Assembly: GCF_021134715.1 (NCBI RefSeq)
Contig: NC_060019.1
Coordinates: forward strand, 7,626,001 to 7,690,000
Source of the DNA: Daphnia pulex
Lineage: Eukaryota > Arthropoda > Branchiopoda > Diplostraca > Daphniidae
Length of the DNA stretch: 64,000 nucleotides
Direction of reading: 5' to 3'
Shown here in pieces: positions 1-64,000 of this stretch (position 1 is its first letter; each line of letters opens with the position of its first letter). The position numbers and the translations under genes are program-made. The notes under the pieces were generated by a model that had not been told where the DNA came from, ran no database searches, and saw nothing but the letters and a program-made list of their open reading frames with translations.

Positions 1-3000
1 GCGCTGGCCGTCCACATCCCATTTTTATTTGACCCACCGGCCCGACGTAAATTCTCTTTGATTGTGGCCAATCATCAATACTGAAATTGTCTTCACCTGT
101 GGGTGTGTCAAAGCCAAAGCTCAGGATCAGGATCAGTCCAGGAAAAAATAAAAGAATTGGCGTGAGCCGCCCGTCTTATCTATTCCTCACGCCCTTTTTT
201 AGTTCCGTTCCCGCAGACCAAAGAAAGAAAAAAGAAAGAAAATCCCGAACGAAAATAGAGTGCTGGGCCTTTCTTCTTTTTTTACGATTATTGGCCGGGT
301 TCTTCTTTTTCCCATTTGATTGCTTTCGGTGGCCACTATATGTTGTCGTCTAGAGTGGGCCGGCAAATGTGTGCTGTCCATTCAGCACCGGCAGCGGCGG
401 CACAGTGTCCGGCTTTTTGTCAATCACGCCAGCAGTCTTGACTCTCTGCGCTGGCCGGCCGATCGATTAGATATCCAGTGTCGCCCTTTGATTCACCCCC
501 CGCTATTATTCGCTCACTCTCTCCATCCCAGTGCTGTCCATCTCCACTATATATGTACACACAGCCCAGCAGGAGCGCACACACAATGAATAGCTGATGG
601 GATTTTCTCTTTGTCGTTACCTTAGTGTCCAACTGGTCCCGCGTGATCGTGAATATGTACAAAAGGCGCCGCTTGATCGAAACCTGCACTTCTCTTCGTC
701 CGGTATATTCAAAAATATTCAAATAAAATAAAAAAGCGCGGGAGCAAAAAGGTTTGACAGTGTGGTGGTAGGTGATGGAGAGCGCGCGTGACACGATGGG
801 TATACATCCGCGTGTATGCATACAGTCTGTACACACTGGGGATTAGTTTGGCGGATGGATCCAGCCGCCGGAGCAGTTGGGTTACACACAGTATATATAG
901 AGAGATGGCAGAAGAGATAAATGGATAATGGAAAAAAGATTGATATATTATATGTACGTACAGTACGTATGTAGAGACGGACGTATAGACGGAAAAGAGA
1001 CCGGGGCGACTCGAGTTGATTGCAACATGGGCCGACGTACACACACAGACGCGCCCGTCTCTCTCTCTATCCTATAGACTGCGCTATGGTCCTGTATGCC
1101 AATAAAGAAGCAATAAGAGGCGGCCCAGCGGAACGTGATGCCGGGCAAGTGGTATTATCTCCAAGTCAGTGCTGGGAGAAAAAAAGAAAAGAAGAAGAAA
1201 TCCGAATCAGAAAAAAATAAATCAAGATAAACCGTTCAAGCTCTTTATTTCTCTCTAGCTAGATTTGACTTGAAGGCCAGCAGCTCAGCTGGCCAATGCT
1301 GGCCATATCCAGCTTTGGCTGGCACGGCGTCTATAAAAGTGCAGTGATAAAGCACTGCTGCTGGCCTATACGCCCGGCCTGGGAGAAATAGAAGAAATGG
1401 AATGACTGCTCTGCTCCTGAAAAGAACAAAGACCGTCATGGATATCTTATTATCTACGACGGAATAATATTGGATCAACTTACAGGCTGCGGAATCTTAG
1501 CGACGGCCGGGTCGGACTAATCAAGCTGTATTCCGTTCTCCTCCTCCTCGTCTCCTTATTTCTAATCTCTTTCAAGTTGCTGTTGCTGTAATTGTAGACG
1601 TCAGAGAGTTCTATCGGTTGCCATAACATGTACGCGGTAATTAGGACAAAGGACGAGAAAAATAAACTACCAGATATCCTTTATCAAAACATCTCTCACT
1701 CTCGACTTCCGCCCATAGTCAGGTTGCTGCCTCAATGGCGGTAATTAGTTGCTCCGGATTCAATTAATCACAAGAGCATTTTTCTTGGACGAGGAGTACT
1801 ATTATGTATCATATCACACGAGTGACGTCTACTTGTTAACCAAATGATTAAATACCTTTGGCCGTCGTCAATAATCAACTTGATGACAAATGTCTGTTTC
1901 ATTTAAATTCAAATGAATCTCGTGGCGAATAGAAGATTTCAGGAAGTATAACTGAGTTTTAATTTAAGCAGTTGTAATTGGAAATTGCAAATTAGGAAAA
2001 TCAATCATACATTGAAGAACAGCGAACAAATTGACAAATTGTTATCAAGTCGTAATTTACCCTGGGGAACTGCCCAATGTCGACAACGTCTTCTCTAATT
2101 CTCGCTATTACGAATCAAAGTAATGCCATTATTGATTGAGCTGCTTGAACGTTTTACAGCCAACACTACAATGTATATATATTGTTTAATTACCGTTCAA
2201 TGCCATTTTCAAATTTGCCATCTCCGTTTTAGACTTTTTTTAAAATTTTGAATCTCCCGCTCAATCTAATGTCTGATTCGCCACGCAACTGCCAGTCAGC
2301 TTCGCGTATGTCACCCGGGATAAGAACATATTAAGGAATTTACCTAGGCCGTAGTTATTAACTCGTGAATATTTCTAATGAACATTGATTCTCGTTAAAA
2401 AGAGTGTTGGAAAACGCTATCTTTACAAGTATAGGCCCGATGGACGTGCACTGGTAATGGGCTCTACGACCAACCTTTCATAAGCTTGTTAATAATTGGC
2501 TATTGGTTCTAATACATGTTCATTTTTTATTTTCAATGAGTGCTCCGTGATTAAATTCAATTTTCCGTTAGTGAGTTTCAACTATCGGCTTGAGTTCTTA
2601 CTAACTCAGAATAGTTGAATAACTCAGAATAGTTGAATATGAAATCAGCGGTAGCGTTAAAAATGTTACAACTTCGTTCAGGATATATAGCAATATTAAA
2701 GAACAATCTCTATAGCGTAGGAGCAGCGTTTAAATATGGCACCATTTCATAGCAGTAATACGGATGAATTTTAACGAATCGAATAGCAACCCGTCTCTTA
2801 TTATAGAGAAACGTTCATTATAAATATTCACGAGATTCAGCTGTCATCCAAATAACAATCAGTACAACTAATAATTCGTTTCGTTTAAGTCCAGGGCCAA
2901 AAGAGATTTGTATATGTATATATCTTTCTCCCTAGCATGGCCATTTTAGCATTCAGACCTCAAACAAATTGTAATTAATTTTTTTTTAATGAACATTATT

Positions 3001-4400
3001 TCATTTATTTGTACTTACTTTCTTAGTTAGTACCTGTTAGTTAATACCCGGAAGAAATCGGATCTTATAGCAATTAATAATTAAAATTAGTAATTAATAA
3101 ATTTGTATATGGGAAATAGCAAATAGGGTTCTTATTTTAAAAACTAAATTATTATTAATGTACTGATATTCAATGTATCAATAAAGATGTGAGCAGGGAA
3201 CAAAGTGTTTTCATGTCACGTCATTTACCATGAGCTGATTGGACAGCAGCAGATGGACGGAAACTTGTATAGATTCGCCATTATTGTTTCTGAGCTATTC
3301 ATGACGCACGATAAATCCGTGGAATATATTTCTTATACATGTATACGTAATACAGCCTGCTGCCGGCCATGGCCCCATAACGCTCAAGGAAGCAAAGGAG
3401 AGGGCCAGCCTACAACATGTTCGATCGAGAAAAAGTTTCAAGTTGGGCGCGTGGAGAGAGAAGTGAGGCTATACAGCGGCACTTCATTCCTGGGCATAAG
3501 TTTTGACGATGCACATTGCACAATTCGTTTTGTTTGGCCGGCCCGTGTGTGTGTGTGTTAACTGTGTTATTCTCCCATGTTTTCGCCGGGATGGAAAAGT
3601 TTCAGATTCCCTATAAATGTGTAGACAAGTTTAGATATATACGCGAGAGGGGCTTTGTGTATTCAATAGATTCTGTCCCATCGGCTAATTGATTGTGTCC
3701 AATTTCCGCTCGCCCGCAAGAAAAGTATTGATATACATCGTCTGCCAGTTCAGTTAACTTGAGATATTTGCTACTTCATTCTTTTTCGTTAGCGAATAAC
3801 AGGAAATGTTATGTAACTGTCTGGCAGAAATTCACGTCGATGTTTCTCATTGGGGGTTGAGCGTTGGTTGATGTTATAAAATGTCAGCCTAAAAGTTTAT
3901 TGTTTTAAAAAAAGAAATTCCCTCTGTGATGTTTTTTAAAAAAGTTTTTCTCTTCATCTTTTCCTATTTTTCCCGTCTTGAAAGGAGGAGCGTGCTCAAA
4001 CTGCAGGATCGTTGCGGTTGAGGGGAGCGAGCCAAATGGGCGAGTGCACGTCAGGTCGGAAGAGCTCCGGATGGGTCCCTGGGCTCGAACGCCTCATTGT
4101 CACTCTGCAAAATTGGCTAATTGAAGACCCAAAAGAGGGCGGAGTTGTTTCTGGCACAACCACCAGCACATAATAAGAAAGAAAGAAAAAGAAATCAAAT
4201 CTAAAATAACAGCTCAACCCACCTGGTCGTCAATTGGTCACGTTTGCCAGACGGCCAAGACGCTGTGACGTGTTTTGATCGATCACAGGCTCCTCCTACT
4301 CTCTTTGACTCGTCGTTCCAAAAGAACTGTGGCGAGGAGCTATATTCGGATGCTGCAAGTCTTGGAGAGCTCTTATTCTTAATTAAATGCTGATATATAG
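1..4400. other. left flank, no gene recognised
   Basis: The first 1.5 kb is of mixed composition; 1.5-3.2 kb is AT-rich intergenic DNA with a small exact tandem duplication near 2602-2638. Open frames here (for example 118 codons at 3205-3561 plus) show no motif or domain. The stretch 3980-4330 is more GC-rich and could hold an exon, but I cannot support one. Confidence 0.5.
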
Positions 4401-4604
4401 ACTGGTGATTCGATCTCAAAGTACTACTCGCTGGTCAACTATACTCGATACACACCACTACCAGTTGACATATCGCGTTTCACGAATAATGAGCAATCAA
4501 CAATATTTAAAAAAAAAGAAAAATGGTTGACATTTCGGTGACAAGTTAAGACAAGTGTGTATATAGAGTAGAGATGCATTACACTGGCGCGTTTTAGGTA
4601 ACTG

Positions 4605-4622
4605 TATATATATATATATATA
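4605..4622. repeat. (TA)9 microsatellite
   Basis: Uninterrupted TA dinucleotides, seen directly. Confidence 0.95.
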
Positions 4623-6609
4623 CTATATCGTATCATACAGTTATAGTTATATATACGGTAGAAGAACAGAAGAGGATTGAAAAACAAAAGCAGGAGGACA
4701 ATCGGGGGGGATTATATAATTATAGTGGATTATGTAGTTGTATTTAGTATATAGTGCAGTTTCTTTTTTGGGGGGTGATTATTATTTTTGTTTTCTTGAA
4801 TTCTTCGTTTTTTTTGGTTTTGTTGTGTTTTCTTACCGAAAAGATGATCAAGTCAAATCGAGTTTTTTCAGAGGAAGGGGTATGGGGTGGTAAGGTAGAC
4901 AGAAATCAGCAGGCATGGCAGGCACTTGGTACTTATATTTTAAGATGAAAAACCTCTTCGTCATATCGTCTCGCTTTCACACCGCACTCGTCGGTTTTGT
5001 TTATATCCGACGATTTCGGAGGAGGAACTTCATCACCAGCAGAAGGTTCGAGGGGGGAGGGAAGTGAATTTACAGTGACAGGGTTGACACAAGAGAAGGT
5101 TTGAGGACCATGTACAAATAAAGGGGACAGAGATGCGTCGGGAGAGGGAACGTGAAAATGGAGGTGAATTCAAACATCCACATTCGCATTTCTTCCCTCG
5201 CGGTTGTTTTTTCTTTACTCTCGCCATCGTCCCTCACTTTTGAATTAAATATTTGTCTTTCATTTTGGTATTTTTTTTTGTTTTTTAGGAAAAGGGGGGT
5301 TAGAGAATCTGAATGAGTCGGGCCCTATCGTCGTTCATCAACCATCACCGAAAGGCGCAATAGACTGAAGAATTTTAAAAATATAAATCGAATAAAATTA
5401 CAAACTCAAAGGCATATAATATTTGACGGTTGTTAGCACAGCACTCTCAAAAAGAAAAAGAAAAAACACAAAACAAACGAAAACTTTAACCGGCTCCAGT
5501 GTGGTTCCAGTTAAACTACAATTTAAAAAAAAAATTATAAATAAACAAACAAAAATTTCAGGCGAATTAGAGGCGAGGTGGGAGGAGGACACAAATCAAT
5601 TTCAGAGAAAGCGGAAACAAACACTGCCTTCTTTATTCTTTTTTTTTTAAATTCAATTCAATTCTTTTCGTTCCGCAGCCGTTGGATGAGAAAGCTTGCG
5701 AGAAGTAAATTTCTGTAAGAAAAATAAAGAGGAACGGGGCATATATAAATTAGCCTTCACGAAAGGAAATTTAATTGAAATCAAGTCAGCCACCTCCCAA
5801 AGAAAAGGAACATCAAAGTGACACGCAAATGTTTCAATATCTTTGTTTAAAAAAAAACGTGCCAAAAGAGATGTGGAACAAAGTACAAAGAAAAGACAAA
5901 AAAAGACCAACCAACCAAATGATACTTAAAAAATAACTCAAATTTTGTTACGTGGTGAAAAAGGCGCAGCGTACGGTTCGGGCACTGGTTGTTTTGAATG
6001 AACGTGAAAATATTTATGAAAGATGAAGGGGAGGGGGTCTATGAGGAACTAAACAAAAGAAAAAAGGCAGTTTAAACACACGTAAGCTACAAGGCATACT
6101 CGACTCATGCACTCACTTCACTCAACACAACCACTATCTTAGATATCTTATGCAGAGGAATGATGGCGTTGAAGAAAAAACAAACAATCAAATCAATCAA
6201 ACAGAAAGCAAAAGAATCCCAGCGATGGCGGGTTCATAATCATCTAAATCAAAAAGTGACGGTTTTTTTTTTCGTATTGTTAATCGAATAAATATATAGA
6301 TCACCCATCACGCATCCCGAAACGCCGAACTCGATAATCATTTTTAAATTACACAACATCTTGTAGCAATCGATCAATCAGCGATTATGGAATCTTGTTT
6401 TTTTCAAGGGAGGGAGAGAAACTTACCAAATTCGCATCAACGTTAAGGTACGCATTTTTTTCAAAGTTATTTCCCCCCAACGGAAAACTCCAAAATAAAT
6501 CTGAAGAAATTGGGGTACGACATAGAGACAATAATACACACACACACACTGCATGTGGCCAAAAAATAAAGAAACACAACTGGTCACCAAGTGACGCCAC
6601 GTTCGACAT

Positions 6610-6615
6610 TTTAAT
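6610..6615 (-). terminator. possible poly(A) signal for ATP8B (ATTAAA)
   Basis: TTTAAT on the plus strand, about 415 bases past the ATP8B stop. A stronger AATAAA (minus strand) lies at 5632-5637. Either could end the transcript. Confidence 0.25.
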
Positions 6616-7029
6616 TTGCTTGGTTCATTTTGTTTAAACGTTTTTAAAAAATTCCTTTCTTCTTCTTCTTATTCTTTTTTTTTTGTTTTGTTTTTCTTTG
6701 GATCCAATTGGATTTTCAATCTGTACAAATGTTGCGTGAACGGCAACGGCACAACCTTCGGGTGAAGAGGAATTCTTTTTTGTTTTTTCGAGAGGGAAAG
6801 TAGGACAACCAAGCAAAATAAAACGTGAAAATATGTAGGAAAAGTTGTAGATGTGGGGTCTGTAACCGAAAGTGAATGAATCACGAAATAAATACACGGG
6901 GGCCGAGGGGGATCGGAGGAGCAACAACAACTGCACTTTTCTGCTTTTCATTTATCAGACTCGCGAAGTTCAGAAAGAATTTGGTCCGAGATGGACATGA
7001 TCATCCGTCCTTCTTTGTCGACTGTGTAA

Positions 7030-7271
7030 CTACGTCGACATGGTGTTGGGTAAAGCAGGATCTCCGCCCGACTCCAGATCGACGGTGATGGCGTAAGGAT
7101 CCTGCAATCGTTGCCGGCTGTTGCTGTTCGACGTTCGAGAGTAGGCAACGACAGGGACGACTGGTGGACGCTGCTGCTGGAAGCCGCTACCATTTTGAGA
7201 CTGCCGAGTGCTCGGCTGCATGCTGCCATTAGTCTCGCCCGTCGGATGATAAGAGATTCCGGAAACGGGAC
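7030..7271 (-). CDS. ATP8B: ATP8B exon 20 (C-terminus and stop)
   Basis: Acceptor gtgtag in the required phase. Encodes [19 protein letters not shown], a Gln/Ser-rich tail and ..[12 protein letters not shown] followed by TAG. This tail has no domain I recognise, so the exact acceptor is less certain than for earlier exons. Confidence 0.75.
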
Positions 7272-10200
7272 CTACACAAGATCGGCGAATCCATTCGATA
7301 AAAACCACTGCAGTCGGCGGGTAACAACCCCCCAATTGACAATTTTTCCGAGGCGCCACCAACTCGAACCGATTCGTTTCAATTTGGCGAACCAAATAAT
7401 CAAAATAAAATCGGAGATTGGTTTGGCGATCGGAATAGAATTTTCAATTGGGACCCAGTTTTGACAAGGACAAAACGAAGGAAGTCGACACGTAATTTTT
7501 GGCTGGACTTACCATCAGGTTGATCGCTGGTAGAGGCCAATCCCCCGCCAGAGGACACATTGTGGAGGCTTCCGCTGTTGTTGTTTGCCGCGTTGTTGCT
7601 GCTGGCCTTGCTGCCGAAATTCAACCCCGTCTTGCGCATAATCTTGCCCGAAGTGATGAGTTTTCCGAATCCCTCCTGGTGAGCGAAAGCGTAGCCGGAG
7701 CGAAGCGATCGTCGACTCCGCCGGGCCGACGGTGTCCGCATGAAATCTTGGGATTTGTGCGCCCTATTGGAAATGAATAAGAGGGAAAAAAATCAATGAA
7801 CGAAGATGATCAATTTGTACGAAAGAAGAAAAAAGAAAGAAAAAGGTACCGAATGGCGGAAAGTCTTTGCTTGAGACGAACGCGGTCCGACAGCGTCGGA
7901 TGAACATCAACGAAGTAGAATCTCCACGCCACCACCGGAATCATTAAGATGACGATGGATAAGACGAGAGTGAACCAAAAAGTCGCTTCGCCCATAGCCT
8001 GACAAGTTTGGGTAAATTCGTGGTTAGGTGTAAAATTCCGACAATAAAAACATTGAAAATTGAATAATTCCTGGTTACCTTGGTGAGGGATCCGACGTAG
8101 GAGCCACCGATGACGAAATTATAAAAATACTGGAGGGCAAAGTACCAAACCAAGGAGCCCCAGATGGTGATGTGGTTGAAGACGGTCCAGTAGGCCGTGT
8201 CCAGCGCAATTTGCACGGTGACAACAACGACTAGGATCGTGGCCACGACGCTGCCAATCAGCTGATGGTCGGACGTGGTGTGCCCTTGTTGAGAGGCGCC
8301 ATAAAAGTAGGCACCTGCCGATATCAAAACAGGATTGCAAATCAGGTAAGAAACAAAAGGAATGTCATTCGACTGGAAAGAAATGTGAAATCAAAGAACA
8401 AGACTTTTGAATGTGCTCGAAAGTGAGAGAGAGAGAAGAGAGTAAAGAGAGAGAATGGATGGATGGATGGAAGCAGAAGAAATGGAGCGATAAGGTAACT
8501 GGGAAGGAATTCGATATCTAAAGAGGATATCTGCTAGATATAAAAAGAATGGGAGAAAAAAACGTGTCCCTGCTCAATCAATTTTTTGATGAAGCGGATC
8601 GGGCATAAAGAGTTCTTTGGCTGAGTGGGTGGTCGGTGGGTGTTGGGTGTAGACGGGCAATGGGCAAAAAAAAATGGGGACGCACCGTAGGGAATGAAGA
8701 AGAGGACACACGACGTGATGCATCCGTGCATGGCGCTCTTGAAGAACTCCCCCTTATTGAACAGCAAGTTCAGATGGCCGGGCGTGAAGAGCTTAGGGTA
8801 CTTGAGGCTGTTGACGTCATTGACGTCTTGGTCGAATATACCCAACGCTAGGACGGGCAACGACGTGTAGAATAAGTTGTAGACCGATATGAACATCGGG
8901 TCAAAGACGGTCTATTCGCCATCGAGCCAGGACCCCCAAACAACAATCGATACAAAGAGTAAAAGTAGAACATTATTAAATGGGGGCAAAAGGGTCAACG
9001 AGATTTTCGGTGATGGCAACATTTCGCTGATCGTCGTAACAAGAAGAAGGGCGTGGCCATTTGTTAGCATTACTACTTATATAGGTCCAAATACTACTAC
9101 CAGGCTAGACAATAGCTCTCTCTCGGCTCCTGTCATCGGGTTCAAAGCAGAGAAGGTCACTAGGAACGAGTTGAGAGCGGAAGGAGGAGGAAAAATTTAA
9201 AGGCAAAAATAAAAAATAAATCAAGTGGACGGGAGAAAAACATGCTTAACAAAAAAGTAAAATCAAAATAATCCGGAATGATTCATTTCTCTCTGCCCTG
9301 TGGTATTAGGGAAGGGCATGTGATGGTGGTCAATCTATTACTGTCATCCAGCTAGCCTCCGTTACGGTTGCCGTTCATAAATCACATGCCAGCCGGATGA
9401 AAACCAAGGGTCGTTCGCCAGAGAAAAAAAAGGAATCGACTGAAAAAGTAAGCGTTGCGGGCGGATTAGAGGAGGCAGTGGGAGGTCAAAGTGCTTGATG
9501 TGTACACACACATAGACCAAACTGAAACCAGTGGATTTTTGCTATCCGGATCTCTTTCTTCTGTTAGATAGACACCGTTACGTACCTATTGGTACAAAGC
9601 AAACTAAAACCGAGGTAGCGACACCGTGCAAGGCAGCAGAGGCAAAGCTTAGCGGATTGAAGAAACGGTGGCCCAATCCGGGCCAGTAGAGTCTCGGGTA
9701 GCGTGTGGACAGCGTGTCACAGATGTCTTGTTCTAGAGTGCCCAGCACAACGACGGGCAGCGATGTGTAGACCACGTTGTACGATATGATAAAGAACGGG
9801 TCGAACACCGTCTAAACGTGTCATCCATCGTATATATCGCACGGTCAAATTGTCAATGAGATAAATAGTTTTTCCATTCCAGGGTGCAAGTCTAACGTGC
9901 TGTGAGTATTCATGGCATTATGCAAAAATAAAAGTTTCTTTCCCCCCCCACCAAGCTGAAAAAATTACCGTATTTTGAAAAGAGAAGAATCAAAATTCAA
10001 TCAACACACACACACAATAGATTCGCCAACTTGTTTTGTCAAAAGCATTCCTGAACAAGTTGACCGGAGAAGTTGGATCCTGTTGAATCTACGAGAGGGG
10101 GAAGTCAAACTAGGAAAAACTTGTACGCAACAGATTGCACATTGATTGTGCAACTTGTTCCGCTCTACTTTCGCTTATTATTAAAAGATGATTAATGGTC

Positions 10201-13200
10201 GACAAAGTAATCTCTTCAACATTCTAACATCAATCGACCCTGTGACCTGTTATGCTAGTTATGCTGTCATCGGCACGCCCATCTTCTGTTACGATTCAAT
10301 AAAATTTTTTCTGTTCGGGATGAGCGCAAAAGTGTTGCCACATACCTGGGCGGAGAATCCGCAAAAGAAGGCGAACCAAAAATGGCATAGGGTGAAGGCG
10401 AAATTCTTGTAGAAGAAGTAGCGCAAAAACTTGGCCATCCGGAGATAGGACCAACGTCCGTGCACGAGCAGCAATCGCTCGAGGTAACGGAATTGGGCGA
10501 TGCTGTAATCCGATGCCAAGACGGCCTGAATAAATTAAAAAAGAGAGCGATTACAATTAAAGAAAATTTAAAAAAAATCAAATGATGAGATGTGATGCGT
10601 ACCTGCATTCCTTCCTGGCCGCTGATACCGACGCCGATGTGAGCCGTTTTGATCATAGAAACGTCGTTGGCTCCATCGCCAATAGAGAGCGTGACGGCCT
10701 GTTTGTACTTTTTCACCAAGTCGACCACCATGGCCTTTTGGAGGGGAGTGACCCGGCAGCAAATCACCGCTTTGCCTGAAGGAATAAGAGAATGTGTTGT
10801 TGTTAGCGGTTGCCAAGGGAAATTTGCCGACAACCAGACTTACATTGGGTGCCGACGTCGAGAAAAAGCTTCTCCAACTTGGTCTGCAGGGCGTAGACCA
10901 GCGAGTGGCCGTTGATGACTAAGGCGTAACCCGTGTTGCAGTCTTCGTCAATACCGCTCAATCCCGGCCCACACGGCATGTCCTCCATTTCCCCAGCAAT
11001 GTGGGAGGAATAGCCACGATCGCTAAATGATTCAACAATTCTTTAATAAGTAAAACCGCAGCCCTGGGAAAATAACGGCTGACATATGTTACGATTACCT
11101 AATGCCACTGACTGGCGTTTGGAGCTGAGTACGGGCGTAACCGCGCAGGGACTCTCGGCATTTGACTAACTGGAGCTCCACATCTTCGACATTCTGACCG
11201 TCGACAATAAAGATGTCGACCATGTCGTCTGTCAACAGTTGGCATGAATAACCAATGTTGATGGCCGTTTCTAGAAACAAAAAAATGGTTTACTAAGACA
11301 ACGAAACTTGGGGAAATCTCACGGGTTAATCGGTTAACTCACCTTGTTTATCGCCAGTCAATACCCAGATCTTGATTCCGGCAATAGCCAAATTGGCTAT
11401 CGTTTGTGGCACCTGTAACAAATAAATCCCACCATTTTTTTTAGTAAATGATTCTATTTGAAATTCTTCACTAATATCAACTTACTCCGTCTTGAAGTTT
11501 GTCTTCGATGGCCGTTGCACCCAGAAGCGTAAGGTTTTGTTCTATTTCTTCATAGAGTTTGTCAAGGCGTTCTTCGCGTGACTTGATCGTGACGGAAGCC
11601 TCGTGATGACGTTCTTTCCAGTCCTCAAAATAAGCTTCATCAACGTCGCGGATGGCCAAACACAAGGTCCGCAATCCTTCGCCGGCAAATTTCTGCACAA
11701 AACATGTCGGAATTTTAGATATGATCGCAATAAATAAAGGAGTCGCTCACGTTTAGATGCTCTTGTGTCTTGTTCTTCATGTCGTCGTTTCCCGATTGAA
11801 GATGATCGTAAACGATCGAGTCGGCCCCTTTGCAGTAAAGGCGGATCTTGCCGTTGGGACCACGCAGAATGACCGACATCCGTTTGCGGACGTTGTTGAA
11901 GTCGAGGATGCACAACAACTCGTAAACTTCCGTTTTCCCCATCACCTAATGCATCCGAAGTAGATTATTAGTAAGAAGAATTCCGGTTGAATAAGAATGT
12001 ATACGAGCGTTGCCGATGAACCAACCTCAATCGTGATGGAATCCGGAGTACGAGCCTTGAAAACGAATCCAAAATTTCGGGCGGCCGAAACCAGAGCCCC
12101 TTCATCCGGCGACTGCGCTTGGTATTCTAATTTACCTGGAACGCAGAAAAAATAAAAATGTTTGTGTGAAGCAAAAAAAATCTTTATGACATTCCACTAA
12201 AGAATAGAGGTTAAAATACCATTCTTCTCGTCAGGCATGACGGTGTGGCAGAGCGCCAATAGGCGAAAGAATTCATGGCAAGTAGGATCCTCGCGATTCG
12301 AGTCTATCAGGGTCTGGTCGTAGAACTTAAAGGCTTGTTCGTGAAGCGGATTGAACGAAAAATCCACCGGCTTGGTATTCTGGAGTGAGGAAAAAAGAGT
12401 CAAATATGATGTATGAAATTGGACGGGCCAAAATTCTCGGGATGTATACGATACCTCATTGGGATCAATGACTTCTCCGTTTGACGAGTCGTAGACGTCG
12501 CCGTAGCAAGTTCCGCCAATTGAACACTTGTTGAAGGACATAATGTTCTGCGTCAAAGTTCCCGTTTTGTCGGAGAAGATGTACTCGATCTGGCCGAGCT
12601 CCTCGTTGAGTGTCGTGGTGCGAGCCTTGGCCGGCGTCTGCGACTTTTCGTAGTACATTTGCTGGTCCCAGTTGATGAGAAAGGACTGGGCCAGCCGGAT
12701 GACTTCCACGCTGACGTAAAGCGAGATGGGCACCACCGTGTTGAGAACGATGGCGTACGAGAAGAAGATCAACAAGGCGATGACGGTGGATCCGGCAGCC
12801 GGTGGCTCGGCCGGAATCAACGGATCCCACGGCAAGTAGGAGCGGAAGTACTGGCCCGTCACCGTCTCCCACACTCCGCATGCAATTGTGCAAAACAAGC
12901 ACATGGAAAGTAAGAAAAAAACAATCTAAAAAAAGAAAAAGAAAGTTAATTGCCGGACAGTACATATGGTGGCCGGCCACAATCAACGTAAAAAATTCGA
13001 TTTTACCCCCAGGATGATGAAATTAAGGAGACGATCAATCGAAGTCCGTTTGAACTTCGTCTTGCCGGAATTCTGCATGAGCTTAGTGTCCCGTCCGGCG
13101 AAGATGACGACGCCGTAGCACCACTGAGTGTTACGTAGGACGCATCCTCGCAGCAGGATCTTTTCGTTGTCCAAGGAATATTGCTTGCCGTTCCACGTTA

Positions 13201-14824
13201 ACCGGCCATCGAATTTGTTCAAATGGTTATTGGGCGGCTCGCAGATGATCTCCCCGTTGAAGCTTCCTATTCTGGCCTCATTCTGGCCCATCTCGGCTGT
13301 CTCCATGAGGCACTGGCGGCATTTCAAATTGGTCTCCCTGCGCACAACATGTAATGATAGCATGACATGATTAGAGGAGAGCGTGGACATTTACAAGATT
13401 GGGCCGCGCTTACCCGTCCAACTCAGCCGTTTCAATATAGCAGAGACCGTTGGGCTCGGACGTGGTCAAAAGCAGAAGATCGGCGGCAATAAACTGGTCA
13501 TTCTCCATCCGGATGATGTCACCCACCTGGACTTTGTGCCAGCGCTCTTCCACCGACTTGCCATTGCGCAGGACGTGCGACTTCCTATTATTGACTTGAG
13601 AGTCACTTCGATGTCGTTGCTAAAAACAGGCGAAAAAAAAAGGAAAAAACCAAAATTAATTTTGAGAAAAATCAACCGGGATCGGTAACCAGGAGATGAA
13701 AATACTTACAAAGTCATCATACGCATCTTTGATGGCCGTAAGGAGCAGGACACCAATAAGAGGCACGGCAGTGGTGACGGGTGTCAACGACGAAATGAAG
13801 GGAATAAATTGTAGAACCAGAAGGCACAGGAAATAAAAATTCGCTAGCCGCTGGAACTGCTCGATCAAGTTCACCGGCACAAACGACAGCAGCGTATACT
13901 TGGAGGTCTGAATATAATTATTCTAAAAAGCCAAACGACGGATTATTATTACTTGGCGCCAATAAAAAAAGAAAAATTCGATTCTCAAAAGACGACGCTC
14001 AGACACTGTGGAAGATGTGACGCCTGTCACCGCAGGAAAGGATTAGGGAGCGCGGAAATCGCTTTTCATTTTCAAACGATGCGGACGGAACCAACCCATT
14101 CCGCATCCGCTTTTCTCAGCAATGACACGACCGCGACCGAAAGGGGACGATTGAATTTAGGGGAAAATAAACGACGTTTTCGACAGTTTCAAAGCGAAAA
14201 GGAAAATGATGCGCGGTTTTTATTACCATCAGCCTGTCGAAACTTACTGAATAATTAAACTGCAGGTTGTATGCAGCGTCGTTGGCCCGTATCCTTCGCT
14301 CGTTTTCTGTTCAATCAAACAAGAGAGAAAAAAAAGGACAAAATTAGTTTTTTAAATATTTAACACAAGTTCCCGTTCGCATCACAGCCGACAAAGTAAA
14401 CGACAGAGAAATAGTAATCACGAAGCAACAAGATAAAAAAAATACAAACGACGATAACAAACACGATTACCAAACAGCTATAAACCCTCCGACCACCGGT
14501 CGCAGGACGCACGCAGATCAAGGAACAACACACCAAAAACACACTGTTGAGCTACTAGTGTCATGCCAATTTCGTTTCCTCTCTTCTTATTCTTTTTTGC
14601 CCCCTCCATTATTTAAATGTTATGTACACACTCTCTTCTTCTTCTTCTTTCTTTTTTTATTTCTTTTTTCTTTTCCGCCTGTTACATTCCCTTGTGTGCA
14701 AGCCACCCCTCCGCCATTCCATGCTCTGCCGGGGCTATTACAATCGGCGACGGATCAATACGACACGGAGCCAAAGGCGGCAAGCCGGATGCTTTCGGTA
14801 ATGGAAACGGAGGAGAACACAAGC

Positions 14825-14879
<55 letters not shown>

Positions 14880-15946
14880 AATATTATTAATAATATTAAT
14901 AAATAATAATCAAATTCCGTAGAGACTGTGACGCAAAAGATTTTCGGGGCGATTTTCATCCGCCGTCGCCGTCCGGCGATCCGGGCACGAATCAAGACCC
15001 CGGGAATGACTGATGACATCATTACAAGGAAAATAGTCTTCTCCCGGTTGCCGAGAAGACGGTATCATTTATCAGAAGGGATCATTACGCTAGTGGGATG
15101 AAAGTAGAATAGAGAAGGATATGAGAAAGTGAGTGAGAGAAAGGAGAAAAGGAGAGAGAGAGAGAGAAGGAGAGACTGGAGAGCTTCTCATCGATTAGAT
15201 CTCATCCGACCAGAGGAGACGTAACGGCTGCTGTAGAACTCAAAGAATCAAGTTACGCGTCTTCCCTTTGGAATAGTCTTTAATACACTCGATGATGTCG
15301 ACTCGCCTGATGGAGCCGGAAACTAATTAGGAGAAACGTGCGGCTCATCCAACAACAGCCTATATTGGAAAGGGGGTGGGAGGTGGGAGGGAGGCGAAGG
15401 GATATGAAAGGTATCAACAAGTTGACACTTGGAAGGACACACTTAGCTCTTTGCCAACAACATTCAGATTGATTGGAACGGATTTTTTTCAAGACTATCC
15501 GCGTCCACTTATCCATTCCACTACGTTCTACACGTCAACTTTGGACAAATCGCATGCGGCTCTCAATCTGAGATAATGTCCAGCTCTCTCAACTAATAAA
15601 CGACAGACAAGACGACGACGAAGAAGTGGAAAAGAACAACAACAACAGCAACAACATCCAGATCCGTGCGAATGGCGAGAAAGAAAGAAAAAATACCAGG
15701 CAAAATGTCATTTGATTTGGCGCCGAAAAATCGCCGGGTTTTGCGCGCTGCGGCCACCGCCGCGCTTCTCAACGGGCTCGGCCTGGCCGGTTGTTTGGGA
15801 GCCGGCGGCGGCGACGGGCAGGACGATTCGGACGACGACGACGAAGACCGCCTTCTGGGCTTTAACGGCGTCGTGGAAATGCGTCGCAAGGACGGAAGGA
15901 TACGCCGACCTTTACCTTGGCTACCGTCCAACGACGGCGTGCCCAT
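7030..15946 (-). CDS. ATP8B: P4-ATPase phospholipid flippase, ATP8B group (whole gene, 20 coding exons)
   Basis: A membrane P-type ATPase that moves phospholipid from the outer to the inner leaflet, normally with a CDC50 beta subunit (family knowledge). Joining the exons listed separately gives 4080 nt in one consistent frame, 1359 aa, against about 1250 for human ATP8B1. Residue numbers use the 15946 start: DGET dephosphorylation loop 242-245, P4 proline of PISL at 419 in TM4, phosphorylated Asp472 in SDKTGT, SPDEGAL 572-578 and KGAD 639-642 in the nucleotide domain, TGDK 753-756, GDGAND 907-912. All catalytic motifs are intact. Wording such as [20 protein letters not shown] and the tail [16 protein letters not shown] fits ATP8B better than ATP8A. 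Exon 16 exists in two alternative copies, and a second first exon lies at 17317-17560. The paralogue within the ATP8B group is not resolved. Confidence 0.95.
7513..7763 (-). CDS. ATP8B: ATP8B exon 19 (C-terminal regulatory tail)
   Basis: Contains [20 protein letters not shown] and [11 protein letters not shown], the conserved C-terminal patch of ATP8B proteins (autoinhibitory in relatives), followed by a low-complexity Asn/Ser/Gly stretch. Donor gtaagt, phase 1. Confidence 0.9.
7850..7998 (-). CDS. ATP8B: ATP8B exon 18 (TM10)
   Basis: Reads [20 protein letters not shown] and [20 protein letters not shown], the last membrane segment and start of the cytosolic tail. Donor gtacct, phase 2. Confidence 0.93.
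8079..8314 (-). CDS. ATP8B: ATP8B exon 17 (TM8-TM9)
   Basis: Enters with GT completing a Gly codon from either exon 16. Reads [40 protein letters not shown] and [10 protein letters not shown]. Donor gtaacc. Confidence 0.94.
8686..8911 (-). CDS. ATP8B: ATP8B exon 16B, alternative (mutually exclusive) TM6-TM7 exon
   Basis: 226 nt, phase 0 in and phase 1 out, from acceptor gcgaatag to donor G|gtgcgt. Begins [20 protein letters not shown], contains [10 protein letters not shown] and ends LFFIPYG. This copy keeps more of the usual ATP8B wording (LFFIPxG). Including both copies would shift the frame, so a transcript should carry only one. Confidence 0.9.
9586..9811 (-). CDS. ATP8B: ATP8B exon 16A, alternative (mutually exclusive) TM6-TM7 exon
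   Basis: 226 nt, phase 0 in and phase 1 out, from acceptor cgtttag to donor G|gtacgt. Begins [20 protein letters not shown], continues [10 protein letters not shown] and ends CFVPIG. It covers the same protein segment as exon 16B with the same length and phases; about 37 of 76 aligned residues are identical. The pyrimidine tract before its acceptor is poor, as often in regulated exons. It is the more diverged copy relative to the human ATP8B sequence I remember. Confidence 0.88.
10346..10525 (-). CDS. ATP8B: ATP8B exon 15 (TM5)
   Basis: 60 codons, [20 protein letters not shown] to [10 protein letters not shown]. It encodes the last part of the P domain and TM5. Donor gtatgt in phase 0, the shared 5' partner of the two alternative exons 16. 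Confidence 0.95.
10603..10775 (-). CDS. ATP8B: ATP8B exon 14 (Mg2+ site GDGAND)
   Basis: Reads [40 protein letters not shown] and ISGQEGMQ. The GDGAND motif coordinates magnesium in P-type ATPases. Phase 0 at the 3' end. Confidence 0.95.
10844..11022 (-). CDS. ATP8B: ATP8B exon 13 (P domain insert)
   Basis: Variable insert of the P domain followed by [16 protein letters not shown] and [12 protein letters not shown]. Acceptor atttag, donor gtaagt, phase 1. Confidence 0.9.
11099..11270 (-). CDS. ATP8B: ATP8B exon 12 (P domain)
   Basis: Starts [20 protein letters not shown] and continues through a less conserved, charged stretch ending QTPVSGI. Donor gtaatc, phase 2. Confidence 0.9.
11343..11412 (-). 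CDS. ATP8B: ATP8B exon 11 (TGDK motif)
   Basis: Short exon of 23 codons plus one base, [20 protein letters not shown] then DKQ. It supplies the TGDK motif of the phosphorylation domain. Donor gtgagt. Confidence 0.94.
11486..11692 (-). CDS. ATP8B: ATP8B exon 10 (nucleotide/P domain)
   Basis: 69 codons from [16 protein letters not shown] to [17 protein letters not shown], the P-type ATPase hinge back to the phosphorylation domain. Confidence 0.94.
11751..11945 (-). CDS. ATP8B: ATP8B exon 9 (nucleotide domain)
   Basis: 65 codons including [16 protein letters not shown] and [14 protein letters not shown], the KGAD ATP-binding motif. Phase 0 at both ends. Confidence 0.94.
12026..12135 (-). CDS. 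ATP8B: ATP8B exon 8 (nucleotide domain)
   Basis: Encodes [20 protein letters not shown] and the [11 protein letters not shown] segment that binds ATP in relatives. Acceptor ttccag, donor gttggt (non-consensus but GT). Confidence 0.92.
12220..12379 (-). CDS. ATP8B: ATP8B exon 7 (nucleotide domain)
   Basis: 53 codons plus one base. Reads [20 protein letters not shown] through [14 protein letters not shown], typical of ATP8B. Donor gtatttt, phase 1. Confidence 0.92.
12455..12925 (-). CDS. ATP8B: ATP8B exon 6 (TM3-TM4, phosphorylation site)
   Basis: 157 codons, phase 0 at both ends. Contains TM3, TM4 with [17 protein letters not shown], and the phosphorylation site [11 protein letters not shown] (Asp472). 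Confidence 0.95.
13007..13337 (-). CDS. ATP8B: ATP8B exon 5 (actuator domain to TM3)
   Basis: Begins with [10 protein letters not shown] and includes [25 protein letters not shown] and the ATP8B-like [17 protein letters not shown] leading into TM3. The donor gtaaaat is weaker than its neighbours. Confidence 0.93.
13414..13619 (-). CDS. ATP8B: ATP8B exon 4 (actuator domain)
   Basis: Starts [20 protein letters not shown] and ends ..TAELDG. Donor gtaagc in phase 2, so the DGET dephosphorylation motif is split between exons 4 and 5. Confidence 0.93.
13710..13922 (-). CDS. ATP8B: ATP8B exon 3 (TM1-TM2)
   Basis: 71 codons, acceptor ttttag and donor gtaagt. Contains [20 protein letters not shown] and the first two membrane segments, ending with AIKDAYDDF, which in relatives precedes the RHxSD motif of the actuator domain. 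Confidence 0.93.
14248..14306 (-). CDS. ATP8B: ATP8B exon 2
   Basis: 59 nt between acceptor acag and donor gtaagt. It encodes [20 protein letters not shown], the conserved pre-TM1 segment of class-1 P4-ATPases. Enters in phase 1 and leaves in phase 0. Confidence 0.92.
14825..14876. repeat. (AG)n microsatellite in ATP8B intron 1
   Basis: Purine-only AG run of about 50 bases with one slip (agaagag), inside the intron between exon 1 and exon 2. Confidence 0.95.
15697..15946 (-). CDS. ATP8B: ATP8B exon 1 (N-terminal variant 1)
   Basis: Starts at the first ATG after an in-frame stop, in a good context (G at -3 and G at +4). It encodes 83 aa rich in Arg, Ser and Pro, beginning MGTPSLDG and ending AKSNDILP. 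The donor is G|gtatttt in phase 1; the single G joins the AA of exon 2 to make Glu. N-terminal cytosolic tails are poorly conserved in this family, so coding status rests on the open frame and the matching phase. An upstream exon could also splice in near 15980. Confidence 0.6.
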
Positions 15947-17184
15947 CGCCTCTGCGCTCCGCGACCTGGAACCTGTTTGGGTTTTTTTTGTGTTGAGATT
16001 TTGAGAAAATTTGTTGGACGATACGATCGGCGGAATTGTCAAATGTCAATGGATGACAATAGGAAAAAGTGCCAAAGGGGGAACGACAAAAAAAAGGTGA
16101 AAAAAAGTTGAATTTAGTTTGCCTAAATCGCGACGAATTGGCGTCTTGGGTTGATCCGTTTGACCGCCGACTGTGGTTCCAGTGTCGGCTGCTTCGGCAG
16201 AGGGTGTCAGTTGTGTGGCGTTATGATCCATGGCAGCAGCATCGATCGGCTTGTTCAGGCTGCAACACAACAGTCGACGGAACACAACACGACACGCAAA
16301 GAGAAGAGTGACAAGAGTGAACAAACGGCAACAATGTGAACCAACGTTAAGTCTCTTCATCGATTGACCTCGTCAACTCTGGGCGTGTCGGATCCCACGG
16401 AAATCAAATACATATAGATTTTATTTGATTTGATGATAAAATAAAATAAAGCAGAAGAAAGGAAAAAAAACAAAACACACTAACGGACGAGGAATTGGTG
16501 TACTACGAATTCCCTCTTGGGGGGAGAAGTTGCGCAACGGGGCGGACGTGAGTCGGACCAAATCAATTCAACATGGCAGTATTTTCACCTTTTGTCTGAC
16601 CTTTGGATCTTTAAAAAAACAACAACTTGGTGTGTCAAGGGCTACTAGACCCACGCCCATCTCTCCCTCCCACCACCATAAGACATTATTCCATCTCATG
16701 TCCTCAGAGCATTCCGGGACCGGAAGGTGGTTTTCTCCACTATGCATTATTGATATTTCAGATGTTTCTATTATCTTATATTTTTTGGTCTCCCCCGCAC
16801 ACTGATCGTATTCCGAGCTGGAAGATGCATGTCTCGTTCCCCTATCATAATAACAGGAGCGTGCAACCAACCAGTAATCCTTGCGCCATTTTCCAAAGGG
16901 AGGGAAAAAAAACAAAAAACAAAAAGGGGCAAAATACCAGCAACCGCATTACTCAATTGAGGAAAAAGACAAAGAGGGAAAAAAAAAGAAAAAAAAAGGT
17001 GCAAGGCGGGCCCAGCTCTATCCTACACAAATGGATAGAAAACCGGAGCCTGAGATTGTGAAAACGCGAAGAAGGAACGGCCTGACCGAAACGGGCCTGT
17101 GTGCGCTTTATCAACTGTCAAGTGAGTCCGGAATTGCCTCGGCTCCGCTGGAAATGTCGAAGGATGACGGTACATCTCTCGCCC

Positions 17185-17212
17185 CACACACACACACACA
17201 CACACACACACA
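17185..17212. repeat. (CA)14 microsatellite
   Basis: Perfect CA run just 3' of the alternative first exon of ATP8B. A (GA)n run follows at about 17271-17289. Confidence 0.95.
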
Positions 17213-17316
17213 ACCGTCTACCAAGAGTGTAAGAGACGAAGGAGGGAGGAGAGCATATCCAGGGATGGAGGAGAGAGAGAGAGAGAGAGGCGGGGACGGA
17301 CTGGCGTGATCGATAC

Positions 17317-17560
17317 CGTCGCTGCTGGTGTTGCTCCCATGGCTGCTGCTCTCTGCTCTGATATGCGGAGGATGCCCCGGGTAATAGAGAACTGGGCGAC
17401 TCGTCTTGTCCGCCGGGTTGGTGGGTCCAGGGGCGGCCGGAACTTTGGTGAACATCCGGCACCGACCGTAACCTCTGGTGGTTGTCAACGGCTCTTCGAG
17501 CTTGAACAGTTGTCCAGCTATTTCTACTCCGTCGGCTCCTGACCCGTTCCGATCCATCAT
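17317..17560 (-). CDS. ATP8B: ATP8B alternative first exon (N-terminal variant 2)
   Basis: An open frame starts with MMDRNGSG (A at -3) and runs 81 codons, through a stretch reading TTTRGYGRCRMFTKVPAAPG, to a donor GACG|gtatcg in phase 1, the same phase as exon 1. Joined to exon 2 it gives [13 protein letters not shown]. An in-frame ATG further upstream at 17662 would lengthen it to 115 aa. An overlapping minus-strand ORF in another frame (to 17777) looks like a shadow but cannot be excluded. Transcript data would decide. Confidence 0.45.
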
Positions 17561-18799
17561 TGTCGCCCTCACTGGCGGCTGAGCGGAGTAAAGGGCTAGA
17601 TGGTGATAACGACCGGGCCACTTGTTCCAAGCGCTCAGACTCGCTCGAGTCTCGTCTCCCATCCGACGCCCCACTGTTCTCACTCTGCCAATTATGTTCC
17701 AGCCGGCTCATCTCGATCGCCTCCAGTTCCGCTCCTAGTCCAATCACCCAACTTTTCCGTTTCTTCTCGTGCTGCAAACCAGTCGGCTGCTACTACTCCT
17801 GCTACTCCTGCTGCTCCCTCACTTTTTCCGTATGTATTCATAAGATAGGAAATCGATGGGCGGGAGGAAATGAGGCTGCTCCCGTAACTTAGAAGATTCC
17901 GCCAACCGGAGCCGATCTCTGGCTCTCTTGTCCGTCCATCCAGAGACGGGAGAGTCTATTTGGCCCGGCTTTTCTCTTTTTTTATTTGACCGAGAGAAAA
18001 AAACGGTCGACGGGCTAAATCGGTGTAAAGCAGTATTTGCGAGTTTGCGACGATAAAAAAGAAAAAGAAAAAAGGCGCAAGTTGTTCTTTGTTCCCACCA
18101 GAGTTGCCCCAGTTGACTTTGGGACTACAAACTGGTGTCCGGCCCTTCGTTCAAAGTTGTCCCTCCTCCAATTTAATCCCTGCCCTGCACTCAACTAAAT
18201 AAAAAAAAAAAACCCGTAAGTTGTCGACGAGTTTCGGGTGGGCGGGTTGGGTTCTGGGTTCTGTGGAGAGCCAAACTGTTGAATCGACGAGAGTCTCGTT
18301 GAAGAAAAGAAGAAGGAAAAAAAAAAGAAGAATCGACCAATGGCGACGGAGAGAAGAAAAGCGGATGAATAGCGAAACACGTTGATTCGATATCGCCGCT
18401 CGCTTTAGCGTCCGTGTTCTCGATTCCACTTGACTGAGTCCGTTCCGGTGATGCGAGACGAGGTTTTTTTATATTTCTCAACGCCAAGATGGAAAAGGAG
18501 CAAACGAACGGAAGAAAGATAAAAAAAAAAGACGAAGCACATATATAAACTACTACTTGCGCGCACACACAGACACAGAAACTCAGCTCTGGCTCTCTCC
18601 CACACACACACGAGGGAGAAGGAAACTGATCTCTGATAGCTTCTCCCATCCGACCTAGTCTGCCTTAGCTCCTTATCAACTGGTTGTCATGGACACACGA
18701 GCGAGAGAGTCAACCGATTAAGTCGGGCAGTATCGGCTCAGCGAGCACCAGAGATAGACACACACACACAGTCGCCAACACCCGCCCGGGCAGCGCGCT

Positions 18800-18821
18800 C
18801 ACACACACACACACACACACA
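18800..18821. repeat. (CA)11 microsatellite
   Basis: Perfect CA repeat in the upstream flank of ATP8B. Confidence 0.95.
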
Positions 18822-21800
18822 TGAGGTGTGCAGATCAACAATTCCGACTTTGTCTTGTCCGCCTAGTGTCGTGGAGGAATCGCTGGACTTGTAGGCATCC
18901 GCACAAAAGGATTCCTCATCGTCAAAAGACGACGGAGAGTCTGAGGAAAAAGGGGCCACCAAACTCTGAAGGAGCCGACGCTAAAAGCCCAACAACAACA
19001 ACAACAAACAGGGCGTCTGTGGCGAGACCGAGCCAGCTGGCCCAGAAAGAATGGGCATTGCGCTGTGAGCATTGTACGTATGTATATAAATATAAAGAAA
19101 AGAGAGCAGAGCCGAGCAGAGAGAGAGAGAGAAAAAAGGAGGGAGCCAGACGGAAATGAGAAAGGATTGATATGGTGCCAACAAAAGAGGACCGCCGACA
19201 ACTGCGGCACCAGTGGAACCGAAGGCTTTCAACGTTTTGTCCGCGCACGATTTGCACAACAGACGGGGGAGAGAGACCCCACCCGAAATATATAAAATAT
19301 AAAAAAAAAAAAACACACAGACGGAGAATAGTTTTTTTTTAAGAAAACGCTCCGAAAACAACAATAACCCCCCAAAACGAACGAAATTCTTGAGTAGGAG
19401 GAGGAGGAGGGTGGTTAGTATAAGCAGTGAAATATCTCTCTCTCTTTTTAGAAAAAAAAGGGCTGCGAAGAAGTATATACTACCTCTCGTGGTCTGGTTG
19501 CTCTTTGGGTACGTCCACATGGTGCATTGAAGCTGGTCGTTTGTTTTCCCACCAATTTCAAGTAGTTTTCCTTCCTTTCCTGCCCCCCGGAGTTTAAGTT
19601 CTTCCTCGATCGTGCCAAGATTCTCTTGGCTCTCGACTATTGGCTCTTTGGTGTAGCGGGGATGATTTCTTCAGTATTTGTGATCGGCGTTGCTGATTGG
19701 GGCTACTCTACCGCCGGTCATCGTGGTCCTCGTCTTCAATCCGATTCCTGTTTCAAAATGGAACCCAAATAAAATAAAATAAATAATAAATAGAAAATAA
19801 GAAAAGAGAAATGATGAGGACAGGATGTCAATCGTCGTGCAACATCAAGGAAAAAAGGATACGATCAATAAAGAGTTAGGAAATGATATCAGCGAGAAAA
19901 CAAAATAACAGTCGCAGTATATGCTTGAGGGAGCCGTTCCCAGCCGTCATCATCATCCCATGAAAGGGAAAGAAGAAGCGGACAAAAAAAAGGAAAAATA
20001 TATAAAGTGTAGACAGCAGCAGCAGCAGTCTTATCGGCCGGCGTACATCAAACCCATCGATTTCGGATAACAAACCATTTGTCAACTTTCCTGCTGTCTC
20101 CCTCTTGTTTGCCTCCTCTTTTTTTTCTCCCCCTGCCAACTCGCTGACCACCTCTAGTCTAGTCCGCTGCTCACGAATTGGTTATCGATTGGGCCCAGCA
20201 TCTTCTCCCACCTTCCATCTATGAGGCCGGCAGCTAGAAGAATAAACACCCCTTCTTTTGCTCAAAAGGGGAAAGCGAATCATAATAAAAGGCTGCACGC
20301 AGGGCTAGGGGGGTTAGGTCATAAATGACCAACGTGGCGTGAATCCTTCATCTGTTTCTTGGCCGTCTCTCTCTATTCTCCCCACCATTTGGGCAACTTA
20401 CTCGGAATCCGTATGATAACCCACCACAAGAAATGAGGCTGTTTTTTCTCCCCCACCCCCCTTGTGCGGGGAGCTGTGAAATATGGGTGGCGGTCAAAAG
20501 AACACACACACATCCACCACCCCACCAAAATACTAAAAAGGGAAAGTCTCATGAAATCCTGGTTTTTTTCCTCCCTCCTTTTGTTTCTTTTTGATGATGG
20601 TGTGTGGTCGTAGTGTTGAGGTGAAGAGAGACTTGAACCGTCTCCAAAACTACTGGTGATCATTTGTTAGCTGGCCGGGGGCCGGCGTTGACGACAGATA
20701 GAAACTGGACACATTCGCTATATCACGATTAAGCACGCTCTCCCTCTTCATTTGATTCTCATTCATCCTTTTTGTTTTTTGTTTGAGTTCTTTTCATTCA
20801 AAAGTTGGCCAAGAAAGCAATGAAGTGAGACACAAACGAAATTGGGAGAACGATGCGGCTTGATTGCTTGGGTTCTAATCAAATTACTCGACGCCACAGA
20901 CCCAATAAGAGCAACAAACAAAAAAAAATAAGAAAACGGATAAATAAGGAACGGACGGATGCTGCTGCTGCTGTAGCCAGCATTGAATCAAAGCCGATCC
21001 TGGCTACTGTACTGCTGTACTACGAACCTTGGAACGAAGCGTGTGTCACACACTTGCACAACTGGAGCGCGAGATATTTTCGAAATGATCAAATCCTATA
21101 TCGGAAAAAATAGGGGCGAGCGGGATCGCAACACATCCGGCACACAATGTCTAATCCACGCAGGAATAGGACTGGAACACACGAGACGGGGCACGGGTTT
21201 CGGTATGCGACCGTGTCGGGCGGCTTGGCTACCACTACTGGAGGAGGGAGCGAAGACGAGAGGAGAACTGGACCAAGGAATCCGCACAGTCGCCGTCGAT
21301 ATTGTGTGTGTGCTCGTCTTTTCTTTGGCCGGGAGAGAAGCTCGCGAGGGAAAAGAGACGACAGACGGATAAAAAGCCTTTGAACATTTGACGACGAACT
21401 GTGCAAAACTTGCCACTTCTTTTGACCGCACGCAATATGCACTGAGACCCGGTAGTTGAGACGCAGGCGCGGTCGCTACCCAAGCGTGTTGAGTCATCTC
21501 CATAAATGATCATCTGGTATCATCCGGCGAATAACCTTGGCACTCAACTTCTCCCATCGCCACGTCAACGAAGAATCGTGCCATGGCAAACACAACGGGC
21601 ATTTTTCTTCCGATATACGGTGGTCGAATTCCGGGTGAAACAACTCGCGTTCACAATGGTCGGGACCAGTCAATCTTGTTATTGGAAAAACCCACCCATT
21701 CCACCAAAAATCTCTGGCCCCCATAAAGTTTTTATCAGCAGGATGCTGTTTGTGGTGGTTGTCGTACCCATGGCAACAAGACTACAATGGGAAATCAAAG

Positions 21801-22602
21801 CGAGCTCATCCAAAAAGCAACCAACAGGGTCACTGGCTGTGGCACACGTACAAGAGATGGGGACTCGTCATCAAATATGAAAATGGCCAATGCCTCTCCA
21901 CACAGTTCATGAGAAAGGACCTGTTCAATGTTTCAAAGCGCATTGATTATTATCTATTGGAAACTATTGAGGATCCATGTACAGGGTCTGCCCATCGAGG
22001 ATTGCTGGGTAGCCGGATTCCTGCAGAGAAAGCAAGAGCTTCAAATCTGTAATCTTTTGTTACACGAGTGTAAAGATTTTAGAGATAAACACAGACCTCG
22101 TATCAAGAAGAATTTGCCACTAGGCTGTCAAAGTCAAATAAACGACCCAACAGATAAAGGCCAGAGAGATTGGGAGGTGTGCATTCCGTAATAGAAGCAA
22201 TCTCAACTGATAAGAGGCTGCAAAAGCAAATTGCATAATGGGCTTGGGTGAGAGAAAACAAACGTCAAGGTGAATAACCTAGCTACGCCGTTCCCATAGT
22301 TCTCCCGACGATTTCATGTGTATATATATAATACTCACCCAACGTCTCGTTTAATCACAAGAAATGAAGACGAGCCGTCAGAAACAAATAGTTGCCGAAT
22401 AGTTAGTTCTCTGAATTACCTCTCTGAATAGTCGAAGTGTTATTATTTTCCTTCCAACGCCTAGAACGAACACCGTTTCGACACAACTCAACACACACAA
22501 AGCGGGGGTGGAGTAACACTGAGCAGACTAACATAGAGCCATCTTTTCTGTTTACTTTAGGCTTGGACGGTGAGGCGAAAGTAAGACCTTGGCGTTGCCA
22601 CG

Positions 22603-22608
22603 TTTATT
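22603..22608 (-). terminator. possible poly(A) signal for LRRC49 (AATAAA)
   Basis: TTTATT on the plus strand, about 300 bases beyond the LRRC49 stop codon. Confidence 0.3.
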
Positions 22609-22841
22609 TCCCGACATCCAGAATTACGCTTTCATCATCATCATCACAAACTTTCCCTTTTTTTTCCTCCCCTTTTCGTTTACAAGTATAATGTATGCTT
22701 GCTTTTCTTTTCTCATGTATCGACGAAAATAACGCGGTGATTAACAACAGCAACAAACACACGACATTTCATATGAATTCGTAAAATATCAATCAACAGC
22801 TGGATTCACTCTCTCTCTAATGTCAAATGTCAAATGAAACT

Positions 22842-22874
22842 AAAAAAATAAATAAAATAAATAAATAAATAAAT
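22842..22874. repeat. (AAAT)n microsatellite
   Basis: AAAT-type tetranucleotide run just downstream of the LRRC49 coding end. Confidence 0.9.
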
Positions 22875-22906
22875 TCGATGATGACGATCCAATCAGGGTG
22901 TCTTGT

Positions 22907-23107
22907 TCACTTGTTGGTTCTGATTTCAGCCATCTTGGTCCTTTTATACGCGGCTTCGTCAAACACTTGGGCTCCTGCCGTCTCCACCATGTCGCTCAAA
23001 AGTCGTTCCCAGTTTTGGGAAAGAAAGCTCAGCTTGATGGCCACCTCCATCCCGTACTCGGCGATGTATTTCAAATGGGCTGACCGGTTCCGTAAATGCT
23101 TCGTTTC
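22907..23107 (-). CDS. LRRC49: LRRC49 exon 5 (C-terminus)
   Basis: 66 codons plus stop, ETKHLRNRSAHLKYIAEYGM through AEIRTNK. Predicted helical. Acceptor gtgcag, phase 0. Confidence 0.85.
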   Translation of the reverse strand, partial: ETKHLRNRSAHLKYIAEYGMEVAIKLSFLSQNWERLLSDMVETAGAQVFDEAAYKRTKMAEIRTNK

Positions 23108-26100
23108 CTGCACAGAGCGCGAGGTTGACAGAAAAAAGAGAAAATTAGAAATCGAAGAATACGAAAGTTGGGAAAACACACACACACAAAACTTTTGTTG
23201 TTGTTGTTATGTTGTTGGTGGTGGTGCTGGTGAATTGAATTGAAAATCGAATATCCCGTGGAGGAGACGCTGATGGCCCGGAGGGGCTTGCACAAACCGT
23301 GACACGATGACAGGTAATCATTCACGATCAATAATGGGCCCGTACCTTGAGGGGTTGAAAAATGGCACGAATGGCCCGCTTCCTCATCAAAAGGCCGTAT
23401 TCGTTATCGCGGGATTGCTGCTGCTGTTGCTGGCCGCTCCCAGCGGCTACGCTAACGTCCGAGGAGCCTGAAGAGGACGACGACGAGGTCTGGCCGGCCT
23501 CGTAGAAGCGATCGAACTGTCTGCGAATGGCCGCCGACGGGGCCGTTAGCGTCACCAGAGCGTCCAGCGAGTCGTAGTGATCCTCGGCGTTGGCAAGGTC
23601 GTCGGGTCCGATCTGCTCTCCGTCAATCTGTTCCAGCCCAAAGGGATGCAGTCGGTACGTGGCGTACAGTTTCCAGGCGGCTCTCAGAGGCTCCGGTGCC
23701 GGCGCCAGAGTCTCGACCGTCAGAGTCCAGCGAAACCACGTGGGACTCTCCAACTTGGCCAGGGCGTTAATTTGGCGCAAAGTGGGCGGGATGGCCACTT
23801 TGCGGAAGGCAAAGTTACGCAGATTGGGGAACAGCTTGCGGAGTGACCCGTAATGGGGACCCAACTGGTCGAAACTCAGGCCGTAAAAGACGACCGTGTG
23901 GAAGAGTTCGACTTCGTCCGGCGACCAGTGCATGTTCTGGAGCATCCGGACAATGTTGAGGCCGGTGATGTGGACCTCCTCCTCGCCGACGATGATCCTC
24001 AAGTCGCGCAACTGCTCCTTGATGTTCATCCCGATGGTGGCACTGAGTTTCTGGTTGGCCGTCGTCGCAAGGGCCGACGACTTGTTGTGAACGGACGAGA
24101 CGCTGTTGCGATGAGTCAATCCCGTGGCCGTCGCTCCTGCGGTTGGAGCAGTTGAAACCCGACTGGGCAGCCGGGAGGCGGCCGGCTTCCTCGACTGTGG
24201 TGTCGACACGGTGGATCCCGTGTCCGAGTCGTCCGAGTCGTCGGAATTCCACGAACTAGAAGAGTCTTCGAAGTCGAGGGTCCGCGATCGATCCCGCCGT
24301 CTGCTGCTGCTGCTGCAGCCGGCGCTGTTATTGCTCCGCTTGCCCGTCCGCAGTTCGATTTTCTCGTTCCATTCGGCCGTGGGTGGGCGAAGACTGAACC
24401 GGAAGACGGGCTGACATGGCTTGTCTTGGCTGTCATCGGCCGGACGAGGCGCTGCGGCGTTGCACACCATGGCGGAGAAAGCAATCTGCCGGAAGGACTT
24501 GCGCCTGGGATGGTCACCGCTCCTGACCAAACACGATTTGATGGCCGAGGCCGAAGGGCCAGCAGTCGGACGGGGCGGATCCGTCACGAGAGGGACAACT
24601 TGGGCCACCAAACCTTCGCTCATCTGCTGCTGCTGCTGCTGGTCCTGCTGCTCTTGGTCCGTCTGTTCCGTCGACTGCTGATGGGCGTTCATTGGCCGGA
24701 CGACAGCCACATTCCGCTGGTGGAACTTGCTGGGCATCACAGAGCTCTTCATGGCTCCGATTCCAACGCCGGAAGCCGATCCCTTGTGCTGGACGGTCAC
24801 GATGGGGTTGACTTTGTCCATCTGACTGCCGGCCGAGCTGCCCGGCGAGCGGTGAGACGCCCAATTGTCGGCTTCGTTTCTCAGCCCGGAAGAGATGACA
24901 TTTTGGTCGAGGAGAACAAGCGACGGAATCGAGCTGACGGCGTAGAGAACGTAGTTGGCGTTGAATGTCAACGGATTGCCGTCCAGCGACAGTTCCTTTA
25001 ATCCATTGAGGAAATTCAACGGGCCGAGGTCATCCAGTCTGTAACGGGGGAAAAAAAAGAACAAAAATAAATCACGAACGTAACATTGTCATACCAAACG
25101 ACCGAATTTCGTTTCTTTTTTTCAACGAGTGATAGCCTGGCGACCCCGTCAGATGGCACGTCAAAAACGACACGCTTATTTACATAAAAAAGGGACAATG
25201 AATGAAATGCGAACCGACGTCACGATAACTCTGAGCGATGACTTCATTTACGCCCAGTCAATGATATCGAAAACGGCCAAATAATCTCATCAAACCTCAT
25301 TTGTTTCAACCAAACAAAACCCGTGATTTTTGAAAAACAAAACAGTACAGCAAACACAAACAGAAAGTGTGTACACTCGTTTGGGTAATAGCCGGATGAC
25401 CGTTATCTCCTTACACATGAAACGTAATCCGATCGTAAGGATGAGTAATGGGTTTCGTTCTCGGCTCTTTTAGCATGATTTCCGAATACGACACTGTACA
25501 TACAAGACGAGGGTATCAATTTGGCCGAGTCACGGAATTCCCGTCCGCTGTATCTATCCCCAGCGCCAATCAAACAAAAACGAATAAAGACCAACCAACG
25601 GGCAAAGGGGGAAGGTCCAGCAATAATATTTCCATTGGAAACCAAACAGAAAACAAAAAAAAGGGCAAGAAATACTGTTGCAATTTCCTTGTAGTTTGGC
25701 ATCGATTTAACTGAACCGGTCGCGATAAAAAAAGTACTAGGGTTTCCCACCCACCTCTCTCCCCCCAGTCGCCGCCCGTCGGACCCTTAAAGCTTTAGTC
25801 AGTGTTTTGTTGTTTTCAAGCGTCACCCTGTCGCCCCCTTGTTCTCCTTTTTTTTCTCTTCTCCGTCCGTCTCTTGTGTCTTGGGAGGGGTCAGGAGGAC
25901 GTCCCCGGTTGTCCACTACTTGAAAGTCCGGTGGGCAGCCAACGCAAACAAACGATTCCACTAGTCACCTCTGCTATTACGTAATCCAACCTGCACGCCA
26001 CTGTCCGTCGTCCACCTCCATCAACTTTGGCTCTTTTTCTCTCCCTTTTCATGCGACATGTTCACAACTATCGGCCCGTCACAGCCGTGCGACCGACGGT

Positions 26101-27387
26101 CTATCGGCTTTTCTCAGCTCATCCTGGCCAAGACTTTTCGTTAGCGGTGGGGACAGGGAGAGAAAGTGTACAACTTTTTTTTTTAGATGTGTCCATCGTC
26201 CCAATTCCAACTCTCTATATGACGGTGGTGATGTCATTGGCACCCACTTCTTTTTTTGTTGGGGGGGTTTTCCACCTGGTCAACTCAAAACTCAAAAAAA
26301 GTCAAAAGAAAAAAGGAGAAATGAATCAAACAAACTCACCGGCGGAGTTCGTTGTTGCTCAGGTAGAGCCTTTCGAGTCTCTTGGCGTGGGCCACTTCTG
26401 GCACGATCTTGCAGATTCGGTTTCGCTTGGCGTTGAGCTCCTCGAGAGCCAAGAGTCCGTCGAGACTGGGCAGCTTCTTGAGCGAATTGGCCGCTAGATT
26501 CAGGACACGCAACGTCCGCAGACGTGACATGCCCGTCAAAGCCGTGATCTGGTTGCCGTGCAAGTCCAAAATGTCGAGGCTCTGCAACGACTCCAGCCCT
26601 TCCGTCGTTTTCAATCTACGTCAGAGGTTTTTCGAGAAACCAAAAAGAAAGAAAGAAGAAAGAAAAAATGTGGAAAACTAATCATTTTTGTTCGTTTTTA
26701 TATAGTCTTGACGTGAAAGAGGCCAAGTGTGTGTGTGTGTATGCACAGCACACGGGTCAGTAGACGGGGAAGACGGAAATGACCGGTAATCCGTCAAAAC
26801 TGGACCAATTCCTGCGTCAGACGTACACAGCAGACATGGAGTGGTGGTGGTGGTGGTAGTCAAGTGCGGTACCTGTTTTTACCGAGCATCAACACTCGAA
26901 GTGAGGCGAGCGTGTCCAGGCCCGATATCCGTTCGATTTTGTTGTCGTAGAGGTTCAGGACTTTGAGCATCCGAAAGGAGGACAGCGAATCGATCCGGCA
27001 GATCAAATTGTGTTGGAGCGAAACGAACTGGACGTTTTCGCGGCCCTTGAGCGACGGCACGCAAGGCAGACCACACCTGACGAGCAGACGGCGCCGACGA
27101 CGACAGCCAGTTGTTCAGTTTTCCGATAAATAATTTCAAAAAGAAAATGAGTAAAAACGGCGAATGACGTACAACTTAGAAAAATCAAAAGAGGGTCTGA
27201 GACAATCTGTTAGATAAAGGTTTTTGCCTTATTATTACCTGTCCATGATGAAGTTCTCTCCCCATTCGTTCTTGATGGGCGCCGATTTTGTCTTGGGAGT
27301 GGTGAACGAGTGGAAGGAATCCACTCTCTTGTGCGAGAACGATCTCCTCTGCATTGTACCACTCGGATGACTGTCGAGACTTTTCAT
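22907..27387 (-). CDS. LRRC49: leucine-rich repeat protein, LRRC49-like (tubulin polyglutamylase complex subunit), 5 exons
   Basis: Exons 27239-27387, 26873-27076, 26340-26615, 23346-25038 and 22907-23107 join in frame to 840 aa (human LRRC49 is about 690). An SDS22-type LRR block spans about residues 60-255: HNLICRIDSL, LNLYDNKIERISGLDTL, LMLGKNR, LDLHGNQIT, LNLAANSLKKL, LYLSNNELRR, LSLDGNPLTF. A Ser/Gln-rich linker follows, with a QQQQQQ run, then a C-terminal domain with FPNLRNFAFRK and WKLYATYRLHPFGLEQI, resembling LRRC49. In animals LRRC49 belongs to the complex that adds glutamate chains to tubulin at centrosomes and cilia (family knowledge). The first ATG after an in-frame stop is 27387; ATG 27354 has a better context. 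Assignment rests on remembered homology. Confidence 0.82.
23346..25038 (-). CDS. LRRC49: LRRC49 exon 4 (last LRR, linker, C-terminal domain)
   Basis: 1693 nt open throughout. Contains the LRR cap LKELSLDGNPLTFNANYVLY, a disordered Ser/Gln/Asp-rich linker (about residues 255-500), then IKEQLRDLRIIVGEEEVHIT and the FPNLRNFAFRK region. Ends with a Ser run and a Gln run before RKRAIRAIFQPLK. Confidence 0.9.
25039..26339. other. LRRC49 intron 3, nothing coding seen
   Basis: A 1.3-kb intron, long compared with the others in this gene. It contains no convincing extra exon or known element. Confidence 0.7.
26340..26615 (-). CDS. LRRC49: LRRC49 exon 3 (LRR)
   Basis: LKTTEGLESLQSLDILDLHG through RLERLYLSNNELRR, about four leucine-rich repeats. 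Donor gtgagt, phase 2. Confidence 0.9.
26873..27076 (-). CDS. LRRC49: LRRC49 exon 2 (LRR)
   Basis: CGLPCVPSLKGRENVQFVSL through RVLMLGKNR. First two to three leucine-rich repeats. Acceptor cgtcag, donor gtaccg. Confidence 0.88.
27239..27387 (-). CDS. LRRC49: LRRC49 exon 1
   Basis: 49 codons plus AG. Begins MKSLDSHPSGTM, with TGA directly upstream in frame, and ends WGENFIMD. Donor gtaata. Start may be 27354 (MQRRSFSHKR). Confidence 0.75.
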
Positions 27388-27882
27388 TCAAAAACCACTT
27401 TGTTGATTCCGTGGCCGTGGCAACCGGGGCCAAAACTCCAACTCCTCGTGCATTGCACCCCCCCTCAGCCAAAAGTTTCAATTTTCTTCTTCGGTCGTCC
27501 CCCCTTTTTCTTTCGTGTTCGTGTGTTTTTCCCTCCCCTTACCGTGTTCTACACTCAAAAGCTGGACACAGCGTGAGTGTTCCTCGACAACCCGGCAGAT
27601 GGTGTGTGAAATCATTTTGTCCCGTTTCTCTTTCTGCGTTAGCAGCGAAACAAGGGTTTTATTACGGTACACACGACATATTGTACAGGTTCTCTGGCTC
27701 TATTAACACTCAAAACTAAACTGAGAAAATGGCTCTTTGTGGGAAGCCTAAAAAAATGAAAAAAAAAATGACATTTTTTAAGTGTGAAGGAATGAGTGGG
27801 AAATGGTTGAACAGAGGACAGGGAGTGGGAAGATGAATCGAAGAGGAAACGTCAAATGGAATAATTATCAATAGCAACACAT

Positions 27883-27888
27883 TTTAAT
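27883..27888 (-). terminator. possible poly(A) signal for Cks (ATTAAA)
   Basis: TTTAAT on the plus strand, 46 bases beyond the Cks stop codon. Confidence 0.4.
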
Positions 27889-27933
27889 CGCACTTGGTGG
27901 CTTTCAGGAGGACGGGTTGCAAGGCCTATCTTT

Positions 27934-27998
27934 TTATGATTCCTTTTCTTCCATTGGGGGTGTGGTGATGGGGCGTCGAAACAACAAGATGTGAGGCT
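27934..27998 (-). CDS. CKS1: Cks exon 3
   Basis: [20 protein letters not shown] then Ser and TAA. Acceptor ttgcag. Completes the PEPH hinge and last beta strand. Confidence 0.95.
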
Positions 27999-28409
27999 CT
28001 GCAAATATATGAGATAAACTGTCATGACGTACAACACACGAAAATGGAATCAGCAATACCTGGCTGGTGGATCATGTAGTGAATCCAGCCTTGACTTTGT
28101 TGGACACCAAGACCCCTCCACTCAGCTTCGGTCATCAAATGACTCTTGGGCACTAGTTTGGCCAAATCTTTTGGCAGTTGAACATGCCTGTCAAAACAGC
28201 AGAAAAACGAAAGAAAACGTATGCATTAATTCCACTTTACACTCGAAAACGTTGATAGGACGTCACTCGACAAAGAAGCTGAAGAAGCATGTGCCACTGG
28301 CAATGGATGCCAGATAACGTGCATTTAACAAGTTTTCGTTAACAACTCACCTGTATTCGTATTTATCGTCGTAGTATTTGTCGGAATAATAGATGTTCTT
28401 GTACGACAT
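27934..28409 (-). CDS. CKS1: cyclin-dependent kinase regulatory subunit (Cks), 3 exons
   Basis: Exons 28351-28409, 28060-28187 and 27934-27998 join to 83 aa (human CKS1B and CKS2 are 79). The start [15 protein letters not shown] and the block [20 protein letters not shown] leave little doubt. Residues of the phosphate pocket are all present (Lys11, Arg20, Ser51, Trp54, Arg71), as is the hinge HQPEPH (60-65) that governs strand exchange. Cks proteins bind CDK1/CDK2, help multisite phosphorylation and aid SCF-Skp2 substrate choice (family knowledge). The C-terminal tail [10 protein letters not shown] is lineage-specific. It lies about 550 bases upstream of LRRC49 on the same strand, with its own likely promoter. 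Confidence 0.97.
28060..28187 (-). CDS. CKS1: Cks exon 2
   Basis: Encodes [19 protein letters not shown] through [10 protein letters not shown], the core of the domain. Acceptor tgacag, donor gtattg. Confidence 0.96.
28351..28409 (-). CDS. CKS1: Cks exon 1
   Basis: 19 codons plus [21 protein letters not shown]. Donor gtgagt in phase 2. Confidence 0.96.
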
Positions 28410-31400
28410 TCTTTCGGTGTCGGTTGGCTTTGGAGAGGGGCACCAGAGAGACGCCTGAACTTGACAAAATTTCGAGCGAGATTTTTATTACGCGCCGCTC
28501 ACAACGTGACGGTTGGACATACAAGTTTCAGATTCAAATTTGTTCGCCTGCCAACCGATAAAACCTACGGGGAGCAATGGTGGAACCTGCCGAGTGCTGC
28601 CATCTGGCGAGTTTAATCGCAACCTCACACCCAACGCCCCGCTCCAATTCAAAAAATCCTCCCAAAATAAATAAAAAGAAACCGGATAGACAAAAAAAGA
28701 AGATAAAAAAGACAAAATAATAAAAATAAAATAAATACAAAAAAAAACGAAGAAACCGGTTGGCAGACAAACACAATATCTAGCGATCTGCCGGTTTATT
28801 TGACCGTGGTAGCGCGCTGCAGTCATTTGCTGACTGGCGCGCACGCACACAAAATGGAGAGTCTACACACAGCTACAGCTACGCTACAGCTACACACACA
28901 TTGCCGCCGACTCAATATTTGCTTAGATGCAGATGGTAATTGGCCGTGAGCAAATACGTGAGGACCCAAAGACGGAGGGTGGTTTGGATGGGTGGGTGGG
29001 GTGGTAGGGGGGGTTTAGATATGTTAACGTGAACGCGACGCGTCGGCGCGCGTCCAAAGCGCAAATTCGATAACGACCCCGAGGCGGTCAACTCTCTCGA
29101 CTTTTCTACCTTCCTTTTTGGGGGTTTTTTGTTTTGGCTGTTTTTGGATTATTTATTATTTTTTTGATTCTCTTCTTCCCTGGGCGCCCGCGTCAAGTTG
29201 AAGCTTTTCTCTCTTGCACAGACTTTTTTGATTCAATCAACCGTTTTTTTTTTTGGTTTTTTGTTTCTGGCCAACTTTTTTCAACACCATTTCGTGTGAG
29301 TTAAACGAGAGTCAAAATCTAAACCACTCACGCTCACACACACACAGACAGACAGACACGTCGGCCGGCGTGAAGTCCAGCCAGGCAAATTCAATCCAGG
29401 AAAATCACGGCAGGGCTGACTATACATATTATAATACATTCGCCAGCAGTGTTGTGTATTTGCATACTGTCTCTTATGTATTCCTGTCCTGGGATCTTCT
29501 ATCTTCTGGAAAAAAGAAAAAGAAAAGAAACTTTTTTACCGATTTTATTCCAGGACACACACAGGACTTTTGTGTGTGTCAAATAAGTCGATGGTTGAAA
29601 ATGTCATTTCGGTTTGAGATATCGTTATGAACCTTTATCGGAATATGAAGAATGATTTTCAATCAAGTCGTCGACGAATAACGTCATGTCGAGTGGGTGG
29701 GTGGGGAGGGTGAATGAAATGCTGGGCAGAGAATCAAGACGAGATGGAAACCGGGCGACGAGAGATGGAGGAAATGTCCATTCGGACGATATTATATTGG
29801 AGACGGGAGAAAATAAACGACGACGATGAACTGTCAATATCTATAATAATATAAGCTCCTCCTCTCTCTCTCTCTCGATGGAGCGGGGGGTTTCGATCCA
29901 TTTGCTTTCAAAGACTCGACGGACGAGCCGGAGCACAGTGCCTTTAGATATTTGTCATATCTAACGCCCGCAACTTGCCCTCCCACCCATCCAGTTGGCG
30001 CAGGGAATGGAGCAGAGAGACGAGTCGGTGGGTTGGAGAAAGAAAAAAGGGATCGATGACGATGTCTACTGGTATAGAAGAGGAAGAAGAAGTTTGCGCG
30101 GCGGGCATATTAAAGGCGCGGCAACAGCGCCAGCCCATAATATAGCTTAGATTCTCTTTTGTGTAATAGAACTTTTTCTTTTTTTTTCTTTTGTGTTGTA
30201 GACGAGCGCAACTGCACCCGTTCTATATGTTCTTGTTGGCCGCTTTTATATAACGTACAAACCGCAAGGTCCCGCGACGCCTGCACGGACAACGATAAGG
30301 TCGGATCCAGCACCGTTGTTTTTTGGTTGTTTCCTTATTCCACCACTACCACCGCCACAGGCTCTATATAATAGAGCTCCGAGACTTCTCTATATCTCTA
30401 AATATAACTGAACAAGTCTATAAATTAGTAGCTCAGTAAGTCGGAACTAACACAGAGGCACACAGCGCGGGTGGTGATTTTTATTTTCATTTTATTTTGA
30501 GGAGTTATTTCTCCCCCCAATTCTCGTCCGGCACCGGAACGATTTATTCGACTTTGTATATAATACGGGCGATTTTTTGGGTTTGTTTGATTGGCCAATA
30601 ATCATCGCAAGGATCTCTTCTCTTAATTGGTTGCTAAGGTCTCTGATAAATATTCAAACAGTCCGTGGCTTATCTGGGCCTAGACTAATTAGACGCGCAA
30701 GGAGCTTGTCGAGGGACAATCTAGAGCAGCATCAGAGTGATATAATGACGATGTATAGTGGCGACACGTTCGTAGACATAGACAACCGATAATCACCAGC
30801 ACGTCTATAGGAAATCTAGCTGTGGTAATCACGTCATCTCTTTCCTTCTCTGATTCGGGCGTTATTACTAGAACATATTTCTTTCTCCGTGATCGTCGTG
30901 GAAACGAATGAGAGTTCGCCCGTCCGAGAGATTCCTTTTCTTGATAGGCTGGCCATCAGAGACTCCGTGACTTTTGTGATGATGATGGCCAGAAAACAAC
31001 CAACGCGCTGGCCATCATCATTGTAACACATATAATATAGACTCCCGCGCCTGGCTGATTTTCACCAGCTATAATAGATCCTGGCCAGCAGAGCTCGGCT
31101 CGGCCATGGGTGTCGACAATATGACAAGCAAATCTAAAAGAAAGAAAAAAAGAGATATAGATACAAATAATAATATAAGGCTTCGAATGATGATATTATA
31201 CTTAATCCCCATATCTGTGCCCATCTCATGGGCTGGCGCCCAAATCTTTTTTTGTTTTTTCTCCTGTCTGTATGTGTCATAATAGGCTGGACAGCATTTC
31301 TGTATGTAGTTTGTCCCCCCCCCCCCTCCCCTTTGCTGCTCTGCGTTTTGGGCGTGGTTGTTTTGTTGTTTTCGCTTCTGGTTTTGATTCTTTTGTTAGA

Positions 31401-32508
31401 CGTCGGATATGTGGTAGAGAGTCTGTTATTTATATGTTTGCGTCTAGTCGGGTAGCAGCTCTTAGATAATTGGAAACGGAGAAGATGATGAGAATCGTGA
31501 CGGCCAGTCAACGGCCGAAGCCAAAAACCGACCGGCCCCTCAATTTTTGGATTATTTTCCCACGGACACGGAAGGGATGTCGAGTCTATATCTTCACATC
31601 CACGCCATGTCGTTCCTTTTTGAGATATATTTGCTGGGCACTCACCTTGTAACAAGCCCAGCAGACAATCGGGATGGACCAACAACAAAAAAAATAACCT
31701 TTTGAAAAGACAATAAATCACGACGAATCTTTTTTTGGTCTATACAGACGACACAAAATCTGATTGTATATAAAGCCGCACACACGTACACACGGAGTTG
31801 AAATATATTTATTTGTTTTGGGTATTATTATATATGTGTGTGTGTCCCGCCCTGGCCGGTCCCGCTGGGAGATGGGATGGCAGTGGCGAGAGAAAACGGG
31901 GTGAGGGACACACGGGAGCATAAAATAAGCTAGACGAGTCGTGGCACTTGCGCGGAACAGCGGAACCGATAGATATTATATAGACGCCTATATAGAGCAG
32001 CAGAAGAAGAAGAAGTTGCTCACCGTCGGAAAAGTTAAAACCTATGAGACTCTTGGACAAAAGAAAGAAAGAAAAAAAAGGGAGAGATGGATGGATAGGA
32101 TTGATAGGAGTAACAGAACTAGAATAAGAGGAATCCCACTACTACTTCTATATATTGGGCAAATGTGTATCCATTCACAGAGGAAATGATCGATTACAGT
32201 TCACGGGATATTCCCTAGGCACTTGTATAGCTACATACTCCCCCACTCTCAGACTTCTACGTATAAGTGGAAAGTTAGATTCTAAGGCTTTTTTTGTTCG
32301 TTCCGCATTGATGTACTTTTTCATATTTAACTTCAAAGGCTCGATTGGTAATATTCTTACATTTATACCTCGAAATTATTTTTATTTTACACCATTCACT
32401 GACACATCTATTATATATTATTTTAACTCCATTTCTTTGCCATATACCTACAGATTAAAATTGAATGAAAACAACTAACAAAATTAGGAATTTGATTTTT
32501 AATCGAAA
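28410..32508. other. intergenic, Cks promoter side, no gene supported
   Basis: Contains homopolymers, CA repeats (about 29330-29345), a C11 run near 31316-31326 and a strong hairpin at 30979-31021. The longest ORF (195 codons, minus, 31134-31721) lacks any domain. A perfect-looking donor (ACAAG|gtgagt, minus) occurs near 31645 but has no recognisable exon. Confidence 0.5.
30979..31021. repeat. inverted repeat, 14-bp perfect stem
   Basis: Left arm ATGATGATGGCCAG at 30979-30992 and its exact reverse complement at 31008-31021, with a 15-base loop. A partial third arm (ctggccatca) lies near 30949. Confidence 0.9.
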
Positions 32509-32514
32509 TTTATT
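32509..32514 (-). terminator. poly(A) signal AATAAA for the 201-aa gene
   Basis: TTTATT on the plus strand, about 420 bases past the stop codon at 32932, giving a plausible 3' UTR. Confidence 0.45.
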
Positions 32515-32931
32515 GAACGAAATGAAATTTACATAGAAAAATGCCTCGCCTCTCCGTGTTGAAGTACCTCGTCACCGACCGACTCATTTATAGGAATATA
32601 CCCCCCGTCAACTTGAGAGTTGCGCAACTCATCCGAACTGTACCGCCATGCAGCACCTATTTGGATCTGATCAACTCTACACGGCCGGGAGCACGAATGT
32701 TCTCTTGCCGTCGAGGAGATTCAGAACCAAAAGGGCACTGCGTTTGACGGTCTGGTCCGGACTATGAATGACTCAACTCTCAGTTGTACGGGGTTCGTCT
32801 AAATCGGCTCCGAGAATATTTCTTGTCACACGAAGAGCGTCTCGATGGAAAACGTATTATGTACAAAATTCTCTGGTATCATCTGGTGTCGTTGAATATT
32901 ATAGGTAACGACGGTAACGTACACAAGAGAA

Positions 32932-33537
32932 CTAGTAGATTTCAGGATCGACGTCCATCAACTGCTGCGGTTCTTGGGCGATGATGGAGGTGTAGTAAAA
33001 GTGAAAAGGCCGGTGCTGAACAGGAGGAGGACGACGGTAGTCAGGACGGAAGGAGGGCGGAGGGTAAATCAAATCCGGCCAGTGATTAGGATGAGATTGG
33101 ACGACCCATTGATGATGAACTACTGGGACCGTCCACCTGCTGGCCTCCCCAACTTCCGGTGATGTCGTCGCTGCTCCGGTGGCTCTTGCGGCTGCTGATC
33201 GTCGGCGCTTGTTGCCCGGGTCGAGGATCTTTTTCCTTTTCTCATCAGGTAATGCAACTAATAAGCAGATCTTTTTGCTATCAGGCATGTTGGTCGAGTT
33301 GGCTGGCTTGGAAATTGACCAGTCGTCTTCGCTCTTGCGCTTCGTTCCACCTCTCGGGGACACCTCCATTTTCTCAGCGGGAAATTCAAACATGATATTA
33401 TGACAGACGTTATCACTTATCAAATCAATTGGAGATCCGCATTCCGGCTGGTTGTTATTGGAGTAAACAAATCCACCGAATGTCTGGTTAGGCCATTGAG
33501 AAAACGGAGAAAATAAACTGAAGGACGAGAACGCCAT
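32932..33537 (-). CDS. unrecognised intronless protein, 201 aa, basic and proline-rich
   Basis: One continuous frame starting at ATG 33537 in a good context (A at -3, G at +4) and ending ..LMDVDPEIY-TAG. I do not recognise the family. The N-terminal third is rich in Ser, Phe and Asn (MAFSSFSLFSPFSQWPNQTF); the middle has two basic clusters that resemble nuclear localisation signals (GGTKRKSEDDW and KRKKILDPGNKRRRS); the C-terminal third is proline and aromatic rich (IYPPPSFRPDYRRPPPVQHR). No membrane segment or signal peptide. A TATA-like box and an AATAAA bracket it, so it looks like a small independent gene, possibly a nuclear regulatory protein (inference). A hidden intron near 33255 is possible. 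Confidence 0.7.
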   Translation of the reverse strand: MAFSSFSLFSPFSQWPNQTFGGFVYSNNNQPECGSPIDLISDNVCHNIMFEFPAEKMEVSPRGGTKRKSEDDWSISKPANSTNMPDSKKICLLVALPDEKRKKILDPGNKRRRSAAARATGAATTSPEVGEASRWTVPVVHHQWVVQSHPNHWPDLIYPPPSFRPDYRRPPPVQHRPFHFYYTSIIAQEPQQLMDVDPEIY

Positions 33538-33663
33538 TTTCGAGATTTGCAATCGAGTTGCTCTGGATGAAGAATTACTGGAAGATTTTGGAGTTGGAGA
33601 GTTGAAGAAAGTAAACTTTGAGTGAAATCTTCAATCATATTGAAATGGATATGTGACGCTCTG

Positions 33664-33669
33664 CTTATA
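33664..33669 (-). promoter_or_regulatory. TATA-like box (TATAAG) of the 201-aa gene
   Basis: CTTATA on the plus strand, 127 bases upstream of the ATG. Transcription would begin near 33635, giving a 5' UTR of about 100 bases. Confidence 0.4.
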
Positions 33670-36050
33670 TTGACATTCGCCATGGGAAACTCTGTTTGCA
33701 CCAGCCGTTTGACTCAGTTAACTTCCGTTTGTGAATACATTTTCACGTCAAATTTCTGATGTGCTGATTGTATTCAATTAGAAATATTAAAAGCCAAATT
33801 GTTCAATCGTTATTTTTTATTTAAATTAATTTCATCAATTAAATTAATTCAATTTTCTGCGAAAATGTATCGGCCGTCTCGGCTGACGCGCCATCTGCAC
33901 GTAGTGGCCAAAATTTGAAACTTCAAATTTTCGTATTTTATTTTGATTTACCGATTATTCTAAATTTACAGACGAAAGGAATTTGGTTTGAAAATTACAA
34001 CTTGATGGCTCGATGGCTCTCTTTTTACACACATAGCTCAACCTGTTCGAGTGTGAACGAACACACAAGAGAGCCGGGAGATCCCAAACGGTCCCATTTT
34101 TATTCACGACGTGTCTGCCAGCCAGCATCCAGCTTTAAAAAAAATGTCTTTACGGTTATAAAAAAGTAAGCTATAATATACTACAGTCGTTCTGGATAAT
34201 ATTCCTGCTTTATATTTAAAAATTCAAATGTGTTTGAATTCGACTAATTCGATTGAATAAAAAATTATTGAATCTCATTTGATTTATGGTATTTGCTGGG
34301 CTAGAATATGAATATAATTTGACAGTTATCACCTATGTCTACGGTATATTAGGCTATTTATTTTATGAACTATTTGGTGACGTCACCATGGGCCTCAATT
34401 TCATTACGACGACTGACGTGCTGCTGGGATATCTAATAATATTAGACACATCATCACTCCAAATTGTCTTTGATTTTCTTTCTGGGCTGGATGCGCCTGG
34501 ATGTTGTTGGCTCGGGTCGATCTTGAGTTTCCACCGCGAAATTGTCAAGGAAATTGCCGGGGCCGAGTTGGGTTCCGAGTTGGCTGGCCGTCTGTCGCTC
34601 ATCCGCCTGTCTCTGCTGCTGCTGGGCTGTCGCCCGGCGTCGATGAGCGAGGCGAAAAGCGCGGAGGGGGGAAGCTGCTGCCAAAGCTGTTGGTCCCCTT
34701 TTCAGGAGTGCGCATTCGCCCATCCAGCAAATCAAATCAATATACAAGGCGACACGAACGAACAGGGGGCGAAAGAAAAGGAAATGACCGAATTTATACA
34801 TCTCCACATCCATCCAGCAGCAGCAGCAGCAGCAGCACAGGAATATAAGACATCAAGAGCAACAAACACAAACAAGAGAAGAAACAACGCAGCAGCAACC
34901 AAACGAATCATATAAACGCTATCCACAAAAAAAGATATCTAGATATTTATCTAAAGGCTTTATCCATGTCGCGTCTCCCTCTTCTCTCTCTTATATGTGT
35001 GCATATAACAATGTGAACGGCAGAGACAGAAAGAGAAATGAACGCGGATGAGATATGCCAAGACTTCCGAAGGCGCCGGCCATCATATAAGACCGAATAT
35101 ATATAGTACGTAGCCTCTATATAATATATATAGGAAATGGTGCTGCTGCTCCTCTTGTATAATATATCTAATCCTCAATGGCGCGTGGTTTGGCTGATGG
35201 TTGGGCCCTTAAAAAAAAAAAAAAAAAAAAACGAATTGCTTTCTATGTTATTCACAATTTTGTGGCTCGGTTAAATTCTATTGGGTTCTATATATTGTTT
35301 GATTGATTTAAAAGACGAGTCTATAGCTATAATACTCTACAATATATAGGTCACGATTTGATTTGTTGTCTATATAGACACAACAGACTATGTATGAAAT
35401 CCTTATAGACACAACAACAGCACAGCAGAGAATAAAGAGAAAGAGGAGATTCTCTATCCGGCGTGCGTGTGTGTTGACGGGATCATTACGCTCCGCCTCC
35501 GATCAGGTTATTTGCGCCTTGGCGGGCCGATGAAGGCTCCTGCTGGTACACAGTATGTATAGGCTATACAAGAGACAGTGTCTAGCTCTCATACTGCTTC
35601 TCGAGACTGTATAGATATATATAAATATACTATATGTACACAGTATAGTACTCTTCTAGACAACTATAAATCTCTTTTTGGCTGTTCTTCTTCTTCTTTT
35701 TTCTTTCTTTTTGTCTTCTTCTTAGTTGCTATCTATCGTCCCTAGCTGCTGCTCTCTTTTGCCTTTGCTATATACTGCTGTGCGTTATATACATCCACTT
35801 TCCTTTTTCCTCTGCTGCTAGCTGTTGTTGCCTTTCGCGCTCTCTCTCCCATATAACCCCCAGCAGCATGTAACATCACAGCGCAGCAATATCCTATACT
35901 ATAAAAGAATAAGCCTCTTGGGCGGAGCTAAATAGTTTGTGCTCACGCGCTGATTGGCTCCCAGAGTTTCTACCTGTTTTGGGTTCTTTACCCTCAAGGG
36001 AAAATCCTCGAGTTGCAGCAGGGGAGGCTGAGTCGCTGAAGGGGGGATCG
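33670..36050. other. intergenic, no gene supported
   Basis: AT-rich except for a GC-rich island at about 34480-34740 that is open on both strands (209 codons plus, 119 minus) without a known motif. It also has a (CAG)7 run near 34817 and an A21 run at 35211-35231. Confidence 0.5.
35211..35231. repeat. A21 homopolymer
   Basis: Uninterrupted run of A, preceded by gggccctt. It could be a retroposed tail, but no retrocopy body is recognised to its left. Confidence 0.85.
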
Positions 36051-36536
36051 AGCTAGGGGAGGAAATTTGGCGAAAGGAACACGGAAATTCGTTCGTTTTT
36101 TTTACTAACGATAGTTGTTAAGCAAAAATGACGTTTGTAAAAAATGAACTTCATATTTAACACTAAGGGAAATGTGTTCACGAAATAATAAAGACTAAAA
36201 TCGGCTTACTAACATAGAAATAACGAGACGGCAGTATGTGAATTTCACTCACCACGGTTGGAGCTACAGCAAAGTATACAAAGGGTGGCAGAATTCGCAG
36301 AAACTGATCGAAATAAAACTGTTCTGTCACACATAGAATAAGGTGTGAATAAATCAGTATTAATTTCAAAATTTCATAGGGATCTCAGAATCAAAAGGGA
36401 GAATAGGCATGTTTTCAAGGAGAAAGAAAATCGCTTAAATATATTTAAAGTGTGTCTTCTTTGTCTTGGTGTAACACTACGGCTTCTATATAAATTAATT
36501 CGCGAAAAATTTTGTTTCTATATTTAATAAAAAAAA

Positions 36537-36850
36537 ACCCTAGAATTAACGGATAATAAAAATAAAAGACAGAAGAAAACGAAAATTTGATTCACGGTCA
36601 AACAGAATGAAATTGACTCAATTGCTACCAGGAAAAACGTTTGTGACGGGTTACAAATCAAAAGACAACAATACCAGTCTTAAAATTAATAATAAAACCC
36701 CGAGAAATAACGTATAAGAAAAAAAGATAGAAGAAAACGAATTTGATGGTCAAACCCGGTCAAACACAATGCAATTGAATCAAATGCAACTCGGAAAAAC
36801 GTGAGTGACGGGTAACTAATCAAAAGACAATAATACCAGTCTTAAATTAA
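36537..36850. repeat. diverged tandem duplication, unit about 160 bp
   Basis: Unit 1 about 36537-36690 and unit 2 about 36697-36850 share ordered blocks such as agaagaaaacgaa, ggaaaaacgt, gacgggt, aatcaaaagacaa and ataccagtctta. AT-rich and non-coding. Confidence 0.8.
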
Positions 36851-37849
36851 ACTGTTTGATTACGCATCCGCGACTAACACAGACCAAAATTTCGGGGAAA
36901 AGACGAATAGCTCTAACACTAATATTAAGTGAGGGGCACACAGAATATCAGGCGACGAATCGACGGGCAGGCAACGAATATTGGGTAATAAATAAACTAC
37001 GGACAAGAAATGATCAGGCTAATCAAGATATCACGCAATTCAAATAAATTGCAAATAAAAAAGTGTACAACTTAAAACGAATGAAAGAAAAAAAGTGATA
37101 AAAAAACGAAAATGGTCTAGCAAGAAGAAAATTAACTGGCAACAAGGTGACAATGAGTTTGACAGGCAAGATGTCAACAGCGGGAAAAAAATTAAATCAC
37201 TCTGAATCAAAATAGAACATCAATCAAATCAATTGTTACTAAAAAATCTTCGCAACTTAAAATGAATCAATGAAAAAGGTCTAGCAAGAAGAAAACTAAC
37301 AAGGCAACAATGAGATGGACTGGCAAAAATGTCAACAGGGGAGAAAAATATAAAAAAAATAGCGAAGCAAGCACGGAAATTTGTTAAATTTTAAAATTTA
37401 CGACAGCTGTGAAGTGAAAACAACATTTGTAAAAAATGAACTTCATGGTTAAAACCAAGAGGAATATGTTCAAGAAATAATAAATACGGGAATCGGCCAA
37501 CTAACTTATAATTAACCAAACGGCAATGTGTGAATTTCACTCATGTTGATTTGAGCTAGGCAAAGTATATAAAGGGTCACAGTGAAATATTAATTAAACC
37601 GGTTTATTTCCTTATAACAAGTATTCCTGTTTCGAAGGGTTCTATTTGCCTGTCTTCAGCAAAAAGAAATTAAACTGGCAAAAGGAAAATGTCAAGGAGA
37701 CGATAAGATTTACGGACAAGATGTAAAAAGTGGTGGAGAAATAATTCAATCACTCTAATACAAAATGAAAAAATTCAGCAACTCCAAAATTGCAACATCA
37801 ACGACTCTGCAAAAAAAAAACTAACTAACTCCAGCGTGACTCGAGCCCA

Positions 37850-37914
37850 CGGGGGTGGGGGCCCTGGAGGGGCACCCCCGCGGCCGCGAGAGGAGTGCTG
37901 GAGATCCTCGCGGC
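37850..37914. repeat. GC-rich double hairpin module
   Basis: Stem CGGGGGTG/CACCCCCG at 37850-37857 and 37873-37880, followed by stem GCCGCGAG/CTCGCGGC at about 37883-37890 and 37907-37914. Very GC-rich against an AT-rich surrounding. The second hairpin recurs in copy B near 39034-39065. Confidence 0.85.
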
Positions 37915-37990
37915 TTAAGAGTGGAGCCCGCGCCAAAAGTCGCAACAACGACCACTCCATAAATAAAAACCTATAACTGCCACTAACTTT

Positions 37991-38050
37991 GGTTAGGTTA
38001 GGTAAGGTTAGGTAATGTTAGGTAAAGTTAGGTTAGGTTAGGTTAGGTTA
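37991..38050 (+). repeat. interstitial telomere-type repeat (TTAGG)n, degenerate
   Basis: About 11 TTAGG-like pentamers on the plus strand with several changes (ttaggtaagg, ttaggtaatg). TTAGG is the usual arthropod telomere repeat. Confidence 0.9.
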
Positions 38051-38070
38051 CCAAGTGCTCCGGAACAACA

Positions 38071-38160
38071 ATCACGGCTTCGCCGTGAACAGCAAATTTA
38101 GGATCATCACGGCGAAGCCGTGAATTTCACATTCTGTATCATCACGGCGAAGCCGTGAAA
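38071..38160. repeat. palindrome cluster 1, 3 copies of CACGGC-NNN-GCCGTG
   Basis: Perfect 6-bp arms with a 3-base loop at about 38073, 38108 and 38143, spaced about 35 bases. The first copy has loop TTC, the others GAA. Confidence 0.93.
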
Positions 38161-39149
38161 TTCTTATTTGGGATCAAAGTCTTTACAACTTAAAACGAAT
38201 AAAAGAAAAAAATGGATCAAAAAACGAAAAGGGTTTAGCAAAAAGAAAATTAACTGGCAACAAGGCGACAATGAGTTTGACAGGGAAGATGTCAACAACG
38301 GGAAAAAATTTAATTCACTCTGAATAAAAATAAAACATCAATAAAAAAACTTGCAAATAAAAAATCACCGCAACTTAAATTGAATAAATGAAAAAAGTGA
38401 CCAAAAAACAAAAAAGGTCTTGCAAATAGGCAACAAATTAGATTGACGGGCAAGATGTCAACAGGGGAGAAAAAAATATAAAAAAATGGCGAAGCAAGCA
38501 CGGAAATTTGTTAATTTAAAAAATTTACGAGAGCTGTGAAGTGAAAACGACATTTGTAAAAAATGAATTTCATGGTTAAAACCAAGAGGAATATGTTAAT
38601 GAAATAATAAATACGAGAATCGGCCAACTAACTTATAATTAACCATATGGCAATGTGTGAATTTTACTCATGTTGATTTGAGCTAGGCAAAGTATATAAA
38701 AGGTAACGGTGATTTTTACAGTAATAGGCTCCCTATGACGTAGAAACAAGGCCGCTTTGATTGTTATAAAAAGTAGTCCTTTTTTGGGGTTTCATCTGCC
38801 TGTTCCCCGTCTGCCGTCAATAGCAAAAATAAATTTAACTGGCAATAGGAGAATGACAAGGAGACGATAAGATTAACAGGCAAGATGTAAAATGGGTGGG
38901 GAAATAATTCTATCACTCTGATTCAAAATGAAAAAAAAAATGCAGCAACTCAAAAATTGCATCATCAAACAACCTGTAAAAAAAAAACTAACTGCTACTA
39001 ACTATGCTGATACAAGCGGAAGCGGAACGGATGGCCGCGAGAGGAGTGCTCGAGATCCTCGCGGCTAAAGAGTGGAGCCCGCTCCAAAAATTGCAACATC
39101 GACCACTCCATAAATAAAAACAAATAACTGCCACTAACTTTGGTAAGGT

Positions 39150-39256
39150 CAGGTTAGGTTAGGTTAGGTTAGGTTAGGTTAGGTTAGGTTAGGTTAGGTT
39201 AGGTTAGGTTAGGTTAGGTTAGGTTAGGTTAGGTTAGGTTAAGTTAGGTTAGGTTA
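39150..39256 (+). repeat. interstitial telomere-type repeat (TTAGG)about 21
   Basis: About 21 pentamers in head-to-tail order, almost perfect (one change near 39241). Same orientation as the block at 37991-38050. Confidence 0.95.
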
Positions 39257-39295
39257 CCAAGTAGCTCCCGAACAACAATCACCAGCAAATTTAGG

Positions 39296-39458
39296 ATCAT
39301 CACGGCGAAGCCGTGAAATTCACATTCGGTATCATCACGGCGAAGCCGTGAAATTCTTATTCGGGATCATCACGGCGGAGCCGTGAAATTCAAAATCGCG
39401 ATCAGCACGGCTTAGCCATGAAAATCACATTCGGGATCAGCACGGCGAAGCCGTGAAA
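39296..39458. repeat. palindrome cluster 2, 5 copies of CACGGC-NNN-GCCGTG
   Basis: Five units at about 35-base spacing, each inside a longer repeat of the type ggatcatcacggcgaagccg..gaaattc. The fourth is degenerate (cacggcttagccatg), the third has loop GGA. Confidence 0.93.
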
Positions 39459-39479
39459 ATAGGTAAAAAGTTAGGTTAG

Positions 39480-42400
39480 GATAAGTTATGGGTTTTTTTC
39501 GATGTAATCTCGAACGACTCGAAAAGCAAAAGTCAAACGCTTACGAAAAACACGAATCCACGTTTTCTTGGAAAATCATAAACGCACCAAATTCTTATGT
39601 TTCCGTTATGTTAGCTTTTAACTGGCACAAGATTACTATTCTATAATCGGTTACTAACCTATTCAATAAGTAATCTCATAGAGAATGAGATGAAGCCCAA
39701 GTTTTAAAAATATTTCAATCACTCTGAATACAAAATACCAAATACTAAAAACACGAATCCACGTGTTTCCGTTCTGTTAGCTTACACCTGGCACAAGTTA
39801 CTAGTATATATTATATAATCTAGCGAGTCAGCTCCTCTTTTCTTCGCTTGTATACGGCGCTGCTGCTGTTGTGTGCTGCCTCTCTCGTTTTTCTCTCAAT
39901 AGTCGACACAGAGCGTCCCAGCCAAAGCGCAGCAACTCTTGTGTATTGCCTACAAAATAATGTTAAGTACACAGCACATACAGAGAGAGACACACAGCAC
40001 AGCACAATATAAAAAGGAAAAGAAACTAACGTCTAAAGAAAAAGAAAATAGAAGAAAGAAGAAGAAAAAAAAGAACTCAAGTTGCTTGTGCTGGGCGGCA
40101 GGAGCCTCATAGCAGCATCAGCAGCAGCCCAGCAGTATACTATAAATCGATAAATATATATATCTGTCTCCGGGTTTCTCTCTCTGCTCCACACTCGTCG
40201 TCGATACAAAGGCGATCAACTCGACGGCCATCAACTCGAAACGATGACGCAAAGCACAGCAGCAGCAGCAGCAGCAGCGAGTGTATCAAAACACAGTAGA
40301 GCCACTCTCCAGCTCTCTCTTTAGTATATAGAGGGGCCGAGGCTAATAGGCACAACCAAAACTCCCGCGTTATTCCCGTAGGTTGCGAACGCTATTGAAC
40401 GTGACATCGTCAATCAGCTCTGCATTATTATCGCACACACAGAGAGCCTATACATATATAGTGTACATACAGGCTTGTGTGCTGCTGGCCTGGCTCCTAA
40501 ATAGACTATGGGAGAGAGTAGTACGTGAACTGCCACTAGTACTGCACTGTCTCTGTATAGACTTTTTTACAGAGCTGCTGCCGCTGGCCTCCTGCTGCCT
40601 AATATATAGACTGCCTCAGCCGAAATGTCGATCGACGGCTCTCGCTCCTTGCCGAGTCCCTAATCTGTTCCTCCTTTCATTCAATTACGCACTTTGAAGA
40701 GAAACGCGCTATGGCGGAGAGAGTGTCGTTGATCGTTCAACGGCGCCTTGTATCAAGACAGCAGCGCGTCGGCTTTATACATCAGCAGCATCAGCAGCAG
40801 TACAGCCGTGTATTTATATACATATTGACAAATTGAATGGACTGCGCCGTTCTATATAAATACGCGCCGAGAAAACGAAGAGAGAGAGAGAGTAGAAAGG
40901 AAAGGCAGTGCTGCGCTGTCAAATAATCCCATCTAGCTCCTGACAAACTGGCTGATATTATTATAAACTCTCCCAAGATTTCAATTTGAATATTCTTGTA
41001 TCAAAAGAGTATATATAGAGCTAGAGATATACGCGTATTTCTTTTTTGTATGTGTGTGTCGGACTGGCAAGTTTTGGGCCCGTGTAAAGGTTTTTATGTG
41101 CCATATACAGTATATAGTAGCAGCAGACAGACACAGCACAAAAAGAGGAGGAATAATCTTGTCCGAGTAAGTTTTCCTGTTGCGGACAGGTTGCGGACAA
41201 TGTCCTTTTCAAAATAGGACCAAAGAAAAAGAGGAGATATATATGTGTAGCCATGCAGCCGCCCGTCATATATACTATATCTAGTGTGGACTAGTGTGGA
41301 CAGCGGGACACACAGCACACAGGCCAGCCCAGCACACAAAAAAAAGAACCATAGGGAAGTATAGCTTTAGTATATTATACAGAGAAAAGAAAAAGAGGCT
41401 ATATAATATCCGCGCCACACAGAGTCACGCATTTGCGCTGGCCGCGGAATAATGTCATGGTATATAATATCGAGTGAGACTTGTGAAATAAAGAGAGAGA
41501 AAAAAAAGTTTAATCTTTTTTGCTCTCTATAATGCACATACATTTGACGCTGGTTCCATATATATGTGGCTGATATGTTAGATTTATATGCAGCGTTGAG
41601 AGCATAAATAATTTATATTCCTAAATAAATTTAATAGATATAATATAGGTGATATATTCGTCGTTCATTCTCTCTATTATAATACGACTAATCCAGCGCT
41701 ATATGCTTGGATATCGTTTTCGGTTGCCGGGACTTGCAGAGTTTTGCCAACAACCACTGCTGTGCATATAGGAGCCAAAAGCACTATTGTAGGAGGCCTA
41801 AATGTGTATATATGTCTATAATATACATAGCGCCTGGCTGGGCTGTTATGTAGAGTTCTGTGTTGCGAGCTTGTTTTACTGAGCTCTGTGCTGCTGAATG
41901 TAGTAGCAGCAGCAGCAGCTATATAGCTGTATATAGTAGTATAGCGAAAGGTCGACATTCGATAAATCAATAGAGGAGCTACAGCTATAGCGCTATATAG
42001 CATAGTCTAGGAGCCAGAGCAGCTCACAGGAGCTATACAGCCGTGCTGCAATATATATACGTGTATATACTATGCTACTGCTCTCTCTATATAAGTCGAG
42101 AGAAAGGCACACACACACAGCAAGTGGTCAACTGTGCATGCGGTCGACGTGCTGCAATGGCTGCACTGAATGCGGCAAAACCCCCGTGAACGCTATTATA
42201 CTATACCGACCATCCGACCCCCCGTTGGTCAGCACCACCACACAGCAGAGCACTGCCGTTATTTAAGAACCATCAGTCCATCATTTTCCAAAGCTCCCCT
42301 CTTCCTTATGTATGTTATATGTACTACAGCAGCAACGACTATATTTTTATTATTAAATTCAAGTTGATTGAAAAGGGGGGAAACAAAACAATCTATAATT

Positions 42401-45400
42401 AAAATCAACCAGGTGATGTAATATAAAAGGATTGAAGAATGTGTTCGATCGATTAACAGTTAATCAATGTTGATAGATTACAAGTTGACTAGGAGTTATA
42501 CAACGAATGACGACAACATTGACGAGGGCTTCTGGGGACGATTGAATAATTTCGTAGGCAGCTGTGTATAAGGCTCCTGACTCTGTGTGTGTGTGCCGAT
42601 GTATATTAGGCTAAACGGCTGCTGCTCCTTACATATATATATACAATAAGAGTCGAAAGGCCACAGGAGCCAGGAGCAGTCCAGATGAAGATCGATGGCC
42701 CAGCACATTATATAGCCTATTCGGCATGTGCTGCTGTATACAGTATAGACGGGATAGGCACGAGAGAGAGAGGCTATATGGCTTATATAGACTATATAGC
42801 CATACTCGTATAGCCACTCCATTTGCACACACAACTGGCCTCTTAAAAGGGTGGCCCTCTTTAGCTCTTTACATATATATATATATATTCTTTAGACATA
42901 TTCTTTCTTCGTTTAGACTGTGCTGTGCCATATAGTCCTGTCTCTCGACTCTATAAGCGGCGGCCCTATATAGCCTCCAATCAAGTCTATATTCTATATA
43001 CCGTATGGAGGAGAAATAGGAGCCATATACACAGAGTCGCTCTAGCGCCGATGCAATATATAAACGCCCAGGAGCCCGGGTGTGTATAGGCATATATGCA
43101 TCTATTGTTGTGCTGCTGCTGTAGGCTGTAGGCTGCTGTATACATCGAATAAGGAATAAGCGAAGAAGACGAAAAGAAAAAGTTGGCTCCTCACTCCCTT
43201 CTATTTATTCTCTCGTTTATATGCTCTCCATTTTTTTGGCCCCTCAACCTTTTGATGCCGCTTTGTTATGTATAAGACAGATGGGGAATATAGAAAGGAG
43301 AGCCAAGGAGAAACACGGTGGCGGAACGGAGAGGAGCTAGCTCTCTCTCTCTAGTTGAGCAACAATGAGAGAATCGCCAGCAGAAAATTTAGATTACAAC
43401 AGGAGCGACAGGACTCGACAAAACTGAGAGAAACTTATAGGAAACACACCCAAAAACACAAGGAGCTAGAAAATATAGGACAAGGACGAAATGGATCGAG
43501 AGAAAAGGAGAAACACTAGAGGAAGGAGCCCCCAAACAAGGAGGTGGGAGTATAATGTAGGGCAAAGGGGGTGGATGAGAAAGGAGCCCAATCGATGGTG
43601 GCGCACGAGCACAGCTCACTCTGCTGTGTGTCCTGTAGATATACAACAAGGAGCAGCTCCCGCTCTGCTGCTGTGTGTCTTATATTCCAACCCGGTGCTC
43701 CTGTTTGGCTGGTCCAGCAGCCCCATTTGCTGCTCCTGCTGGCCCTCCCGTTAGCAAGTTTTCCAGGCATTAAGATGGGATATAGGAGCTATTACATAGA
43801 CAAGCGGAGAGCGAGAGGGAGGTGCCGAAAAGAAGAGATTCATAAAGTCAGCGCTGCTGTCTTTTCTTCGCATGTGCCGCAAAAGAGGAGCTATCTAGTC
43901 TATAGCTCCTGGATGTAGGCCTAGATGTATATATACAGGAGCTATAGAAAGGCTCCAATGTATAACTCGCCCGCTGACAAACTCATCTGTCTCGGCTGAT
44001 GCCTCTGGCTTTTCTTTCATCGCGCTCCTTATATATATATTAGGAGCCTACACGACGCCTCCTTCTATTTAGTCACCCGTGTGTAACATCTCTCTCTCCC
44101 GCCAGCAGCAGCAGGAGCAGCCTCGATGGCAAAAGGATCCTTATATACTTCACAAGGAGCGCGGTAGGTATGCAATAAGGAGTCGCCATCAAACCCTTGA
44201 AAACAAGGAGCGAAAAAAAAAAGTTGCTGCCGAATAGAGAAATGCGATATTGAGACATTCTTAATGGCCGACTGAATACAATTCAATTGCTGCTCTGACG
44301 TAATATCTAACTGAATAGCTACGCCCATTCTTTAGCCGATTCGTTTGCGGCTGCTCTGCTCTGCTCTGTGTAACTAATTCGGCTATAAACTCTCGACGGC
44401 TTTTTTTTCTTATTTCTCCCCCTCGTTCATTCCCGGGGCTCCTGACGACCGTCTCCAATTAAAACTGCCAAGAGCCACAACCATCCAAGCGAGGGAGCTT
44501 TATAGCGAAAAATACATATTATAAGACATGGTGCTGCTGCTGGGGGACGACGACGACGACGATGTCTATATATCTATTTCATTCTCTCCTTTTTTTTTCC
44601 CATTGTGGTAGGGTCTACACTATACAACCGCCGCGCCAGTTATAATACAAATAAAAATAGAGGAGCACAGCACAGCACAGCACGGCACTAGACTGCTGCT
44701 GCTGCTGCCATGGCAGAACATTTTTGCTTTGACGACGTCATGATTTATTTGTCATCATAAAGAGAAGGCGCAGAGTGAGACAGTGAGCGAGAGACGAGAG
44801 AAACGAGAGAGAGCTATATAGAATTCTCTTTAGCTCCTTTTTTCTTCCTTCTTCTTCCTTCTTCTCTGCTGTGCTGTGCTCCATCTCGGTGCGGATTATA
44901 CCCATGGCTCCTAGCTCCTTTGCTGGGGAGGGAAAAAGCCAACAAAAAAACAAGGAGCCGCCGCCGAGTCTAAAGAGAGCGAAAGCAAATCGCGTGATGC
45001 CAAGCTGCACGCAGCCATTAGTTCCATGTGCAGTATTAAATGTAATACGTAGATATATATACTACTCTCTCGTCTAGCTAACAGTGCCAGTATAGTCACT
45101 AGCTCCGATAGACTATAGCTCGGCTGGGCAGCCATAGAATAAATGTAGCCCAGCTATATAGACGACACAGCTGTGCTGGCGAGACTGGCGACGGCTAGCA
45201 CATGCAAAGGGGGGAAGAGCGAGAGAAAAGAGATTGAAATCCAAAAGAAATATATACTAAAAAAAAAAGAGTATAATATAACCGCGCCACGATCAACGGA
45301 ATGAAATAATGAACATTGAAAATTCAATTGATTTATAGAGAATGAATTTATCTAAAAAATTTAAGGGGTTCCTAATAATATTAGAATTTCATCCACACAT

Positions 45401-48400
45401 TTCATTTGCATTTATTATTGCAACTCCTTTTGAAATATTGTGCTAGCTTCTGCTGCTGATAGTAGTAGTACCGTAGTAGTAGTAGTAATGTTTTATATAT
45501 CCCGCCAACCGCCAAAGTTTTGTGATGATGATCGCGTGAGTAAGACATTGCTGAGACTGGACTGCTGACACCGTCACCGGTCCGCTTGATTTCTAGCCAC
45601 CGTGGCAGACATGTACTAGACTCCATCATATAAAATGAAATGGAATAATAAAATATTTGATCAAATCTAGCATATTATTATTATTATTATTATATATATA
45701 TATTTTAGAGCTCATCACAGAGTCCAGAGTCTCCGCATTTGGCGCATGCACTGCCGCATCGGCCCTTAAGGCTCCCACATGTCCGCTGCTGTGCTGTGTG
45801 GTATCCGCCGCGAATAATAAGGCGGCCCGGCAAACACACGGTTCAGCAAAGCGCATATGCTGTGGTACTATATATATAAGACACAATATATAAATATTAT
45901 TATTGTATACGCGCCGTCAACATGTGTAATATTCCAACGGCGATGGAGGGGAGAAGAGGGGGACGTATTAGCCCGTCGGGCCGCCTCGTCTTTCGCTCTA
46001 TCCCTGCGCCCGCGCGCGCTAATGAACCTTTAACTCGTTTATAATGTTTCGGTGGTTCTATAGATATATATATGTATGTATAGTATGGCCGGGTCGGTAT
46101 AAGAAAGTCATCCGCCATCACCACCAGTGAACCGCATCCAGCAGTTGCTTTTTCTGCTGTGTATTACATTATTACATGTACACAGCTATATACCAGAGCA
46201 ACGGCGAGCGCTGCTGCGCTTTGTAAAGGCCGAATTATCTGCTGGACAAGCTGCTGCTGCTTTTCTTCTTTTCTTTCTCATATAGCGCGGTGCATGTGAC
46301 GGGTTTTCTGGTGCGAGCGACATTTAGACGTCACCGAAGATGATGACGAGCCGACCGGCCGGAGCCAATGTCCTTTTCTGATATAGCAAAGGTCACACAC
46401 ACATATAGATATAGATATAGAAAAGGAGATATATAATAGACCTTCTTCTTTTATATTTTCTTCTTCTCATTCTTTTCTCGTTGGGCTCCGCAAAGATTTT
46501 TCGCATCCGGATGAATCAACGCGTCCAATCTTCAAGTCTCTTTTCCACATCTATGCGGCGATATTCTTTTTCCAAGGAAAGAAGAAGAAGAAGAGTATTA
46601 TTTAGGCCAGCACATATATATATATCCTCCTTTATGGCTGCTGCATGTCAATCCATAAATGTGTAGGGCTCTAGAAATATTTTTTGAAAGAAAAGAAATG
46701 TAATAATAATACGTAATAATATCAAAATGGCCGGCCATCAGCAGCTATATCATCATCGCCCTTTGCCGTTGGGGCTTCCGTCATCAGTCTGATGCTCAGC
46801 AGCATCATTCGTACTATATTATTATTGTTATTCGCCTCTATTATTTCCAAGTTACAGCGAAATAATAAGATAATATACACAGGCTTTTCTATATTCTCTC
46901 TCTCTCTCTCAAATGTATAGGGGATCTATAAATTATTGAAGATATAATATAGACTAGGCGGAAGTGGGGATGCGCTGCGGATATATTCAATGAGACGAAA
47001 TACATGAATCCCCGCGTCTCTTATAAATAAGATCGGACGGAGGGAAGAGATGATCACCTTCGCAACCCTTTTTCTTTTATTACATTTCCCTTCATCTCCG
47101 GATACTATTCCTCGTCTACTTCCTTTTCGCCTATATTTGAAGGCAGCAGCCTATAGAAGAAGAGGCCCATCGTGGTAGATATATATAAGATGGTTCTTTT
47201 TGGGAGGGGAAAAAGAAGAAAGGGGAATGAGTTTTAAGAGGTTCGATATAAAATCCCGTGTTTATAGAGAGAAGAAGCCAAATAATAAACGAAGACGCCA
47301 GCGTAAAAACTCGATGATGTCGAAATTGATAGAGAGAGAGAGAACCTATATAAAATTTTTCGACGAGCTACAGGATATATCTCCTATATATATGTAATCT
47401 CCCCCGCGTTCTTTTTCTCTAGTTTCAATCGACTATTTATAGACCCACTGCTGCCACTGCCGCTGCCGCTGCTGTGGTGTGCTTCTTGTTGCTGCTGGTA
47501 GTGTTATTGCCACTGCTTGGGAGATGTGGGGTAGAATATAAGATGCCGCTGGCTGGTTGGTTGGCTGCTGCTGTGTGTGACCGATATCACACAAGAGAAA
47601 CGAATCGATATTACACAACGACTTTGTGTCGATTGCAAAACAGGAAAAGCGCGCCCGTCCTGATTGACAGACTCCAACAAGGAACAAGGAGCCATTAAGG
47701 AGCTCGTCGTCATCAACGACGACTTTGTTTAAAGACAACACAGCATACACATCCAGCAGCCAGACAATTTAAAGGGCATCCAATTATCCCTAGCTGCCAT
47801 GACGTCATTCCGGCTCTAAATAATATAAGACGTAAATAGCCATCAAGTCGATATCCTACTATTGTAATTCCATCGTTCAAATAGCCCAGTTGTTATTTAA
47901 ATATCCTTTCGGAATTCATTATTCTTTTGTGTATATAGTTGTCGTGTATATAAATATATTCGCAATTGGATGATGTTGACGGCGCATGCGTTCATCACAC
48001 GCCCTTTTCTCTTTCTGTGATGCTCCCAATTTTCTTTGTGCCCAGCGTGTGGAACATTCCGTCTCTCTCTGCTGAACTCCAGCTCCTGTATTATAGTGGT
48101 AACCTACAGATATCTCCACGTGCATTGGCGTCGAGCTTATATTTCCAGGAGAAAATGACACAAGGAGCGAGAAGGAAATGTAGTATGTAGGTATAGCCAG
48201 CAGCAGTTGAATCAACGCTTTTGTGTGTCTATAGTAGATATATATACTATGCACACACATGTATAACAGCGAGTCCAGTAGTTTGACTGTACGCCTGTAG
48301 GCTGGCTGCGAGGGACGTCCAGGAGCAGCCCAGATCATAGAGTTGCCTTTACTCTTGACCTCCTAGTTTTTCTTTCCTATTCAGGAGCCATATACAGACA

Positions 48401-49336
48401 CAGTGGCCAGTTCACAGCAGCTCACAAAGAGTTATAGAGTGAGCGATTCGACCAGCACACCATCGTCTATCCATTCTTTTGTACAGTATAGCTCTGCTGA
48501 CGATATTACGTAGCTCCTGACTTTTGGGCTCCTCGAGCAAATCGAAATGTTATTTTTTTTTTGTTTATTTTATTTCCTATTTTATATAATTGCGTTCAAT
48601 TATACAGACCTGCATAATTCACCATTTGTCTATAAAAATCTGAATTTGATGCTGGACCGATATTTATTTATTCCGTCTGTCCGTATGTTGCGGCCTCTAT
48701 GTGTATATATGTAGGGTCCTCTCATCGTCGAGTGAAGTGTGTGTGTGTGTGTGTGTAGGTGTGCAGCAGCAGTAGCAGCAGTGCCGTGCAGTGTGTGTGT
48801 GTGTGTGTGCTGTGCTGTGTGTTTGCGCGTCGGCTCCTGCGTGGCCCGTCTTTCTTCATGTAAAAGGCCACAGTAGATCAGAAACTGCCAGCGGACGTGT
48901 ACGTCTCTTCTCATTCGGCGATCAACTGCTGGCCACTGCAGAGATCCATCCCACCCCCCCTCGATCCCCCCCTTCTTTTTTAAGCCGTATACTATAGGAC
49001 CTGGACGGAAACAATATCAAGTTCAATCGAAATCTAATAGTTTAAACTCTGCGGAAATCGACTTTTGATTTGATGTAGGGGGGAATTATTCTCGGCATTT
49101 GTTCGTTGTTCGAAAAAAAAGAAAGAAAATAAGTGATCGTGCTGTTGTATATTGTTGCTGTTGTTTCTCGTGCTAAGTGTCAGTGTTTGGTTCATCCGCA
49201 CCGAAAAGGAAAGAAAGAAGAATATCTTTCGTCGTTTTTATATTATTATTATTATTTTTGGCTTGGTGTCCAAAGTGTCGTCTGCGTGGTGGTGGTTTGT
49301 TTCAAGGTGTTCGCCAAAATAACAGGGGAAATACTG
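39480..49336. other. gene-poor DNA rich in GGAGC/GCTCC words and CAG/CTG
   Basis: No convincing coding region on either strand. Short words AGGAGC and GCTCCT recur dozens of times, with TATA-rich palindromes, CAG/CTG runs and a (TG)10 at 48737-48756. It may hold regulatory DNA or a non-coding transcript, but nothing defines one. Confidence 0.5.
48737..48756. repeat. (GT)10 microsatellite
   Basis: Perfect GT run, followed by CAG triplets and a second GT run near 48790-48809. Confidence 0.95.
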
Positions 49337-49445
49337 ATGGTCCTAGTTGATCAATCAGCCCTGCCGAGAGAATATTCTAACCAACATCAGCCGCCCAGGA
49401 TTGATCGGCCCAGGAGCTTAGCCCATCACAACTCTTCGCTCAATG
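49337..49445 (+). CDS. candidate first coding exon of an unidentified gene
   Basis: ATG 49337 opens 36 codons (MVLVDQSALPREYSNQHQPP, then RIDRPRSLAHHNSSLN) ending at a good donor, AATG|gtgcgt, in phase 1. The sequence before it looks like a 5' leader and has a TCAGT initiator-like word near 49179. I see no matching downstream exon within the window. It could be an upstream exon of a gene to the right or simply chance. Confidence 0.25.
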
Positions 49446-52400
49446 GTGCGTTCCTTTTTTCATTGATAAATAACTATAAATCGGTTCATTTAACACACCC
49501 CGCTATGACTTATTTTTGAATGAATTATAATCTATAAGTCTAGCATATCGCAATAGATTCTTTGATTGACAAGTTGGACAAGACATTCGCTGTCCAATAT
49601 AGGAAGCCAAAAAAAAAAGAGATAAAATAAGAAAAAGAAAAAAGAAAGTTTTCTTTTGATTCGGTTGCTGGGGGTATTATAGATCGTCTCTCTCTCTCTC
49701 TATAGTATATCTAACTGTATAAGTTGCAACAGTGTCCTGTCTCGGGAAGAAACTCCCCCTCTTTGGCTATACACAGCAGCAGCAGCCTATCAAACAAAAG
49801 AAAAGAAAAAACGACTCCCAGCAGAAAGGAAATGGAAAAGAAGTACAAGAATATAAGGATCGCGCTATACCGCTGCTGCTGCTGCTGCAGTTGTGAGCTG
49901 TGTATAGAGACTCACGGTGGGGGCTAGAAAACAAAACATCAAATAACACACAAAGGGCTGTCACCAGCTGCTGCATGTTGAAGCTGCTGTGCTGCTGCTG
50001 CCGGCCGTGGCTGTGTACTTGTACACAGTCTAGTTACACCATCCATTGGGCTGTGCGGATCTATACTACTCTTTCTGGTTAGATTTGTGTGTGTAGCTCT
50101 TATTAGACTGCTGCTGCTACTGCTGTTGCGGCTATATAGACTCACTCGCTCGCTGCTGTGCCTGCACACGAAGCTTATTCATCATTCATTCTCCTTTCGT
50201 CCCTTGTATAGACTATATATATATCGTTGTCCTTTCTCCTCTTTTTGGCCAGTTCACTTTTGAGTCTTGTCTTGTTTCGTTTGTTATGATTGCGTGCTGG
50301 CCGATTGGATACTGCGCAATCCTCCCGCTGCTGGGCTGTGTCCCTCGCAGTACAGACCACCCAGTCACCACACCGACCATACCACAGCACAACGTCGTGG
50401 CTATTTGAGAAAAGACCCTTCGATAAATACTAGAGACTTTTGGATTGTACCAGATGTAACTTTCATTTCCAAGTAGACGACGAAAAATGTATCTAAAACC
50501 GCCTCAGTAGCCTAATCTCAAATCCAAACATTTCAAAAAAAAAAATCTGCTGCGTATTTCTGATATATTGGTGCATTGCTCACTTATATAATATGAGACA
50601 CAAAAAAAAAGGGCCGAAAAGTTTCTTTTTTTTTTTTATTTGGGTTGGGACGCGGGGTGTATGTACGTTGGTACGCGCTTGTTTGTTTATTGTGTGGGAG
50701 AGAGCTATAGCTAGCTGCATGGAGAGCTATATAGCTCTGCTGGACGACACATTTCGTCTCCATTCGAACAGCGGGAGACGCGCAATTGAGACGAGACAAA
50801 CTCGGCCCGCCCGTTCAGGAATGTCCGTTGATGTTATTTTCTTGTTTCTCTCTTCTTTCTCGGCTCTTTTAGATCTGTTGTATGTCTTCTGATATTACGA
50901 CTCTGTGAGAGCTATATAGCTGTTCAGCTGGACATATTATACACGCTCATCCGCACAGCAGGTTTCTATCTAATAGAACATCATCTATTACATATCGATT
51001 GGTGTTATAGATCACGAGATATTCTATGTTCAACCTGCTGCGTATGAGATTCAATCTTCTATTTGATCACATATACAAGGTGGCTGGGCTGCCCGGCTAT
51101 TGTGTGATGTGGAACTGTTGTTTCGGCACGCGCATTTCACCGGTGCAAGAAGTTTGGCTGCTGGGAACGGACGAATCATAATAATCATAATAATAATATT
51201 AGAATAACGCTCTCACAGCAGCTCGAGCGGACATATAGCGCACAATGAAATTCCAGCACAGTCCAGCCCGCGCTGCGCCCGCTCTTCAACACGGATGTAT
51301 AGAAACACAAGGAATAATAAGAGGGGGGCCAGCAAGCATATGCAGTTCAGCCATATAGCATAGCACACACAGCAGCAACCACGCCCCATTGTTGGACGCC
51401 GATGAGAGTGTGTTGTGTTGTGCTGTGTGTGCGATTATATAAACCCCGGCCGGCTTTGAGATAAATATATTTCCTTCCTTCCTCTTACGTCTTATGTCTG
51501 TGTGTGTACGATGTAGAGAGTTTGGGCTCTGTTGTTTTCACTGGTCCCCTTTTGCTCCGCGTGCTTTTGATGTGTCCAACCGGAGGTTTCCAACCCCCCT
51601 CACCTCACCGACAAGCCGCAGAAGTTGCCGGGCCTCTCCGGTTGGTTGCGCACCGCATAGTCACGCGGGAGAGAGAGAGAAAAAAAAAAGGGAGGGGGAG
51701 GGGGGGCCGCGGGGTTTTTTGGGACGGGTGTCAGGGATCGTTAACGAGACTCTCATTATTTATTCTCACCATTTAGCCCTCCACATCCGTCTACATATTA
51801 TCCATCCGCTCTCTTTCTCCTGGATGCGTATAGACCATCGCCTCTTCATCCTAAGTAATCGATAGTCTATATAGAGTGAAGGAGGAGGTGTCTATAGACA
51901 CGTCATCAGCGCCCCGTCTGTGCTTGTCTTTGATGAGGTGAAAAACGGCGTCCTGATTTCATTATGAAATTTGAAATAAAAAAATAAAGGAATATAGGAA
52001 AATAAATTTCTAAGCACATTCGCCCAACAATAGCTAAGCTATACCATAGGCTTGTTGCGGCTGTTATATGCAGACCAATAGAACAAGCGCGAGAGAGAGA
52101 GAGTCATCCAGTCTGATGCTGCTGTCATCACATCCGGTGTCACAAAAGAAAAACTCTCCTGCGCGCTGCAACACTCGACAAACTCTTTAGACGCTGCTGT
52201 AAATAGTTGAGACTGATGGCCGCCCATCCAGCAGCCAACTCGCCAAATTATTTGCTTTTTGTGTAGTATATGTATTTACATTTTGGCGCAGGACAGCAGC
52301 AAAAGCGGATGAGACATTTCATTGATTTATTTGTTGATTCTCTCTCTCGTCCACTTCCTTTGCACAGCAATTGGCCAGCGCAAGGAATAACGGACACATT

Positions 52401-54807
52401 CCAGGGACTCTGTTGATGTGGGCTATTTAGATCATTTCATACCAATTGATTGTGTGCACAATCAAAAGACTGGATTCTCTTGACTCTTCTGGCTCGATTG
52501 TTGGAAAGAGGAGAGCTAATTGTTCATTTAATTGGGCTAATAGTTTCCACTTGATTCACTCCGCCCACGCGCATAATATACACCGGCAGGCCCGGCTGCT
52601 GGTGGCTTTTTAAATGGCTGGGATATGTGTGGTATCAATTCGTGATTCACGCTATGTAGGCAACACTGGTTAGAGTATTATATATACGTACGTATATATT
52701 TAGTATAGATAAATTTCAGTTGGGTTGGTTTTGATATGCTGCTGTGCTCTAGACTCAGCACGCGCCCTTGGGTGTTGTTTTATTTCTCTTTGCCCATTTC
52801 TTTCCTTCTTCTTCATCTTCTTCTTATTTAAACATTTTTTATTTTGTTTTTTTTGTTTTGTCTTTTGTGTTGTTGTTCTTATATATTCTGTGTATATCCC
52901 GCTGCGAATCTCCCATACATAGCCAGATCCATATTCGCTCTCTCGCTCTCACTCTCTCGTCTCTTATATATACACAGCAGAGTCGTCTTAAAAGGCTGGC
53001 TAGGGTTACCATAGTAACCTGACTTGTGTCCCTATTGATCCGCGGCGCGCGGGACTGTGTGCGATGCGCCTCGTCGTCGCTCGTCGTTGCCGCCACCGCC
53101 GCACGAAAAGAGAAAAGAAAAAAAAACGCCATGCTCGGCTTCTCTGCTGCTGCTGCTGCGATGCTCGTCGGCACCGCTCCTGAATGCACAGCAGACGGCC
53201 AACTTGCTCGCGTGCGTTCCTCTCCCGCACGCAGGCTCACGAATAATGCAAACGCGTACATGTACAGCTAACCCTCTCTTGAAAAAAGAAGAAGGCGGAT
53301 CGGATTTAAAAAAAAAGGGGGTCGAAGAGGAGGAAGAAATTGAAGAACGAAGAGGAGCAAGTTTTGATTTTTTTATTTTCCTTTTTTTCTCGTTTGATCT
53401 CCGCGCTTCATTCCATCTCTCTTCATTTATATAAGCTATCCTCTCTTTTTTTTTCTTCTCCCGCTCGTCGTCTATATAGATGTAATTTGCTCGCTAAGTT
53501 CCCTCTCTCCCATCCCCAACCCCAGCTCTTCTTTTTTGCAGGATTTGTGGGCGTAGGCGTCATGTTAGATATGAGGCAGGCGGCTGTGGGAGAAGATGTG
53601 TGTGGCTAAGGCAGCGGAGAGGCGAAACTTGGTTCTTCATTTCATTCCATCCGCTCTCTCGATCCCTTTTTCGCTCCTTGGGTTCCGGAAATTTGTTGGT
53701 CCGTTTACATCTTTTATAGGAGAGGGGAGGAGAAGTCAACGCGCTCCTTCATTCAGCAGCAGCAGCAGCAGCAACAGCGTGAAACTCATTCAACTTGTGC
53801 TGCTGCTGCAGCCGAAATTCAAAAGTTATTGGCGCATTGAAGGGAGGGCCGGCTGATATGCAATCTAGATTGATAGTCCCGTTTATGTATAGCTAGAGAG
53901 AAGAGGTGGTTGGCCGGCGCTGTGTAGATAGCTGGCCGGTTTTCTTTTGTTTGGTTTTTCTTTTAGATACGTTTTATATATCCAATCAAAAGGATTGCAG
54001 AGCCGAGATGGTGGTCACTGTCTGTTGTTTTATTTGGTTTCGTTTTGTTTTATTTATTTATGCATAAAATCAAAATAAATTTGCCAGACTATATAGTCTC
54101 TGCTGTGCAGTATTACTATATAGACTATGGGGATATATATGGAGGCACTGGGCTGACAAACGATAGAGATATAGAGGAGCACAGCACATAAATCTGCCGG
54201 GCTTCAACGCAGCAGCAGCAGAGACTCTTGCAGCAATAAGAAACAGCAACCCGAAAAAAGAAAAGAAAAGACGGAAAAAATGGAATGATGAAAAGTTTTG
54301 CATCAATCCGCCTTTGCACTTTATATTATACATATAACCAGGAGCCAGAGAGCCAGAAGAAAAACAAATCTATTTCACTGCTGGGCGTACAAGATATATA
54401 TTTATAATAAATGCGTGGGCTTTCCAGCACACCGCACTCGCTTGCTAGGCCATCTCTGCTGGCTAGGGCATTTCATATGATTCCGCTGGAACATTGCGCT
54501 TTGTTATTACGTCCAGACATTTCTTTGAATCAATGGAATTTATACACAGCTCTTAAATGGCGGAAAAGAATATTTCTCCGGATCTCTCCATTGTTTTATT
54601 GAATATCCATTCACATTATTATTGAAGAAATAAGAAGGGGTTCAGTTTTATTGAATCGAAGGGCCAGCCTCCGATCATTTAAACAGCCCCTGGCCGGCCA
54701 TTTCTGGTGCACTTTTTAAATTAAATTTACTATAAATAAATAAGAATGTCGATGTTCTGTTACATATTGTACGATATACTATATTTGATGACAGGACATT
54801 ATTGAGA
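49446..54807. other. intergenic, no gene supported
   Basis: Same style of sequence as 39.5-49 kb: CTG/CAG runs, TATA palindromes (50723-50738, 50910-50921), T-rich tracts. Open frames are short or repeat-driven. Confidence 0.5.
50723..50738. repeat. 16-bp perfect palindrome AGAGCTATATAGCTCT
   Basis: Perfect self-complementary sequence. Its 12-bp core AGCTATATAGCT also occurs at 41917-41928 and 50910-50921. Confidence 0.95.
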
Positions 54808-55065
54808 ATGGACGGGACGGCGTGGCTGTTGCTGCTGGCCCTCGTGCTGGCCCCGATGGTGAACGCTTGCGACCGGGCCGCCTCGTCCTCAGCCTCGCCC
54901 GCTTATTCCGTCTCGGCGCTGCTGCCGGCTCCTGTTGATGACGACTGGCATCAGAGCTTATTGAGGTTATTTGGCGCTCCATCAGCATCGTCGTCATCAG
55001 TTCCAGTGACTCCACTGCTGCGTCCAGCCTCAGCATCATCGGCCATCCATCCCGTCATCTACTAG
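54808..55065 (+). CDS. candidate small secreted protein, 85 aa
   Basis: ATG in strong context (A at -3, G at +4). Residues 2-20 form a textbook signal peptide (DGTAWLLLLALVLAPMVNA) with a likely cut before Cys21. The mature part is Ser/Ala/Pro-rich, with VDDDWHQSLLRLFG in the middle, and ends HPVIY-TAG. There is only one cysteine after the cut and no dibasic cleavage sites, so a neuropeptide precursor is not obvious. An acceptor-like gatgacag lies just upstream and a possible donor (TTGAG|gttatt) inside, so it may be an exon of a larger gene. Family unknown. Confidence 0.4.
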   Translation: MDGTAWLLLLALVLAPMVNACDRAASSSASPAYSVSALLPAPVDDDWHQSLLRLFGAPSASSSSVPVTPLLRPASASSAIHPVIY

Positions 55066-55750
55066 TCCGACCCGCATACTCGCTTCTTCTTTCTTCTTCC
55101 TTCTATAGTCGATGTGCTGCTGCTTCTTATTTCGCGGCTCAAATTCTATTGCGACTCGACAAATATTCACCCCAGTGATGTACGCGGATCAGTGTCGGGT
55201 GCGGCGGATCAACTGAGAAATATAACGCTGCCGGCTCCGTGCAAATCAGTGCCAGCCCCGCTGGGAAATATTCATGCCAGAAAGAAAGAAAGAAATAGTT
55301 TGTTTCTTCTTATTCTTCTAGCCAAGTGAATCTTAAACTGAAAAGAAGAAGAAACTTGTTGTTTAAAAAAAAAAGGGAAAATCCTAGTGAAATCCTCTTG
55401 AGGGGGACAGACTAAACACACACACACACAACGATCCGGCTGCTGCTGCTGCGCTGTGCTTCCACGCACTTAAAGTGGCACCAGCCAGCGGGCCAAGGAG
55501 CCGCCCAGCTCCTGTCAAAACAGGTAATGTAATATAGCCATCGAAATTTTGTTTTTTCGTCCATGTGTGTCCGCGTAGGTTTGTGCACAGCAAATTTCAA
55601 TGTAACAGGAATTTGAAAATCAAATAATCAAAAGGCGCAGAGCAGAGGAGGACGCCGACGAGCGGATAAGTCTGAAATTGACTTAAAAGTCCAATTGTCC
55701 GGTGCTTGTGCTGGTTGTGAGCGGCTGTGCTGTGCTGTGCGGTGGTCATC
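55066..55750. other. upstream flank and 5' leader of the sodium channel gene
   Basis: No other coding signal. The 60 bases before the para ATG contain repeated tgctgtg words and probably belong to the 5' UTR. Confidence 0.5.
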
Positions 55751-55906
55751 ATGGTCGAAGATCACGAAAATGAGAGCAATGAAGACGAAGAGGAGCGCCC
55801 CGTTTTCTGTCCCTACACCCGCGAGTCTCTGCTCCAATCGGAGGCCAGGATCGCCGAAGAGGAGGCAAAGAGAAACGAGCGCAAAAAGAAAGCAGAGGAG
55901 AGCGAG
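55751..55906 (+). CDS. para: voltage-gated sodium channel alpha subunit (para), coding exon 1
   Basis: Encodes the first 52 residues of the action-potential sodium channel: MVEDHENESNEDEEERPVF, then CPYTRESLLQSEARIAEEEA and a Lys/Arg/Glu-rich end. It parallels the Drosophila para start (SEEERSLFRPFTRESLVQIE). All of it is cytosolic. The ATG stands directly after tcatc, and the donor is GAG|gtaacc in phase 0. The channel body (four six-TM domains) lies beyond the window. Confidence 0.92.
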
Positions 55907-58900
55907 GTAACCATTACGCCTATTTATTATTTTTCTATAGTTGTATATTTCTCTCGAATATATATCTATACATACGTAATTTTATTTAGTATATATATAT
56001 AAATATGTACATCTTTTTTTCAAAAAGAATTGTCATTTATTGCCTTATATATATATTGACGTCCATGCTATATTTATACATCTATTCTTCTTCTTCATTG
56101 GATATTTATTCATCACTTTTCGATGTTGTCGTCGTCTTGTCCATCAAATATTCAGTCACCTTGTTCTCTATATTATTATATCCTTTTTTTTTATTTATTT
56201 ATTTCTTTGGCTATATTATTCTATTTGCTGGATATATATATTTATATATCATCGATTCTTCGTTATGTCTCGTTCAATGTCTTTGATACTGCCAAAAGTC
56301 TCTCTATTCTATTATATCCCGTCGTGTCGTTTTTTTAATTTGATTTCTATATTTCTCATTATGTGCAATAGCTCATTATTTTCATTCAAGACCATTTTGA
56401 AACAAGAAAAATAGATTTGATAAGAAGAATATCTAGCGACAATTCGCTCGAGAACCCCCTGCACAAGGAGGGGGCGACCTAATTAAATGGCTAATTGCCA
56501 AGAGCTGCTCTCGGCAGTGCATCTATAGGAAGGTCATAGACGTAAATGAATAAGGAATGTGGACTATATATATACATATATACAAGCTCTATAGAGTGGC
56601 GATAATCAAGTAGTATATCATAGACATGTGGTTAGACCGCATTTTTGGCTAGATTACAAATGAATGGAAGAAGAAGAAGAAGAAGAAGACAAAAAATAAA
56701 ATCACATGGCAAAATTAATGATTGTGGGGTCCCCTATATATAGGTCAGATTGGGCCTGAAGCCCCGTAAAAGGACTAAGGAAGTAAGGAAATGAACTCTC
56801 TACATCCTTCTTTTCTCCTTTCATCTTTTTTCTTTCTTTCTCTCTCACTCTGACCCCCTTTTTTTCTATCTCTTTCTATCTCTTTTTTTCTATTCTCTCT
56901 TGTGCTGTGCTGTGTGTAGAGAGTTTTGCACGTCTATAGAAATAGATAGGCTATATACTGTAGTAGTATATCGAATGCCATCAATCTTTCTTGGCCTGAT
57001 GATTGATTTCGCGGTTCGGTTCCATTCGCTTTCTCGTTTTTCTGATTGACCTCTGCTGCTGCTACTGCTCCTGCTTCACTTTCTTTTTTAGAGATGTATA
57101 TAGAGTCTTTGTCTTGTATTCTTTCTTCTGTACTACTTTTCTCTCTGCTCTCTATCCCGCTGGACCTCTTGATGATTGAGTTTTCGGCTTGTGTACCATG
57201 ATGCCTGCCAAGTTGATCTCTCTCTTTCTCTCTCCTATACATCTCTAGCAGCATCTTCTTTCTTTCTCTCATTTCTGGCCACTCAGTCTTCTTCTTCTAT
57301 ATACTCTTCATCTATCCGCGCACATCTCTCTCATCCATCTGGCTAGTTTCCTGCCACTCTACAAAACTTTCTTTTTTCTTGTTTTTTGTGTTTGGGCCTT
57401 TTTTTATTATTATTATTTCTTTCTCTTTTCTGCACGGACAGACAAAGACACTTAACAGAGATCCTCCCCAACTCTCTCTCTCTCTCTAAAGACGACAAAA
57501 AACCTTTCTGTGCTAGTATATATTTCTTCGACCCCTACATCCAAATATTTGGACAAAAAGATGCGATGGCAATAAAACTCTCTCTCTCTACCTAATAATA
57601 CAAGCTATATATAGGCTGAGAATTCTAAATGAGACGTTGCTAAATAGCTCTACATGGACATTGACTTGTTGTGTTGTCTCTCCCATCGCCCATTATTCAT
57701 CGCCCATGTCCAGCAGTCGACATCAGAGCAGCGACGTAGTATTACAACTATCTAGATGAAAGACAGGACAAAAGACTTTGGATGGCGCTGGCCGTCCCCC
57801 GGAAAGAGAGAGAGAGAGGGAGAACCTTGTTAACGATTGATAAACAATCGGGAGCCCGGGCTGATGATGGTGGCGTGGCCAACGACACAGCTGCTGCTGT
57901 CGATTCCATTTCAATTCCATTGGGGGGAGGAGGAGGAGGAGGAAAAGAGCAAAGGACGGGCAGCAGCAGCACGAACTGTCCATTGCCTAGACTCGGCCCT
58001 ATACTCGAGTTGACACACCCACGGACACACAGAAGCAGCAAAAGAGACAGAGCAGTTAACATGGTATGGGGGGGATGGCCAATAGGTATAAAAGAAAAAA
58101 AGAAAAGGGGGCTATACTATATAGACTCCATGGATAGTAGTAGCACTGCAATAATATAATAGGTAGACGTACGTACGTACTGCTGGACGGACACATATAA
58201 GACGATCGACCGTGCGTGAACGATCGACGTCGCACAACCGCCATCAGTTTGAGATGGACGCCAAGGCCATTGCACCTTATACAGTCTGAGAGAGAGACGA
58301 GAGAGAGAGACACAAGGGACCACCTCGAAATCGATGAGATAGAAAACGCCAGGCGCTGTGCTATGTGCTCGTGTGCCCGGTTGTTATAGTCCCACAGCGG
58401 CCGCCGCTTCCAAACGCGACTCACCGGCGTCCCTCACCAACTTTTTCTCACTTCCTCCCCTTTTTTTCTTTTATCCGTTTGTTCGGCTCTTCCGGCCATC
58501 CGCCAGCACAGCTATACGTGTATACGTGTACAAAACACACAGTCAGAACAAGGAGAGAAAAATACAAAATAAAAACGATCCGAATTTAAATAAAGGGAAA
58601 AGAGAGAGGTTGGAAATCGCAGACATGCGACCGCCCTATCGGCGGCCCCTGTGTCTATCGTTCCCGCTGGATGAACTCGTCCCGCTCTGTTTTGTGTGTC
58701 GTCCAGGTTGTTCGGTCCCTTGTATATGTGTGTGTGTGCTGTTCCGCTTCATTCAACAACGTTGTCCGGCAATTGGGAAATGGCATACATCAGATAGATT
58801 TCAGGTCGATAAGGGAGTCCCGGAGTCCCTTAAAAGGCATCGCTCGATTTGACATGGACGAGCTAGCAATCGTTTTTCCTTTATAGATCTTTCTTTCACG

Positions 58901-61414
58901 CCCTCTTCCGGTTGTTCCGCATCATCCCTCTTCCGTATATTATACATACACACAGTTACACACAACCCGAAAGTTGACCAGAGATTCCGGCCCTTTTGTT
59001 TAACGGATGCCTTTCGTAGTAGTATGCCACACCCCGTCACTCGTTTTCTTTATTTCCCCGTTGATTTTTTCTTTTCTTTTCTACCAGACATATTATATCC
59101 CCCCACGCTATTTCATTCATACCCATCCTTCATTCCATTAATTACACGCACCTTCATTAGATATTTTTCTCTCTTTTTTCGGGCTGCTGATTTTTGTTTT
59201 TCTCTTCTTGGCTTTTGATTGATTTTCTATCTCTCAGACATTTCTTGATTGGATTCTATTTTTCTCTCTACATCTTGATTTCTTTTTCCGAGCTCTACGT
59301 ATACTATTTATACATATACCTGAAACTAGAACCATCAGTTGTATGCGTTTCTCTCTCTCTAACGTCTGATTTATTAGACTTCCTCGAATGCATACATAGA
59401 AAAACACACACGTCTATACATATTACACACGGCGAGGCTTTCCACGGATTCACCATCCACTTTATGCCCGATCGAACGTCGACGACCATCAGACTCCTCA
59501 ATCGAATTGAATTCAGAGATTTTTTTGTGACCGGCTATACCCTGGCCCGTTGATCAAATATAGACTCAACAAGTTGTAGATTAGATGTCCTGGTCTGCAT
59601 ATAAGATGAAATAATTTTTGAGTCGGTTCTGATTTTCGATCGGTTTGTTTGTGCCCGGTGATTGGTGAATCTGATCGCGAGTCCTCACTTCTTTTCAGCC
59701 TTTCATTTGCGGCCCTCTGTACTGTAGATTTATTGTACAGCAGTGGTCGATCATTTGATTGGAAATACCACACCCTGAAAATCATCTAGATAGAGTTTAT
59801 ACTGATACATGCGCATCACATCTATTTATTATATTATATCATAGATCGGGTTTTGATTGAGTGGTAGTTTTCATAGTGCAACTTGCATCCTCTATGAGCC
59901 TATATTATTATTATTACGACCATTATGTCTGATGTATAATTTATATTAGTTTTATACAAAACAATCATCAGCATTATTATTATTAGCGGGTTAATTTGGA
60001 TTGGTAGGAACGATTTATTTTTAGACCAAAAAACAAGTAGAAGACATTTTATTTATTTTATTATTTAAAAAAAAATCGCGGGTGTCACCGTTCACTTGTT
60101 TTCTTGAAAAAACCACCCCCCACCGATTTTGATGTTCCGCCTCTATTTTTCATTCACTTTTTCCTACAGTTTTTTGTCTTTGTCGTTTGTGTGACGTATT
60201 TTTAGTAACTCCTTTGTTGTGTCTGTCAGTTTGTGTGTGTCTGTGTGTGTGTGTCTGTGATGTGCACCGAATCGGGAGAGAAAAGTCTGTCCGTTGCCGG
60301 GCGGGAAATAGCAACAGCAGCAGCAGCGCCAAAATTCCGAATTCAAATCGATTTCCCCCGTATTATATGTAATAATATAATATCTAATGTCTAATGCAAT
60401 CCGTGATTCCGAATTGAGTTTCCATCCAGACGTGAATTGAACACTGGTCTTTCCTAGAATCACATACGTATGTATCTATCTATCTAAACTCCGGCGGCGG
60501 CTATGCTGCTGCTGTTAAATCCTCCGGGGTTCATCTCGGCGCTGCTCTGCCGCACGCACGAACGCGCACTGCTATACACTCTCTCCTCGGTAACGGACAC
60601 ACACACTCGTCGTGCTGTGCTGTGCTGTGTGTGTGTCTATACATCTAACGCGTCTATATTCCTTTCTTCTCCATATACACACACACGGGCGCAGCAGCAA
60701 GAGAGCTGGGCGCCCCAGCACAAAAGGAAGAGAAAATGTCTAACGCACAGCGGCAACGACTCACGCTCCCGCTCTGATGTTCTAAGCCTTTTGCCTACAC
60801 ACAGACACACACACACAGTGGGTTGGAGCGAGGGTTGGGGGGTTGCATCTCTTCCTCTCACACCCATCCACCCACACAGCCCTTGGGCGTCTTATATAGT
60901 TTGGGAGAATGCAAGAGCCAATCATACACACAACAAACACAATCTCTGTGCTGTCGGAGAGAGAGGAAGGCGGCAGCTTTCTTCTTATTTTTTATTTTTT
61001 TATTTTGGGCTGTTTTTATACATCGAAGACAAAATCGATACAAGAGCGAATCTAGAAGGCCTCTCTCTTTTCCATGGATGAGAGCGGGTGTGGCAATCTT
61101 TGATGAATGGAATAAGCAACGCAGTCGCTCGTTCTCAATGAAAAGAGTCCCGCGCCCTGATGATTGTTGTTTGTTGTTGTTGTGTTGTACATGCACATGA
61201 TATTCTGTGCTGTAGAGTAGTGACTTGATTTGTCCAGAGTCTATAGCCCAAGTTGATTATGATTTTTGCCTGCCTAATTTCTATTTACAAGTTCCATTTA
61301 TTTATTTATTTTATTTAATTTGATTTTGGGTTTTTTTTTCAAATTGAGCGCGTATGAAATGGATGGCCGTAGATCTGGGTAATAATCTTTGTCTTGTAAT
61401 GTAACAAACTAAAG
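55907..61414 (+). other. para: para intron 1 (5.5 kb)
   Basis: Long intron with T-rich and CT-rich tracts, GAA and CA repeats. In Drosophila a small optional exon (exon j) sits at this position; I did not find a counterpart by eye. ORFs of 164 and 192 codons inside it are repeat-driven. Confidence 0.75.
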
Positions 61415-61570
61415 ATGCGCTATGACGAAGACGACGAGGACGAAGGACCCAAGGCCGACCCGACGCTGGAGCAAGGCATGCCGTTGCCCATCCGGTTGAA
61501 CGCCGTTTACTCGCCAGAACTGACGGCCGTCCCCATCGAAGACATCGATCCTTACTACAAAAATCAAAGG
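61415..61570 (+). CDS. para: voltage-gated sodium channel alpha subunit (para), coding exon 2
   Basis: 52 codons between acceptor ctaaag and donor AGG|gtatgt, phase 0 on both sides. Reads [36 protein letters not shown] and [14 protein letters not shown], matching the arthropod channel N-terminus (RYDDEDEDEGPQPDPTLEQG in fly). Still N-terminal cytosolic sequence before domain I S1. The next exon (TFxVVSKG.. in relatives) is not present before position 64000. Confidence 0.95.
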
Positions 61571-61935
61571 GTATGTCATGTGGCTGTATAAGAACATTTG
61601 ATTGGATTTTTCAGTCCTAATATGCCTTATCACATTCAAATGAGATAATCGGCTATATGTCTAGTGTTTACGCTAATATTTATCTAATAGCGCAGCACAC
61701 AGTTGGGGCTAATTATTAGAAACGTCTTCCGGGCGCAATCTAATGGATAGAAAGGCCAAGACAAAAAAAAATTGGGTGGCATTTGCATCTGATTATAGTT
61801 GGGAGCGCATCTATACAGCAGAGAATGGAGGCTACTTGTTATTCTTTGCAATGGCTGTTATGTTATGCTACCGTGCTAATGACGATGGCGCCTTATTGTC
61901 TCTCTCTCTCTGCTGCTGTTGCTGCTGATATTAGG

Positions 61936-61936
<1 letters not shown>

Positions 61937-61965
<29 letters not shown>
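61937..61965. repeat. (CT)n microsatellite
   Basis: Perfect CT run in para intron 2. Confidence 0.95.
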
Positions 61966-61969
<4 letters not shown>

Positions 61970-62627
61970 GCATATCCGGTTACCACTCCCCCCCCCCGGA
62001 AGGAGGCTTAGAGCGTCTATAGAAACAAGAGCCCGGCGGCAACGGCGGTGGGTGCTCTTTGCATATAACAGCGCCACGCATTAAAAGCCGACCCATTTTG
62101 CTGGGGCCAAGGTTGGCATCCGATCCACGAGCTCTTGTTGTCCTCCCTCCTCCCTGCAATTTCCGTCGGCGCAAATCTCTAAACGGGCGGCGCGGTTATT
62201 TACATACAACAACATCAACAACATAAAGACGGGCGAAAATAACAAAAAAAAAAAAGATATCCATTCGGCTGCTGCTGTCTATAGATCTGTGGTATTAGAC
62301 TACTGTGGACTTGGATATTATTCCGTTCTCTGTATAGCTGCTGGTAAAATGAGATGAAGAATGGGTAATGGACCTATACTAGTATACACTCCGCCGGAGA
62401 GAGGAGAGGAGAGATAGACTCAATCGTGCGAAGGGTACATGTCAGCAGCTAGGAGCTCTAGTGCACAGCAGTGCTGAGGCTATTAGAGGCTCTCCTGCTG
62501 CCTATACACTTTCTGCAATTTAGCGACGGCCATGCTCTCTCTCTCTCTCTCTCTCCTCTAGACGCGCCTGTTATTTGATCTGACCGGCCCGAGTTCTGCT
62601 GGATGATGTTTGCCATTGCCAATGCCA

Positions 62628-62655
<28 letters not shown>
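62628..62655. repeat. (GT)14 microsatellite
   Basis: Perfect GT run in para intron 2. Confidence 0.95.
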
Positions 62656-62659
<4 letters not shown>

Positions 62660-62701
62660 ATGACGAAACAACAGAGAAAGAGAGAAGAGAGAGTAAAAGG
62701 A

Positions 62702-62747
62702 AAGAAGAAGAAGAAGAAGAAGAAGAAGAAGAAGAAGAAGAAGAAGA
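62702..62747. repeat. (GAA)15 microsatellite
   Basis: About 15 GAA triplets, purine on the plus (transcribed-sense) strand, in para intron 2. Confidence 0.95.
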
Positions 62748-64000
62748 GAGCGAAAGGCTAGCCGTGCGGATCAATATGAGCTGCTAGCCGAATCCTCGGC
62801 GGGGCGGATCCTCCACTTTTCCTTCATCCATCCATCCATCCAACCGCCCGGCCATCTCTCCCTTTTTTTTTTCTTCTCCTTTTTTTCCATCCACCCCCTC
62901 AGAAAACCCCCGCGAAATACAAAAAGAGAAGAAGGAAACAAAAGAGGGGAAAACTCAACAGCCCAAGCCTCCCAGCTCAACTCACAGCTCACGAGAGCTC
63001 AAGACGACAGGCCCAGCAGCTCCCCAAAATGTCGCGACATGACGGCCAGAAGAGAGAGAAAATATATATATAGAAGGAACACGCCAAACACAGAAAAAAA
63101 CTCAAACTTTTCTTTTTTTTTTCTTCCCTTCGACATGATTCCGCAATAAATAGATGGGAAAATAAAAAAAAATAAAAAAAGCAAAAAGCCGGAAAACTAT
63201 AGACACACGCCGGAGCTGTCGTCATCGTCAGAGAGCCCGGCCTCTCTGTGTGTGTGTGTGTATGTACTATTTAGTCATGCAGTTCGTGAATGCGACGATT
63301 CCATTCGTCGAATAGTATAGACGAGAGAAAGTCGACGCATTTTTCTCTTCTTCTTTTTCGTTTTGGCTTTCGATCCTTTTGTCTCGAAAGTGAACCGCTC
63401 GGCTCTATTTCCTGGCGACAGCAGCAGCTAAAGGCAGCAGCAGCTATATAGCAGCAGCAGATAGAAGCGGATCACATATCTAAATAGAGGACAAACTTCC
63501 GCGCGATGGATCAGTGCGCATTGAGAGAGAGAGAGAGAGTCGAGTTCTTATATAATATTAGGCGCTGCGCCTATCAAGACAAACTCCGGCGGGAATTTCC
63601 TTTGGGTTTGTCCCCAAGGAGTCGATCGACTATTTTCTCACGAAAAAGAAACCAAAAAGAAATAAACGAAATAAAAGAATATCAAGCGAGTGCGCGTTTA
63701 GTAGAAGATTCAATTGATTTTGATTTGACCCCCTCTCGTTTTCTTTATATATTTATTTATATATAGCTACACACACCGGCCGTTATTGTTGTTTTAACAA
63801 CTCCCTACCTGGACATGTAGACACACACATTCTCCAGGGCTTGAGTGGAACGCTGCGTGTGCGATAGGTTTGAGGTACCGCTGCGAGTCGGTTGGGATTG
63901 GGAGGGTGGTGGCGTCGCAATAGCATACAGGAACCCAACGATCCTGTACGTGTGTGTGTATACTATACTATAGCGGAATGTCTGCAGTGCATGTCGACAG

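Follow-up and report, generated by a model that had tools for sequence, protein, structure and literature searches.

A putative pair of mutually exclusive exons covering M6 to M7 of the ATP8B flippase in Daphnia pulex

Results and discussion

The ATP8B gene of Daphnia pulex, a P4-ATPase gene on the minus strand of the window (the whole stretch of 64,000 nucleotides that was analysed, contig C3:7626001-7690000), holds two versions of a single exon, which we call A and B. Judged from their sequences, these two exons are probably mutually exclusive, with the choice between them exchanging a regulatory surface of the enzyme. The structure of the pair is sound, whereas the use of exon A in transcripts and the effect of the swap are inferred. 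The spliceosome would join the M5 exon to either A or B and then to the exon that covers M7-M8, and the forms with an early stop, which arise from double inclusion or double skipping, would be expected to be removed by nonsense-mediated decay. The two resulting isoforms would have the ATPase core, M1-M5 and M8-M10 in common, and would be distinct in M6, in the cytosolic loop that follows it and in M7.

The exon pair and its host gene

Exon A, the 5' copy (9586-9811), and exon B, the 3' copy (8686-8911), are both 226 nt long, and each encodes M6, the M6-M7 loop and most of M7; A is the divergent version of the segment and B the version that is standard in the family. Both have an open frame and AG/GT borders, on the minus strand TTTAG/ACGGTG...CAATAG/GTACGT for A (9811-9586) and AATAG/ACCGTC...CCTACG/GTGCGT for B (8911-8686), and their phases are equal (0 in, 1 out). 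Positions, lengths and phases are those given by an earlier sequence-only reading. That reading described a common segment of 76 residues; the segment is indeed shared, but the exon encodes 75 complete residues and contributes a single base to a glycine codon that is split. Its estimate of about 49% identity lies close to the 36 of 75 residues (48%) that we measured, and the motif YTSLPV is kept in both exons, as it had stated.

Each exon alone matched the Pfam profile PF16212, A at profile positions 60-133 (E 1.3e-18) and B at positions 60-134 (E 3.8e-23). At the nucleotide level the two exons are 54% identical (52, 64 and 47% at the three codon positions). A recent duplication or an assembly artefact was also considered as an origin of the two copies and was ruled out by this nucleotide identity.

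Regarding the host gene, its assignment to the ATP8B flippases, already made from the sequence, agrees with the structural comparison, since human ATP8B1 was the closest solved P4-ATPase (1196.6 bits versus 910.7 for the next group). The P4 hallmarks are present as well, namely the PF16212 matches and the motifs DKTGT and PISL in the model, and many relatives among the matches listed carry the names ATPase ID, IM or 8B. The modelled core spans 7850-14306 with 17 exons per transcript, the N- and C-terminal exons lying outside this span. The constant exon upstream of the pair (M5, 10346-10525) ends with ...FSAQ in phase 0, and the constant exon downstream (8079-8314) encodes the rest of M7 and M8 onward; the residues of both match P0003, the RefSeq protein of D. 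pulex. P0003, which includes exon B, is the same as the model over the 241 residues searched, and the sole disagreement between the two is the start of exon 12, at about 11019 in RefSeq versus 11040 in the model.

Two other places in the gene model might allow variation. On the minus strand, exon 12 has two possible acceptors within 11019-11040 that lie 21 nt from each other and keep the frame, and RefSeq takes the downstream one, at about 11019. The intron at 12380-12454, also on the minus strand, is 75 nt long, a multiple of three, and open in frame, so that its retention would add 25 residues and no stop.

What the swap would change in the protein

The ATP8B1 numbering was counted by hand from N989 on the alignment, which shows no gap in the 68 exon residues printed. 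On this count the exon spans residues 978-1052 of ATP8B1 and includes N989 and T993 of TM6 and G1040 of M7, which places the exons at M6-M7, just where the sequence-only reading had put them. In ATP8B1 the water of the transport site is contacted by the backbone carbonyls of two TM6 residues, N989 and T993, and by K957 of TM5 (PMC10657443). The equivalents of N989 and T993 are present in both A and B, and the equivalent of K957 is in the constant part. The equivalent of G1040, at exon position 63, is also kept in both exons; PMC11073571 discusses the substitution of arginine for G1040 as a PFIC1 variant. Since the transport-site residues of M6 are unchanged, both isoforms should remain lipid flippases.

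The exons could be mutually exclusive and yet have a change of the flipped lipid as their main effect. This would fit the position of the substrate, which was observed between TM2, 4 and 6 (PMC11460456), and the 8 of 20 M6 residues that differ between A and B. We consider it unlikely, since the equivalents of N989 and T993 and the motif YTSLPV are the same in the two exons, although this is weak evidence because both residues act through backbone carbonyls. The earlier suggestion that exon choice could alter lipid preference found no support here, the comparison of these residues speaking weakly against it.

With the helix borders that we set, A and B are identical at 5 of 6 residues at the start, 12 of 20 in M6, 11 of 29 in the loop and 8 of 20 in M7, that is, at 19 of 49 in loop and M7 together. 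The N-terminal tail of CDC50A contacts the TM6-7 and TM8-9 loops (PMC9045818), and the PI(3,4,5)P3 pocket of ATP8B1 involves TM5, TM7, TM8 and TM10 (PMC10657443). By comparison with human ATP8B1, the altered face would be the contact with the CDC50 tail, in the M6-M7 loop, and part of the lining of the phosphoinositide pocket, in M7. The isoform with A would probably show altered partner coupling or weaker activation by phosphoinositides, and would be produced in certain tissues or states. The interpretation given in the sequence-only reading is thus supported in part; as for its proposal that the choice of exon could change partner binding, the changes cluster in the M6-M7 loop and M7, where they may bear on the CDC50 tail and on the phosphoinositide pocket.

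The most frequent PI(3,4,5)P3 contacts in simulation are R1032, which ranks first, R1164 and R952 (PMC10657443). R1032 maps to exon position 55, and the equivalent of R952 is kept in the constant part. Positions 53-58, a stretch picked after several had been viewed, with no correction for this and with a result that depends on the stretch taken, read PLSFAS in A and KGEFFK in B, with no basic residue versus two. We compared them with 85 distinct B-type segments, drawn from the 237 proteins listed in the searches described below after P0012, a garbled record, had been removed by hand. Here, positions 53-58 hold one basic residue in 20 segments, two in 49 and three in 16. Nevertheless, B itself has E and not R at position 55, there is no basic residue at 53-55 in 18 of the 85 segments, A shares its net charge of 0 over positions 53-58 with 19 of the 85, and over positions 49-60 A has one basic residue, as do 20 of the 85. 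The apparent loss of charge near the pocket is a lead, not a result. It could be taken much further, to a splicing switch of phosphoinositide control in which the basic start of M7 in B completes the pocket and A removes it, so that a single gene gives a gated and a less gated ATP8B, and in which the exon was duplicated no later than the divergence of water fleas and isopods; taken as a whole, we find this unlikely.

Splicing of the pair

When A and B are joined in the gene model, a stop appears in exon B, among its first dozen bases, and when both are skipped, a stop follows 18 residues past the junction. The claim that using both exons would break the frame was correct. The two exons are of similar length and homologous, their splice sites and phases are compatible, and both their double use and their double skipping are unproductive, which are the features expected of a mutually exclusive pair.

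All the splice borders around the pair are GT-AG. Of the 20 positions ahead of each acceptor, 9 are pyrimidines for A and likewise for B, the fewest among the 18 acceptors modelled, the other 16 having 10-18 (for exon 12 the site at 11040 was used). The three longest of the 17 introns flank the pair: the one before A has 534 nt (9812-10345), the one between A and B has 674 nt and is the longest of all (8912-9585), and the one after B has 371 nt (8315-8685). Among the remaining introns, 13 have 58-90 nt and one has 325 nt. Few pyrimidines at both acceptors together with long flanking introns look like signs of a regulated exon.

The intron between A and B is too long for steric exclusion. A search for inverted repeats around the pair, made without a shuffle comparison, found no element that enforces the choice between A and B; it gave 8 repeats of 11-30 nt with 70-92% complementarity, one of which pairs exon A with the intron after B (15 nt, 87%), and nothing was concluded from them. 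The sole safeguard of exclusivity that the sequence suggests would be that unproductive transcripts decay.

Proteins with B alone are on record, namely P0003 in RefSeq and two more, P0004 and P0005, whose contigs of 4929 and 4836 nt are presumably transcripts, to judge by the lengths of protein and contig. We found no protein record with exon A in the protein searches, the word search giving 27 candidates and none at E<=1e-3. The protein database is clustered at 90% and the cluster of P0003 has 24 members; an isoform of Daphnia with A may be hidden in this cluster, because the two isoforms would differ at 39 residues of about 1380. In the genome_contigs collection exon A had a single match, of 26 residues, in a bacterial MAG, which we took as chance, and in viral_contigs it had none.

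A protein record with A is not expected if exon A is a poison exon, that is, if its inclusion beside B leads to loss of frame and decay of the mRNA and tunes the amount of flippase with no second protein. The stop in the A + B form lies upstream of further junctions, which also suits this explanation. However, a poison exon needs no conservation at the protein level, whereas A keeps the conserved residues, the frame, the length and the phase to replace B, and we regard the explanation as quite improbable.

Coding constraint and decayed copies

In comparison with the 85 B-type segments, exon A keeps 16 of the 20 residues in columns at least 98% conserved, 16 of 24 in columns conserved at 80-98%, and 6 of 31 in variable columns. 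Its four departures in the most conserved class are L to V, V to I, S to A and F to C. Between A and B the NG86 method gave dN 0.56 and dS 1.61, with synonymous sites near saturation; the ratio of about 0.35 is only rough, because other estimators failed or saturated. We also simulated neutral decay, mutating B without selection down to the observed A-B nucleotide identity in 5000 runs. Of these runs, 434 were free of stops, and the maximum number of identical residues was 31 versus the 36 observed, so none of the 5000 matched. Taken together, conservation, divergence and simulation indicate that exon A has been preserved as coding sequence and does not look dead.

We searched the genome of D. 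pulex with each exon (E<=1, 9 matches each, the best candidates being scored), and the ATP8B gene was the only locus with two copies. No third copy of the exon was found in the gene at E<=1, and no duplicated exon was found in 12 regions with other P4-ATPases at the score cut-off chosen. At one locus, L031, two matching pieces belong to a single segment that is divided between two exons. Apart from this, contig C9:3363692-3377781 (L028-L030) has three adjacent P4-ATPase C-terminal domains, probably tandem genes, with one M6 match each.

Another locus, L032 (contig C10:4605000-4613000, minus strand), is a decayed copy of ATP8B that contains introns and shows stops and frame changes. Its nucleotide identity to the gene is 76-81% over three main matched stretches; the stops lie in the exon-aligned part that corresponds to residues 416-447 of P0003, and the M5 exon is interrupted by a frame change. 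This copy has no exon A, as the region that begins with the intron before A and ends a little ahead of B is missing. The missing stretch measures 1.3-1.4 kb in the window versus 12-46 bases in the copy, depending on a weak match of 27 bases. Since the C10 copy resembles the gene far more closely than A resembles B, the absence of exon A there is best read as a later loss. Four more loci on contig C10, L033, L034, L035 and L036 (near 4.62, 4.65, 9.26 and 11.00 Mb), are further partial matches to the gene; the match of L033 extends to the M5 exon and that of L034 includes later exons only.

That exon A is never used, being what is left of an old duplication and now dead, would agree with the missing protein records and with the existence of decayed copies on C10, one of them without the stretch of exon A altogether, but it is very improbable, since the C10 copy is already broken at 76-81% identity whereas A, at only 54% to B, has an intact frame, intact splice sites and the conserved columns.

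Relatives and age of the duplication

The search with 241 residues gave 7974 relatives, of which 120 are listed, and the search with 94 residues around A gave 685, of which 120 are listed. All the 237 distinct proteins listed score nearer to B than to A, and therefore B is the standard exon. The best match for A among those listed was P0007, a protein of the isopod Armadillidium vulgare. In this protein ...FSAQ is followed by a second M6 segment of 41 residues (TVYDPFFISTYNLCYTSMPV...) and then by a full B-type segment, in the same order as in Daphnia. Judged from the protein record, P0007 reads as a gene prediction that strung a partial extra exon ahead of the B exon. Its residues of about 555-615 contain the two M6 segments in tandem, which is probably a misannotation that arose because an alternative exon was not recognised.

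A motif search found no other protein with two such segments among the matches listed, and among the 120 listed of the 685 matches there was no second segment besides that in the isopod record. The isopod fragment is identical to A of Daphnia at 21 of 41 residues and to B at 25 of 41, so it is no nearer to A. This partial second segment means that the duplication may be old or recurrent.

To date the duplication we built a tree with 35 rows, picked by hand from the set fetched and without the C10 copy; it gave no resolution, the long branches meeting. In the constraint tests p-AU was 0.382 for A with the cladoceran B, 0.414 for A within Pancrustacea, 0.145 for A of Daphnia with A of the isopod, and 0.187 for A of the isopod with B of the isopod. 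Neither the trees nor the constraint tests on these 35 rows separated one old duplication from two separate ones. Exon A is about equidistant from all the full B-type rows, with 33-39 identical residues of 75, molluscs and human included. Such near-equal distances would fit an old copy or a fast one.

Comparison with known systems and implications

Mutually exclusive exons are well known in arthropods. Muscle myosin and Dscam also make their isoforms by choice among duplicated exons, Daphnia included; these clusters belong to other protein families, whereas here there is a single pair, in a membrane transporter. Close to the present pair are the mutually exclusive exon clusters in the definition of Pillmann et al. 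2011 (PMC3228551); the pair also has equal length and a nucleotide count that breaks the frame, and it is known here from sequence and not from transcripts. The word ATPase is absent from the main text of that paper.

Among P4-ATPases there is a precedent in humans, where Hatje et al. 2017 (PMC5740500) list a cluster of mutually exclusive exons for ATP10B, a gene of another subfamily than ATP8B. That cluster was found in Eutheria and is absent in marsupials (PMC5740500), and it is therefore independent of the Daphnia pair. The closest solved relative, the human ATP8B1-CDC50A complex, agrees with both exons at the two TM6 transport-site residues (PMC10657443, PMC9045818). The available parts of these two papers contain no alternative M6-M7 exon for ATP8B1, and the word splice is absent from PMC9045818. 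Likewise, there are no mutually exclusive exons in P4-ATPases in the available part of PMC11100700, the words ATPase, phospholipid and flippase are absent from the main text of a study of D. pulex splicing under copper (PMC7318467), and ATP8, ATP10, ATP11 and flippase are absent from a study of human tandem duplicated exons (PMC9741552).

We found no report of the ATP8B exon pair among the open-licence papers listed for mutually exclusive exons in flippases, Drosophila or Daphnia and for the splicing of P4-ATPases. This accords with the statement in the sequence-only reading that no description of such exons in an arthropod ATP8B was known. For ATP8B the pair is a new case, well formed and placed where the protein is functionally sensitive.

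In humans the ATP8B genes number four, ATP8B1-4 (PMC11460456). In D. pulex the close relatives of exon B outside the gene are solely the copies on contig C10, which look decayed or partial, as seen without a full family tree. Therefore, D. pulex may instead gain variety of ATP8B by exon choice. A review describes the roles of TM7-10 as not well understood and reports misfolding of TM7-10 chimeras between Drs2 and Dnf1 of yeast (PMC11460456). A natural swap of M6, the loop and M7 in an otherwise constant enzyme would give a ready-made test of the roles of these helices.
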